Made by a program: the position numbers and the translations under genes. Below, in pieces: positions 1 to 53,702 of a DNA stretch of 53,702 nucleotides. The notes beneath the pieces were generated by a model. That model was not told the DNA's origin and did no database searches. It saw only the letters and a list, made by a program, of their open reading frames with translations. Each line of letters begins with the position of its first letter. Within the stretch, counting starts at the first letter, position 1. The stretch comes from Candidatus Margulisiibacteriota bacterium (GTDB taxonomy: Bacteria; Margulisbacteria; Riflemargulisbacteria; GWF2-39-127), in the NCBI GenBank assembly GCA_003242895.1, contig QKMY01000052.1, positions 1 through 53,702 on the forward strand, read 5' to 3'.

Positions 1-30
1 TCTGCTTGTATTTTTGTCTCGGAGATTGAC

Positions 31-95
31 TGGACACCATCAATCTGAATCAGGTGGACAGTTTACCTGAATTACCTGAACAGCTTCATCTGAAT
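31..95. repeat. Three imperfect direct repeats, possible IS21-family terminal region
   Basis: Three copies of a roughly 20-base unit of the form TGGACA...CTGAAT lie at 31-50, 55-72 and 76-95, about 22-24 bases apart. IS21-family elements carry several such short repeats inside each end as transposase-binding sites. No istA/istB-like reading frame is in the window, so the element body, if real, lies to the left. The family assignment rests on pattern resemblance only. Confidence 0.3.
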
Positions 96-401
96 CTGCA
101 CTTTTCGGTCATCACTAAATTTAATGCTTTTATTTTTATTGAAAATACCAGATAATTGAATCACTTTTTGGCTCCCTAAATTTTTTATTAGAGGTCTATT
201 GTCAGTAGTCGCCTCTATAAAAATTTTGGGGAGTTTTTCTATTTGTCAAGTTGATTTTACTACCACTACAACAATTTTACTTCATTTTGCAAAACAAGGT
301 TGCAGCCTGGGAAAAATCTCAATCCAAACCGCCAACCAACTTCAAACTGCCAAAAGGTTATTTACCCACCGAAAGTATCTGCACCCAAAACGTGTCATTT
401 G

Positions 402-429
402 TTGAAATTAATTTATTAATTGGTATAAT
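402..429 (+). promoter_or_regulatory. Sigma-70-type promoter of the FIST gene
   Basis: TTGAAA at 402-407 and TATAAT at 424-429 are separated by 16 bases, and a TG precedes the -10 box by one base (extended -10). Expected transcription start is near 436, about 30 bases before the FIST start codon. Confidence 0.65.
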
Positions 430-466
430 TAATAATATCTTTGAATTTATTATAGGAGGCGTTTTG

Positions 467-1660
467 ATGACGATAAAATTTGCTACATCGAGTAAAAAAG
501 GGCAGGATAGTTATGAGACAGCGAAAGAATGTGCATTAGAAGCAATGCAAAAACTTGAGGGGCAAAAACCTGATTTTTGTATAGTATTTTCTTCTACACA
601 CTACGATTACGCAGAAGTAGTTAAAGCTTTTAATGAAGTATCTGGAAACGCACCTCTCATAGGTGCATCATCAGCAGGAGAATTTACTGAGATGCAAGTG
701 GTAACCGGAGGCATCTCCTGTGCTATGATTTCTTCTGATCAGTATAAGTTTTTTACTGGACTCGGAAATAATGTTAAGGAAGATGAGTGTGCCGCTATTT
801 TGGCTGCAATGAAAGATTTTCCTAGTGATGTAGAAGGATTTCCTAATCTTGCATCGATTGTCTTGGTGGATGGTCTTATCGGCAAAGGGGAGGATTGTAC
901 GCTGGCCCTTGCAGGTATTATGGAAGATAGGATAAAAGTGGCAGGAGGTGCGGCAGGAGATGATTTTAAGTTTAGTCACACTTCTGTTTTTAATAATGAC
1001 ACAATTGCCTCAAATGCATTGTCAATGGGTTTTGTAGCTTCAAAGAAACCGGTGGTTATCAGCGTTAATCACGGGCACGAACCTATCAGTCCCCCACTTA
1101 AAATAACAAAATCAGTTGATAATCTTGTGTATGAACTCGATGGAAAGCCTGCTATTGAAGTATGGAAGGACTATACGAGAGAAGCTGCAAAAGCGGTTGG
1201 AATAGATGTTGACAAGATGTGGGACGAACCTGATCAATTGGGCAGATTTACCATGATCTTTGAAGCTGGAATTGATCTGGGGGATAGTTACAAAGTAAGA
1301 TGGAGCGGTATACGTCCTGATACAAAAGATGCACTTCCTTTTGTTTGTAGTATGCCTGAAGGTGTGGTTCTCAGGGTCATGCGGAGTTCAAACGAGCAGC
1401 AATTTGCATCAGCTCGAGAAGCTGCTAATGTTGCAGTTCAGAAGGCTGCAGGACAAAAAATTGCAGGGGCAATTGTTTTTGATTGTGCAGTTAGAAGCGC
1501 ATTGCTCGGTGAAGAGTTCTATAAGGCAATAGATGAAATTAAAAATATTTTAAAATGCCCAATTGTTGGGTTGGCCACGTATGGAGAGATAGCTTTTGAG
1601 CCGGGACAGTTGAGTGGATTCCATAATACTACAACTGTTATAATGGCTTTCCTGGAGTAA
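467..1660 (+). CDS. Stand-alone FIST domain sensory protein
   Basis: The 397-residue product consists of FIST_N (about 25-215) and FIST_C (about 220-380) with no attached output domain. Visible family signatures are the GASSAGEF stretch near residue 66, the FDCAVR motif near 338, and the C-terminal GEI...FHNTT region. FIST is an intracellular ligand-sensing fold (small molecules such as amino acids have been proposed) that is usually joined to chemoreceptors, kinases or cyclases; here it must signal through a partner. The start at 467 is chosen because AGGAGG lies at 454-459, seven bases ahead, and because a promoter ends at 429. A small gene follows after one base and is probably cotranscribed. 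There is no signal peptide, so it is cytoplasmic. Confidence 0.88.
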   Translation: MTIKFATSSKKGQDSYETAKECALEAMQKLEGQKPDFCIVFSSTHYDYAEVVKAFNEVSGNAPLIGASSAGEFTEMQVVTGGISCAMISSDQYKFFTGLGNNVKEDECAAILAAMKDFPSDVEGFPNLASIVLVDGLIGKGEDCTLALAGIMEDRIKVAGGAAGDDFKFSHTSVFNNDTIASNALSMGFVASKKPVVISVNHGHEPISPPLKITKSVDNLVYELDGKPAIEVWKDYTREAAKAVGIDVDKMWDEPDQLGRFTMIFEAGIDLGDSYKVRWSGIRPDTKDALPFVCSMPEGVVLRVMRSSNEQQFASAREAANVAVQKAAGQKIAGAIVFDCAVRSALLGEEFYKAIDEIKNILKCPIVGLATYGEIAFEPGQLSGFHNTTTVIMAFLE

Positions 1661-1661
1661 T

Positions 1662-1889
1662 ATGAATTTTGAAGTAGAATTCTTTATAGCTGCATACACC
1701 CAGAGCTTTGGCAGAGACGGCGCCGAAAAGATAATTAATGACGCCTTGTCTGTTCTCAAGTTGACTGAATCTCAACTTTCAGAAGAAAATGCACTCAAAT
1801 TATGTGATTATTTCAAAGCACAATCTGGGACAGTTAGAACAATTGCTAATTTACTTGCTTCACGTATTCTTTTAAGAAAGTTCATGTAA
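1662..1889 (+). CDS. Small helical protein cotranscribed with FIST
   Basis: A 75-residue protein that I do not recognise. It is predicted mostly helical, without membrane segments or cysteines, and ends in a basic stretch. It starts one base after the FIST stop, with GGAG at the end of the FIST gene acting as ribosome binding site, so the two are probably translated together. The tight pairing suggests a partner or output factor for the FIST sensor, but nothing in its sequence proves that. A strong terminator follows about 145 bases downstream. Confidence 0.7.
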   Translation: MNFEVEFFIAAYTQSFGRDGAEKIINDALSVLKLTESQLSEENALKLCDYFKAQSGTVRTIANLLASRILLRKFM

Positions 1890-2212
1890 ATTTTTTTAAA
1901 AGTCGGGTTGTTTAGCGTCATAGGGCTTTTTTTGCTTAACGCCGGAAAAAGATGAAAAAACGGATGGAACAGATCCCGCCGTGACATTAGACCGCTACAT
2001 CTCGTATTTGTTATGTAAGTATTATAAACAGGGGGCTCTATACTAGAGCCTCTTTTTTTTCGTGATAGTGGGTTCGGTGTATTCCTAATATTTTTTTTAA
2101 TTTGTGCTGACTTAAATAGCGAATTTCGATTTGTATTTTATTGAAATATTTTTTTGTATGTAGCGATAAATATATGGTTACAACAAATTAATACAAAATG
2201 AAAGGGCTTCCT
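1890..2212. other. Intergenic region with a terminator
   Basis: The notable element is the terminator at 2034-2060. A ten-codon reading frame starting at 1951 is too short to support. I looked for a riboswitch fold around 1905-2000 and did not find a consensus I recognise. Confidence 0.6.
2034..2060 (+). terminator. Rho-independent terminator after the FIST unit
   Basis: A perfect 7-bp stem, GGCTCTA/TAGAGCC, with a 3-base loop is followed by TCTTTTTTTT. Confidence 0.85.
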
Positions 2213-4210
2213 ATGTTATACAGAAAAATAGTCGCGCTGAACACTACCTCCTCTTTACGTGAAACTCCAAAAAATCCTATATTTATATATTATTCGGATG
2301 AACAAATAGACCAAGTGCCTTATCAATTTGTTTTGAGCAGTATTTCTGTTGCAATTACTAGCAAGGATGGTGTCAATACTGTTGATATCACTCACTTTCC
2401 GAGTCCTAACAGAGTAATAGATGAGAATGATGTTATTGATGATTATTTTATGAAACGGCTTACTCCTAAACAACTAGAGCAATTCCTGTTTGTTTATGAT
2501 GGTGAGTTGAGAAAGATATCATTCGATGATCTTAGATATATATATTATGTCCAAAAGGATGTTAGATTATTTGAGATCAGTCCTATATATTATGAGATCA
2601 TTAAGGCACTGGATGGTCCTGTGAAATTTCTTTGTTTATCTGATATTCACGGGGCAGCTAGTAAAACGTTTAACGCGCTTACTCTTTTCCCTCAAGCTAA
2701 GGTTATATTTTCCGGTGATCTTTTTGATCGTGCACAAAATCAGCATCATGCGAATTGTCTGTTTCAAAACTTTTATCTACATGGCATTTCCGATAATGAG
2801 ATAACAGTCCACGATAATGAGTATTTTAAAAGCACAATGGGTAACCATGATGCGATGGTTTTTGGTGCAGGCCTTGGAGATCTAACGTCTTTAGCCCATT
2901 ATTTCAGGTTTGCGCTTAGATATAATGAAAGTGATTATTTCGAGGAAATATTGGGATTGGATTTGTCAGAATTGAAGGATTTGGCCTCTAAACACGAATA
3001 TAGAGGTAATTATAAAGCAAAAGGTGGAGACCGTGTAGCTGGCGTAGAGATGAACCGGCGTCTTGAGGCTTTATTCACCGATCTTCAATTAAAATTAACA
3101 TTTGGTGATCCTTCTGTAACACTAACCGAAGATGAATCAAATTTATTATATAACCTTAAATTTGGTATTAATGAAAAAAGTATAAATGATCCGGTATTAC
3201 AAGCACTTCAGTATAAGATAGCGAAGTTTGCGATAACGGAAGAAGAAACAGCATTACTGAAGACAATCAAAAAGAAAGAGGTTAAAACTGAAGAACAGGA
3301 AAACTTTCTGGCTAATATTAAAAGCGGTACAGTAAAAAATAAACTGATATCTCCAGTTTTTTTAACATTACAGGAAAAGATTTTTCAACTGAAATTCACG
3401 AAAGAAGAGCAGGAAATTATAGGACGCATAAAAAAAGGTAATCACTACATTTCTTCTGAGGAGATGGTAGTATTAGCAGATTTGCAGAAACAACTGATTA
3501 AAAACAGCGAATTTAGAAAATCAATTCTTATGGGGAAATACTTTAAGCTTTATGATCTTCAGGAAGCTAACGGGAAAAACTTTCTTTTTTTTCATAGCAA
3601 TATTCCAATTGACAAAAATGGTCAAATTCGTGAGATTGCAATTGATGGGAGACGTCTGGGTGGGATTGAATTGCTTGACTATTTACAACAAAAGATTAAT
3701 GAAAGCTATGACCGTTATGAAAAACTCAATATAAATAATGAACAGGAAGTTGATGAATTCATTGCATTTGCCCGAAATCAGAATAATTATTTTGACTGGT
3801 TAGCGTGGAGTTACGACAGTCCTCTTTATGGTAGGGTTATGAAGACCTTTGAGCGTTCTTACTTGCCTGAGGAGAGTGGTACCTATAAAGAGCCGAAAGA
3901 TGATTGGTATCAGAAGATCCAGAATGCTTCCGCAAATATGGAGCATGTTAATTCCATGCTAGCCACTCTTGCGGGGCAGCTTGGAGTGCCTGCTGACAAC
4001 CTTTTTATAATAAATGGACATACTCCTAATGACCAGGGACTGGTCGAGAAATTTGCCGATGGACGTCTTATAAGGATAGATGCCGGTTTTTCTCCCGAAT
4101 ATAATAATTTGGGACAGGTTCTATTGATAACCGAAAAAGGAACTTTATATTCTTTGTCTTTATCCGAAGATAATGACGTTATTGAAAAATATACGTTACA
4201 AAAGGTTTAG
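2213..4210 (+). CDS. Class III fructose-1,6-bisphosphatase-like metallophosphatase
   Basis: A 665-residue protein with the binuclear-metal phosphoesterase motifs in order: SDIHG (D144, H146), GDLFD (about 168), GNHD (210-213) and GHTP (about 602). The stretches around GNHD (ARYNNLDILE-like), FDWLAWSYDSPLYG and TFER match the Firmicutes-type class III fructose-1,6-bisphosphatase, whose length (~640-670 aa) also fits. Such enzymes remove the C1 phosphate of fructose-1,6-bisphosphate in gluconeogenesis. The middle (about 285-425) contains three related helical units of the form LQxKI..F.IT.EE..LL..IK. The start at 2213 is preferred over 2198 because AAAGGG at 2201-2206 lies six bases ahead. It stands alone. 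A different sugar-phosphate substrate remains possible. Confidence 0.8.
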   Translation: MLYRKIVALNTTSSLRETPKNPIFIYYSDEQIDQVPYQFVLSSISVAITSKDGVNTVDITHFPSPNRVIDENDVIDDYFMKRLTPKQLEQFLFVYDGELRKISFDDLRYIYYVQKDVRLFEISPIYYEIIKALDGPVKFLCLSDIHGAASKTFNALTLFPQAKVIFSGDLFDRAQNQHHANCLFQNFYLHGISDNEITVHDNEYFKSTMGNHDAMVFGAGLGDLTSLAHYFRFALRYNESDYFEEILGLDLSELKDLASKHEYRGNYKAKGGDRVAGVEMNRRLEALFTDLQLKLTFGDPSVTLTEDESNLLYNLKFGINEKSINDPVLQALQYKIAKFAITEEETALLKTIKKKEVKTEEQENFLANIKSGTVKNKLISPVFLTLQEKIFQLKFTKEEQEIIGRIKKGNHYISSEEMVVLADLQKQLIKNSEFRKSILMGKYFKLYDLQEANGKNFLFFHSNIPIDKNGQIREIAIDGRRLGGIELLDYLQQKINESYDRYEKLNINNEQEVDEFIAFARNQNNYFDWLAWSYDSPLYGRVMKTFERSYLPEESGTYKEPKDDWYQKIQNASANMEHVNSMLATLAGQLGVPADNLFIINGHTPNDQGLVEKFADGRLIRIDAGFSPEYNNLGQVLLITEKGTLYSLSLSEDNDVIEKYTLQKV

Positions 4211-4555
4211 GATTTAGGTATCAGTAATTTATTGGGGACTTGCCTGCTAATCTGCTTTTTTTTGTTTGTGGAGCTTTATTTTCTCTGAATTGTATGCGCT
4301 TCCAATGTATATGAGATTGTTTCCTTCTGTCTATATATTTTGCTATTTATAAAAAGCATCAAATAATATCCAGAAAATATCTTTTGGGACTGAATCAACT
4401 CACAGCTAATTGCCGAAATTATATTACAGAAATAAATGAAATATCTTGATTTTACATTCGATAACTTTAATGAAGGAGTCGTGGAGAGATATCTTGATAT
4501 GGTTATATCTTTATCGACTAAGATATGTATATAAAATAAGGAGGATAAATAGAAA
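4211..4555. other. Intergenic region, no supported gene
   Basis: A 32-codon frame at 4436-4534 (plus) has no ribosome binding site. The opposite-strand frame has a poor composition. No hairpin-plus-T-run is visible after the phosphatase gene. The strong ribosome site of the next gene lies at 4538-4544. Confidence 0.5.
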
Positions 4556-5170
4556 ATGTATAAGAAAATCATGGCAGGAGACGTAGCCTCTGGGAATCGT
4601 ATAGTTCCGCAGCAAACCCAAGCTCAAATTGCTGAGGTAGCTAGGGCAAGTATGCTTCAGCTAATTGAAAAACTTGGCACAAGTTATAACCTCAATCATG
4701 AATATGGCATCAATACAAAAGCTGTATTGGTATCTTATGAAGGTGTTAGTAGCCTGGGTGTTGACTTGTCCCATGTTTTTGAAGGTTTGGAAGTGCCTAA
4801 GGCGGGCTTTGTTTTAAATCTGAGGTTAGATAAGCAAAAGGCATTATTAGATGCCGTAATAAAAAAATATCCTGAATTGAAGGAGGAATTAGGCTTCTAT
4901 AATTTGGAGGGATCTAAAGCTGTATATAAAAAGATGCGTGAACAGAATGATCATCTAACAGATATAATGTGGTTCTGGACAGGCGAAATATATACCTATG
5001 GTAAAAGAAATGATTCCGAGCCTGTCGCAGGAATAGTTAACAGCGATAAGATAGGTGATTTAAAAGAAAGTTATTTTTATATTCGCACGCTAGAGGGCGA
5101 TTACTGGGATGTCAAACCAGGTGAGTGCAGTCCCTCTGGGGCTTTAGTTCTCGGTATTAAATTGTCATAA
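4556..5170 (+). CDS. Unknown soluble protein, 204 aa
   Basis: I do not recognise this family. AAGGAGG at 4538-4544 supports the start at 4556. The protein begins with a polar helical part (about 1-45), then a mixed alpha/beta body rich in aromatic residues, with two Trp close together (MWFWTGE, near residue 142). The last third is beta-like, ending in GALVLGIK. No signal peptide or membrane segment is visible. It lies alone between the phosphatase and a chemoreceptor, with a weak hairpin after it. Function unknown. Confidence 0.75.
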   Translation: MYKKIMAGDVASGNRIVPQQTQAQIAEVARASMLQLIEKLGTSYNLNHEYGINTKAVLVSYEGVSSLGVDLSHVFEGLEVPKAGFVLNLRLDKQKALLDAVIKKYPELKEELGFYNLEGSKAVYKKMREQNDHLTDIMWFWTGEIYTYGKRNDSEPVAGIVNSDKIGDLKESYFYIRTLEGDYWDVKPGECSPSGALVLGIKLS

Positions 5171-5580
5171 TTTAATTCGAGGCTTTCGTGCCGGGGAGCA
5201 ACAAAAATATATATAAAGCCCTGATTGTGAACGCAACAGGGCTTTCAGTTCGTTGTACAATAAATATCGAATATTTTTCGTAAGATATACTCTGAAGGAG
5301 AAGTCCTGATAGTATGTAACTGTCTATTGAAGAGCCTGTTCTAAAAACAGGTAGGAGTAATTGGTACCCTATACCCTATTCAAATATGGCTATTTAGCTC
5401 ACTGTCAAAATATTAGATCGATATGGCATTAAGTGGTAGTGTTCGGTTAGTATTCGATTTCCCTGACTCTCGGCCAAGGAAACACTGGAGTTCTCAATAA
5501 ATAACGGATATACTTAATAGTAATGCTTTAATGATTTGGAAAACTTTGGTAAATCAAAAAAGTTAAAAAGGAGATGGCTT
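5171..5580. other. Intergenic region with two hairpins, no gene
   Basis: A weak terminator-like hairpin lies at 5215-5245. A short perfect inverted repeat, CCTGTT ctaaa AACAGG, lies at 5335-5351. No convincing promoter pair, small reading frame or riboswitch consensus was found. Confidence 0.5.
5215..5245 (+). terminator. Weak terminator-like hairpin
   Basis: A 9-bp perfect stem, AAAGCCCTG/CAGGGCTTT, has a 13-base loop. The bases after it (CAGTTCG) are not a T run, so termination efficiency is doubtful. It follows the 204-aa gene. Confidence 0.4.
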
Positions 5581-7794
5581 ATGTTACATCTTAGTATGAA
5601 AAAAAAGTTGCTTTTTGGAGGACTTGGCTCGATTATTCTATTGATCGGAACATTATCTTTTAGTTATCTTTCTACAAACAAAGTACTTAAATTGCAGCAT
5701 TCTGTAAAAGAGAATATGAGTATGGAAATTTTTCTGGAAGAAAAACTGGTTGATCATCTAGTCTGGATGAATACACTGTCCAATCATTTACTTGCAAGTC
5801 AAAAATTTGATAAGCAGACAGACCCGACCAAATGTGGATTCGGGAAATGGTATTATGAATATATGGATTCAAAAGAATTCAAAAGTATAGGCAAGAATTA
5901 TCAGGAATCCCTGCGAAGCATGGAACCTTTACATAATAAATTGCATGAATCTGCTGTAACCATATTGGAGATCGAGGAAGTTGAAGGCGAGGGAGGAAAA
6001 GATAGGGCGATACATGTTTATCAGGATGCAATTGGGACTGTTGAGCAACTTCAGAAAAAGTTTGCATACGTGAGAAAATTTTATAATAATCTATCTGTTG
6101 AAAACGAAAAGCTGCTGGCTAAAGAATCAGCTATAATGAAGACCGTTCTTTTGTTCACTTTTATGGGTATCATTATTTTAGTCACAATTATGATCTTGCT
6201 CGTTATTAAAGCTATGCGGACAATATTTACCAGACTTCACGATGCAATGGCAACGGAAGGTGATCTGACAAAGCGAATGCCTGTTGAAGGCTTCAACTGT
6301 TCCAGAATTACGGGCTGTGGAAAAACCGGATGCAAATGTTTTGACAAAGAGAGGGCCTGTTGGTTTGAAGTTGGGTCTTTTGCTTTTAACAAACGTGATA
6401 TTCAATGTCCGAAGATCCTTAATAATGTTTATAAAAGTTGCAAAGAATGCAAAGTTTACAAAATGGCGAATGAAGATGAGCTTAATGAAATAGGATATTA
6501 TTTCAACCACTTTATAGAAACCATTCAGCGAATGGTAAATAAGGTTAAGGAATCATCAAAAATAATGTTAAAGTCGTCTGTTGATCTAACTGCTGATGCG
6601 GATGAAACCTCAAATAGTTCGGAGGAAATCCTGAAAGTATCTAATACCCTTTCTGAAGATTTGGTAAAGCAGGATAATGAAGTTGAAAAAGTTACCAGTG
6701 CATTTAGAAGTATCAGAGATCGTGTAGATCAGATGTCAGAAAAATCACAAACGCAGTTTAAAGACACAGATGTAACCTTATCATTGATTAATGATACAGT
6801 TAAAAAAGTCGAAGTTCTCCGCAATGTCGTAAAGGAACAAACCGATAGTTTCAAAATTGTCACAGAGAATTCTAGCCAGGTAAAATCGGGGGTAGATCAG
6901 ATAGCTACTGATGCTAACAAAATGTCTGAGGATTCTTCCCGAACACTTGAACTTACAAAAAAAGGTGAGAGAGTGGTTAATGAGAGTGTTGATGGTATGG
7001 CAAAAGTGAAGAATACTGTTGAAGGAACGGCAGTAAAAATCAATGAGCTGGGCAAAAATATGTCACAGATTGGGGAAATCATTGAGGTTATTAACGGTAT
7101 CGCAGATCAAACTAATCTGCTGGCACTGAATGCCGCAATTGAATCTGCAAGGGCCGGTGAACATGGCCGGGGATTTTCCGTAGTTGCCGATGAAGTTCGG
7201 AAGCTGGCAGAGCGGTCAACCAAAGCTACTGACGAAATAGCAATATTAATCAGATCTATCCAGCATGGAACAAATGAAGCCGTTAAAGCCATGGAAGGTG
7301 GTATTATAGAGGTAGAAAATGGAATGAATCTGTCAATTCATACTAAAGAAGTGCTTTTAAGCATAACAGAAGCCATGGATAAGATATTCGTACAAATCCA
7401 GAGTATTTCCAGCTCAACAGAGGAAATTGCCGCTAACTCTACAGAGACATATGAGATTATGGGAGGAATTAAAAACAAGAACGATAGCAGCCTGGGTTCG
7501 ATCAATCAGGTTCACACCGTTTTCCAGAGCGTCCAGTCTTCTGTGAATATTTCAAAAGATATTGCAGCAAATAACGTTAAGTTTGCGAGTGAAGTAAGCG
7601 AATATAGCAAGTCAACGGAAAACTCCGTTAATACAGTGAGAGATATAACTAATCAGAATACTGCTCTTTCGGAAGAATTAAATGCATCTACTCAGCATAT
7701 TCAGGATTCAATGGAAAATGTTTCAAAAGCTGCATATAATCTCAAAAAACTTGCCACAGAACTGGAAGATAATCTCAACATGTTTAAGTCCTGA
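5581..7794 (+). CDS. Methyl-accepting chemotaxis protein with CZB-like and Cys-rich domains
   Basis: A 737-residue chemoreceptor. TM1 is about 11-30 and TM2 about 188-212. The periplasmic part carries the chemoreceptor zinc-binding pattern: HxxW at H59, CGFGKWY at C85, and two His in LHNKLH near 118-122. After TM2, the HAMP-like linker is interrupted at about 239-285 by a Cys-rich insert (CxxxxxxCxxxxCxC...CW...C...CxxC). The signalling hairpin tip, with [11 protein letters not shown] and [12 protein letters not shown], lies near 505-545. CZB domains sense zinc and hypochlorous acid in other bacteria; redox or metal sensing is inferred here. The start at 5581 is chosen over an upstream TTG because AAAAGGAG precedes it by seven bases. 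A strong terminator follows; no che genes are nearby. Confidence 0.92.
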
Positions 7795-7818
7795 TATAAT
7801 TTCTGTTAATAAATCTGT

Positions 7819-7843
7819 AAAGCCCGCAAGTTGCGGGCTTTTT
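7819..7843 (+). terminator. Rho-independent terminator after the chemoreceptor
   Basis: A perfect 10-bp GC-rich stem, AAAGCCCGCA/TGCGGGCTTT, with a 3-base loop runs into a short T stretch. Confidence 0.85.
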
Positions 7844-7875
7844 GGTAGTTTCTGAATCCTTAATTTGATGGTGAT

Positions 7876-7904
7876 TTTACTTTACTATTAAACTTTACTA
7901 TAAT
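7876..7904 (+). promoter_or_regulatory. Promoter of the symporter-kinase operon
   Basis: TTTACT at 7876-7881 and TATAAT at 7899-7904 are 17 bases apart, just past the preceding terminator and about 70 bases before the first gene of the pair. Confidence 0.6.
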
Positions 7905-7973
7905 TTAATGTTAGATACTCAATGATTATTATTGCAAAATAGCGCAGGTCATGACAAGCTGGAAGGATTGTTT

Positions 7974-8249
7974 ATGAAAGATACTTTCACTAATTTAATA
8001 AGTAAGGTGATGTCGGTTATTAGGAAAAAAGAGTTTATCATTGTTTTTTTCTTTGTTGTTTTCCTTATGCTTAACTGGCCTTTTTTAACTATTGCTGATA
8101 AAGGTAATCCCTTCCATATCTATTTCTATCTATTTTTCATAGTGGTATTTGTAATAATTATGCTGTTTCTTATTCAATACAGCTATTCTAAAAATGCCGA
8201 TACCGACAGTATATATCAAAAAGTCGATAAGGGTGATCTACCCATATGA
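7974..8249 (+). CDS. Small two-TM membrane protein coupled to the symporter-kinase
   Basis: A 91-residue protein with two hydrophobic spans (about 19-40 and 52-75) joined by a short loop, and a charged C-terminal tail. It resembles the small two-helix membrane proteins often encoded immediately before solute:sodium symporters, which may assist or stabilise the transporter. Its TGA stop overlaps the ATG of the following gene (ATGA at 8246-8249), a sign of translational coupling. The start at 7974 is chosen because GGAAGGA precedes it; the longer frame from 7932 adds a polar stretch without a ribosome site. Exact family not recognised. Confidence 0.75.
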   Translation: MKDTFTNLISKVMSVIRKKEFIIVFFFVVFLMLNWPFLTIADKGNPFHIYFYLFFIVVFVIIMLFLIQYSYSKNADTDSIYQKVDKGDLPI

Positions 8250-11200
8250 TAACAGTGATGTCAATAATTATAGCGTTTTGTCTTTTTATGGGAGTCCTTT
8301 TTTTTATAGCATTGAAAACGGAGCAGGGGAGTCCTTTTTTTAAGAAATTGAGCCGTAATCCACTTGTTTATGCGTTATCTCTCGGTGTATATTTCACAAC
8401 GTGGGCATTCTATGGCAGTGTAGGTACTGCAGCTACGACTGGGTTGACATATTTGCCGATTTATTTGGGCCCTATATTGATTATGTTTTTTGGATGGTTT
8501 TTTCTGCGCAAACTGGTCCGGATCAAGAATGCTTACCGGATTACGAGTATTGCCGATTTTATTTCTGCACGCTATGGCAAATCACAATCGATAGCTGCGC
8601 TCGTCACTGTGATAATTTTATTAGGCATCCTTCCCTATATTTCATTGCAGCTAAAAGTAATATTTTCTTCATTTGACATTATTACTGCATATATCGGCAA
8701 AGGGGACCTCTCCTGGGCAACCCCTTTTATTCACTGGCTTCTCATTGCGGTGGTTATTGTGTTCACGATTATTTTCGGGGCACGCAGGCTGGATCCTACT
8801 GAGAGGCATGAGGGCATGGTTCTCGTTATAGCCATAATATCTGTTATCAAGCTCGTTGCTTTTGTAGCTGTGGGTGTCTTTTCTACCTATTTTGTGTTTA
8901 ACGGTTTCGAAGATATTTTGCGGCATGTATCTGACAGCCAGTTAAGAGATCTGATGTTCATCGGAGGAAATGAGAAAAGTAATTATCTCATTTGGTTTAC
9001 ATACCTTATCCTTTCTATGTCCGCCTTTATATTTCTGCCCAGGCAATTCCATGTTGTAGTAATAGAGAATTCAAATGAGAAAAGCATCCTTACTGCTATG
9101 TGGTTTTTCCCTATATATATTTTATTACTGGCAGTTTTTGTATTGCCTGTTGCGATGGGAGGATTGACTGCCGGATTACCGCTTCAGTTAAAAGATGCTG
9201 ATAGTTTTGTTCTGTTGGTACCTATAATACATGGTAATTACTGGTTGGCCCTCGGCGTCTTTATAGGTGGGTTATCTGCCGGAGTAAGTATGATAATCAT
9301 ATGTTCGATGACACTGGCGACGATGGTTACCAATCATTTGCTGCTGCCGGTTATCAGCTATTTTGATAAGTTTAAGTCCCTGAGCAGGCATATCCTTAAA
9401 TTCAGGTGGCTAACTATAGCAGTTTTTATTGTTATCTGTTTTTACTTTGAACGGGAAATTGGCCATTCGTCTGTGCTTACGAATTTCGGGATGGTTTCGT
9501 TTGTGGCGGTTTTTCAGTTTGCGCCAGCTATTATAGGTGGACTCTACTGGCGAAATGGAAATAAGGTTGGAGCGAGAGCTGGCCTTCTGGGCGGTTTTAT
9601 TGTCTGGATGTATACTTTGTTCATTCCGGCACTCATCAATAGCGGGTGGCTTGCCTCCTCGATATTGAAGGAAGGGATTTTTGGTTTAAGTTTCTTGAGG
9701 CCGGAAGCATTGTTTGGCATATCCCTGGAAAATAATATAGTTCATTCAGCATTCTGGTCAATTTTGATAAATATAGGTTTATACGTTATGGGATCTATTA
9801 GTTATAAACCAAAGTTTGAAGAACAGGAATTGGCGAATTCTTTCGTTGGTATTATTAATGAAGAGGACGTGCCAGCTCGTAAGAAAATGCGGATATTTGA
9901 AGGTGATTACATAGATTTTCTCCATAAGCGGGAGATACTTGAAGATAAACTCAGTAGTTATTTTTCTCCCGAGGAAGCCTCGGTAATTATTACTGTAAGC
10001 GCAAAAAATGTTGGTATCGAACAAATGTCCATGATATCTGTTTTAAAACTGTCTGAGCTGCAAAATGAGTTAGAAAAAACAATTACCGGCTATCTGGGCG
10101 CAGCTACTGCGCATAAAATAGTGACTACCAGCCGGCTATTCACCGATTCGGAGTCTAAATATCTGTCAGAAGTGTATGCAGATGTTCTTGCAACTTTGAA
10201 GCTTCCACCCGAAGAACTGATACAGAAAGTTGATTATTACAAAGATAGAGAAAGATTGCTGGCTGCTCATTCTCAGGAGCTCGAGGATACTATTATGGAA
10301 CTCAACTGCCAGATCGGTGAGCGTGAACGGGTCGAAGATGCTCTTATTTACAGCGAGCACAAGCATCGGTTATTACTAGAGAATCTGCCGCAAAGAATTT
10401 TCTTCAAGACGAAAGATTTGCTGTATTCATATTGCAACAATAATTATGCTAATGATCTGAGCATTACACCTCTTTTGATAGAAGGAAAGAGTGATTTTGA
10501 TCTTTTTCCAAATCATCTGGCAGAACAATACAGAAGCAAAGATAAAGAGGTTATGGCTACAGGGACCATCTCCGATACTGAAGAGGAATACATCTTAAAA
10601 GACACTAAATATTGGGTTCATACTATTAAAGTTCCGGTAAAGAATAAAGATGGCGAAGTTGAGGGTATTTTGGGGATATTCTGGGATATTACTGACAGAA
10701 AGCTGGAAGCAGAAGAGATCCAGCAGGTTAACGAGGAGCTTGAGAGCAGGGTTGTGAGCAGAACCTTTGAACTCATGGAAGCAAATAAGACTTTAACTGC
10801 AAAAATTAAGGAATTGGAAGAAATCAGAGCAAAATTGATTGTTGCATATGATGACCTGCAGGGGACTCAAAGTCAGCTCGTTCAGGCTGAGAAACTAGCC
10901 TCGATCGGTCAACTGGCTGCCGGGATTGCTCATGAGATCAATACTCCTACCCAATATGTCGGTGATAATTTGTCCTTTCTTAAAACAAGTTTTGATGATA
11001 TGCGCTCACTTATTGATAAGTATAAACAACTACTGGAAGCAGTCGCAAGCAACGGAGTTACCGAAGCTATTTTAGCTGAAGTGAAAAAAGCTGAACAAGT
11101 TGCAAGCATCGAGTACCTGATTGGGGAGGTGCCAAAAGCTATCGACGAATCGCTTGACGGTACCGGAAGAATCGCAAGCATTGTAAAAGCTATGAAAGAG

Positions 11201-11689
11201 TTTTCTCATCCGGGAGTGAAAGAAAAAGTTGCTACTGACATTAACCGGGCAATCACTAATACTGTGACCGTTGCAAGGAACGAGTGGAAATATGTCGCTG
11301 ATGTTGTTTTTGACTTTTGTGAGAATCTTCCTCACATTCCTTGTCTCCCTGGTGAGTTTAACCAGGTAATCATAAATATCGTAATCAATGCGGCACATGC
11401 AATAGCAGATGTAATTAAGCCAGGGGAAAAAGGTACCATAACGATTAAAACTACGGACACAGGTGAGCACGTAGAGATACGCATACAGGATACAGGGAAT
11501 GGTATCCCATTAGAGAACCGTACAAAAGTATTCGATCCTTTTTTCACAACAAAACAAGTAGGTAAGGGGACTGGGCAGGGATTAGCGATAGCACGGTCTG
11601 TTATTGTCGACAAACACGACGGTACAATTACCCTTGAGTCTGAAGTTGGAAAGGGGACTGTTTTCGTAATCAGGCTGCCAATTGCGTAA
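8246..11689 (+). CDS. Na+/solute symporter-like sensor histidine kinase
   Basis: A 1147-residue fusion. Residues 1 to about 530 form a sodium:solute symporter (SSF) fold with about 13 membrane helices. A linker (535-700) is followed by a PAS domain (about 705-820, ending GIFWDITDRK), a coiled coil, and a histidine kinase core. The H-box, AGIAHEINTP, places the phosphorylated His at about 896; the N-box (NIVINAAHA) and G-boxes (DTGNGIP near 1082; GKGTGQGL) are intact. It belongs with CbrA-type kinases that link solute uptake to signalling; CbrA uses histidine, but the substrate here is unknown. It is translationally coupled to the 91-aa protein. No response regulator is adjacent, so its partner lies elsewhere. 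Confidence 0.93.
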   Translation: MITVMSIIIAFCLFMGVLFFIALKTEQGSPFFKKLSRNPLVYALSLGVYFTTWAFYGSVGTAATTGLTYLPIYLGPILIMFFGWFFLRKLVRIKNAYRITSIADFISARYGKSQSIAALVTVIILLGILPYISLQLKVIFSSFDIITAYIGKGDLSWATPFIHWLLIAVVIVFTIIFGARRLDPTERHEGMVLVIAIISVIKLVAFVAVGVFSTYFVFNGFEDILRHVSDSQLRDLMFIGGNEKSNYLIWFTYLILSMSAFIFLPRQFHVVVIENSNEKSILTAMWFFPIYILLLAVFVLPVAMGGLTAGLPLQLKDADSFVLLVPIIHGNYWLALGVFIGGLSAGVSMIIICSMTLATMVTNHLLLPVISYFDKFKSLSRHILKFRWLTIAVFIVICFYFEREIGHSSVLTNFGMVSFVAVFQFAPAIIGGLYWRNGNKVGARAGLLGGFIVWMYTLFIPALINSGWLASSILKEGIFGLSFLRPEALFGISLENNIVHSAFWSILINIGLYVMGSISYKPKFEEQELANSFVGIINEEDVPARKKMRIFEGDYIDFLHKREILEDKLSSYFSPEEASVIITVSAKNVGIEQMSMISVLKLSELQNELEKTITGYLGAATAHKIVTTSRLFTDSESKYLSEVYADVLATLKLPPEELIQKVDYYKDRERLLAAHSQELEDTIMELNCQIGERERVEDALIYSEHKHRLLLENLPQRIFFKTKDLLYSYCNNNYANDLSITPLLIEGKSDFDLFPNHLAEQYRSKDKEVMATGTISDTEEEYILKDTKYWVHTIKVPVKNKDGEVEGILGIFWDITDRKLEAEEIQQVNEELESRVVSRTFELMEANKTLTAKIKELEEIRAKLIVAYDDLQGTQSQLVQAEKLASIGQLAAGIAHEINTPTQYVGDNLSFLKTSFDDMRSLIDKYKQLLEAVASNGVTEAILAEVKKAEQVASIEYLIGEVPKAIDESLDGTGRIASIVKAMKEFSHPGVKEKVATDINRAITNTVTVARNEWKYVADVVFDFCENLPHIPCLPGEFNQVIINIVINAAHAIADVIKPGEKGTITIKTTDTGEHVEIRIQDTGNGIPLENRTKVFDPFFTTKQVGKGTGQGLAIARSVIVDKHDGTITLESEVGKGTVFVIRLPIA

Positions 11690-12041
11690 CTTTCAGTTTT
11701 TTTCTATGCCGAATGGAAAAGGATTGAATGGCCCTGTCAAGTATTCATTCAGGATCAAGCCGAATATTGAATTAACCTCTTTTAGTGTATAGCCCTACAT
11801 ACCCCAAAATTATTCAGGTCCGTTAATGCAGTCTTATATTGAGAGTCTTCCCTTGGACTGAATGGGATTACTGCTGTGTCCCCCCAGTTAGCAGAACTTA
11901 TAGACAGCAGACAATAATAGTAAAAATCGTAAAATATAAGTTTAAATTTTCCCCTAAAATGGAATAATATTATCAGGAAGAATCATAGGCTGGTAAGGGA
12001 TACTCAACAACCAGAACAAAATATAAAAAGCAGGTGAAAAA
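11690..12041. other. Intergenic region, nothing firm
   Basis: A 28-codon frame at 11706 lacks a ribosome site. There is no terminator after the kinase gene. The region before 12042 holds AT-rich stretches (around 11955-11975) that could contain a -10 box, but I cannot pair one with a -35. Confidence 0.5.
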
Positions 12042-13028
12042 ATGAAAAATAAAGTCGTAAGCATGGTTCCGGAAAAAATAGTAACTGATCTGACGGACTA
12101 TAGAGAAATAAAATTAGCGACAAGAGAAGCATCAGAATATTTTAACAGTTCTGATCAGGGAGAACGTAGTTTTTACCGGGATATAGACAAAGTAAAAAAG
12201 CAGGTATCCTCTCTTTATACTCGAGATACACAAATGAAAGCGTTATTCTTGCGGTCAGGTGTTAATTTGGATACTCTCATGAGTAAACTCGAAAGCGTTC
12301 ATAAACATTCTTTTATCGAGAAAAAGGGATTCGGACAATCATTTTATGAGCTACCTAATCTTCCTACCTTTGGAAAAAAAGAATTATATTCACAGAAAGA
12401 TCCGGGGTTGCTAATAGGATTGCTTTTAATGATGGATACGGTCAGAAAAGATCTTACGGAGTTAACCTTCAGCATTGATGATTCCCTGGATATGGAATCA
12501 GTGAAGGATCATGCTGAGGTTCTGGTGGCTTTTATGAAGTTATTTTTATCTGACATAAAAAGCGAATATTTTAAATATCAGATAAAAACATCCGTGACGC
12601 CTTACTCCTTAAGCTGGTTACTAGATGGTTCTATGTCCGAAGCAACACAACTGTATAATGAACTGGTTGATAAAGCGTGCATTAATCAATCTCGACAGTA
12701 TGATCCCCGGAAAAATATGTCTAATACCAAACTAAGTGATAAGTTTGAACCTTATAAAAAACTAATATTCGATGCATTAAATCTTTATGTGGGAGAAAAA
12801 GGAAAAGAACACGATAAATTAGATGTAATACTGACCTCTCCATATTCGACAGAAATATTAGCCGGCAGCTTTAGCGCCTTGCAGGAGATCAAGGAAAAAG
12901 TTGAGATATATGGTGATCTCGGGTTCAAGGAAAGAATAAATTTTGTATTAAACAACACAAAATCAAAATTTATTAGTTATTTTAAGGAGATTTTGCCGGA
13001 TAACGAAATGGCAAAAATAAAATGGTAA
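12042..13028 (+). CDS. Unknown soluble protein upstream of the epimerase fusion
   Basis: A 328-residue, mostly helical, charged protein that I do not recognise. AGGTG lies about seven bases before the ATG. Features: a Lys/Asp-rich N-terminal helix region, a stretch LGLLLMMDT-like near 125-135 that is too short for a confident membrane span, and no cysteine cluster. The next gene starts 15 bases after its stop, so the two are probably one transcript. The partnership with a sensor-epimerase fusion suggests a shared pathway, but its role is unknown. Confidence 0.75.
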   Translation: MKNKVVSMVPEKIVTDLTDYREIKLATREASEYFNSSDQGERSFYRDIDKVKKQVSSLYTRDTQMKALFLRSGVNLDTLMSKLESVHKHSFIEKKGFGQSFYELPNLPTFGKKELYSQKDPGLLIGLLLMMDTVRKDLTELTFSIDDSLDMESVKDHAEVLVAFMKLFLSDIKSEYFKYQIKTSVTPYSLSWLLDGSMSEATQLYNELVDKACINQSRQYDPRKNMSNTKLSDKFEPYKKLIFDALNLYVGEKGKEHDKLDVILTSPYSTEILAGSFSALQEIKEKVEIYGDLGFKERINFVLNNTKSKFISYFKEILPDNEMAKIKW

Positions 13029-13043
13029 TCGGATGTTTAGAAA

Positions 13044-14426
13044 ATGAATAAAAAAACAATAGCAATGCCACAAAGTAAAAATATTTTGTCTGAATTTAAT
13101 AGAATGGTTTCCCTCAATGACAAATATAAATGGCTGACACAATTAAGAAAAGACATAAGTAACCATACTCCCTGGGATTGTATCGATTTTGTTATAAGTG
13201 AAGGTGTCATCAATAACGCGGGAGCATCACAAGTAGCAGTATATATGTATAACAGACAAACAGAGCGTCTGAAAATGATTAAGCTGTGTGGCAGAGTTAA
13301 GTTAAGTGAATTACATAAAAAATCAAAAGAAATATATAAGTGCAGGAAAATTACGGATGACAGCTTTCATGTTTATTATGATGTAAATGATCTAAGAAAT
13401 TCAGAATTTGCAAAGCCTTCTATTATTCCCAGGGAGGGATACGAATGGTTAAATAGAATTGTAGAAAACGGACCATTTCAGGTCTACAAAGATTCGGGTG
13501 ATAATAACTATTTTCTAGTTTTTAAATATCCTATAGATAATAATAGTGAGATGATAATAAAAGTTAACAAAGAAGAATTTTTTACCGCTGCAGTAGATGA
13601 ACTGCAAGAGTTTTCACTTCTCTGTAAAGCAATGTTTTCGCAGGTTCGCAACCGGTTGCTAGCGGATAGGATCTTATTTAATTCGCAGGTCCTTAAGCAG
13701 GTTGATTTGAGTATTCTGCCCGAGAAAGGCGTGAGTGTTTCCTTGTTAGGGGTTGATGAAGCAATTATCAAGGAAAAAATAGAAAAATACAAAGATATCG
13801 TTCATTCTTTTCATATAGATGTTATGGATGGGCATTTTGTTCAGGCTTACCAGGTATTTGACATCCATGGACAGAATATTGACGTTAATGATTTTCCTTT
13901 TATGACCCAGCATCTCATCCGTAAGATCAAAGAAGAATACGATGTGCCGCTGGATGTTCATCTAATGGTCCGGGATCCTGAACAATATATAATAGAATAC
14001 GCTATTGCCGGTGCAGATGTTATCACGATCTCTTTTGATCCAAATCGGCATAAACTCAAAAAATATCTTGGCCTAATCTCTAGCCTTGGAAAAATATCCG
14101 GCGTAGCTATAAGCCCTGATACTCCAATTAAAAGTATCGAAGATATTATTGAAGAAACGGACCTGATTCTGGTCATGACTGTTCCCCCTGGTAAAGGCGG
14201 GCAGAAGTTTGATCCGTATATGCTTGAAAAAATTGAGAGATTACGTGCGCTAATCGAACAAAAAGGGTTGAAAACGATCATCCAGGTAGACGGTGGTATT
14301 AACGAAATAACCGGTCCTCAAACAATTAATGCAGGAGCCAATTTTCTTGTTGCCGGGAGCGCACTTATCAAAAGCGATACCCCGAAAGAAACGGTTGAAA
14401 GAATTCTCGGGGCACAATTGCCCTAG
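13044..14426 (+). CDS. Ribulose-phosphate 3-epimerase domain fused to a putative GAF-like domain
   Basis: Residues about 228-460 form a ribulose-phosphate 3-epimerase-type TIM barrel. It retains the catalytic set: the Ser of SLLG, HIDVMDGHF (H257, D259), DVHLM (H306), the VMTVPPGKGGQ phosphate loop, VDGG (D416) and VAGSAL. The usual His after GADVIT is Ser, and a short insert (about 270-285) follows HIDVMDGHF. Normal epimerases are ~220 aa and interconvert ribulose-5- and xylulose-5-phosphate. The extra N-terminal ~225 residues look like a GAF-type ligand-binding domain (about 45-200) flanked by helices; that reading is tentative. The fusion suggests regulation by a ligand, or a changed sugar-phosphate substrate. 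It is cotranscribed with the unknown 328-aa gene. Confidence 0.82.
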   Translation: MNKKTIAMPQSKNILSEFNRMVSLNDKYKWLTQLRKDISNHTPWDCIDFVISEGVINNAGASQVAVYMYNRQTERLKMIKLCGRVKLSELHKKSKEIYKCRKITDDSFHVYYDVNDLRNSEFAKPSIIPREGYEWLNRIVENGPFQVYKDSGDNNYFLVFKYPIDNNSEMIIKVNKEEFFTAAVDELQEFSLLCKAMFSQVRNRLLADRILFNSQVLKQVDLSILPEKGVSVSLLGVDEAIIKEKIEKYKDIVHSFHIDVMDGHFVQAYQVFDIHGQNIDVNDFPFMTQHLIRKIKEEYDVPLDVHLMVRDPEQYIIEYAIAGADVITISFDPNRHKLKKYLGLISSLGKISGVAISPDTPIKSIEDIIEETDLILVMTVPPGKGGQKFDPYMLEKIERLRALIEQKGLKTIIQVDGGINEITGPQTINAGANFLVAGSALIKSDTPKETVERILGAQLP

Positions 14427-14800
14427 TTCCCTTAGAAGTCTAAAGTTCGATATCTTAATAAACAACAATCCAGAATGATATGTGACTGTTTGTATCTTTT
14501 GAAAAACTTTTCTAAAAATAATAAATCTGATATTTTTTCGTACTCATTGATCAGTTTTTTATTCTATCAATATCAAAATGACCGTTCAGAGTCCCTTCCC
14601 TATTTTTATTCCTTTTCTTCTCCTTAGTTGTTCACGGTTTGGGTTCAAATAATACTTTGCCTGAAAAATTTACCCGTTTCTTTGATGATCAAAATGCTCC
14701 GTAAGAACAATATAATCATGGTTTGTTAATTAAAAATATCATGTTTAGACTTATAAGAAAAAGGGAATATTTTTTAGTATAAAAAATACGGAGGTGTTTT
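14427..14800. other. Intergenic region, possible decayed coding remnant
   Basis: A TATAAT lies near 14710 without a convincing -35. Around 14595-14705, one plus frame encodes a hydrophobic stretch followed by a polar tail (like a signal peptide) but has no start codon; it may be a remnant or chance. GGAGGTG before 14801 is the ribosome site of the next gene. Confidence 0.4.
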
Positions 14801-15085
14801 ATGGTTAATGGTATCGAAGGTCAAGGTAATACGTCATTTATTGGGCGGGTAACTAACAGTTTAGTAAACGGGATAAAAAGTTTTTTCAAAAGCATAGGGC
14901 TTCCTGGTGTTTCTGATTTAATGGAAGCGGCAAGAAGTGTAAAAAATGAAACTGCGATTACTAATCCTGCTGAGGTGAGTAATAAAATTGAAGGTAATAG
15001 TTTGCTGGGTAATGATATAAAAAAGTTGACTGCGCACAACGCAGAGATTTGTGAAATGCAGGCGCAATTTGAAAATATGCAGTAA
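14801..15085 (+). CDS. Small unknown protein, 94 aa
   Basis: GGAGGTG about eight bases ahead supports the start. The product has an amphipathic N-terminal half (SFIGRVTNSLVNGIKSFF-like) and a helical C-terminal half ending in an acidic/Gln-rich stretch. No signal peptide, cysteine motif or known domain is seen. The next gene begins 14 bases after the stop, so the two form a pair. Function unknown. Confidence 0.6.
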   Translation: MVNGIEGQGNTSFIGRVTNSLVNGIKSFFKSIGLPGVSDLMEAARSVKNETAITNPAEVSNKIEGNSLLGNDIKKLTAHNAEICEMQAQFENMQ

Positions 15086-15099
15086 GGAGTATGTATGAT

Positions 15100-15552
15100 A
15101 TGAACGATATTACTGATTGGGTTAACCGCTCACAAATGAATCCGAATTGGCCAGTCTTCGGCAGTGATAATTCCACTAGTATTAATACAACAAAATTATT
15201 TGCTGTTAAAAAACCGGTTGTTATAGAACCTGATGCTGGTGTTTTTTCGGAATTTAATTTTTTTGTTTTTGTCGAAGAAGAGGATCAATCTATTAAAGGT
15301 ATCTATTGGCAGGCTAGTCCGCAGGACAAGATTAAGGGATATTTGAAAGATATGAAAAGCGGAAAAATACAATATCTCGAAAATGGTGTTCTGGTTAAAA
15401 CCATAGAACATCCGGTAGAAGAAGATACAAAGATGGAAAAGCTAATGAGCAGCTTCCGAAAAAAATATGCAGAATTTCATTGGCAGTTTAAGGTCTATGC
15501 AAATAAAGCTTATTTTGAGAAAAAGATGGTAGAATCAAAAGCGCTGAAGTGA
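15100..15552 (+). CDS. Small unknown protein, 150 aa
   Basis: A soluble protein that I do not recognise. It has an alternating beta-type core rich in aromatic residues (about 45-110, including FNFFVFVEEED and IYWQAS) and a basic helical C-terminus. ATG at 15100 is preferred over 15091, since AAGGAG at 15084-15089 is ten bases from the former and only one from the latter. It is probably cotranscribed with the 94-aa gene; the two may act together. Confidence 0.65.
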   Translation: MNDITDWVNRSQMNPNWPVFGSDNSTSINTTKLFAVKKPVVIEPDAGVFSEFNFFVFVEEEDQSIKGIYWQASPQDKIKGYLKDMKSGKIQYLENGVLVKTIEHPVEEDTKMEKLMSSFRKKYAEFHWQFKVYANKAYFEKKMVESKALK

Positions 15553-15630
15553 TGTTCCTTGTTATTGATCGGGTGCAGCATTTCTAATTCTCATAAAAAA
15601 ACAACTTAAAGGAATAAAGGAATATAGGTC

Positions 15631-16440
15631 ATGCTGTCAAAAATTATTGCAGTAAGAACAACTATAATAAATGATCGACTGATAGAACTGAAAAATAAAA
15701 TAATGACAGGATATATACAAGCTGCATTATTTGATTGCGACGGTGTGATAACAGATACTGAGCCCCTTCATTATATATCTTGGGAAATGGCTTTTAAAAA
15801 TGTAGGAATAACACAAAAACATGATCCGGCCCTGGTTCAGGGATTGCCTGGCCGTGTAGGTACTTTTAATGTATTAAAACAGGTGGATATGGTGCCTGCC
15901 GAAATGGATATCGCTATGCTTGAAAGCAAAATGCCGGATGCTGATGTGCAGAAGTTAAATATTTTGATAAAGAGTATTGTTAATGATAAAAATAAATACT
16001 ACCTTGAATTGATAGAAAAAGAAAAGCTGATTCCAATGCCGGGGATCGAATCCTTATTAAAAATGTTACAAAAATATAATGTGAAAATGGCTTTGGTTTC
16101 TTCATCCTCCAGTGCGGAACAAGTATTGAAAAATCTAGGTTTAAATAAATATTTTGACGATTCGGCAATTATTACCGGTAAAGATGTAGGACAGTATAGC
16201 GTCCTGCAGAAAACCATATTAAGAGGAAAGCCTTATCCTGATGTGTTTCTTGAAGGTGCGGCACGTTTACGGGTGCTAGCGAAAAGGTGTATAGGATTCG
16301 AAGATACTGTCGGAGGAATAAGCGCGATAAATAATGCCGGCATTCTATCGATCGGGTATGACCCTACCCGGAAAAACGAACTGGGAGAGGCATATCTTGA
16401 TATCTACAATTTTTCTCAATTAATTGATGTATTGGGTTAG
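15631..16440 (+). CDS. HAD-family phosphatase/phosphomutase (beta-phosphoglucomutase-like)
   Basis: A 269-residue haloacid dehalogenase-superfamily enzyme. Motif I, FDCDGVITDTE, gives the nucleophile D35 and acid/base D37. A helical cap follows (about 50-130), then motif II (LVSSSSS), motif III (GKPYPDVF, with the Lys) and motif IV (GFEDTVGGI). The DxVxTDTE start and cap type match the beta-phosphoglucomutase/sugar phosphatase branch; the substrate is not readable from sequence. An N-terminal extension of about 25 residues precedes motif I. A start near 15703 would give the usual length but has no ribosome site, whereas AAAGGAA precedes 15631. Confidence 0.85.
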   Translation: MLSKIIAVRTTIINDRLIELKNKIMTGYIQAALFDCDGVITDTEPLHYISWEMAFKNVGITQKHDPALVQGLPGRVGTFNVLKQVDMVPAEMDIAMLESKMPDADVQKLNILIKSIVNDKNKYYLELIEKEKLIPMPGIESLLKMLQKYNVKMALVSSSSSAEQVLKNLGLNKYFDDSAIITGKDVGQYSVLQKTILRGKPYPDVFLEGAARLRVLAKRCIGFEDTVGGISAINNAGILSIGYDPTRKNELGEAYLDIYNFSQLIDVLG

Positions 16441-16813
16441 TAAAATTTGAAAGATGACTATAAATATTGAATAAATATAGTGTTTAGGATCAAAGGACCT
16501 ATATCCATCGGGATGTTCTGGTAGCTACGATAGTTCACTTAGGTCAGCTTATACGATACTCACTCATGTTGTAAAAGACATTTCTATTTAGATCCAATGA
16601 CGCATCTTTTTCCTTATCATATTCTTTTTCTCGGCTGAATCGAAGTATTTGGGGACTATTTTCTTGGTCTGGAGAAACGGTAGTTGAATTTTAAATGTGA
16701 TTGACCTTCTTTGACAGTGAATTTCGCTTGTTGAAAAGTTGTTATAAATTTATCGTAATGCTATACTTTAATATTTCCTATAAATAATGACGAAATAATG
16801 AGGATGTTCTATT
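16441..16813. other. Intergenic region with promoter for the thioredoxin-CcdA gene
   Basis: The promoter at 16739-16767 is the only supported element. A TTGACA at 16711-16716 has no matching -10. No small gene or terminator was found. Confidence 0.5.
16739..16767 (+). promoter_or_regulatory. Candidate promoter of the thioredoxin-CcdA gene
   Basis: TTGTTA at 16739-16744 and TATACT at 16762-16767 are 17 bases apart, about 47 bases before the start codon. Confidence 0.5.
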
Positions 16814-18052
16814 TTGAGAAATTTACGCGCAACCTTAATCCTGTTTTTTATATTTTTTTCGTTTGCCTTACCCCTTGGTGCTGTGACAGATAATCAGGCA
16901 GATGATTGCATGTGCGGTGAAGAACTGGGGCAAGTTTTTGCTAATTCACCGAGAAACAAGTCAATACTATTTGCCAGGGAAATATTTCCTCCGGATGGCT
17001 ATACGGATGTTGTCGCAGTTTTTTCTACTCGTAACTGCGCCAAATGTAAAAAATTGATTTATGATACTATCCCTGAAATTTCAAAAAAATTAAATAAAAA
17101 AACATATGTAGAGTTTTTTGCGCTGGATAACCCTGTTAATTATGAAATGCTCAGTTTTTTGCTTAAAGACAAAAATCTGGATGGAAAATTGTTGCCTGTT
17201 ATCGTTGGCGAAGCCAATATCCTGTTTGGTGATAATCGTATTGAGAACGAACTAAAGCATCTATTGAAAAAAGGTTCAGATCGAGTGAGGCTCTATCAAC
17301 CTTCCGATAGTGCAATACAGGAAGCTGCAGTAAAAGAATTGAAGCAATTCAAAATTTATCTTATTGCTGCTGCCGGTTTGATTGATGGAATTAATCCTTG
17401 CGCTTTTGCTACTATAATTTTTCTTATATCCTATTTATCAGTCCAGAAGATCAGCAGGAAAAATATTTTATACAGCGGGATTTTTTTTACACTGGGAGTA
17501 TTTACTTTATATTTTTTTATTGGTATCGGGTTGTACGGGGTGTTTGTCAGGTTTTTTGAGAATGTGTTGGACCAGATTGATTATCTGAAGCTTATACTCG
17601 GTATTGTTATGCTGGTCCTGTTTGCGCTTTCTGTTTATGACGTTTTTGTTCTTCTATTCAAGAAAAAGAATGATTTGCTATTGCAACTGCCTAAGTCGTA
17701 TAAACTTAAAATACATGAGTATATAAGAATCTCAGTCAAGCATAAACATCTCGTGGTATTTTCGTTTTTCCTAGGGATGGCTATTTCTTCGATAGAACTG
17801 GCATGTACCGGTCAAATCTATTTCCCGACCATCATGTATTTAATTAAAGAAAAAGCTTATTTTTATAATGCTTTGTTCTACCTTTGCTTATACAATTTTG
17901 CCTTTATCATTCCGCTTATACTTGTTTTTCTTTTAGTCTATTATGGGTTATCTATCGGGCAGATAGAGAAGCTGTTTAAGCAGCATCTATGGATTAATAA
18001 ATTATTATTAGCGGTTGTATTTCTCTCGTTAGCAATAATATTTTTGCATTAA
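16814..18052 (+). CDS. Thioredoxin-like/CcdA-type thiol-disulfide membrane protein
   Basis: A 412-residue protein starting at TTG, with TGAGG about ten bases ahead. A signal peptide (1-24) is followed by a periplasmic thioredoxin-like domain (about 45-165) holding a CAKC pair (C75, C78), and then a six-or-more-helix CcdA/DsbD-type membrane domain (about 178-412). The membrane domain keeps both buried cysteines of the family: GINPCAF (C196) and ELACTGQ (C331). Such proteins carry electrons from cytoplasmic thioredoxin across the membrane to periplasmic thiols, for protein repair or cytochrome maturation. An extra CMCG pair sits just after the signal peptide. It stands alone but lies near a periplasmic rhodanese. 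Confidence 0.85.
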   Translation: MRNLRATLILFFIFFSFALPLGAVTDNQADDCMCGEELGQVFANSPRNKSILFAREIFPPDGYTDVVAVFSTRNCAKCKKLIYDTIPEISKKLNKKTYVEFFALDNPVNYEMLSFLLKDKNLDGKLLPVIVGEANILFGDNRIENELKHLLKKGSDRVRLYQPSDSAIQEAAVKELKQFKIYLIAAAGLIDGINPCAFATIIFLISYLSVQKISRKNILYSGIFFTLGVFTLYFFIGIGLYGVFVRFFENVLDQIDYLKLILGIVMLVLFALSVYDVFVLLFKKKNDLLLQLPKSYKLKIHEYIRISVKHKHLVVFSFFLGMAISSIELACTGQIYFPTIMYLIKEKAYFYNALFYLCLYNFAFIIPLILVFLLVYYGLSIGQIEKLFKQHLWINKLLLAVVFLSLAIIFLH

Positions 18053-18072
18053 ATATACCTGTTTGCTATAAT
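18044..18072 (+). promoter_or_regulatory. Promoter at the end of the thioredoxin-CcdA gene
   Basis: TTGCAT at 18044-18049 and TATAAT at 18067-18072 are 17 bases apart. The -10 sits in a 17-base palindrome at 18066-18082. Transcription would start near 18079, giving the second chemoreceptor gene a leader of about 335 bases, or expressing something in between. Confidence 0.5.
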
Positions 18073-18414
18073 TAAATTATAGAGGTTTAGGGTGTTTTTA
18101 GATGAGGGATACCGTAGAATTATTCGTTATTACAGATTTCTCGCTAATATATTGCATTAAAATAATGTTTGCTAATTTCTCCAGTTTATATACAAAACAC
18201 ATAAGAATATGATGAACTGATTTTTGGGCATAAGTTTTGGTCGTAGCAGTGCCTATGGGATATCTTAAAAAAGCAGTGAAAAACAGAATTATGTATATTT
18301 CTAGCCAGCACTGTAGTTGGTGTTAAGGATCATAGGTGCAAGAATAATTAATGACGGAAATTCTCTGGTTTGTCTCAGGGCTTTATTTAAATATATTGGG
18401 GAGGAAGTGCGACT
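18053..18414. other. Long leader region before the second chemoreceptor
   Basis: Preceded by the promoter at 18044-18072. A 36-codon frame lies at 18102-18212 with only a poor GGTG site ahead, so it is weakly supported. I tested for a c-di-GMP riboswitch consensus by eye and did not find it. Confidence 0.45.
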
Positions 18415-20505
18415 ATGTTTTATAATCTGAGCTTTTTTTCAATTAAAGCGAAAATAGCGGTAATTGCTAATGTGATTTGCGGTTTTTTGATTGTTATTGC
18501 AATTTTATCTGTTTTTATCCTTAGTACTATGGAACGTTCAATGGGAACGATATACAACGATTCGGTGTTACCAATGAAGGAATGGTCGCAGCTGAGATTT
18601 CATATAGAAACAATAAAAGGAAAACTCTATTATCATGTTGCGGAAAGTGATGAGGAACGCCTTACTGCTATAGAAAACGAAATCGACTCGCTGACCAGAC
18701 AAATAAATGATCTATATATCTCCAAATTGAAAGTTGTTACAAAGAATAACAATACTGTGACTGATCTATCCAAAATTGATTTGAACAAGGAATCACTGCA
18801 GAATATTCAGCGTTTATTTCTGGTTGAATGGCAAAAGCTAGAATCTGACATTAAAGCGATAACCGAGATGAGTAAGTCTTATTTAAAAGAAGATGCCAGT
18901 AATAAATTAAAAACAGCGTTTGATTCGGTAGATAAGGTAAGCGACATAACATTCGAAAAATACATTAAGAATACATTTGTTTTATATCAAAGCAGTAAAA
19001 AAATGAATGTTAATAGTTTAATTATCTTTATTGTTATTTCTGTGCTGGCAGTTATTCTTTCACAAGTTCTAAGCAGAAAGATTTCACTGGATATATCTCA
19101 AAAACTAGCAATTATTAATAAATCATTTGAACAGATTGGCGCAGGCAACTTAACTACTCAGGTAACAATCAGCAGCCGTATTCCTGATGACTTGGATATT
19201 ACCGCCAGACTGCTTAATGAAATGACGCAGAAATTGCAGGAAGTATTAAAACTATCGATTACTGCATCTGCTGCCACTAACGAGCTAATAATCCAGAGCA
19301 ATAATAAAATTCAGGAAATAACTGATAATACTGATGAAATTAATAATAACATAACCAATGTTTCCAAAGCTGCTGAAAATCAGGTCAGAAACATTAACGA
19401 AGTACTGGATGAGATGAAAGAGATACTGGACGTGGCGGGAAATGTTTACATCGGTACTGATCAGCAGGTCAGGTTAATGAAACAATCAGAAGATAATATA
19501 AATAATAACAATACTATTGTAAATCAGATTAATGATTCTTCTCACATCGAGAAGAAAGAATTGTTCGAAATGAGGGCTATTGTAAACAATATGATCATGG
19601 CAATAAAGCAGATCAGTGCCGATTCTACCAATGCAGCTCAGGCCGCTGTTAATACCTCCAATATCGCACAGGACGGAAAAAACGTACTATCTGATACATT
19701 GGAAGGACTTACACAGATACATCGTAATATGCTTGAAGCAGGAGAAAAAGTACATAATCTGGGGGAACAATCATCAAAAATTATTCAGATAGTTGAAGTT
19801 ATTGATGATATTTCAGGACAAACTAATCTGTTGGCTCTTAATGCTGCGATAGAAGCTGCCAGAGCCGGTGAGCATGGCCGTGGATTTGCTGTCGTAGCCG
19901 ATGAGGTAAGAAAACTGGCGGAAAAAGCTGTTAAAGCTACAAAAAATATTTCCGATCTCATAAAGATAACCCAGGGAGAAATACAAAAAGTTACAGATTA
20001 CTTCAGTAATGTCAGTAACAGTGTAAAAAAAGAAGTGGAAATGGCAAATCAAACCAAAGAAGCTTTTGTTAATATTGTTGAGGGAGTGAATAGCATTACT
20101 GCACAAGTACAAAATATTTCTGCAGCATCGGAAGAACTGTCAGCTTCGACATCCGATGTAACGGAAATGACTGATCATGTTTGCAACATTGTTGATAAAA
20201 ATGTTAATACAATGAGCGATGTAGTAACTAATTTCGCCAAATTGAAGGAATCCATTACTGAAACGAGAACTTTTTCGGAACAAAGTAAAACCATGATTAA
20301 TGAACTTAAAGAAAAAGATTTGCATGTTAATGATAAACTTGGATATATTTTGAACATTTCAAAAGATAACTCGGATTATGCAACCTCAACTAATGCTTCG
20401 ATGGAAGAAATTGGTGATAAAATGAAAGATATTCATAAACAAATGAACGATCTATCAGTAATATCTACTGAATTATCGAAACAAGTAGGTATTTTTACTG
20501 TCTGA
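18415..20505 (+). CDS. Methyl-accepting chemotaxis protein
   Basis: A 696-residue chemoreceptor. TM1 is about 13-36; a periplasmic helical region (37-195) of the four-helix-bundle type follows; TM2 is about 198-217; HAMP is about 218-272. A long cytoplasmic coiled coil has its tip around 457-512 ([20 protein letters not shown] and [15 protein letters not shown]). GGGGAGG ahead of the ATG supports the start. The periplasmic domain has no Cys or His cluster; the ligand is unknown. No che genes adjoin. The protein ends in [11 protein letters not shown] without a CheR-tether pentapeptide. Confidence 0.92.
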
Positions 20506-20643
20506 TTGTGAATGGAGGTGAAAATAAATAGGGATTAATCGTTATGAGTCATTATCTATTTTGCTGCAAATTTCTGAGAGAATGATGCAAAGCAAGGTAG
20601 GGATTGGAAAAATAATTACAAATGTTAATGGGAGGTAATACGC

Positions 20644-21465
20644 ATGATTAAAAAATTATTAATGATATGTAGTTTTGTTGTTTTATTGAGTACCGCTGTA
20701 ATGGCTGAAGAGAGTTATCCGTTAAGAAAAACTTTCCCGGATTGCAAACCTATCAGTACTGCTGAATTAATTAAGGCATATGATGATGCCCTGATTATTG
20801 ATGCCCGTTTTGAAAGTGAATATGATGTTGTAAGAATAAAAAATGCAGTCTTCTACCCTGCAGAGAAGATAACAAAGTCAGGGCTTGATAAGATTGTTAA
20901 AGCTTCAAATAAGAAGATTATTGTTTTCTATTGCAATGGTATTACCTGTCCAAAAAGCTATGAGGCAGATAAAAAAGCTCTAAGTTTTGGGTATACCAAT
21001 TCTTATGTCTACGATGACGGTATATTTGATTGGATAAAATCAAATTCGGACGAGGCATTGTTTTGGGGTAAGCCTTTTACCGCCGCATCTCTTAAAAACT
21101 TTAATCAGATACAGAGTGCATCAAAGAGTGTTTATTTAGGCACCGAGGCCTTTCTGAAAAAATATAAGGATGAGGGATATGAACTTATTGATTTAAGAGA
21201 GCCTTTCTCTCAGGCAGACTTCGGAAAAATTACGATGCCAAAGGTTAAGGTTATTACTTTTGATAAAATTGTTGATTTGATGAACAAAGGTAATGCAAAG
21301 GCAATTCCTGATTCTAAGTTTCTTGTTGTTGATAACGTAGGAAAACAGGTTGGCTGGTTATACTATTACCTCAAGAAGCATGATAAAACCGATTTTTATT
21401 TTCTAAAAGGTGGCGTCAAAAAATGGCAGGAAGATGGCTTTGATTTAAGTGGTGAAAAAAAGTAA
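20644..21465 (+). CDS. Periplasmic tandem rhodanese-like protein
   Basis: A 273-residue protein with a signal peptide (1-21). It has two rhodanese-like domains: about 37-140, with the active-site loop CNGITC (C97, C102), and about 160-268, where the loop reads VVDNVGKQ and lacks the cysteine. The first could transfer sulfur or sense thiol/sulfur species in the periplasm; the second is probably structural or regulatory, as in other tandem rhodaneses. GGGAGG sits ahead of the ATG, and a strong terminator follows. Its neighbours, a thiol-disulfide membrane protein and chemoreceptors, fit a sulfur/redox theme, but a link is only inferred. Confidence 0.83.
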   Translation: MIKKLLMICSFVVLLSTAVMAEESYPLRKTFPDCKPISTAELIKAYDDALIIDARFESEYDVVRIKNAVFYPAEKITKSGLDKIVKASNKKIIVFYCNGITCPKSYEADKKALSFGYTNSYVYDDGIFDWIKSNSDEALFWGKPFTAASLKNFNQIQSASKSVYLGTEAFLKKYKDEGYELIDLREPFSQADFGKITMPKVKVITFDKIVDLMNKGNAKAIPDSKFLVVDNVGKQVGWLYYYLKKHDKTDFYFLKGGVKKWQEDGFDLSGEKK

Positions 21466-21481
21466 GAATTTCTAATGGGCT

Positions 21482-21530
21482 GAGTCGGATTATCTCAAAG
21501 CTATCGAGATAATCTGACTCGGTTGTTTTA
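21482..21530 (+). terminator. Rho-independent terminator after the rhodanese gene
   Basis: A 15-bp stem, at 21482-21496 and 21506-21520 with one G-T pair, is followed by a T-rich run (TTGTTTTATTTTATT). It separates this gene from the convergent chemoreceptor. Confidence 0.88.
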
Positions 21531-21715
21531 TTTTATTCTGTTTTATTGCTGTTTCTTCTAGTAAATTTCATGGTTTTTGACATGGTTTTCTCAGGCTTTT
21601 TGGGCGAGTTCCCAGCTTTTCTTTGCCCTTTCTTTTGTCGATAACTCTAGGTACGTACTTACTGAGGACAATCTCTCAGTTTCCATCATAGAATAAATCC
21701 TGACAGTCTTTTCCG

Positions 21716-23806
21716 TTATAGTTTGAACTGCGAGACGTTATCCGTTAGGTTAATCGCCAGATTCCGGATATTAGCTATCATCTCATTAATACCTAGAGTA
21801 ACCGCGGTGATCTCTTCGGATGACGCGTTGACTTCTTCTGCCGTTGAGGAGTTGTCTTCTGCCAGATTCACTACATTATCCACCTTTTTGATAGAATTTT
21901 CGTGACCGCTTCTCATGGCATTTGATAGTTCTTTATTGTTATCTGCGACTTTCTTGATCTCATTGAAAGAGTTGACCATACTTTCCGTATTGCCAACAGC
22001 TTTCGTTACTGATACCAGCGTCTTCTCAACTGTTTGGGCAATGTTATTAATACTATTTACTGTCTCTCCGCTGGAAGCGTTTATTTCTTCCGCAGCAGCT
22101 GAAATACTCTGTATCTGCTGGACAGTATCCGTTACCGCATGAATTATCTTTGTCAGCTCTTCCCTGGCCTGGCTGGCAAGCTCCGATCCTTTTTTGACTT
22201 CAAGTGTACCTGTTTCCATGGATTTAACAGTTTCGACAGTTATACTTTGGATGTTTTTGATTATTGCTGCTATTTCTTTGGTCGCTTTTGTTGATCTTTC
22301 GGCAAGCTTTCGTACTTCATCGGCAACGACCGCAAAACCACGGCCCTGCTCACCTGCCCTGGCCGCTTCTATTGCAGCATTAAGGGCAAGCAGGTTGGTT
22401 TGGCCCGCTATGTCATTAATCACTTCGACGATCTCGCCGATTTGTGTAGAGCTTTCACCAAGAAGGTTTATTTTGTCTGCCGTGTTCATAACAGTTTCTT
22501 TTATGTTGTTAATACTATTAACGGCATTTATAACAATTGTTTCGCCGTTAGCGGCGATGCGGGCTGTTTTTTCGGAGTTCTGCGAAACGTTGTTGGCTTC
22601 TATCGAGACCTGCTCTATGGCGCGGGCCATTTGTTCAGTGATCATTTTTGCGTTCTTTATTTCGTCACTTTCTTTTTTCGCTTCGTTATAGAGGCCGGAA
22701 ATAGCTTCGTTATTTTCATTTATATTTTTAACAGCCTTGCTGATATCTGCCACCTGCTTATCCGCACCCTGTGCGACCTTATTGATAATTCCCATTTTCT
22801 CGCCAAGATCAGCCTTAACGTAACTGAGATCAGTAACCTGTCTACCTGCTGATTCGGCTACTGAAGTGATTGCCAGGGTTATCTGCTCTACCCCTGTTGC
22901 GCTTTCCCGGTGCATTGTGGATAGATCCTGGAACTTTTCGGTAATGGTTAAGGCAAGCTCCTTAACGTTTTTGATAAGGTTCTTTAAATCTCCAACCATG
23001 GTATTGATACTCGTGTTTATCTGGCCTACTTCATTATTGTTTTTGCCGTCAAGGATTACATCCAGTTCGCCTCTTGATATCTTCTTCAGTGCTTCTACGA
23101 TCGTATTGATAGGTGCCGACAAAGAACTTATTATAATCAATGCAAATATTATCGTAACTAGAAAACCGGCTACTGCGATAGTGATTAGTAAGAAGGTACG
23201 CTGAGATATAATGCCTGTTGTGTCTTTTTCCAGCTTGCTGTTCATGTCAGTAGCTGCTGCGACGACTTTATCGACGTACCCGCGATGCTCCTGGTATTTT
23301 TTCTTTAGGATACCCATTGCCAGTTCAGAAGCTCTGTCTTTATTTCCTTCAAGGATAGCCGGAATAAACTTACTGTCCCGAATACTAAAGAATTCAATTG
23401 CCGGATCATACGCATGAAGCACCATATCATCTTTCATTTCTTTAGGCGCAAACGGATTAGTCCAGAAAGAATATCTATCTTTATTTATCCAGTATTCATG
23501 CCTGACATCATAATCTATCTTCAATTGCTTGCTTTTTTCCAACAGGATTTTTAATTCTTCCTCGTCATTATTATTTAGCATTTCAAGTACGACAAGATAG
23601 GCTTCGATAATATATTCCGGAGGAGGCAGGATATCGGCTATTAGATCTTTTCCCAGTACAATGTTTGTATAGATAGGACCGTTAACCTTTACCTTGTTCA
23701 GTGTAGTATATGAATATATCCCGAATACCAGAAACGCCAGTGAAAATATGCCGATAGTAAGCAACAGTTGATCCTTTATCCTCAAGCCCTTTATATAATT
23801 CAACAT
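21716..23806 (-). CDS. Methyl-accepting chemotaxis protein
   Basis: A 696-residue chemoreceptor on the minus strand. TM1 is about 13-32; the periplasmic domain (33-200) opens with [20 protein letters not shown], a conserved-looking signature seen in other chemoreceptors, and contains [14 protein letters not shown]2 is about 203-227; HAMP is about 228-280 ([11 protein letters not shown]). The tip, [20 protein letters not shown] plus [15 protein letters not shown], is intact. AAAAGGAG precedes the ATG. The ligand is unknown. It faces the rhodanese gene tail to tail and has a 650-base upstream region to itself and the next plus-strand gene. Confidence 0.92.
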
Positions 23807-24459
23807 CCCTGAAATCTCCTTTTTAATCGATATTTAAGTCAATATTTTGTTGTGCTCTTAATTTAACTGAACATACAGAAATAGCTATAATTACTCTCGG
23901 AAATCTTAAAAAAAACCACATTGAAGAATCGAATAGTTATGTTTGCAAGAAAATATAGAAAAACAACGTGCTATGCTGAATTCCATATATGATATATAAC
24001 AAATTTTGTGCCAGGTTGTTGTAAATGCTTTTTTGTTAGGGTAAATCGATATTGAGTGGCAATCTGGTATTGCATCGATATATGAAAGTTATACAAATTA
24101 GTATTTTTAACATGGATATATCTACATAAATGTAATTAATTTGACCTTTATAATCAATAAAATTCTACCAGCTCGACTTGAGCGAACAAACTTTCAGGTT
24201 TTTATGAAGAATAAGCCGGTATATCGCAGTTTTTTTTTAAGAACGTTTTTTTGCCTGCATAGAATCGAACTATTCCCGATTTGAAGTGTCAGGATAGTGC
24301 AGCAGGGCAATCGCATGTCATCCCTTAATATCATTATCAGGGAGCCATAGCTATAAATATGTGTGAATTCCAGCTAAACACTTGCTGGGATCAAAGTAAT
24401 TGACAAAATTAGGTAAAGAACTATTTGATAAATACAAAAAATTATTATAAAATTAAAGT
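23807..24459. other. Large divergent intergenic region with a tRNA-like remnant
   Basis: At 653 bases, this is the longest gene-free stretch. It must hold the promoter of the minus-strand chemoreceptor, and TTGACA at 24400-24405 may serve the small gene at 24460, though its -10 is poor. A tRNA-like segment lies at 24251-24310. Other AT-rich palindromes (around 23985-24000 and 24045-24085) have no clear role. A 26-codon frame starting at 24204 runs into the tRNA-like segment and is not supported. Confidence 0.45.
24251..24310 (-). pseudogene. Degenerate tRNA-like segment with a UCA anticodon-like loop
   Basis: Read on the minus strand, TTGCCCTGC pairs with the final GCAGGCAA (one bulge) like an acceptor stem. 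GTTCGATTC forms a perfect T-loop/B-box within a 4-bp stem (ATAG/CTAT). CTTCAAA (24280-24286) matches an anticodon loop reading UCA, flanked by CCTGA/TCGGG with a 2-base misfit. ACTTCAAATC is identical to the anticodon arm core of E. coli tRNA-Sec. The D arm and variable arm are missing, so it is at most a remnant, or coincidence. Confidence 0.25.
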
Positions 24460-24681
24460 ATGAAAAAAGAATTAATGGCCTTACTTCAAGTAGCAACCGA
24501 TCTGATAAGATTATACCCTAATGATAACAATTTGCATGTCATTGCAAGAGATCTAACTGATAAATTATCTGAGTTGCAAGTTAAAATAATGCAATTACAA
24601 AAAGAAAAGTTTGATGAATCAACGAAGTGCAATGCACAGATACTAAAACTCCAACAAGAAATAAAACATTTAAAGAAATAA
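24460..24681 (+). CDS. Small coiled-coil protein, 73 aa
   Basis: A short, highly charged, Leu/Lys/Gln-rich protein whose second half (about 35-73) has heptad spacing typical of a coiled coil. No ribosome binding site is visible before the ATG and the nearest promoter is weak, so expression is uncertain. A perfect 11-bp inverted repeat after it (24824-24853) could end its transcript. Function unknown. Confidence 0.45.
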   Translation: MKKELMALLQVATDLIRLYPNDNNLHVIARDLTDKLSELQVKIMQLQKEKFDESTKCNAQILKLQQEIKHLKK

Positions 24682-24823
24682 TCCCTCGATATTAAAAAGA
24701 ACCGAATGGTGAGCTGAAATAAGCTGATGTTTTCGTTTGCCATATTCACGATAAATCCTATGAAATTAGAAGTAAATCATCAACCCGCAATAATTTCTCC
24801 AAAATATTTTCTAAATATCCGAC

Positions 24824-24853
24824 AAAATAGTTCCAAGTAACGGGAACTATTTT
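24824..24853 (+). repeat. Perfect 11-bp inverted repeat overlapping the sigma-gene promoter
   Basis: AAAATAGTTCC (24824-24834) and GGAACTATTTT (24843-24853) are perfect complements around an 8-base loop, followed by T then AGCGG. The right arm contains the GGAACT -35-like element of the sigma gene. It can be read as a terminator of the 73-aa gene, as an operator, or both. Confidence 0.6.
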
Positions 24854-24869
24854 TAGCGGTAATTTGTAT
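24843..24869 (+). promoter_or_regulatory. Candidate ECF-sigma promoter, copy A (sigma gene)
   Basis: GGAACT at 24843-24848, 15 bases, then TTGTAT at 24864-24869; the sigma gene starts 22 bases later. GGAACT is the classical -35 of RpoE-type ECF sigma factors. Three related copies occur in the window, which supports autoregulation. Confidence 0.6.
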
Positions 24870-24891
24870 TATCTATAAAGGTGGACATTTT

Positions 24892-25464
24892 ATGAATATC
24901 GAGCCTGAGCTACATGTTATCCGAGCATTTCAGCAAGGCGACTCTGATGCCTTCAAAACTATCTATGACCTGACACAAGGGTACGTATACTCTATCATCT
25001 ATAAAATGGTTCTGGACCGTGAGGAAACGAAAGATCTTACTCATGATATTTATGTGAAAATCTATGAAAACCGGAAAGTGTATGTTCCGGGTAACAAGTT
25101 CACGACATGGCTTTATCGTATAGCGACGAACCACGCTATTAATTATTTGAACAAAAAACGGTCTTTTTTTATCAGATTACCTCAGCTATTTTTTCATCAT
25201 AGCTCAGATACTAGTGAATATGTGGTTGAAGAAGATATTCCCCCTATACAAAAAGCATTAAAGCAGCTTAAGCCGGAATATAGGATTTGTGTAATTTTGC
25301 GGGATATCGAAGACCTGTCATATGAGGAAATTGCAGAACAGCTTTGTGTAAACATAGGGACAGTCAGGTCGAGAATAAACCGGGGAAGAAAACAGCTTCT
25401 CGATAGCTATATAAAGGAGGTGGGCCAATATGAAATTCAAGAAGCGAGACAGTATTCTTTATAA
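24892..25464 (+). CDS. RNA polymerase sigma factor, ECF family
   Basis: A 190-residue ECF sigma factor. Region 2 is about 25-95 (DAFKTIYDLT... DLTHDIYVKIYEN, then FTTWLYRIATNHAINYLNKKR for -10 recognition). Region 4 is about 125-180 (LKPEYRICVILRDIEDLSYEEIA, then the helix-turn-helix GTVRSRINRGRKQL). There is no region 3, as usual for the class. AAAGGTGG precedes the ATG. Its 3' end overlaps the next gene by 35 bases, typical of sigma/anti-sigma pairs. Likely target promoters share GGAACT-N14/15-TTGTAT, found in front of this gene and three envelope genes. Confidence 0.93.
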   Translation: MNIEPELHVIRAFQQGDSDAFKTIYDLTQGYVYSIIYKMVLDREETKDLTHDIYVKIYENRKVYVPGNKFTTWLYRIATNHAINYLNKKRSFFIRLPQLFFHHSSDTSEYVVEEDIPPIQKALKQLKPEYRICVILRDIEDLSYEEIAEQLCVNIGTVRSRINRGRKQLLDSYIKEVGQYEIQEARQYSL

Positions 25465-25783
25465 CGGGTATATACGTCCTGAGCTGAAATCCATAACCTT
25501 GGATAATCATCCAGCAGAAATATGGGAGAGGGTAAGGACAACATTGGAATCGAGAGAGCAGTCAAAGAACTACTTTCAGTATATTCAAGAGTTATTTTCA
25601 TTTAGGACCAAAAAAGGTTTTGCTTTGGCAGCCAGTCTTGCTCTGGTTGTCTTTGCATTATTCACAGGAACAAAAGAACTTATTATGTATAAAGAAACGA
25701 ACTTATATATCAATGATCTGATGCAGTCTACCTATACAGATGAACCTTTAGTAGAAGATGTAAAGTTGCCGGGAACTTTTTAG
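25430..25783 (+). CDS. Putative single-pass anti-sigma factor
   Basis: A 117-residue protein with one membrane span (about 63-80, FALAASLALVVFALF). It has a ~60-residue basic cytoplasmic N-terminus and a short acidic periplasmic tail. Position (overlapping the sigma gene by 35 bases, with AAAGGAGGTG ahead of its ATG) and topology fit an anti-sigma factor that holds the sigma at the membrane. It lacks the HxxxCxxC zinc motif of the ZAS class, so it would belong to another type. Its last codons contain the GGAACT element of the next promoter. The function is inferred from context. Confidence 0.72.
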   Translation: MKFKKRDSILYNGYIRPELKSITLDNHPAEIWERVRTTLESREQSKNYFQYIQELFSFRTKKGFALAASLALVVFALFTGTKELIMYKETNLYINDLMQSTYTDEPLVEDVKLPGTF

Positions 25784-25797
25784 TCGGTCGATTGTAT
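25772..25797 (+). promoter_or_regulatory. Candidate ECF-sigma promoter, copy B (Spy-like gene)
   Basis: GGAACT at 25772-25777, 14 bases, TTGTAT at 25792-25797, 22 bases before the Spy-like gene. The -35 lies inside the end of the anti-sigma gene. AAAGTT/AACTTT flank the centre as an imperfect palindrome. Confidence 0.6.
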
Positions 25798-25819
25798 AAA
25801 ATTATAGGAGGGAATAATC

Positions 25820-26290
25820 ATGAAACTACTTTTTATTTTTATTATTATAATAGTTTTGTATGGATCAACGCTTTATGCCTCGGTTGAAAATCTGATCGAC
25901 AAACTGGATTTGACACATCCTCAGGTAAAAAAACTCAGAGATCAGCAGTTAGAACATACAAGAACAATGGAATCACTTAAAACTAAAATATCAGAAAATG
26001 AACAAATACTTAAGAAGGAGATGACGAGCGCCGAACCTGACAAGGAAAAAATAAAAATGTTTACCAAAACACTGAACGAATTGCGAGACGATCTCTTGGA
26101 GAAAAAAGTGGATGCGATTATGGATATGAGAAAAGTAATGACCAAAGATCAGCTGAGAAAGATGGACCGGGTCATGGAACGAAGCGAAAAGGGCGAAACT
26201 CGGGTAGGGAGGCCGAAAGAGGTAAGGAATAAATCAGACCGGGAAATCAAACCACGAGCAATCACTGTACACAGCCGTAGACTTCGTTAG
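25820..26290 (+). CDS. Spy/CpxP-like periplasmic protein
   Basis: A 156-residue protein with a signal peptide (about 1-20), then an all-helical charged domain. The pattern LTHPQVKKLRDQQ near the start and MTKDQLRKMDR near 110-120 resembles the paired LTxxQ motifs of the Spy/CpxP/ZraP family, which act as periplasmic chaperones or metal/stress sensors. The last ~35 residues are very basic. GGAGGG precedes the ATG and copy B of the ECF motif precedes the gene. In an ECF operon it may be the stress-response effector or the sensor that controls the anti-sigma factor. Confidence 0.75.
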   Translation: MKLLFIFIIIIVLYGSTLYASVENLIDKLDLTHPQVKKLRDQQLEHTRTMESLKTKISENEQILKKEMTSAEPDKEKIKMFTKTLNELRDDLLEKKVDAIMDMRKVMTKDQLRKMDRVMERSEKGETRVGRPKEVRNKSDREIKPRAITVHSRRLR

Positions 26291-26377
26291 GTCTCACAGG
26301 ATATGATAGAGTAATAGAGAGCTGACGTGCCATATCCGCAAAAGGGACGATACAGCTCTCGGGATTTTTCTCAAACA

Positions 26378-27610
26378 ATGAATAGAATTGCTTTCTTGTC
26401 TTGTATTTTCCTTATTCTCATTATTCCTATATCAATATATCCGGATGTACTCATTAAACCTGCCTTGATCCTAGACAGCGGAGCTAACAGCACAACCTAT
26501 ATGGCTTCCCGCAATATAACCTCCGGAATTCCGTCAAGGACCGAGTTCTCTATAGTTTTGGCTTCTTATCTTAATCCGGATATTTACCTGGAAGGAACCT
26601 ATTTATATTCTTGTTTGGTGCAAAAAGGTAATAGTTTTCAACGTTCAAATAATCTGGAAATATATGGAGAATATTTGCTTGCGCCGGAAATGAAAGCTGG
26701 TATTTCTTTTGCTTCCGGGTTGAATAAAGACTCCCTCTATTCTCAGCATGATTACCTCCAGATGTCTATGGACCCAACCCTATATTACCAGTTAGGGCCC
26801 TATTCTGCATTAGCCCTATCGTTTAATTACAAAAACACATTCTATGACTCCAATGAAAGTTTAATTTCGAACGAATATTATGGTACTTTCACCTGGCAGT
26901 TATTTCCTTGGCTTATGGGTGCCGTGGGAACGAAGCTGATAAACAATACCTCAAGAACGGAGTCATATGCCAGCAAAGGACATGGATATAACGTGACGGC
27001 AGTATTCTATCCATCAAACGAGCTGTCGTTCACATCAAAAATAGATCTTGAGTTTCTGGATTATCCATCCCCTCGAAGGCATGACGAAATCAGTGTACAA
27101 AGCTACCAGATAGATTACAGCTTCTGGCATAATTTTATGCTAAAGGCCGGATATATTTTTAGTGTTGATAATTCGACAGATGATGACAATCGCTATGCCA
27201 ATAAGGTCTCATTCCTGGGTGTGTCCTATTCATTACCTATCGGAAACCAGTTTCCCAATAAGAATTCTTCTTATGTCTCGTATTTACTGTCCGAAGCGCA
27301 AACCTGCATAAACAAAGATCAGTATGCCAGTGCCCGGAAATACCTGCATAGAATACTCCTCAGCAATGGGAAAAACTCAGAAACTCTCTTCTGGTTAGGG
27401 TTCTCATATCACAAAGAAAAAGAATATGCGAAGGCTATAGATTGTTTTAACGAAGTACTAAAAGAAGACAGCACCTATATAGAAGCATATTATTTGTTAG
27501 GGCATAGTTACATAAAAGCCAAACAGCCTGTCCAAGCGAAAAAAATACTAGCAACTCTCTACAAAATAACCAAAGATAAAACCGTGCAGGAAATATTGAA
27601 ATCTCTCTAA
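26378..27610 (+). CDS. Outer-membrane beta-barrel protein with C-terminal TPR repeats
   Basis: A 410-residue protein (from ATG 26378) with a signal peptide (ending about 20). It has a beta-strand-rich region (about 25-300) with alternating aromatic strands such as YGTFTWQLFPWL, and two to three TPR units (about 300-405, with FWLGFSYHKEKEYAKAIDCF and YYLLGHSYIKAKQP). Barrel plus TPR suggests a surface or secretion-related scaffold. A GTG start at 26327 would add 17 polar residues before the signal peptide; neither start has a good ribosome site. It lies 87 bases after the Spy-like gene, probably in the same transcript. The barrel is inferred from strand pattern. Confidence 0.72.
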   Translation: MNRIAFLSCIFLILIIPISIYPDVLIKPALILDSGANSTTYMASRNITSGIPSRTEFSIVLASYLNPDIYLEGTYLYSCLVQKGNSFQRSNNLEIYGEYLLAPEMKAGISFASGLNKDSLYSQHDYLQMSMDPTLYYQLGPYSALALSFNYKNTFYDSNESLISNEYYGTFTWQLFPWLMGAVGTKLINNTSRTESYASKGHGYNVTAVFYPSNELSFTSKIDLEFLDYPSPRRHDEISVQSYQIDYSFWHNFMLKAGYIFSVDNSTDDDNRYANKVSFLGVSYSLPIGNQFPNKNSSYVSYLLSEAQTCINKDQYASARKYLHRILLSNGKNSETLFWLGFSYHKEKEYAKAIDCFNEVLKEDSTYIEAYYLLGHSYIKAKQPVQAKKILATLYKITKDKTVQEILKSL

Positions 27611-27626
27611 CTCATTGATTTTTCCA

Positions 27627-27652
27627 GGAACTTATTTTGATTCCATTTGTAT
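27627..27652 (+). promoter_or_regulatory. Candidate ECF-sigma promoter, copy D (lipoprotein gene)
   Basis: GGAACT at 27627-27632, 14 bases, TTGTAT at 27647-27652, 34 bases before the DUF4382 lipoprotein start. Same layout as copy B. Confidence 0.6.
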
Positions 27653-27686
27653 CAATAAAATAAATCATAATAAAGGAGAGTATTGT

Positions 27687-28604
27687 ATGTTTCATTATAA
27701 AGAACCGGGTCTGTTTCTTGTCTTCCTGGCTTTGTTATTTTTGGTGGGTTGCCAGAACATGTATCAATTTAGTAGCACTGAAGAAGGTCGGTTGCGGATT
27801 AATATCACCGATGCCCCGGTGGATTCTCTGGATATTTCCGGTGTTTACGTTACTGTGTCGGGAATAGAGGTCAATCATAACGGACAATGGGTAACTTGGA
27901 AAGTTTTGGATCATCCTATGACCTATAATTTATCGCAGCTGCGAGAAGGGAAATCTGCCCTCCTTGGTAATTCAACGTTGCCTGCCGGAGAGTATGGTCA
28001 GATCAGGTTTGTCCTGGATACCGGGGGCTCGGATCAAATAACATCAGAAAACAGTGGATGTTATGTCGAACTTACTAGTGGTGAAAAGAAACCTTTATTT
28101 ATACCCAGTGGAGTAAATACCGGATATAAAGCAACCGGGACATTTACTGTTCCAATCAATGGAAGCGTTGATATTACCGCTGATTTCGACCTGAGAAAAT
28201 CACTCACCAAAACAGGGACCAAAATTGCCGGCAATGAAAGGTATATACTCAAACCAACGATCAGGCTCATAGTTAACAATCAGGCCGGGGATATCAAAGG
28301 CTCTGTCCAGGGGATAAACAGTTACTCTGATCTTGTTATTTATGCCTACAGGGTTAACACGTTTGATCTGAGCCAGGTAAGTGCAAATAACCTGTTATTT
28401 TCAGATAGCATTAACAGTGCAAAGGTTAATGATGACATGACCTTTGTCATCCCATTTCTTGAAGAGGGGACGTACGATCTGATAGTTGCAGGCTATAACG
28501 GAACAGAATTCGGTGTTGTACTGGGATATGTCACTGATGTTCCGGTTGGTGCAAAAAGTACGACGATGAAATACCTTAATCTTCAGAACCTTACCGGGTT
28601 TTAA
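27687..28604 (+). CDS. DUF4382 domain lipoprotein
   Basis: A 305-residue protein with a lipoprotein signal (hydrophobic 8-20, lipobox LVGC). DUF4382 is recognisable from LRINITDAPVDSLDISGVYVTVSGIEV onward (about 32-190), a beta-sandwich of unknown function. A second beta-rich domain (about 200-300) resembles a carboxypeptidase-regulatory or Ig-like fold. AAAGGAG precedes the ATG at 27687. It should sit in the membrane facing the periplasm or the cell surface. Copy D of the ECF motif lies just upstream, so it joins the envelope-stress set. Confidence 0.82.
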   Translation: MFHYKEPGLFLVFLALLFLVGCQNMYQFSSTEEGRLRINITDAPVDSLDISGVYVTVSGIEVNHNGQWVTWKVLDHPMTYNLSQLREGKSALLGNSTLPAGEYGQIRFVLDTGGSDQITSENSGCYVELTSGEKKPLFIPSGVNTGYKATGTFTVPINGSVDITADFDLRKSLTKTGTKIAGNERYILKPTIRLIVNNQAGDIKGSVQGINSYSDLVIYAYRVNTFDLSQVSANNLLFSDSINSAKVNDDMTFVIPFLEEGTYDLIVAGYNGTEFGVVLGYVTDVPVGAKSTTMKYLNLQNLTGF

Positions 28605-28635
28605 GTGATTGTCTATTAGTACAGGGCAAGTCACA

Positions 28636-28664
28636 TTGACATAACCATCGGCGTCCTTTAAAGT
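28636..28664 (+). promoter_or_regulatory. Promoter of rubrerythrin
   Basis: TTGACA at 28636-28641 and TAAAGT at 28659-28664 are 17 bases apart, about 38 bases before the rubrerythrin start. It gives that gene a promoter separate from the ECF set. Confidence 0.55.
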
Positions 28665-28702
28665 ACCCCCGATTTGAGCCAAAGCTATCTGGGAGGTGCT
28701 GT

Positions 28703-29278
28703 ATGAAAAGCCTTAAAGGTACTAAGACCGAACGAATTCTACTTACTGCATTTGCAGGGGAGTCGCAAGCAAGGAACAGGTATACTTATGCTGCCGGGGT
28801 TGCAGTAAAAGAAGGGTACGAACAAATCGCGGCAGTTTTTCTGGAAACTGCCGATAACGAAAAAGAGCACGCCCAGAGGTTCTACCGTTTTTTAGAAGGG
28901 GGCATGGTAGAAATAAATGGTACGTATCCTGCGGGAGTCATTACCTCAACCGATAATAATCTTAGGGACGCAGCGGCAGGAGAGCATTTGGAATGGACTA
29001 TGTTATATGTTGATGCTGCAAGCATTGCGAGGGAAGAAGGGTTCCCTGAAGTTGCTACCCAATTTGACCGGATTGCGGAAGTGGAAAATCAGCACGAAAA
29101 GAGATACCTGAACTTATTACAAAATCTGGAAGAAAAACAAGTGTTTCGTAGGTCAGTGTCAGTTGAATGGAAATGCCGGAATTGTGGGTACCATCATTTC
29201 GGGGAAGAAGCACCAAAATCCTGCCCGGCATGCGCACATCCGCAAGCATATTTCGAACTGTTTGTTCCGACGTATTAA
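28703..29278 (+). CDS. rbr: Rubrerythrin
   Basis: A 191-residue rubrerythrin: an N-terminal ferritin-like four-helix domain with the diiron ligands (ESQARNRY, EKEHAQRF, GEHLEW, EVENQHEKRY), and a C-terminal rubredoxin-like Fe(Cys)4 knuckle (CRNCGYHHFGEEAPKSCPAC, about 154-173). It reduces hydrogen peroxide in the cytoplasm of anaerobes using electrons from rubredoxin or NAD(P)H systems. Length and domain order are normal. GGGAGGTG is the ribosome site. Its presence supports an anaerobic or microaerophilic host. Confidence 0.96.
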   Translation: MKSLKGTKTERILLTAFAGESQARNRYTYAAGVAVKEGYEQIAAVFLETADNEKEHAQRFYRFLEGGMVEINGTYPAGVITSTDNNLRDAAAGEHLEWTMLYVDAASIAREEGFPEVATQFDRIAEVENQHEKRYLNLLQNLEEKQVFRRSVSVEWKCRNCGYHHFGEEAPKSCPACAHPQAYFELFVPTY

Positions 29279-29459
29279 ATAAAGGGGACATATAATTAAA
29301 CTAATTTGCTAATAAGAAAACTCATCTGTGTTACCGCTAATTATACCGGGATGTTCGTCGTATCCGACAATCTTGTTTGCCTTTTTCGCCCGAATTCTTT
29401 CCCGGAAGTATCTTATACCCTTCACCTCTAATTCATGGAGCTGGCCTATGATCATCCCA

Positions 29460-31799
29460 TCAGGTAAGTGTTTCATCTAGCAATTCAGTGCTTTTTTGTA
29501 ATTCGCGGGCAGAATGTAAGAATTGATCTACATCCATTTCTTTGAGAAAAACAAATCCCCGGGTGGTTTTTAAGATATTGCTCTGAACATCGGTGAAAGC
29601 CTCGTTTTTGTAATAATCATCACCCAGCAATTGGGTGATGATATTCTTCTGCTCAGCCTGTATTTTGACAGCTAAGCCAGAAAAAGGACCATCATACTCA
29701 TAACTCGGGAAGGATGCGTTCTTTTGTGATGAAAAACAACTCAGGAACATTTTTTGCATTTCAAGCAGATCTGCATTTTGGACAGGGATAAAGGTAGTGG
29801 CCTCTGCCGGGGTGAACCGGTACCAGATATTCCGGTAACCCCAGAACAATGGCTTTTTGTCCGGTGCCATACGAATAGCCTGGGCTATAATCTGCAATAC
29901 TTTATAATGAGTATCCGGGCCACTCCCTTCGGGATCAAAAGCAACTGTGACGAAATCAGGGTTTATAGACTCCATAAGTTCATAAACCGGGAGTGCATCC
30001 TCATCAATAGTTGGAGCAGGAGTGAAGAGGTCTCCGGTATAAAAATGCAGGCGCATATGATGAATATTGTAATTGGGAACCCCAATGATATTCCACTTTC
30101 TGTCAGACTCAGTTTCCCTGATAGCTCCCTTGAATATCTGTATATCATGCGGATCTTTCTGTCCGGGATACGCGTTATGGAAATACGTACGCAGTTCCCT
30201 GATCTTTACATGAACATGATCAATATCGGTAATGGTAAAACATCGGATAATTGTTTTAACGAAAAGCAGCTCTTCCACTGCATGCATTTTTTCATAATCA
30301 TTGCTTTTATAAGCCGAAGTGAACTGCTCCAGAATAACACGTTCGTGATGATTAAACAGGAGATCCAACTCGTCGTTCGTGTAGACCCGGTCAACTTTGA
30401 TTAACAGGTCTTCCACGAAATGGTTCGACAACGCATTGAAGCCACTGGTCAAATAGGCGGAGAAGTTAGTATTGGTATGCGCCAGGTAATTCATGGCGGG
30501 CAAATATGATAACATAATGTCATCATGATGAGGTGAAGTATGGAGGATTGTTTTTCCCTGCGGCAAATGAAGGCCTCTCTGTATCTTTCTGATAATTGCA
30601 GCTTTTGTTCCCTGTAATAGATGATCAATATTTGCGGGTTCCAGTTTTTCCAGTAATGCTTTTCCCTGCAGATGACTGCGCAGGTCCTCGATCTTGAGAT
30701 CATCGAGTTTCTTTCCGCAGTTTAAAGAAACAGTAATGAGTATATCATCAATAAGGTGCTGGTTGGCAGTTCCTGTCGGGATAACTTTGAGGTCCTCAAT
30801 TTCTCTGGCTTGCAGCCGGGATGCAGCTCCTTTGGTCAGATAGAAGCGGGCGTTAGTCCGGTCCTGTAATATAGCTGCTGGATAGTCCGGGTGCTGCCGG
30901 TTTTGGACTGCACTGGCAACCATGACTGACTTCGCTTCACCTGAAGCTATTATAATAGCTGTAATATCCTTATTCTCTATTATGGTTCCCAGTCCTATTG
31001 TGATGACAGCTTTGTTCCGCGCTGTCTCAATCCCGCCCAGGTCAGCCGCAGCAGCAGCTGCACTTTCATAGTTGAGAGCTAGTAATCTTGTCCTGCTAGA
31101 ATAATCTGATCCTTTAATATTAAATGCGATATGGCCGTCAGGACCGATACCGCCGAGGAAGAATCCTATACCGCCCCATGAACGTATCTTTTTTTCGTAA
31201 TCGAGACAATAGTTGTCGGCCTCCAGGATAGCCTGTTTCTGAAGTATTTCGAGTTTATTTCGCGGTTCCCGTTCTCTGAGCAGAAGATCGACGTTACCCT
31301 TTGGAAAAATCCGGTGATAGTTTGTTTTTGACAATAGCCCGATTTTGGAACTATCAATTAACAATGCGTTCACTTGTGTAATTCCGAGTAAAGGAAGATA
31401 GTAATTCCGTACATAATAATTAAAACTGTTATGCTGGCAGGGATCGATCGGATAGAACTCGTCGATTTGAATGAATTTTAGCCTGGTAGTGTCCGGGAAG
31501 TGAAGGTTGTCAATTCCATTCGATTTTAAGTCGAGCTGGACTCCCTGGTCATTCCAATGGGCTTTATAGTGATGGAGGTATTTAATAAAATATTCCGGTG
31601 ATTTGCCTGTGGGAAGCGCTATGACTCCTTCCGGATGAGCGATAACCCATTCCAGAAAGCGGAGGACCGTTAGCTTGCCAAGTTCAACAACATTCTGTAC
31701 CTCGATAACCGGGATTTTTTCTTGAGGATAGATCAGTTCTCTGGTACTTTGCCTTAGATAAACTTTTTCGACGGCACTCAAATGATACAGAATCATCAT
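29460..31799 (-). CDS. Glucosamine-6-phosphate deaminase fused to a PIG-L-type deacetylase
   Basis: A 779-residue fusion. About 30-345 is a NagB-type isomerase/deaminase (IALPTGKSPEYF, IDEFYPIDPCQHNSF, GIGPDGHIAFN near 220). About 405-690 is a LmbE/PIG-L metal-dependent N-deacetylase with the zinc motif SPHHDD near 420 and an HMRLHFYTGD region. Together they would deacetylate GlcNAc-type sugars and convert glucosamine-6-phosphate to fructose-6-phosphate plus ammonia. Similar NagB-PIG-L fusions are known, mostly ~640 aa; this one is longer in both linker and tail. AAGGAG directly abuts the first ATG; the second ATG (31796) is equally possible. No sugar transporter is adjacent. Confidence 0.87.
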   Translation of the reverse strand: MMILYHLSAVEKVYLRQSTRELIYPQEKIPVIEVQNVVELGKLTVLRFLEWVIAHPEGVIALPTGKSPEYFIKYLHHYKAHWNDQGVQLDLKSNGIDNLHFPDTTRLKFIQIDEFYPIDPCQHNSFNYYVRNYYLPLLGITQVNALLIDSSKIGLLSKTNYHRIFPKGNVDLLLREREPRNKLEILQKQAILEADNYCLDYEKKIRSWGGIGFFLGGIGPDGHIAFNIKGSDYSSRTRLLALNYESAAAAAADLGGIETARNKAVITIGLGTIIENKDITAIIIASGEAKSVMVASAVQNRQHPDYPAAILQDRTNARFYLTKGAASRLQAREIEDLKVIPTGTANQHLIDDILITVSLNCGKKLDDLKIEDLRSHLQGKALLEKLEPANIDHLLQGTKAAIIRKIQRGLHLPQGKTILHTSPHHDDIMLSYLPAMNYLAHTNTNFSAYLTSGFNALSNHFVEDLLIKVDRVYTNDELDLLFNHHERVILEQFTSAYKSNDYEKMHAVEELLFVKTIIRCFTITDIDHVHVKIRELRTYFHNAYPGQKDPHDIQIFKGAIRETESDRKWNIIGVPNYNIHHMRLHFYTGDLFTPAPTIDEDALPVYELMESINPDFVTVAFDPEGSGPDTHYKVLQIIAQAIRMAPDKKPLFWGYRNIWYRFTPAEATTFIPVQNADLLEMQKMFLSCFSSQKNASFPSYEYDGPFSGLAVKIQAEQKNIITQLLGDDYYKNEAFTDVQSNILKTTRGFVFLKEMDVDQFLHSARELQKSTELLDETLT

Positions 31800-31846
31800 C
31801 TCCTTAATCTTATAGCTTTCTCTTTAATACAAGCAGGTATATTAAA

Positions 31847-31855
31847 ATTATAACA
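31847..31855 (-). promoter_or_regulatory. Extended -10 promoter of the deaminase-deacetylase gene
   Basis: On the minus strand, TG-T-TATAAT (31855 to 31847) forms an extended -10 about 48 bases before the start codon. The -35 region is poor, as allowed for extended -10 promoters. Confidence 0.4.
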
Positions 31856-32007
31856 CGAGAGTAATAGTTATTCTTTATTAAGCAATCTGTAAAAAATTGT
31901 ATCCTGGTAATTGCCAGGTAATAATTAGAGGTTTTTTTATAAAAAATAATTTGATGATGCCTGGGCTTAAAGTTAGATGGTATAGGCTCTCCAGCCATAA
32001 TGTGAAG

Positions 32008-32036
32008 TTGTTTTACTCAATTCTATAACTTATAAT
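32008..32036 (+). promoter_or_regulatory. Promoter of the His-rich secreted protein
   Basis: TTGTTT at 32008-32013 and TATAAT at 32031-32036 are 17 bases apart, 30 bases before the start codon. Confidence 0.55.
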
Positions 32037-32066
32037 TTAAATATATTCTATGAAAAGGGGAGCATT

Positions 32067-32579
32067 ATGAAAAAGGCAATTATTGCATTATCATTTTGTA
32101 TTGTTACAGGGAGTTGTGCCTGTGCCGAACTTCAACTTGGTTTTCAGTTTAACTCAAGGTCAGCTGACAGCGAACTGGAGTTTTCTTTAAATAACCTTAA
32201 TCACAACGCTCGAGGTGATATCGATTCGTTTTCTACGAGAATGAACGTAACTTACGGAGTTCCGAAGCGAGAAGTCCACAATCTGATAATTGTAGAGAAG
32301 CTGGATCCTGCTGATGTTTATATGGCCGTGAAACTTTCAAAAATGACGAAAAGGCCAGTTCGTGAGATTGTCCGGCGGCGTCACGGTAGAGGGTGGGGCG
32401 TTTTGGCGCACGAGATGGGCATCAAGCCGGGATCAAGGGAATTCAAAGAACTGAAAGGCGGGGCAGACGTAATTGTTGTCGATAAGACTACCCGCCGTGA
32501 AGTAATCATTAAGGACCATAAGGGTAAAGAAACCTGGAAACCTGGGAAGCATAGCAGTCACGGGAAACATGGGCATTAG
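32067..32579 (+). CDS. Secreted protein with GWGxxAxEMGIKPGS motif and His-rich tail
   Basis: A 170-residue protein with a signal peptide (1-20, ending CACAE). The mature part has a region rich in small polar residues, then helical segments with VREIVRRRHGRGWGVLAHEM and GIKPGSREFKELK. Motifs of this GWG...MGIKPGS type occur in uncharacterised secreted proteins of other diderm bacteria, as I recall. The C-terminus is Lys/His/Gly-rich (HSSHGKHGH) and may bind metal. AGGGGAG precedes the ATG. It stands alone with its own promoter. Function unknown. Confidence 0.75.
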   Translation: MKKAIIALSFCIVTGSCACAELQLGFQFNSRSADSELEFSLNNLNHNARGDIDSFSTRMNVTYGVPKREVHNLIIVEKLDPADVYMAVKLSKMTKRPVREIVRRRHGRGWGVLAHEMGIKPGSREFKELKGGADVIVVDKTTRREVIIKDHKGKETWKPGKHSSHGKHGH

Positions 32580-32713
32580 GAAAGAGAAGTGGATTAATTA
32601 AAGTGCTATTCGATCAGGAGTCCTCTCGAAATATATAATAATTATATTCTTAGTGGAAAGTATAGAAGAATTATCTGAGTTTATAATAAATTGGGAAACA
32701 AAAGGAGTTATAA

Positions 32714-33139
32714 ATGGATCTTAAGCTTACGAAGGAACAATGCTTTACATTAACTAAGATGCTCTATGTTGCAACGTTTGTTTGTGACGGTTTTGCTCCG
32801 GATCAACTGTATGAGGACATGGCTGAATTACAAAAATACGTGCTGTTGTCTACGAGAGACTATCAGCGTGATGTGGGAATTCCGTGCAGTGAAAACTTGC
32901 CGGGCGAACAAGCCTATGACGAGGAACTCTGTCCGATAATCGATAGGTTTCAACATGATGCGTTCTGGGATCATTTGACTGACGAAATGGTAAATAATGA
33001 GCTACGTAACCAATTCACGCTCAAAAAGTTCTCTGCCTTATCTCTTGAAGAAAAATTAATTTTGCGTCTGCCGCTAACTGAAAAATACGAAAATGAATTC
33101 GAAGAAAACGGTGTACAGAACTTAGTCATTCAAAGGTAG
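32714..33139 (+). CDS. Unknown soluble protein, 141 aa
   Basis: An acidic, mostly helical cytoplasmic protein. AAAGGAG precedes the ATG and a TATAAT lies at 32682-32687. Features: a Cys near the N-terminus (EQCF), another in FVCDGF, and paired cysteines around GIPCSE and ELCPII; their spacing does not form a known metal site. I do not recognise the family. The small RNA unit follows about 80 bases downstream. Confidence 0.7.
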   Translation: MDLKLTKEQCFTLTKMLYVATFVCDGFAPDQLYEDMAELQKYVLLSTRDYQRDVGIPCSENLPGEQAYDEELCPIIDRFQHDAFWDHLTDEMVNNELRNQFTLKKFSALSLEEKLILRLPLTEKYENEFEENGVQNLVIQR

Positions 33140-33184
33140 TGGCAGAGATACTTTTTTTCGATATTCGCAGAAAATAACAGTTGA

Positions 33185-33212
33185 TTGACAGCGGGATAAG
33201 ATCGACTATAAT
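33185..33212 (+). promoter_or_regulatory. Strong sigma-70 promoter of the small RNA
   Basis: A consensus TTGACA (33185-33190) and a consensus TATAAT (33207-33212) are 16 bases apart. No coding gene starts within the next 300 bases. Confidence 0.75.
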
Positions 33213-33217
33213 GCCGG

Positions 33218-33288
33218 GTAGCTAGCGAGTGTCCACTTTAAGTACCTCCGGACTTAGGTCCGGGAAGAAAGAAGTGGACATCTTTTTT
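33218..33288 (+). ncRNA. Candidate small RNA with two-tier hairpin and terminator
   Basis: About 70 bases long, from the predicted start to the end of a T run. TGTCCACTT (33230-33238) pairs with AAGTGGACA (33272-33280) as a 9-bp outer stem followed by TCTTTTTT. Inside it, CCGGAC TTAG GTCCGG (33248-33263) is a perfect inner hairpin. Between the two stems lies ACCTCC (33244-33249), identical to the anti-Shine-Dalgarno core of 16S rRNA. A perfect promoter at one end and an intrinsic terminator at the other argue for a free-standing RNA. A leader attenuator for the flavoprotein gene 246 bases downstream is the alternative. I do not recognise a known RNA family. Confidence 0.6.
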
Positions 33289-33534
33289 GACCCGGAAACA
33301 ACTCCCGCAGCAATGAACCCGATTACGTTTGTCAAGAAAATCTAATGGCGAAATCGCTTAATTGAATAGTCTGCAACTATAGAAATAATGATTATCGCTT
33401 GAATGAAATAGGAGTATGAAAATGATCACTCTTGCCGATTATTTTTAACCTTGATTTTGAGCAGCCGCTCATTATAATAGCCAAAAATTATTAATTTTTA
33501 ATGGGTCCATGCTTGAAACTGAAAGGTTGATATT

Positions 33535-35049
33535 ATGAAAATCTATGATCTCATTGTTGTTGGAAGCGGGGTGGGCTTGACGGTGTTGAGCGAGGGCATT
33601 GATCAGGGACTTGAGTGTGCTTTAATCGAGAGTGGGAAGATGGGTGGTACCTGTTTGACGAGAGGATGTATTCCATCCAAGATACTCACTGAACCGGCAG
33701 ACATAATCCGGCAGGAAGAGCGGGCAAAAAAAATTGGTCTTAGCTTCGAGATTAAGGAATATGACTGGGATCTGATAGCTCAACGGATGTGGTCGCAAAT
33801 TGATGAGAGTAAAGCCATGAACGAGAGTTTGTCTTCGATAGAAAACTTAACCGTTTACCGGGGAGTTGGCGAGTTTACCGACGAATATCGAATGAAAGTA
33901 AGAACCAATGCAAAAGGAGATTATTCCGAAGAGTTTGTAGGGAAAAAGATTCTTTTGACGAGCGGGGCTAGACCGGTTATTCCTTATATTGAAGGCATTG
34001 AACAGGTTGGCTATGTGACCTACGAGACGTTTTTCGGTGACAAGTTCCCTCGTTCCCCGTGGAATAGTTTGATACTTATCGGTGGGGGAACTATTGCCGT
34101 TGAGTTTGCTCACATTTTATCAGCCTTTGGCACGGATATTACTATTGTTGAGATGAAACCGCGACTCGTCTCGACGGAAGAGGAGTTGATCAGCCGGAAA
34201 CTGGAAGAGCAGTTCATTGTTCGAGGTATGAACGTATTTACGACGTATCGGGCGGTGAGTGCCAGAATTGAAGAGGGAATGAAGGTTGTTACCGTAGAAG
34301 ATACCCTGACAGCTGAAAGAATTGAACTGGAAGCAGAAGAGATATTTATTGCAGCTGGTCTAAGATCAAATGCTGATGTGCTCAATGTTAATAAAACCGG
34401 AGTTCACACGGACAATAATGGCTGGATTGTGACAAATGAATACCTTGAAACTTCGAAACAGAATATCTGGGCATTTGGCGATGCGAATGGAAAATATCAA
34501 TTCCGGCATAAGGCCAACATGGAAGCGTCAATTTGCATGCAGAATATGTTCGGAACCAAAAAAATCGCGGTTGATTACTCTTCAGTTCCCTGGGCGGTTT
34601 TTTCTGATCCCCAAATTGGGCATGTCGGGATGACGGAAGAAGAGGCGATAGCCAAAGGTCACAAAATCTATGTTGCTGAAAACAATTATTCTTCAGTTGC
34701 TAAAGGGTTTGCTATGGGGCTTGAACCGGGAGATTATGACGACGGGTACTTCAAGCTGATAATTGACAGGTCGTATAAGATCCTCGGTGCTCACGCGATA
34801 GGCCCGGAAGCAGCATTGCTTGTTCAGCCCTTTGTTTATTTGATGAATGCAGGCTATACCTGCGAAGGGCTCATCCAAAAAAGAGGCCGGGGAGTAACTG
34901 CAGACAAGCTGTTAAAAGCCTGTCCGGGTGCCGGGACCTTCCTTCCTCTTGATAGATCTATGGTTATCCATCCCTCTCTAAATGAAGTTGCCGGCTGGGC
35001 GATAGGGAACCTGCGATCGGTTAATATTCCACACGAACATGCTGCCTAG
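33535..35049 (+). CDS. Dihydrolipoamide dehydrogenase-like flavoprotein disulfide reductase
   Basis: A 504-residue pyridine nucleotide-disulfide oxidoreductase. FAD motif GSGVGL near 12; redox disulfide GGTCLTRGCIPSK (C40, C45); NAD(P)-binding region GGGTIAVEFA near 187; FAD motif FGDANGKYQ near 318; C-terminal base pair HPSLNE (H479, E484). These match the dihydrolipoamide dehydrogenase/mercuric reductase branch. No lipoyl or E2 genes adjoin, so the true partner (lipoyl protein, mycothiol or other disulfide) is unknown. An AAAGG precedes the ATG. A hairpin without a T run follows the stop. Confidence 0.88.
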   Translation: MKIYDLIVVGSGVGLTVLSEGIDQGLECALIESGKMGGTCLTRGCIPSKILTEPADIIRQEERAKKIGLSFEIKEYDWDLIAQRMWSQIDESKAMNESLSSIENLTVYRGVGEFTDEYRMKVRTNAKGDYSEEFVGKKILLTSGARPVIPYIEGIEQVGYVTYETFFGDKFPRSPWNSLILIGGGTIAVEFAHILSAFGTDITIVEMKPRLVSTEEELISRKLEEQFIVRGMNVFTTYRAVSARIEEGMKVVTVEDTLTAERIELEAEEIFIAAGLRSNADVLNVNKTGVHTDNNGWIVTNEYLETSKQNIWAFGDANGKYQFRHKANMEASICMQNMFGTKKIAVDYSSVPWAVFSDPQIGHVGMTEEEAIAKGHKIYVAENNYSSVAKGFAMGLEPGDYDDGYFKLIIDRSYKILGAHAIGPEAALLVQPFVYLMNAGYTCEGLIQKRGRGVTADKLLKACPGAGTFLPLDRSMVIHPSLNEVAGWAIGNLRSVNIPHEHAA

Positions 35050-35391
35050 TTTTAGAAGTATACGATATCGTTGTACTTCTCAATAAATATCGGCAAACTT
35101 GGAGATACTTACTCTATTTGTGGGGACAATAATTATGGGAGACTTTACTTTAAACATCGTAATAATGGACAATTTTCGTCCCTTGCAATTTGATGCCTCT
35201 TTGACTAAGATCAGTCAGGGTTTAGTAAGCGATAATAAATAATGCAAATTATGTTGATAATATACCGTTATTACTGTCAGGAAAAGTACAATTTATTATA
35301 TCGAAAGTAAAATCTGAAGTACTATGGGAGAGGCAGTCCGGTTAGGTACTCGTAGTCAAAGGATTTTTTTTAATTGAAGGGATTAATTTCA
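35050..35391. other. Intergenic region with hairpin and a possible 35-codon frame
   Basis: AGAAGTA/TACTTCT (35054-35080) forms a hairpin around a central ACGATATCGT palindrome but lacks a T run. A 35-aa frame at 35135-35242 has GGGGA ahead and ordinary amino-acid composition; support is weak. Confidence 0.4.
35135..35242 (+). CDS. Possible 35-aa small protein
   Basis: A short frame starting ATG with GGGGA nine bases ahead, encoding a mixed polar/hydrophobic peptide (MGDFTLNIVIMDNF...). No promoter is evident. It is listed because composition and start context are better than chance frames nearby; it may still be spurious. Confidence 0.22.
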   Translation: MGDFTLNIVIMDNFRPLQFDASLTKISQGLVSDNK

Positions 35392-36111
35392 ATGAAGAAG
35401 ATGTATCTTAAGGAATGGTTCACTATAAAGTTTGCGGATTTTACAACATTAGATCGTAACAATATTGCAGATAATTCCTTTTACGATAAGTTTTATACGA
35501 GTTTTTTTTCGAGATACCTGTCATTTCAGGAATTGCCTTGGGAATGGAGAGAAGAAAAAAGAGAAGTTGCGGAATTTATTCTCCAGAATACCCAGGTTCA
35601 TACTTCCATATTATCCATTGGGTGCGGGATTGGGTATGTAGAGTATCTCCTTGGAAAAGTCGGAAGGGACATTACCGCGATAGAGCCTTCCGAAAAAGCT
35701 TGTAAGTTTCTGGATGGTTACAGCACGACAAAACTATTCCACGGGTATTTTCCTCAATGTTTTTCTCAGCCCACTCAATGCAATTATGACTTGGCTTACA
35801 TGGTATATGTTGATTATGTCTTTAGTGATAAAGAGCTTTTATATTTTTTAAATAAAATTATAGCTTCCGGGATAAAAGATTTTATATTAATAGCTACAAG
35901 GAGATATAACAGGAAGTCCTATAGATTGCTTGCCAAAGAATTGGTCAAGGATATACTGGCAGCCTGTAATGCCTATAACCCCGGTCAGTTCTGGGGGTAT
36001 CTTAGAAAACCCTCAGAATTAATATGTCTGTTCCATCTCAGCGGCTTTAATAAAATCGAGCATGGACATTTGCATAATGGATTATTCTGGATCAGAGGGA
36101 GAATGGCTTAG
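35392..36111 (+). CDS. Class I SAM-dependent methyltransferase
   Basis: A 239-residue protein with the SAM-binding motif I, ILSIGCGIGYVEYLL (about 72-86), motif II acidic residue in ITAIEPSEKAC (near 97), and a downstream YDLAYMVYVDYVF strand. The Rossmann methyltransferase fold is clear; the acceptor is not. The start at 35392 is preferred over TTG 35374 because AAGGG lies between them. The stop overlaps that of the convergent transsulfuration gene by three bases, so neither has room for a terminator. No polysaccharide gene is directly adjacent. Confidence 0.8.
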   Translation: MKKMYLKEWFTIKFADFTTLDRNNIADNSFYDKFYTSFFSRYLSFQELPWEWREEKREVAEFILQNTQVHTSILSIGCGIGYVEYLLGKVGRDITAIEPSEKACKFLDGYSTTKLFHGYFPQCFSQPTQCNYDLAYMVYVDYVFSDKELLYFLNKIIASGIKDFILIATRRYNRKSYRLLAKELVKDILAACNAYNPGQFWGYLRKPSELICLFHLSGFNKIEHGHLHNGLFWIRGRMA

Positions 36112-37235
36112 TTGGTAAGGTCTTTGATTAGATCATCTTTGTTCTCAAGACCAACCGAGAGCCGTATCAGATCATTTGTTATTCCCAGCTTTCTTCGCTG
36201 TTCCGGAGGGATTGACGCGTGGGACATTCTGCATGGATAAGATAGGATAGATTCAACCCCTCCAAGGCTTACGGCAACAGTCCATAGTTTGGCTTTTTTC
36301 ATTATATCCTGTGCGATTTGTTCTGTAGTAGTTTTGAATGATACTACAGCTCCAAACCCGCGTGCTTGTGCTTTTAAGATATCATGTCCGGGATGGCTGG
36401 CTAATCCGGGATAGTATACTTCTTTGACCCATGGTTGGGTTTGGAGCCATTGTGCAATTACAGTTGCCGATCGTTCTTGGATTGTCATTCTTGCCGAGAG
36501 GGTCTTAATGCCCCTTAAGAGAAGCCAGCAGTCCTGAGGCCCGAGAACTGCTCCAAGCGAATTCTGTACGAAGTAGACTTTCTCCCCGAGCTGTGTGCAG
36601 TCAGTCACAACAATCCCGGCAATCAAATCGCTATGGCCTCCAAGGAATTTGGTTGCACTATGGATACTTATGTTTATGCCATAATCAAGAGGGTTTAAGA
36701 GATAGGGCGACATGAACGTGTTATCTATCATAGTGATCAGGTTGTTCTCTTGGGCTATCTTAGCTGCTCCGACAAGGTCGACGATCCTGAGTAGCGGATT
36801 CGAAGGTGATTCTAAGAATAGTACCTTGGTTTCCTGCCGGATTGCATTTTTGATTTCTTGGAGATTGCAGGTATCCACGAAGGAGTGGGAAATACCGTAT
36901 TTCGTCAGGAATTCTGTTATCAGACGATAGGTGCCGCCATAAATATCCCGGGAGAGGATAATGTGGTCATTCGTTTTCAGTAGAGCCAGGAGTGCCGCTG
37001 ATACCGCTGCCATTCCGGATGAAAAAGCAAAAGCGTTTTTCCCTTTTTCCAAGATGGCCATGGTTTTTTCTAAGGCACTTCTTGTAGGGTTTTCGGAGCG
37101 AGAATAATAGTAGTCCTGCTTGCAGTCGATGTCCTTTTGCCTATAGGTGGAAGCAGTCTGGATAGGGATGCTCATCGCCCCTGTTTGTTCATCAATTTCA
37201 TTTCCATTATGCAGAATCAGCGTATCAAAATCCAT
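36108..37235 (-). CDS. Cystathionine gamma-synthase/lyase-type PLP enzyme
   Basis: A 375-residue Cys/Met metabolism PLP-dependent enzyme. Signatures: YYYSRSENPTRSALE (phosphate/PLP contact), SSGMAAVSAAL, DNTFMSPYLLNPLDYGIN, and the PLP lysine in SATKFLGGHSD near residue 195. Length is normal. Such enzymes make cystathionine from an activated homoserine, or split it to cysteine or homocysteine; the two roles cannot be separated by eye. It lies 25 bases after cysteine synthase, with GGGAG as ribosome site, so the operon handles sulfur transfer between cysteine and homocysteine. Confidence 0.9.
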   Translation of the reverse strand: MDFDTLILHNGNEIDEQTGAMSIPIQTASTYRQKDIDCKQDYYYSRSENPTRSALEKTMAILEKGKNAFAFSSGMAAVSAALLALLKTNDHIILSRDIYGGTYRLITEFLTKYGISHSFVDTCNLQEIKNAIRQETKVLFLESPSNPLLRIVDLVGAAKIAQENNLITMIDNTFMSPYLLNPLDYGINISIHSATKFLGGHSDLIAGIVVTDCTQLGEKVYFVQNSLGAVLGPQDCWLLLRGIKTLSARMTIQERSATVIAQWLQTQPWVKEVYYPGLASHPGHDILKAQARGFGAVVSFKTTTEQIAQDIMKKAKLWTVAVSLGGVESILSYPCRMSHASIPPEQRRKLGITNDLIRLSVGLENKDDLIKDLTN

Positions 37236-37260
37236 GCTCTTCTCCCAACCTTGTATTTAA

Positions 37261-38193
37261 TCAAAGTGCAGCCTCTTCGAAAAGCCATGTGCTAAGGTAC
37301 CGCTCACCAGCATCAGGTAAAATTACGACAATACGTTTGCCGCTGTTTTCCGATCTTTTTGCCACTTCAAGTGCAGACCAAAGCGCAGCTCCCGATGATA
37401 TGCCGACAAGAATTCCTTCCTCTTTTCCGAGTCGCCTGGCTGTTGTTCCGGCATCTGAATCTTTCACTTTTATAATTTCATCAATTATTGATGTATTCAA
37501 TATCTGAGGAATGAATCCGGCGCCAATTCCTTGTATTTTGTGTGGTCCGGGTGTGCCACCTGAAATTACAGGGGAACTCTCCGGCTCCACTGCCACAATC
37601 CGGACGTTTTTGTTTTTGCTTTTGAGAACTTCTCCAACACCGGTGATAGTACCACCGGTCCCTACTCCTCCGATGAAAATATCTATTTTGCCATCAGTAT
37701 CTCTCCAGATTTCTTCTGCTGTTGTCTTCCGATGTATTTCAGGATTGGCCGGGTTCTGGAACTGCTGGGGAATAAACGAGTTTGGTATTTGCATTGCTAG
37801 TTCTTCCGCTTTGGCAATCGCGCCTTTCATTCCTTTGGTACCTTCGGTCAATACCAACTCGGCGCCAAGTGCCTTGAGCATTTTTCTTCGTTCGATACTC
37901 ATCGTTTCAGGCATTGTAAGGATTAGCCGATATCCTTTGGTTGCCGCTACAAAAGCCAGTGCTATTCCGGTATTTCCGCTTGTCGGTTCGATTATTGTAG
38001 TATCGGGTTTAAGTAATCCTTTTTTTTCCGCGTCTTCAATCATAGCAACCCCGATCCTGTCTTTAACGCTCGATCCTGGGTTAAAGTACTCAAGTTTGGC
38101 AACGATTTCTGCTTTTCCGTCTTTGTTTAATTTGCTGATTTTGACTAATGGGGTATTCCCAATGAGTTCGGTAATGTTGTTCGCAATTTTCAT
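37261..38193 (-). CDS. cysK: Cysteine synthase (O-acetylserine sulfhydrylase)
   Basis: A 310-residue fold-type II PLP enzyme with the PLP lysine K44 in NPGSSVKDR, the substrate loop [10 protein letters not shown], the glycine-rich phosphate site [10 protein letters not shown] and a normal length. It joins O-acetylserine with sulfide to make cysteine. Because it is paired with a cystathionine gamma-synthase/lyase-type gene, it could instead be a cystathionine-forming enzyme (MccA-like) using homocysteine. AAAGGAGG precedes the ATG. I see no S-box, T-box or similar leader in the 175 bases upstream. Confidence 0.9.
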
Positions 38194-38368
38194 TTTAGAT
38201 CCTCCTTTAATTCTTTTCCAAAAAAGTATTTTTATTTAAACTTAATTCTATAGATTAGTTTATATCTTTTCTAGTGCTTGTTCAATCTCGCTAATAATCC
38301 CAGGATCCGATGGGAATAGTGATTGATCAGAATATCTCTAAAATGTAAAAATGATTATATGAATTACT

Positions 38369-39871
38369 TCAGGTTATTAATTCTGTATATCTATGATGGA
38401 AAGAGATTTCGTCTCCATGGGCTAAGTAAGACGATAATATATATTCTCTGTTATTAGGATTGCTAATATCGATGGGTTTTCCGTTAATTTTTATTATCGT
38501 TTCATTAATATCAACGTAAGAATCCTGGAGTAATTCCAGAAGGGTTGTATCTTCACTTATTTTTGCATCTATTCCGTTGACTATAATATTTACTTTATTA
38601 TCCGATTTTTTTGGGCGGGCTTCATAGGGACCTTCTTCTTTAGTTACGAGAAAATATTCCCAGAAATCAGTGGCATGTTTTTTATCCCCTAATATATCGA
38701 GTACATGTTTTATTGATTGAGCAAAATCCATGGCTTTGTTTTTATCCAAGGCATCCACAATTCCCATTGCCAGATCTGCGTAAGAAAAGCCGTTTAATAT
38801 AAACGGCTCGGAGAATGAATAAGGATAGAATGTTTTGTCAAAGTCTATATTGTCGAGATCAATAACCGTGCATTTGTATTTATCTCCTATTACCTGAATG
38901 ACCACATTCCGATTATTAGGATCATCAAAAAATATTTTTTCATTAAAGGCAGTCCAGTAACGAAGATATGCAGCAACAGTTATTCTTCCTTTTATTTCTT
39001 TGGCAGGTTCGCTGGCAATTGATGGTAGCAATGCTTCTGTGTAGACAATCCTTTGCTGTTTATCATTATCTTTCGCCTGGTATAAGCCTCCTATCGGCAG
39101 GTGTAAGAACAGGTCGATTTCCCTTGCCTGGTGGGCAATTTCAATATATTTACTAGCATATTCAATATCATATTTGTGCCCTGTGTCAGAAAAAGCCACA
39201 TCTTTTTTAACTACTTTTACCAGGAAAGTAAAATGATACCCTGTATCAAGGATACAGGAGATCCGGTATACTCGTTTAAATCCGCCTTCCGAAAAATAAG
39301 AAGCATTGATTATTCTCATGTTATCTATTGAAATATCCGAACGGCGAAAGATATTTCTGAACACATCGTCATATACTTCTTTACGCTTCAAAATATCATT
39401 AAGAACAGTCTGTTCATTGTCCATAACATTATTAGCAAAATGAATGGAAACATTAGTGGAAATTCCGGCAGTTGTTCGGGCATGATAGGATTTCCATATA
39501 TTGAGTTGCCGTTCAAAATGATTAACTAATGGCTTTAAATTCTGAGCTATTTTGTGTTTGTTGTTACTGAGTAGTTTATCAATATTATTTAATTGGGTAT
39601 TAATTCGTTTATTTGATTCATTGGCGATTGTATATTCTTCTATAATCCTTGCTATATCTTTAATCTGCGGTATATCCTGATGTGCAATGGTTATCAGGTC
39701 ATTGAGTAAATATTTTATTTCGTCAAGAGCTTTTACCCATAGCTGTTCATTAATGAAAGACTTTATTTTGTTGATATTATCAGTATATTGATCATCAGGT
39801 ATTCCGATGCTCTGCTTATTAAATACAATATGAGTAGGTTCCTCTGGTATAGAGATGACTTTGTTTTTCAC
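38369..39871 (-). CDS. Kinase-like protein with C-terminal ThiS-like domain
   Basis: A 500-residue protein starting at GTG (AAGGA eight bases ahead). About 1-150 is helical. About 165-400 resembles a protein-kinase/aminoglycoside-phosphotransferase fold: a Gly-rich loop YFSEGGFKRVYRIS, a strand with Lys (FLVKVVKKD), DDPNNRNVVI at the catalytic-loop position, and VIDLDNIDF as metal-binding D. About 425-500 resembles a ThiS/ubiquitin-like beta-grasp domain (VNIIVNGIDAKI, TLLELLQDS, LAHGDEISF) but lacks a terminal GG, so it is unlikely to be a sulfur carrier. It lies downstream of the CapK-like/flippase pair on the same strand. Function unknown; domain calls are by eye. Confidence 0.68.
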   Translation of the reverse strand: MKNKVISIPEEPTHIVFNKQSIGIPDDQYTDNINKIKSFINEQLWVKALDEIKYLLNDLITIAHQDIPQIKDIARIIEEYTIANESNKRINTQLNNIDKLLSNNKHKIAQNLKPLVNHFERQLNIWKSYHARTTAGISTNVSIHFANNVMDNEQTVLNDILKRKEVYDDVFRNIFRRSDISIDNMRIINASYFSEGGFKRVYRISCILDTGYHFTFLVKVVKKDVAFSDTGHKYDIEYASKYIEIAHQAREIDLFLHLPIGGLYQAKDNDKQQRIVYTEALLPSIASEPAKEIKGRITVAAYLRYWTAFNEKIFFDDPNNRNVVIQVIGDKYKCTVIDLDNIDFDKTFYPYSFSEPFILNGFSYADLAMGIVDALDKNKAMDFAQSIKHVLDILGDKKHATDFWEYFLVTKEEGPYEARPKKSDNKVNIIVNGIDAKISEDTTLLELLQDSYVDINETIIKINGKPIDISNPNNREYILSSYLAHGDEISFHHRYTELIT

Positions 39872-39952
39872 TCAAAAATCCTTGCCTGAAATATTTAGTC
39901 TATTATTATATCGTTGAAGTTTATTATATATTTCAAAATGATAGTTTATTTT

Positions 39953-41341
39953 CTAATTCCGTTGCTCGCAGCTCACTTGTTGCCATATTTTATCCGGGGA
40001 CACTTTTGATATGAAGTAACGGTATTTACCGTTTGCCGGTTTTGGTATTGAATCAACAACTTTAACATCTAACGATGATCCATGGCCCAGTACATCTGAT
40101 ATTTCTTTTTTTACTTTATCAATGATTTGCTGGTTATTGGAATTATCCGTAACAATTGATATCGTGAATGTTTCGATGGTGTCCTGGCAGAACTGGAATT
40201 CTTTGACTCCCTGGATGTCAAAGAATTTATGTGTGAAATGATCGACGTCGTAAACCGACCCGTTTTTTAAGGTAAGGAAGTCGGTATCTCTTCCCATAAT
40301 CTGTTTGAACATAAGAGAATTCCTTCCACAACTACAGATTTGTTTTGTTGCGATCCCGACATCTCCAACGCGGTAGCGTATAAAAGGCATTCCATAGTTA
40401 TTAAGATCAGTAACAATAATTTCTCCCGGCTTATCAATGACCTCTTCTCCGGTTATCGGGTCCAGACACTCAACTACTACGTTTTCCACGAAGATATGGA
40501 GACCGGAATGTGCCTCGCATTCACTTGCGATACCGTTGACTTCACGGCTGCCGTATCGATCGAATATTTTTACTCCGAATACCCCTTCGATGGTCCTCCT
40601 CATATGCGGGTAGAGGGTTTCGCAGGAAGTCGAGATTGCTATTTTCGGATAATTTGGTTTAATCTTTCTTGCCTCAAGATATTTCGCGATTAAATAGATA
40701 GAAGAAGTATATGAACTGATAATTTCAGGTTTGAATTTTGACATATCGAGATGATAGGCTTCTATTTTTTTTTCAGAGAGCTCGGCTATATTATAGAATC
40801 TGGTGTTTTGGATATAGTCTTTGCAGTTGAGTAACAATTTGCTGGTTTTTGGCATGCAGCCCCATATTCTGGCCAGTCGTGCACCATAATACCAGCCGCA
40901 CATTTCATTGATAATCATATTAGTTGACCAGACATGCTTTTGATAGTCAGTGTCCTGATAAAAAAGCAGAGGTGTTCCGGTCGACCCGCTGGTTGTTATC
41001 GGGATGAGTTTTTTTTGATTATTCGTGAGCATGTTTCTTCCTTCGCTGCGAATAATCTCCTTTGTCAGAATCGGGAATTTTTTTAAGTCGGTAATCGTTA
41101 TGTTCTCTATAGGTTTCTTTAGGTTTTTAATGAACACATTATAATAGGGCGCTTTCTGTGCTACATATAACAACTTTTTCAGCTTGTCTAGCTGGAACCG
41201 TTCAATGGTAGAACGCTCAGAATGATGGATTAGTTGGTTTTGATGAAGGTTTTTCCAGTAATCTTTTTTTCCCAATCGCGAAAACGACATTTTTATTGGA
41301 TTTTTGCATATTACATCTTGAATGAAACTTTTTGTCCTCAT
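39953..41341 (-). CDS. CapK/PaaK-like adenylate-forming enzyme
   Basis: A 462-residue member of the phenylacetate-CoA ligase-like ANL branch. The P-loop ITTSGSTGTPLLFY is near residue 110-125; YGSREVNGIASEC (the A5-type motif) near 270; PFIRYRVGDVG near 325; and a Cys-containing CSCGRN stretch near 345. CapK-type members occur in capsule and surface-polysaccharide clusters and may activate acyl or sugar-acid groups; the substrate is not known. The gene lies 21 bases after a flippase, consistent with that setting. Confidence 0.82.
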   Translation of the reverse strand: MRTKSFIQDVICKNPIKMSFSRLGKKDYWKNLHQNQLIHHSERSTIERFQLDKLKKLLYVAQKAPYYNVFIKNLKKPIENITITDLKKFPILTKEIIRSEGRNMLTNNQKKLIPITTSGSTGTPLLFYQDTDYQKHVWSTNMIINEMCGWYYGARLARIWGCMPKTSKLLLNCKDYIQNTRFYNIAELSEKKIEAYHLDMSKFKPEIISSYTSSIYLIAKYLEARKIKPNYPKIAISTSCETLYPHMRRTIEGVFGVKIFDRYGSREVNGIASECEAHSGLHIFVENVVVECLDPITGEEVIDKPGEIIVTDLNNYGMPFIRYRVGDVGIATKQICSCGRNSLMFKQIMGRDTDFLTLKNGSVYDVDHFTHKFFDIQGVKEFQFCQDTIETFTISIVTDNSNNQQIIDKVKKEISDVLGHGSSLDVKVVDSIPKPANGKYRYFISKVSPDKIWQQVSCEQRN

Positions 41342-41362
41342 TTCTTTCCCCTTTTTTGTGGT

Positions 41363-42841
41363 CTACGTTTTTTTAATATTCAATAAAAAAGCCTTGTTTT
41401 TTATTAGATAAAATCCGATTGCTAAGATTATCATGACGAAGTTGATAAGTGTTATTTTTATGCATGAAAGAATGCTAAATCCTATTGAAAACCAGTAGGT
41501 ATTGATATAGTACCCTAGAATAAGTCCGCAGCTAATTAACGCTACGTGGAGTAAGTCTTTATTCCAGGCATATTCTATCGACGTTTCCTTGTATTTCAAC
41601 CTGATAACTGTTATCCCGACCAGGTATCCTAAAGTCTGCGCAATAGAAAAGCCAATGAGTCCGAATGTCATGCCGAATATGATTTCAAGTGAGACTGTGG
41701 TAATTCCTACATAAAAAGATAATTTAAATACATCGTTTGGTTCGTTGTAGAGATATACACCGGTAATTGATACCGTATACAGCATATAGGAAACAATAGA
41801 TAAAGCCAGGATATTCAAAAGATAGTAATATTCTATGAATTTCTCGCCGCCTAGCAGGTACATGAATAGTTTTGAATTGAGAAATACCAGTGATATTCCA
41901 ATAACCACCAGAAAAATGAGTATGCTTGATACTTTATCCAGATTTGCCCTGAAAACTTCAATGCCACGGGATTTGATTTCTGCCAGTTTAGGCACCACCG
42001 TATCATAAAGAGCTTCAAAAACAAGGGTTATGAGATTTATTATTTTTTTTGCGATAAAGTAAATGGCCAATTTGTCAGGAGAGAACATGAAAGCGATCAA
42101 TGCCTGATCGGCCTGGGTAAATATAAACCTCATAATTCCTTGACCGTAATATGGGAAAGAGATTTTGATGAAATCCATTGCCGGGTATTTGTTGTATTTG
42201 CCGAACAAGTATGAACGCAGATCAATTATTGACCAGATTAACCCGAGGAGTGTGCCGATTAGAAATCCCACCATGATACCTTGCAGCCCGTATCCTAAAA
42301 TCATCAATATCGCAGCGATTATTCTTTGAGAAATGTTAGTTATAACATTTAATACGGACATTGTTGTAAAGCTTTGGAAAGACTGATAAATGAGTATCAT
42401 TCTATCAAAAATCGCATAGAAAAAACTATTAATAATTATCCAGTCAATATAGTTTGAGTATACAGGGGATTTTAAAAATATCATCGATATCTGATAGTCA
42501 AAAAGAATTCCGATCAAAGCGATAATAAATGTAGCAAGAGCAGAGATTGCTACGGTTATTTTGACAATGTCGGATATCTTTCCTTGTTCTTTTTTTGCTT
42601 GTAATTCTGGGATCAATCGAAGTGCCATCGTGTTCAATCCCAAACCTCCGACCAGACCCAGCAATGAGTAAAAAACGAACATAGCTGCGAATATACCTAG
42701 ATCTGTCTGACTTAAATGTCGGGATGTATAAGCAATATAGCCTAGTGTAATGAACAGCAAGGCTATCTTTGTCGACAAATTAATAATGCTGTTTTTTGCT
42801 ACGCTTTTTCCGGGTATTTTACTGGTAATGTAGCTTATCAT
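41363..42841 (-). CDS. Polysaccharide flippase (Wzx/MATE-like)
   Basis: A 492-residue integral membrane protein with about 12-14 helices across its whole length. The N-terminal part (NSIINLSTKIALLFITLGYIAY, DLGIFAAMFVFYSLLGLVGG) is typical of the polysaccharide biosynthesis flippase family within the MOP superfamily. It would move a lipid-linked glycan across the inner membrane. GAGGAG precedes the ATG. It is the second frame behind the promoter at 43024-43052, after a 41-aa frame. No glycosyltransferases are in the window. Confidence 0.86.
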   Translation of the reverse strand: MISYITSKIPGKSVAKNSIINLSTKIALLFITLGYIAYTSRHLSQTDLGIFAAMFVFYSLLGLVGGLGLNTMALRLIPELQAKKEQGKISDIVKITVAISALATFIIALIGILFDYQISMIFLKSPVYSNYIDWIIINSFFYAIFDRMILIYQSFQSFTTMSVLNVITNISQRIIAAILMILGYGLQGIMVGFLIGTLLGLIWSIIDLRSYLFGKYNKYPAMDFIKISFPYYGQGIMRFIFTQADQALIAFMFSPDKLAIYFIAKKIINLITLVFEALYDTVVPKLAEIKSRGIEVFRANLDKVSSILIFLVVIGISLVFLNSKLFMYLLGGEKFIEYYYLLNILALSIVSYMLYTVSITGVYLYNEPNDVFKLSFYVGITTVSLEIIFGMTFGLIGFSIAQTLGYLVGITVIRLKYKETSIEYAWNKDLLHVALISCGLILGYYINTYWFSIGFSILSCIKITLINFVMIILAIGFYLIKNKAFLLNIKKT

Positions 42842-42853
42842 AATTGAACTCCT

Positions 42854-42979
42854 CTAGAACGAGATGTGTAATGGTATGGATTTCCTATCCTTATGCGCCT
42901 GGTACGAATATATTTTTTGTGCCACTTCTTTGAAATAATAGCCTTTTTCCTTATGATTAATGTTAAATCTGCTATACAT
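42854..42979 (-). CDS. Small 41-aa protein or leader peptide before the flippase
   Basis: ATG at 42979 has GGGGA six bases ahead and lies just downstream of a strong promoter; the frame ends 12 bases before the flippase start, overlapping its ribosome site. The product is basic and aromatic (many Tyr, Lys, His) with no membrane segment. Position and start signals support translation; it could be a leader peptide controlling flippase translation or a small functional protein. Confidence 0.5.
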   Translation of the reverse strand: MYSRFNINHKEKGYYFKEVAQKIYSYQAHKDRKSIPLHISF

Positions 42980-43023
42980 TTTATTCCCCGATGGGTCAAT
43001 TTTGCATTCTGAATTTCTGATGT

Positions 43024-43052
43024 TATTTATTGCTTTATCTTTGTTTTGTCAA
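43024..43052 (-). promoter_or_regulatory. Promoter of the flippase operon
   Basis: On the minus strand, TTGACA (43052-43047) and TAAATA (43029-43024) are 17 bases apart. The leader to the flippase is about 175 bases and contains the 41-aa frame. Confidence 0.65.
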
Positions 43053-43156
43053 GGAATATGTATGCGAATCGTTAACAACCTAAAGAGGTAATCACGGTTA
43101 CTTTGTTTGTTGGATTCTCAGAATTCGGGAAAAACTGTGATGAACTTAATCAGTAA

Positions 43157-43837
43157 TTAATTCTTATCAAGAGCCTGGTTAAAATTCATTGTTGTGGATA
43201 GATACTCTCTATTCATGCTGCTGACAAGCGGCGGATTAACGATGCTGATAATTTGGAAGGTATCTTTTTCGTAGATATCTAATTTAAGAACAAGGTTTGA
43301 CTTGTCACTGTTATCATTAAGTTTTCGATTAATCTCATCCTGCGTGATATTATTGATTTTAAGGTCTTTGGCTATAGTATCGAGATTAATTGCACCTTCC
43401 ATCGATGCCCAGCCTGCACTTAGTTCCAGATATTTTTGAATGAAGACGGTGCAGACTCCATTTTTGTAACTATAATGAAGGATTCTTGGGCTTTTTTCGA
43501 ACTCGAAGAAGCTGGGATAATAATCTGAATTGATTGATCCGTTATTAAGGAAACTTAGGTAATCATCTAACAATGGCGGCATAAAGATCCGTTTAAACCT
43601 ATTGCCCATATATTCTTTGAACTTTTCATCGGTAGTATCAGAAAAATTGAAGCTTTTATAATTGCTGTAGAGTTGATAGTATTCTTTGACCGGAACAGGT
43701 AATCCTGTGTTGACATGTGTTTTGGCTTTAGTCTGTTTTTCCGTAATTTTGCTTGAATGCCAAATATAAAATGAAACCACAATGAGAAGAATGAAAGAAA
43801 TCGCAATAAATGCTGTTACGTATTTGTTTTCCTTCAT
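43157..43837 (-). CDS. Unknown membrane-anchored protein, 226 aa
   Basis: An N-terminal membrane anchor (about 7-27, YVTAFIAISFILLIVVSFYIW) precedes a ~195-residue extracytoplasmic domain with mixed alpha/beta pattern and several aromatic residues. I do not recognise it. AAAAGGAG precedes the ATG by 12 bases. It lies upstream of the flippase operon but is separated by that operon's own promoter, so it is probably an independent unit. Confidence 0.7.
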   Translation of the reverse strand: MKENKYVTAFIAISFILLIVVSFYIWHSSKITEKQTKAKTHVNTGLPVPVKEYYQLYSNYKSFNFSDTTDEKFKEYMGNRFKRIFMPPLLDDYLSFLNNGSINSDYYPSFFEFEKSPRILHYSYKNGVCTVFIQKYLELSAGWASMEGAINLDTIAKDLKINNITQDEINRKLNDNSDKSNLVLKLDIYEKDTFQIISIVNPPLVSSMNREYLSTTMNFNQALDKN

Positions 43838-44069
43838 AACCGGAGATACTCCTTTTGATATTATATATGTTGCGAAATAATTGTTTAGTATAGTGTGCTT
43901 TTATTATAGGCTAGAAAAGTCTGTATATCAATAATATTGTATGGATGTAATATTAATATATAATCATATTTGACGCCTGAATCTTGGATGTGATAAAGTG
44001 CATGCCGTAAAATGTTATTCTGATGTCGAAGGCAAATTCCGCTGAAGCGTTTAAGGGTTTGCCCGTATA

Positions 44070-44252
44070 ATGTCATTTGATCAGCAAGAAGCTAATGCTC
44101 GAAACCAGATATCGTCTTTTTATAACATAGTTGTCAGACAATATAACACAATGGCGCAGAAAAAAATGGAGATGGTCAAAATAGCTTTAAAAACTACAGA
44201 GATTGATTCCTTGAGCGGAAAGAATATTTGTGAATGGAGGTTGTCTCTATGA
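44070..44252 (+). CDS. Possible 60-aa protein coupled to the adaptor lipoprotein
   Basis: A short charged, helical frame whose TGA stop overlaps the chosen ATG of the next gene (ATGA at 44249-44252), which suggests coupling. Against it: the start ATG overlaps a TATAAT at 44066-44071, and only a distant AAGGG could serve as ribosome site. If TATAAT is the true -10, translation from 44070 is impossible. Uncertain. Confidence 0.38.
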   Translation: MSFDQQEANARNQISSFYNIVVRQYNTMAQKKMEMVKIALKTTEIDSLSGKNICEWRLSL

Positions 44253-45151
44253 GATCTTATATTAAGGTTGGGTTTTGGTTTGTTTTTTTGTTATTACTGT
44301 TATTAGTACAGAGTTGTAATCCACGTCGGGCTGATACCTATGATGGACAGATTGAAGCTACTAAGATTAAGTTGTCATCGAAATTAATGGGCACGATTGC
44401 TTCGGTGACAGTCCATGAGGGCGATATCGTAGCAACCGGTCAAGTGCTGGTAACCATAGACACAGAGAATATTACAGTGCAACGTAAGCAGCAGCAAGAG
44501 AAAATCCAGGAATCTAACCTTAACGTGCAATCAACGAATGCCCAGATCAGACAAATTGAGGCACAACTTAACTACAACAAGGAACAGTTGGAAAAGACGG
44601 CAGCACTGGTTAAAGAAGGTGCTGCTACAACACAGCAACGTGATCAACTTTTGTCACAGGTAAAGTCACTTCAAGCTCAGGTCGATTCGTTGCGGGTCAA
44701 TTATCGAATAGCTCTGAATAGGATACAGCAATCCAAAACTGCCATCGATCTAATTGATATACAGGTAGGGGACGCTATTGTCCGCTCGCCTATCAATGGA
44801 ACGATAACGAACAAGTACCATAATGAAGGCGAGTTGGTTAATCCCGGGACACCCTTAGTTGAGCTTGCAGACCTTAGAAATATCGAGGTCCACATATATG
44901 TTCCACTTGAACAGTTGTCCGGGATAAAACTTGGGCAACCTGCCTACATACATGTTGATGGATTACCATCAACAATTACCGGGAACATATCTTGGATCGC
45001 CTCAGAAGCTGAATTTACCCCTAAAACTATTCTCACCAAAGAGACTCGTACCACGCTTGTTTATGAAGTTAAAATTGACGTAATTAATAAATCCGGAATC
45101 CTCAAGATCGGTATGCCTGTAGAGGTAACTATAGGACGCCGAGATGTCTGA
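44249..45151 (+). CDS. HlyD-type periplasmic adaptor (membrane-fusion) lipoprotein
   Basis: A 300-residue lipoprotein with signal LLLVQSC (lipobox Cys about residue 23). A biotinyl-lipoyl half (IEATKIKLSSKLMGTIASV, GDIVATGQVL) is followed by a long coiled-coil hairpin (about 75-165), the second lipoyl half (IVRSPINGTITN, EGELVNPGTPLVEL) and a beta-barrel domain. This is the adaptor of tripartite efflux or secretion systems, linking an inner-membrane pump to an outer-membrane channel. No pump or TolC gene lies next to it, which is unusual. Start chosen from TGGAGG eight bases ahead. Confidence 0.87.
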   Translation: MRSYIKVGFWFVFLLLLLLVQSCNPRRADTYDGQIEATKIKLSSKLMGTIASVTVHEGDIVATGQVLVTIDTENITVQRKQQQEKIQESNLNVQSTNAQIRQIEAQLNYNKEQLEKTAALVKEGAATTQQRDQLLSQVKSLQAQVDSLRVNYRIALNRIQQSKTAIDLIDIQVGDAIVRSPINGTITNKYHNEGELVNPGTPLVELADLRNIEVHIYVPLEQLSGIKLGQPAYIHVDGLPSTITGNISWIASEAEFTPKTILTKETRTTLVYEVKIDVINKSGILKIGMPVEVTIGRRDV

Positions 45152-45263
45152 GATTATAGTATAGGTAAAAATCTGAGCAAATCCTACTGTACTGGGAATA
45201 TCAGGAGAAGCTGGATTCTGATCGAATCAATAAACTCATTAATTTTCACGCACTGTTTTAATT

Positions 45264-45299
45264 ACGGTTCTTAACCGTCAGAGACAATTGGTATATAAT
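45264..45299 (+). promoter_or_regulatory. Promoter with inverted repeat over its -35
   Basis: TTAACC (45271-45276) and TATAAT (45294-45299) are 17 bases apart. ACGGTT ctt AACCGT (45264-45278) is a perfect 6-bp inverted repeat covering the -35 and could be an operator. Confidence 0.5.
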
Positions 45300-45389
45300 T
45301 GATAATAGGTGGACGAGCCGTCCTCTGTACGGGTTTATTCTTTATTAGCTGGTGATTGAATAAAAGTCAGCACGTATTACATTATACCG

Positions 45390-45416
45390 GGAACTTTTTG
45401 AGTTGCGGAATTGTTG
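45390..45416 (+). promoter_or_regulatory. Candidate ECF-sigma promoter, copy C (outer-membrane protein gene)
   Basis: GGAACT at 45390-45395, 15 bases, TTGTTG at 45411-45416, about 60 bases before the gene. The -10-like part differs from the other copies in its last two bases. GGGAACTTTTT is shared exactly with copy B. Confidence 0.5.
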
Positions 45417-45476
45417 AATGTAATAGAGAGAATAGCTCTAATTTCGAACTTGTTATCAAAAGAAGGGGAACTTACT

Positions 45477-46610
45477 ATGAATAGAATAATAATAATTTTT
45501 GCTATAGCTTTTGCGCTCTGTGGCACAATTTCTGATGTATACGCCGGTCCGCGATTTGAAATGGCCCTAAACATGGGAATGCTCAATCCTGAAGATCAAA
45601 AAGTTCGTGAGACCTTTGGCGCAAATTTTCAAATAAATGGTTATCTTGGATTTATGGCTGCTAATGGATTAGAAGTTCGTGCAGGGCTAGGGCATTATAG
45701 TGATATAAGCCATAAAGATGCTGATATCGGAACCGATTTAACGTTAGGGATAACCCCCTTAACCGGGTCGATAATTTACAATATTCCGTTTGGATTACCT
45801 ATACGTCCTTATATAGGCGGCGGAATTGGCGCTTATTTCTATGACGTAGAAGACAATATTTATGGAGAATTGGAAACGGACACTAAATTTGGAACTCATT
45901 TCCTTGCTGGTGCAAAAATTGATGTAGCTGAAGGGCTTTTCCTTGATGCTATTTATCAAAAGCAATTTTTACCGAAAATATTTTTCGATAAATCCCAGAA
46001 TTTTAACAGTTGGACGTTCACTGTAGGGATCGGCTTCTCGGTTCCAATAAATGATAGGGGAATTGGGCAGAACAATAATGAGAAGGTCGCTTATAAATAT
46101 AATAAAAAAGAAGAGGAAATGTTGCTTGAAATACAACAATTGACAACCGAAATCAATGAAATTAAGCAGAAACGGAAACAGATAGAACAACATATCGATG
46201 AGTTTTATTCCGAAAAGGATTACGATGAAAATGATCCTGAATTTGCAAAACAATACAAAAAAGTACAGTATTTAGAAAAAAAGGTAAAAAGACTTGACCT
46301 GGAAGTTTCGCAAGCTAAAGATCGGTTAACTAGCTTAAACCAGCAATGGGATAATATGCATACTGAAAAGCAGCCGATCGAAGAGCAGGTAGTGTATTTG
46401 CGACATAATTACATGTATTCGCCGTATGGTTTATATTATCGTCAAGGCTATATTGTCCGTGGTGATGCTCCATATTCATATCATTACTATCATAATGATT
46501 CCGATAATCACAATTCATCAAATTCAGCGGTAACAGCACCAACCGTGGAAGATAAAAAAGAATATGCGGAGAAGAAGAAAGAATATATTCTGAATTTGAA
46601 AAATAGATAA
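45477..46610 (+). CDS. Outer-membrane beta-barrel protein with coiled-coil tail
   Basis: A 377-residue protein from ATG 45477 (GAAGGGGAA ahead). A signal peptide (1-22, ending VYAG) precedes a small eight-strand-type barrel (about 25-195; IRPYIGGGIGAYFYD and WTFTVGIGFSVP are typical OmpW/OmpX-like hairpins). A charged coiled coil follows (about 210-310), then a Tyr/His-rich tail (about 320-350). The barrel would sit in the outer membrane with the coiled coil reaching into the periplasm or S-layer. Tandem promoters, one of ECF type, suggest stress control. It is not part of a recognised export operon. Confidence 0.78.
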   Translation: MNRIIIIFAIAFALCGTISDVYAGPRFEMALNMGMLNPEDQKVRETFGANFQINGYLGFMAANGLEVRAGLGHYSDISHKDADIGTDLTLGITPLTGSIIYNIPFGLPIRPYIGGGIGAYFYDVEDNIYGELETDTKFGTHFLAGAKIDVAEGLFLDAIYQKQFLPKIFFDKSQNFNSWTFTVGIGFSVPINDRGIGQNNNEKVAYKYNKKEEEMLLEIQQLTTEINEIKQKRKQIEQHIDEFYSEKDYDENDPEFAKQYKKVQYLEKKVKRLDLEVSQAKDRLTSLNQQWDNMHTEKQPIEEQVVYLRHNYMYSPYGLYYRQGYIVRGDAPYSYHYYHNDSDNHNSSNSAVTAPTVEDKKEYAEKKKEYILNLKNR

Positions 46611-46657
46611 TTAATATGCCTTCGGAAATTTTTACTCTAACCAAAAAGATATATTAG

Positions 46658-47725
46658 TTATCTGGCAAATAAGATATCGTGTTTATTTGTATAGTCAGGA
46701 CAATAACCGAATACTTTTTCCCAAACGTCCGGTAATTCCATACAGAGGTAGAGTGGAACATCTTTTGAGTACTTCATAATATGTGATCTCAATGTCCGGT
46801 ATATTTTTACTCGGATAGGTTTGAAATATCGTACCTTATCATCTTTTCCGTAAATAGTTTCATTATAGATTATAGTTGATTCGGGAAATTTTGAGATAAT
46901 TTCATTTTTCAAACTTTTGTGGTACCTAAGGGTACCCAGGCTTATCCATGAAATCTTATCGGGGCTGACATATTGAAAGATTTTATCGACTACCTCCCGA
47001 TATTCATTTTCCCAGTTTTCATAATGGATTATCGGATCAAAATGGAAGGCAATTTTATAGCCCATTTTAGCGCATTCACTTGCAGCTTGTAGCCGGGCTT
47101 CGAGGTTCGAAGCATAATGTTCCTCTCCCTGAATGACCTTTTCTGTATTTACGGACCATCCGATAACGATGTTTCCTGCCGTAGGTTTGAAGCGTCTCAA
47201 GTTTTCTATATTATTACTTTTCGTCTTTAATTCAACGAAGATTAAAGGATTTTTTAAAAAATAAGGAATGATATCCATGCTTTCCTGGGTAATGTGATCT
47301 AATGCCAGGCTGTCGGTGAATTCTCCTGTTCCAATCCGTATATGTCGGACATGACCCGACGCTTGCAACTCATCGATTTCCTTGAAAAGATCTTCTTTAT
47401 TGACGTAGATGCATAAAAACGGATTATTATTATAAAATTTAAGGAAACAATAGGTACAATCATAGATGCAATTCATGCCATTGTGAACAACATAATAATT
47501 ACAGCAGATATGCCCCATAGTTCCAGGACATTTTGACACGAATTTCCCTCGCTGTTTCGCAAGGACCAGAGTGTTTTTGTAATCATTTTCATTTTTTAAG
47601 GTGCGACTATCAAGTGTGTCGATATACTGGAACTCAAGGGTATTAAATTGTGAAACAATTCTCCGAACAGAAGGATGTTCTGCTACTTCTTGCTCTATTA
47701 AAATTCTTTTGATTTCTGTACCCAT
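46658..47725 (-). CDS. Spore photoproduct lyase-family radical SAM protein lacking the catalytic Cys
   Basis: A ~355-residue radical SAM enzyme with the iron-sulfur motif CIYDCTYC (CxxxCxxC, about residues 86-93), preceded by a Cys-rich CPGTMGHICC. The fold and order match the spore photoproduct lyase family, but where the repair enzyme carries its H-donating Cys (…SCTSD…DH), this one has RIGTGEFTDSLALDH with Glu/Phe instead. DNA-lesion repair of the classical type is therefore doubtful; its substrate is unknown. The start could also be a GTG at 47731 that overlaps the ispG stop (TAGTG), a sign of coupling. Last gene of the five-gene unit. Confidence 0.82.
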   Translation of the reverse strand: MGTEIKRILIEQEVAEHPSVRRIVSQFNTLEFQYIDTLDSRTLKNENDYKNTLVLAKQRGKFVSKCPGTMGHICCNYYVVHNGMNCIYDCTYCFLKFYNNNPFLCIYVNKEDLFKEIDELQASGHVRHIRIGTGEFTDSLALDHITQESMDIIPYFLKNPLIFVELKTKSNNIENLRRFKPTAGNIVIGWSVNTEKVIQGEEHYASNLEARLQAASECAKMGYKIAFHFDPIIHYENWENEYREVVDKIFQYVSPDKISWISLGTLRYHKSLKNEIISKFPESTIIYNETIYGKDDKVRYFKPIRVKIYRTLRSHIMKYSKDVPLYLCMELPDVWEKVFGYCPDYTNKHDILFAR

Positions 47726-47730
47726 TGTCA

Positions 47731-48789
47731 CTAAGTATTCTCATATTCTTTGGCTATTGTATCAATTAATTGGAGCAACTCGTCAACGATTTGTTTTTCG
47801 GGGACTTTCTTTACGATTTCGCCCTTCCTAAAAAGCAGACCTTCTCCTTGACCGCAGGCTACTCCAATGTCCGCGTGTTTCGCTTCTCCCGGACCGTTAA
47901 CTGCACATCCCATAACGGCTATGGTAATCGGTGTCGTTAATCTTTTTGTTTTTTCTTCGACGAGAAGTGCGATTTCTTCAAGATTTACTTTTGTCCTTGA
48001 GCAGGTAGGACAGGCTATTATTTCCGGTCCGAACTTTCTCAGTCCCAGTGATTTCAAGATATTTTGGGCAACAGACACTTCCTGTACCGGGTCACCTGTC
48101 AAACTGACTCGTATGGTGTCGCCTATTCCTTGCGATAGTATTGCGCCTATGCCGACTGACGACTTAACGATACCGTAGTGTTTCGTTCCGGCTTCGGTGA
48201 TTCCGACATGCAATGGATAATTACAGTAGCTCGATATTTCCTGGTACGCTTTTATTGTTGTGGTTACATCGCTCATTTTTACGGAAATAATGATATCGTA
48301 GAACTTTTCGTTATGAAAGAATTCTATGTATTTTATCGCGGCAATAGTTACTGGTAATAGATCACGATTCTGGTCAATATTGGAAGGAAGCGAGCCGCCG
48401 TTTACTCCTATCCTTATCGGTATGTTATGGCTACGCGCAGCATGTATAACCTTTCTGACCTTTTCGTCAGAACCAATATTGCCTGGATTAATCCTTATCT
48501 TATCAACTCCAGCTTCGATAGCTTTAATAGCTAAGGTGTGATCAAAATGTATATCAGCAACGAGTGGCACCGTAAACATTTTTTTGTATTCAGGTATGAG
48601 CCCGACTGATCTATCGCTTGGAAAACTCACCCTGATAATTTCGCAACCGGACTCGACAAGCCGTTTAACTTGCTGTAACGTGGCCTCATAATCTTCAGTA
48701 TTGGTATTGGTCATCGATTGAACTGCGATTTTATTTTCATCGCCAATAAAGACATTACCGATTGCTATTTGTTTTGTTTTTTTTCTCAT
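47731..48789 (-). CDS. ispG: 4-hydroxy-3-methylbut-2-en-1-yl diphosphate synthase
   Basis: A 352-residue IspG/GcpE: a TIM-barrel domain (VQSMTNTNTED, IIRVSFPSD, ADIHFDHTLA, IRINPGNIG) and a C-terminal [4Fe-4S] domain with ACPTCSR plus MGCAVNGPGE (three Cys). It reduces methylerythritol cyclodiphosphate to HMBPP in the non-mevalonate isoprenoid pathway. The chosen start at 48789 lies four bases after the argS stop; the frame extends to 48816 inside argS. Length matches bacterial forms. No other isoprenoid gene is nearby. Confidence 0.95.
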   Translation of the reverse strand: MRKKTKQIAIGNVFIGDENKIAVQSMTNTNTEDYEATLQQVKRLVESGCEIIRVSFPSDRSVGLIPEYKKMFTVPLVADIHFDHTLAIKAIEAGVDKIRINPGNIGSDEKVRKVIHAARSHNIPIRIGVNGGSLPSNIDQNRDLLPVTIAAIKYIEFFHNEKFYDIIISVKMSDVTTTIKAYQEISSYCNYPLHVGITEAGTKHYGIVKSSVGIGAILSQGIGDTIRVSLTGDPVQEVSVAQNILKSLGLRKFGPEIIACPTCSRTKVNLEEIALLVEEKTKRLTTPITIAVMGCAVNGPGEAKHADIGVACGQGEGLLFRKGEIVKKVPEKQIVDELLQLIDTIAKEYENT

Positions 48790-48793
48790 AGAC

Positions 48794-50365
48794 TTACATG
48801 CTCTGCGGAGCATCAACCCCGATCAGATTTAATCCTTTTTTGATTATCACACTTGCTTTCTCAATGTACGTGAGCCTTTGGTCCATAATTGCTGCGTCAT
48901 CGCCGATCACTTTACATCGTTGGTAGAAAGCGTGGAAGGTCGTTGCAAGTTCTTCCATATATTGTGTGAGCATATAGGGAGAATAATCTCTGGCTGCTTT
49001 TTGAAGCAGGCCTGGAAATCGAATTAATTTTACTAATAATTTTCTTTCCTCAGCTTCGAGAAGTCGATTCAGCGCAGTATCTGCAGAATAATTTTCAACT
49101 TTTCTTATTATGCTGCATATTCTAGCATGGGCGTACTGGACATAATAGACCGGATTATTGCTCGACTGCTCTTTTGCCAGATTGAGATCAAAATCGAGTA
49201 CCTGGTCATTACTTCTCATCGCGAGAAAATAACGCGCCGCATCAACACCGATTTCGTCAATAACTTCTCGTAGCGTTATCATATCGCCAGTCCGTTTAGA
49301 CATACGGACTTCTTCGCCTGATCGAAACAATTTTACCAACTGGCCTATGATAACCGTAAAATAATCATCTATTGTTTTATTCTGAGAACGGATTTTCTCA
49401 TCCAGAATAACCTGGAGCGCTGCTTTCATCCGTTGTACATATCCATGGTGGTCCGCTCCCCAGATATTAACTGCATGATCGGTATCTCTTTGAAATTTGT
49501 CATAATGATAGGCAATATCCGCAGCAAAGTATGTCGGTTCTCCGTTTTCCCTAATCAGTACACGGTCTTTGTCATCGTCGTAATCAGTGCTCCTGAACCA
49601 TAATGCACCATCTTTTTCGTAGGTGACATTTTTTTGTTTGAGCACTTCGATTAGCTGTGAAACAAGGTTTCTTTGGTGGAGGCTAGATTCATTTATCCAG
49701 TTATCAAAAGAACAACGAAACAATTCCAGAGTCTTTTCCTGATCTTCAAGCATAGCTAAAACCGGATCTCGATCAACATGTGCAAGGTCAAGAACGTAGG
49801 ACCCATGATAACCGTCTTCAGGTATCGGTTGGCCTTTTTTTGCAGCAAGAACTGATTCCCGGAATTTGTTGATCTGATTACCTGCATCATTGATGTAGAA
49901 TTCAGACCGCGCATCGAATCCCACTTCTTTAAGCATTTTAACGAGGCTATCCCCAATTGCAGCCCATCTTCCATGCCCGATATGAAGTGGCCCGGTAGGG
50001 TTAGCTGAAACATATTCTATAAGATATCTCTCGCCTTTACCCTTGTCAGATTTGCCGTAATTATCGTTAATCGAAGTTACTTCTTTATGAAGATATTCGT
50101 CAGAAAGAAAAAAATTGATAAATCCGTTTATTGGCTTTGCAAGTATGCTGGAATGAGCGCTATCATTAATCGTTGTTGAGATTTCCTGCGCGATGAGTGC
50201 CGGAGACTTTTTCAGTGCTTTTGTAAGAGAAAATGCTACATTTGTTGCATAATCTCCATGCTCTTCATTTCTCGGGGTCTCAATAACGATCTGGTCTAAG
50301 GGAGTGCTAATATTTAGTTTCTCTAATGATGCGCCAAGGACATTCCTTATTTGATGTTCGATCAT
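48794..50365 (-). CDS. argS: Arginyl-tRNA synthetase
   Basis: A 523-residue class I synthetase: N-terminal Arg-specific additional domain (about 1-85), active site with HIGHGR (near 122), KMSKS-type loop MSKRTG (near 350), and the DALR anticodon-binding domain at the C-terminus (about 400-523; VYYVQYAHARICSI). All expected parts are present. AGAGG six bases ahead supports the ATG. It sits ten bases after the ASKHA gene and four before ispG, all in one transcript direction. Confidence 0.95.
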   Translation of the reverse strand: MIEHQIRNVLGASLEKLNISTPLDQIVIETPRNEEHGDYATNVAFSLTKALKKSPALIAQEISTTINDSAHSSILAKPINGFINFFLSDEYLHKEVTSINDNYGKSDKGKGERYLIEYVSANPTGPLHIGHGRWAAIGDSLVKMLKEVGFDARSEFYINDAGNQINKFRESVLAAKKGQPIPEDGYHGSYVLDLAHVDRDPVLAMLEDQEKTLELFRCSFDNWINESSLHQRNLVSQLIEVLKQKNVTYEKDGALWFRSTDYDDDKDRVLIRENGEPTYFAADIAYHYDKFQRDTDHAVNIWGADHHGYVQRMKAALQVILDEKIRSQNKTIDDYFTVIIGQLVKLFRSGEEVRMSKRTGDMITLREVIDEIGVDAARYFLAMRSNDQVLDFDLNLAKEQSSNNPVYYVQYAHARICSIIRKVENYSADTALNRLLEAEERKLLVKLIRFPGLLQKAARDYSPYMLTQYMEELATTFHAFYQRCKVIGDDAAIMDQRLTYIEKASVIIKKGLNLIGVDAPQSM

Positions 50366-50375
50366 GTGGATACCT

Positions 50376-51404
50376 CTAAAAGTTCATATTTTTAACATAG
50401 TTTACACTAAATTGTTCAGTATTAGCAAGTTCAACAAAATGCAAGTGGTCTGTTATGATAGAAAAACTAATCTCAGGATAATTTTTGTTCATTTCTTCGA
50501 GGCCTGAGAGAGAAGCGTTCCCTATTATAATTATTTTTGATTTTATATGCGGTATCAATTTAATTTCGAGGATATCATCGGCGGTCAAAAGGCTTCCAAA
50601 GACCCCGGCAATATAGATAGTGTCGATATTGGCTGTCGGAATTTTACTTATGGAAATTAGGGTTTCTATTCCTGTATATATTGCTGACTTCGCGAGCTGA
50701 AGATTTCTGATTTGTGCTTGTGAGACCGGATAATCGGTGTCTTTCAGTTGACCATCTCTCGAAATCGAATTGCTTCTTAAACCGTCAGCGACATTTTTTA
50801 TTAAGTTACTTCCCTGAAATCCAAACGCCGGACCTGCTGCCGTTGATGCTACCCACCATTTACTTGCTGATTTGATTGCTAATTCGGCATTTGTTCCAAG
50901 ATCGATAACCATGAAATTTGAGGTGCTCATGTTTTTATTGATCCAGTAGAGAACCGAGAACATATCAGCCCCTACATATCCGCCTATTATCGGAGGGATA
51001 GTGATGTTTTCTACCGCTCCTAATTGTTTTATAAAAGCTTTTTTGAAATGAACAATATCATTGTCAGTAATCGATCCTTCGAAAGGATATCTGCCAAGCG
51101 GAATGGCATCTTTCTCGATCATGAAATAGAGCATAACTGTATTGCCTGCTATCAATACATTCCTGAATCTGGTCGGATGGCAATTGAAGGAGTTGATAAG
51201 ATAGATAATGTCTGAAAACAAAGCTGCCTGAAATTGTTTTTTTAACATTTCATTGTTTTTATAGTGGGAAAGACGAGTCATAATATCCGTCCCATATTTA
51301 GATAAGCTGTTTTTTATTTTTTCGGAGTATACAGAGATGTTATCTTCGAACAGGCTGACACATATATTTGTAGTACCTATGTCAACCGCCAAATCATAGG
51401 TCAT
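50376..51404 (-). CDS. DUF4445/ASKHA-domain protein without ferredoxin domain
   Basis: A 342-residue ASKHA-fold ATPase. Phosphate-1 motif AVDIGTTNICVSLF; GNTVMLYFMI and PLGRYPFEG are typical of the DUF4445/RACo-type family; adenosine region IDLGTNAELAI and AAGPAFGFQG; C-terminal IAGVFGS. The family's better-known members reactivate corrinoid proteins and carry an N-terminal 2Fe-2S ferredoxin domain; here only the ATPase part exists, with no Cys cluster. It starts two bases after the SLH gene. An activator or chaperone role is inferred; its partner is unknown. Confidence 0.8.
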   Translation of the reverse strand: MTYDLAVDIGTTNICVSLFEDNISVYSEKIKNSLSKYGTDIMTRLSHYKNNEMLKKQFQAALFSDIIYLINSFNCHPTRFRNVLIAGNTVMLYFMIEKDAIPLGRYPFEGSITDNDIVHFKKAFIKQLGAVENITIPPIIGGYVGADMFSVLYWINKNMSTSNFMVIDLGTNAELAIKSASKWWVASTAAGPAFGFQGSNLIKNVADGLRSNSISRDGQLKDTDYPVSQAQIRNLQLAKSAIYTGIETLISISKIPTANIDTIYIAGVFGSLLTADDILEIKLIPHIKSKIIIIGNASLSGLEEMNKNYPEISFSIITDHLHFVELANTEQFSVNYVKNMNF

Positions 51405-51406
51405 CT

Positions 51407-53518
51407 TTATTTCCAGTTTTCCATTTTATTAATATCTACGTTAATTTGGGGTATCTTGGATATTAACGCGACAAATTGGGCTTTGGTAATGTAATTATCA
51501 GGATTAAAATTTTCGTCATTAGAAATAACTCCCTGATTTTTGAAATAGGTTATTTCATCTATTGCGTAATGATCAAGGGGGACATCTTTATAAGGTATTT
51601 CTTGCGTGTTTCCGGTTATTGTAAACAGGCTGCTCAAATAGATAATCGCCTCAGCTTTTTTTATCTTATCATCAGGATGAAAGAATCCTTCGGCATCAAG
51701 ATACATAATATTATTATCTACTACATTTTTTACAGAATTTTGATAAGGATTTTTATTGTCTATATCTCTTATTTTTTTTGCAGGTTCAGTTGTCTCAAGT
51801 AATCCATATATTTTATTTAAAGTATATGCCAGTTCTTTTTTCGTAAGATAGTTGTTGGGATAAAAATATTCACTGTCATAAAGATACTTTAAGGTATTGA
51901 GTTTGTTGATTGTAGTATAGCACCAGTGATTTGGTGGTACGTCTTTATAGGTGTTGAGCCTGAATATCCTATATTGGAAGTCCATATTATTTACGGTTAG
52001 AATTATATCTGATTTTCCCGGCGGAAGGGTTACTTTATGATTGAACCTGCCACTCCTCGTGAGCCTTACTAATTCGCCGTTTATTTTAATCTCTGTATTG
52101 TTGAGATATCCATTCATTCTACCTCGGATATATATTTTATCTTTTGTAGTTATCTCTTTGTTTTTTATAGCTGTTAATATGAGGTTAGGGTAATAGTCTG
52201 CGATTTTGTCTAAGTTCTCTATTTTTGACTTAACCTTGGTAATTTTGATTTCTTTGATGCTGGAACTTGGTATTTTCGGATGTGTTATTCCCGGTGTTTT
52301 TTCTGATATCGGCTTTTCTTCAATCTTATTATCCGGGACCTTGCTTTTTACAGGTCTTTTTTCAACTTGTAGGGGTGTAGGAGTTTTTAACTCTGCTTTT
52401 TTTTTCAGTTGTAAAGTTGTCTTTTCGATATCGATGTTTTTGGAAGCAGCAGCTTGTGCATATCGGTATCCTTCGTTAAAGTTATAGAGTTTATTAGCCT
52501 TCTCATTGACGCGTAATGAGCGGGCCAGCATTTCGACAAGCATTTTATTCGTGACAAGATTATCCGGATAAAAATAGTCGCTGGAATTAATCAGACCATT
52601 TTCTATGGCAGCGCTTATATATTTCGCTGCCCAATGATAGGCCAGGATATCTTTAAATACCAGCTTACCTTCTTTTACAGGAATATCCAGCTTATTGAAC
52701 CGTGAAAAAATCACAATGAGTTGCGCTTTTGTAATGTACTCCTGAGGCCTGAACGTTCCGTCGGGATAGCCGTCCATAACACCGTTTTTTACAGCAGTTT
52801 TAATATATTTTGCATATTCATAATTATCCGGGATGTCAATAAATTGCGGATTATTCACATGGTTATATTCTAATTTTTCAATAAGAACGAATATTTTAGC
52901 AAGTTTTTCTCTCGTGACATATTGCGGGGAAGGCGACTTCCCTTCATTTTTAGCAGAGAGTACGTCTTTGAGGTCACAGTTATCGAATTTGTTGTGATAT
53001 TCCTCTAGTGAGATGCTATCAAACGCCTTAAGATATAGAATTCTTCTGTATATGGTAGTAATTCTATTGTCAGCATCAATAAAATCGAATCTTAATAGAT
53101 TTTTTCCATTTTCCGGAACGTCAACACGTTTGTAAAATCTACCAGCCTTGATTTCGATTGGCTGTCCGTTAACCAGCAGCTTGCCGTTTTTAAGGAACAA
53201 TCCTTTAATAAGGATTTTATCTTTTATTGTTATTAATTTGTCCAGGGGACTATAGATTGTAATATAGTCTTTTTCCTCATTATTGAGTGTGAACCGAGGC
53301 TCTATTAAATCGGAGCTATTTTTTGCCAGCGTATCATTTTCCTTCATCGGCTTAGAAAAATCCACATCAGTGTTGTTGTTTTCGTAATCAATGGCAAAAG
53401 CCATGTAGTTATTTTTGTCAACATTTGCAGCGCTGAATCCAAATGTTGATGAAGCGAAAGCAAACAAAAATAATATACTTAAAACAATTCTACGATATTT
53501 TGAAATTGCTCTATTCAC
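51407..53518 (-). CDS. S-layer homology (SLH) protein with duplicated architecture
   Basis: A 703-residue secreted protein. The start is GTG at 53518, with GGAG eight bases ahead; a TTG frame reaches 53536. A signal peptide (about 1-30) leads to an Ig-like module (about 75-165), three SLH repeats (about 185-345; YPDGTFRPQEYITKAQL is typical), a Pro/Lys linker (350-415), a second Ig-like module (425-525) and three more SLH repeats (530-690). SLH domains bind cell-wall-linked polysaccharide or peptidoglycan. Both halves share the same order, indicating an internal duplication. First gene of the five-gene unit. Confidence 0.88.
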   Translation of the reverse strand: MNRAISKYRRIVLSILFLFAFASSTFGFSAANVDKNNYMAFAIDYENNNTDVDFSKPMKENDTLAKNSSDLIEPRFTLNNEEKDYITIYSPLDKLITIKDKILIKGLFLKNGKLLVNGQPIEIKAGRFYKRVDVPENGKNLLRFDFIDADNRITTIYRRILYLKAFDSISLEEYHNKFDNCDLKDVLSAKNEGKSPSPQYVTREKLAKIFVLIEKLEYNHVNNPQFIDIPDNYEYAKYIKTAVKNGVMDGYPDGTFRPQEYITKAQLIVIFSRFNKLDIPVKEGKLVFKDILAYHWAAKYISAAIENGLINSSDYFYPDNLVTNKMLVEMLARSLRVNEKANKLYNFNEGYRYAQAAASKNIDIEKTTLQLKKKAELKTPTPLQVEKRPVKSKVPDNKIEEKPISEKTPGITHPKIPSSSIKEIKITKVKSKIENLDKIADYYPNLILTAIKNKEITTKDKIYIRGRMNGYLNNTEIKINGELVRLTRSGRFNHKVTLPPGKSDIILTVNNMDFQYRIFRLNTYKDVPPNHWCYTTINKLNTLKYLYDSEYFYPNNYLTKKELAYTLNKIYGLLETTEPAKKIRDIDNKNPYQNSVKNVVDNNIMYLDAEGFFHPDDKIKKAEAIIYLSSLFTITGNTQEIPYKDVPLDHYAIDEITYFKNQGVISNDENFNPDNYITKAQFVALISKIPQINVDINKMENWK

Positions 53519-53556
53519 TATGTATACTCCAAACAATCAAGGGAAAGATCAAATAA

Positions 53557-53585
53557 ATACTAACCAATAAATAATTTACTGTCAA
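53557..53585 (-). promoter_or_regulatory. Promoter of the SLH-ASKHA-argS-ispG-SPL operon
   Basis: On the minus strand, consensus TTGACA (53585-53580) and TAGTAT (53562-53557) are 17 bases apart, with TTGG upstream of the -10; the start lies about 40 bases before the SLH gene. Confidence 0.65.
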
Positions 53586-53702
53586 CGTTATATTCCTGCC
53601 GTGCAGTAGTTCTAATTATAAAGAGCAAAGGTTAACAGAAATAGTTAGTGAGTTAAAAAAATAAACAGGCTAGCATCAAGTAATCATAAAAAAACATCTC
53701 CA

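Follow-up and report, generated by a model that had tools for sequence, protein, structure and literature searches.

Sibling small RNAs (sRNAs) such as OmrA/OmrB and PrrF1/PrrF2 (reviewed in PMC4211561) and the multicopy sRNA LhrC (PMC4132741) are encoded by several highly similar genes per genome, which are presumed to be duplicates. Here we report a family that agrees with this definition of two or more closely similar sRNA genes per genome (PMC4211561), with six copies in the genome of a Candidatus Margulisiibacteriota bacterium, whose comparison identifies it with high confidence as a real sRNA gene family. Unlike OmrA/OmrB, PrrF1/PrrF2 and LhrC, which it matches neither as a sequence nor as a structure family, it has the form of a single rod-shaped hairpin with a palindromic 5' leader. 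An Hfq gene (PF17209), found in five controls, was not found in the same genome, which sets the family apart from Hfq-dependent sRNAs, whose genomes encode Hfq.

The window, i.e. the whole stretch of 53,702 nt that was analysed (contig QKMY01000052.1), contains one copy (labelled C52) at 33185-33288 of the forward strand, consisting of a promoter, a two-tier hairpin and a U-tract. The promoter, TTGACA-16-TATAAT, is a perfect sigma-70 consensus (12 of 12 positions), with the -35 hexamer at 33185-33190 (promoter scoring and sibling comparison) and the -10 hexamer at 33207-33212. The RNA body starts at about 33217-33220 and ends at 33288; the 72-nt stretch 33217-33288, which begins 4 nt past the -10 hexamer, is predicted to fold with -27.3 kcal/mol (z = -3.3), a stability reached by none of 200 shuffled sequences. 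The single-stranded 5' leader GGTAGCTAGC (33217-33226) is followed by a rod in which folding and alignment delimit the 5' arm of the outer stem (GTGTCCACTT region, 33228-33239), the inner hairpin (TCCGGAC-TTAG-GTCCGGG, 33247-33264) and the 3' arm of the outer stem (GAAGTGGACATC, 33271-33282); the internal loop between the stems has AAGTACC (33240-33246) on its 5' side and AAGAAA (33265-33270) on its 3' side. The outer stem has 12 pairs, the internal loop 7 and 6 nt and the inner hairpin 7 pairs, and the rod ends in six U residues (33283-33288; sequence and sibling alignment). A terminator scanner that considers only loops of 3-8 nt did not report the C52 terminator; by eye, the outer stem followed by TTTTTT forms an intrinsic terminator, which is kept in all siblings except C12a. 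No open reading frame of at least 40 aa lies inside the hairpin, whose frames contain stops or lack a start. An earlier note on this DNA, made from the sequence alone, had described a consensus promoter directly before a hairpin of about 70 bases in two tiers, with a terminator at its end and no gene inside, and all of these features were confirmed. A pairing of CCGGGT (33214-33219) with ACCCGG (33290-33295) past the U-tract occurs in C52 only and was treated as chance.

A DNA search of the own genome (3.35 Mb, 82 contigs) returned six copies, none with an E-value worse than about 1e-14, which represent five distinct sequences on four contigs (C52 and C71 with one copy each, C12 and C46 with two each). 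A covariance model built from these five distinct sequences themselves scored the six copies at 86-99 bits and every other match in the genome at 20 bits or less; a weak match at C59 fell within a coding sequence (glyA-like, by eye) and was discarded as a sibling. The RNA bodies are 74-93% identical among distinct copies (74-100% over all six) and fold alike in all five distinct sequences (z -3.1 to -5.2). The 16-nt promoter spacers share only 12-50% identity among distinct copies, i.e. they are randomised, and the flanks are at background, the BLAST similarity among distinct copies covering approximately 70-87 bp, namely the -10 region and the RNA next to it. A spacing of exactly 16 nt between TTGAC(N) and TATAAT is shared by all but one of the five distinct sequences and by five of the six copies (C52, C46a, C46b, C12b and C71), TTGAC being kept in every sibling with an intact promoter. 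Since the hexamers are kept around a randomised spacer, both the promoter and the RNA are under selection, and the existence of sibling copies places the C52 hairpin well beyond chance. C12a, in which the -10 hexamer is lost and the U-tract interrupted (TTTGTT), may be a decaying copy. The stretches C46:16464-16724 and 19070-19334 are a recent duplication of the sRNA together with about 90 nt 3' of the terminator, and ParE/ParD-like toxin-antitoxin genes adjoin one of the duplicates.

The neighbouring genes differ at every copy. C52 is accompanied by a 141-aa gene of unknown kind and a pyridine nucleotide-disulphide oxidoreductase (flavoprotein) gene (33535-35049, forward strand), C12b by SPFH-like and DUF2267 genes, C12a by rhodanese-like and DUF2087 genes, the C46 copies by MATE-like, FkbH-like and ParE/ParD-like genes, and C71 by hydrogenase-like and TetR-like genes; the DUF2267, DUF2087 and oxidoreductase assignments were checked against Pfam and the remaining names were given by eye. 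Because no neighbour is shared, the family is no cis element of a particular gene, and the constant position before one gene class that characterises attenuators and riboswitches was not found. The six dispersed copies with their different surroundings agree with the earlier view of a free-standing small RNA. Taken at the level of sequence comparison, the copies show common descent, selection on the hexamers and the RNA body, and a common two-tier fold. Elsewhere in the window, the stretches 7064-7296, 19787-19924 and 22214-22446 are mutually similar DNA (72-80%), also resemble a HAMP/MCP-like gene on C12, and are probably chemotaxis-receptor signalling domains; 29460-31799 (reverse strand) encodes a 779-aa protein that appears by eye to be a glucosamine-6-phosphate isomerase fused to an LmbE-like deacetylase.

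The combined pattern of promoter and AGCTAGC matched seven times in the own genome, compared with no match for the reversed control. Five matches were family copies, one lay within a gene by chance, and one was located at C23:49746-49860, between mreB-like and motA-like genes. The C23 element has TTGACG-16-TATTAT and AGCTAGCT, and then a long, nearly perfect hairpin with about 20 pairs ahead of its inner loop (z -3.3), but no clear terminator. Its covariance-model score (18.4 bits, E about 2) is not significant alone; because of its promoter and leader, and not of this score, we regard it as a probable seventh, diverged member of the family.

Among the five distinct sequences, 97.8% of the pair cells are standard in register, compared with 30-54% when the partners are slid. 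The pair changes comprise several wobble changes and one compensatory change (A-U to G-C), and in C71 one pair is missing altogether (columns 32 and 49 both deleted). Compensatory changes, which the earlier note had expected of homologues, are thus represented by a single double change among the own-genome copies, but shuffles reach the same value, and the formal covariation test on five sequences is weak. Seven of 11 outer-stem pairs never vary, which is more sequence constancy than pairing requires. The palindromic leader AGCUAGC and much of the outer stem are invariant across the siblings, the leader also recurring in the C23 element. The internal loop has AGUA (33241-33244; AAUA in C12a) opposite an invariant GAA (33267-33269), in the register A26-A54, bulged G27, U28-A53 and A29-G52 (alignment columns). 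The bulged-G (loop E) consensus is known from the sarcin-ricin loop, and in a post hoc reading the internal loop resembles this motif; the chance of finding AGUA and GAA together in one internal loop is approximately 0.0025. The leader is mostly unpaired in the predicted fold (unpaired probability 0.77-0.94). It is its own complement, and leader-leader duplexes of -12 to -13.8 kcal/mol are predicted for every copy, so a dimer is possible. DsrA is a self-assembling palindromic sRNA; the family resembles it in a self-complementary, single-stranded stretch through which two molecules could pair, but differs from it in sequence, position and fold.

In the window, Rfam gave no match above the gathering cut-off and one unrelated match (E 4.2) at a relaxed threshold, in line with the earlier statement that no known family has this layout. 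Across a further 73 genomes of the phylum, which share at most the class with the own genome, neither the DNA search nor the covariance model found a homologue; the kind of covariance search proposed in the earlier note returned the own-genome copies and none in these 73 genomes. The pattern of promoter and AGCTAGC occurred at control level in the other phylum genomes, plasmids and phages gave no match, and a scan of genome contigs (about 85,000 species) and viral contigs with an exact pattern, strict enough for diverged relatives to escape it, returned none. With no homologue outside the own genome, the conservation is one among paralogues, and gene conversion among the copies could be an alternative cause of their likeness. 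The family is apparently restricted to its lineage, and as far as the libraries searched show, it is a sibling-sRNA family undescribed so far.

We conclude that C52 is very probably a free-standing gene for a small non-coding RNA and one of six dispersed copies. Each copy would be a self-contained unit with a strong vegetative promoter and an RNA of approximately 70 nt, whose hairpin would serve both as body and as terminator. The RNA would act in trans, and we infer that its recognition element is the invariant leader at the 5' end, (G)GUAGCUAGCU(G), which would be held outside the stable rod, while the rod would protect the 3' end. Contact with another RNA would be made by a short seed without Hfq, or by leader-to-leader dimerisation, and the structured internal loop would provide a further contact site, probably one for protein. 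Several copies could supply the dose or the different timing of one activity. The leader has about an even chance of being the working part, and we hold the statement as a whole, a dispersed sibling-sRNA family acting in trans via its 5' leader, with the same half confidence. The earlier note had suggested target prediction against start regions. The 12-nt leader complement had two near-matches outside the family in the own genome, compared with 12 in the control, and in a start-codon seed test (stretches covering 21% of the genome) the AGCTAGC heptamers, in either form, were found at none of 495 starts, with an expectation of approximately 1.2 each that is so small that a single target would be missed. 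Given the near-absence of the leader complement outside the family and of any heptamer at the sampled starts, the data do not favour antisense pairing with start regions.

The reading put forward in the earlier note concerned another part of the RNA. Anti-Shine-Dalgarno sRNAs are characterised by a C-rich loop, and C52 likewise has ACCUCC near the stem junction (ACCTCC, 33244-33249), which was thought to be exposed and to mask ribosome-binding sites. The motif is present, but its mostly unpaired part is limited to the first half (probabilities of being unpaired of 0.97/0.74/0.38/0.01/0.0 from 33245 on), its CC end falls in the inner stem, and, unlike in anti-Shine-Dalgarno sRNAs, a conserved, accessible CCUCC-type motif was not found: the sibling versions are ATTTCC, AGTTCC, ATTTCC and ACC-CC (with the preceding U in the RNA, UAUUUCC, UAGUUCC, UAUUUCC and UACC-CC). 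Starts are enriched 5-fold in GGAGGTA, the complement of the motif, as would be expected for any Shine-Dalgarno complement. Because the motif is lost in the siblings and half paired in C52, we reject anti-Shine-Dalgarno action as the function of the family, where it is very improbable, and masking of ribosome sites is probably not what the C52 RNA does. The fallback of the same note, a leader or attenuator of the flavoprotein gene, draws on the position of this gene on the same strand, 246 nt downstream of the C52 terminator, but none of the other copies precedes a flavoprotein gene, and the gene has a promoter-like TTGATT-16-TATAAT immediately upstream (33451-33478, forward strand), likely its own; we reject this reading as hardly credible. 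A search for the flavoprotein in the named genomes returned no relative. Equally hard to credit is a small protein gene with the frame V-S-T-L-S-x-S-G-L-R-S-G-K-K-E-V-D-I-F-F. This frame is open in C52, C46, C12b and C12a, with many silent changes across several copies, but it is closely preceded by an in-frame TAG, begins without a usual start codon (except GTG in one copy) and without a Shine-Dalgarno site, is lost in C71, and leads to unrelated C-termini. The location of both C46 copies within a 266-bp duplication (92% identical, 2.6 kb apart) would suit a short mobile element or non-functional repeat with a chance promoter and terminator. In the other copies, however, the spacer is randomised and the hexamers and RNA are kept, a pattern not produced by copying a whole neutral element, and we reject this improbable reading as well.

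The main rival to a trans-acting leader is a titrating or scaffold RNA whose rod and internal loop, perhaps in a head-to-head dimer formed via the leader, bind one regulatory protein; titration of a protein had also been named as an alternative in the earlier note. We regard it as possible but on balance unlikely. The constancy of the outer stem beyond the need for pairing, despite randomised spacers, the AGUA/GAA arrangement of the internal loop and the stable leader-leader duplexes all point in its direction; against it stand the post hoc nature of the loop E reading and the lack of a protein candidate. CsrA is encoded (PF02599 at C59, E 4.8e-20), and multiple copies together with an encoded CsrA are features shared with the Csr/Rsm titrating RNAs, but unlike these, no copy has GGA in its hairpin loops; the triplets lie in stems or at stem ends, the latter no more than once per RNA. 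A CsrA sponge, with several GGA in hairpin loops, was rejected. It is doubtful that AGCTAGCT is instead a DNA operator that overlaps the start site and co-regulates the copies, with the RNA working via its rod alone. The element is palindromic, lies 7 nt from the -10 hexamer in all intact copies (6 nt in the C23 element) and persists even in the C23 element, diverged as this is elsewhere, but it is also kept in C12a despite the decayed -10 hexamer, and no other gene's promoter has it in the form searched. We consider it a long shot that the multicopy RNA forms a head-to-head homodimer (or sibling heterodimer) via its palindromic 5' end, with the loop-E-type loop as a protein docking site.

With this family, a sparsely sampled bacterial lineage gains a previously undescribed set of multicopy, strongly promoted sRNA genes, in a genome that yielded no Hfq gene. 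It also illustrates that a striking motif in a single copy can be dismissed by comparing siblings. The invariant palindromic leader and the conserved internal loop offer a testable module. If the head-to-head dimer were true, the family would represent a class of regulatory RNA to which nothing described so far is related, and its host would be a bacterium whose genome yielded no Hfq gene.
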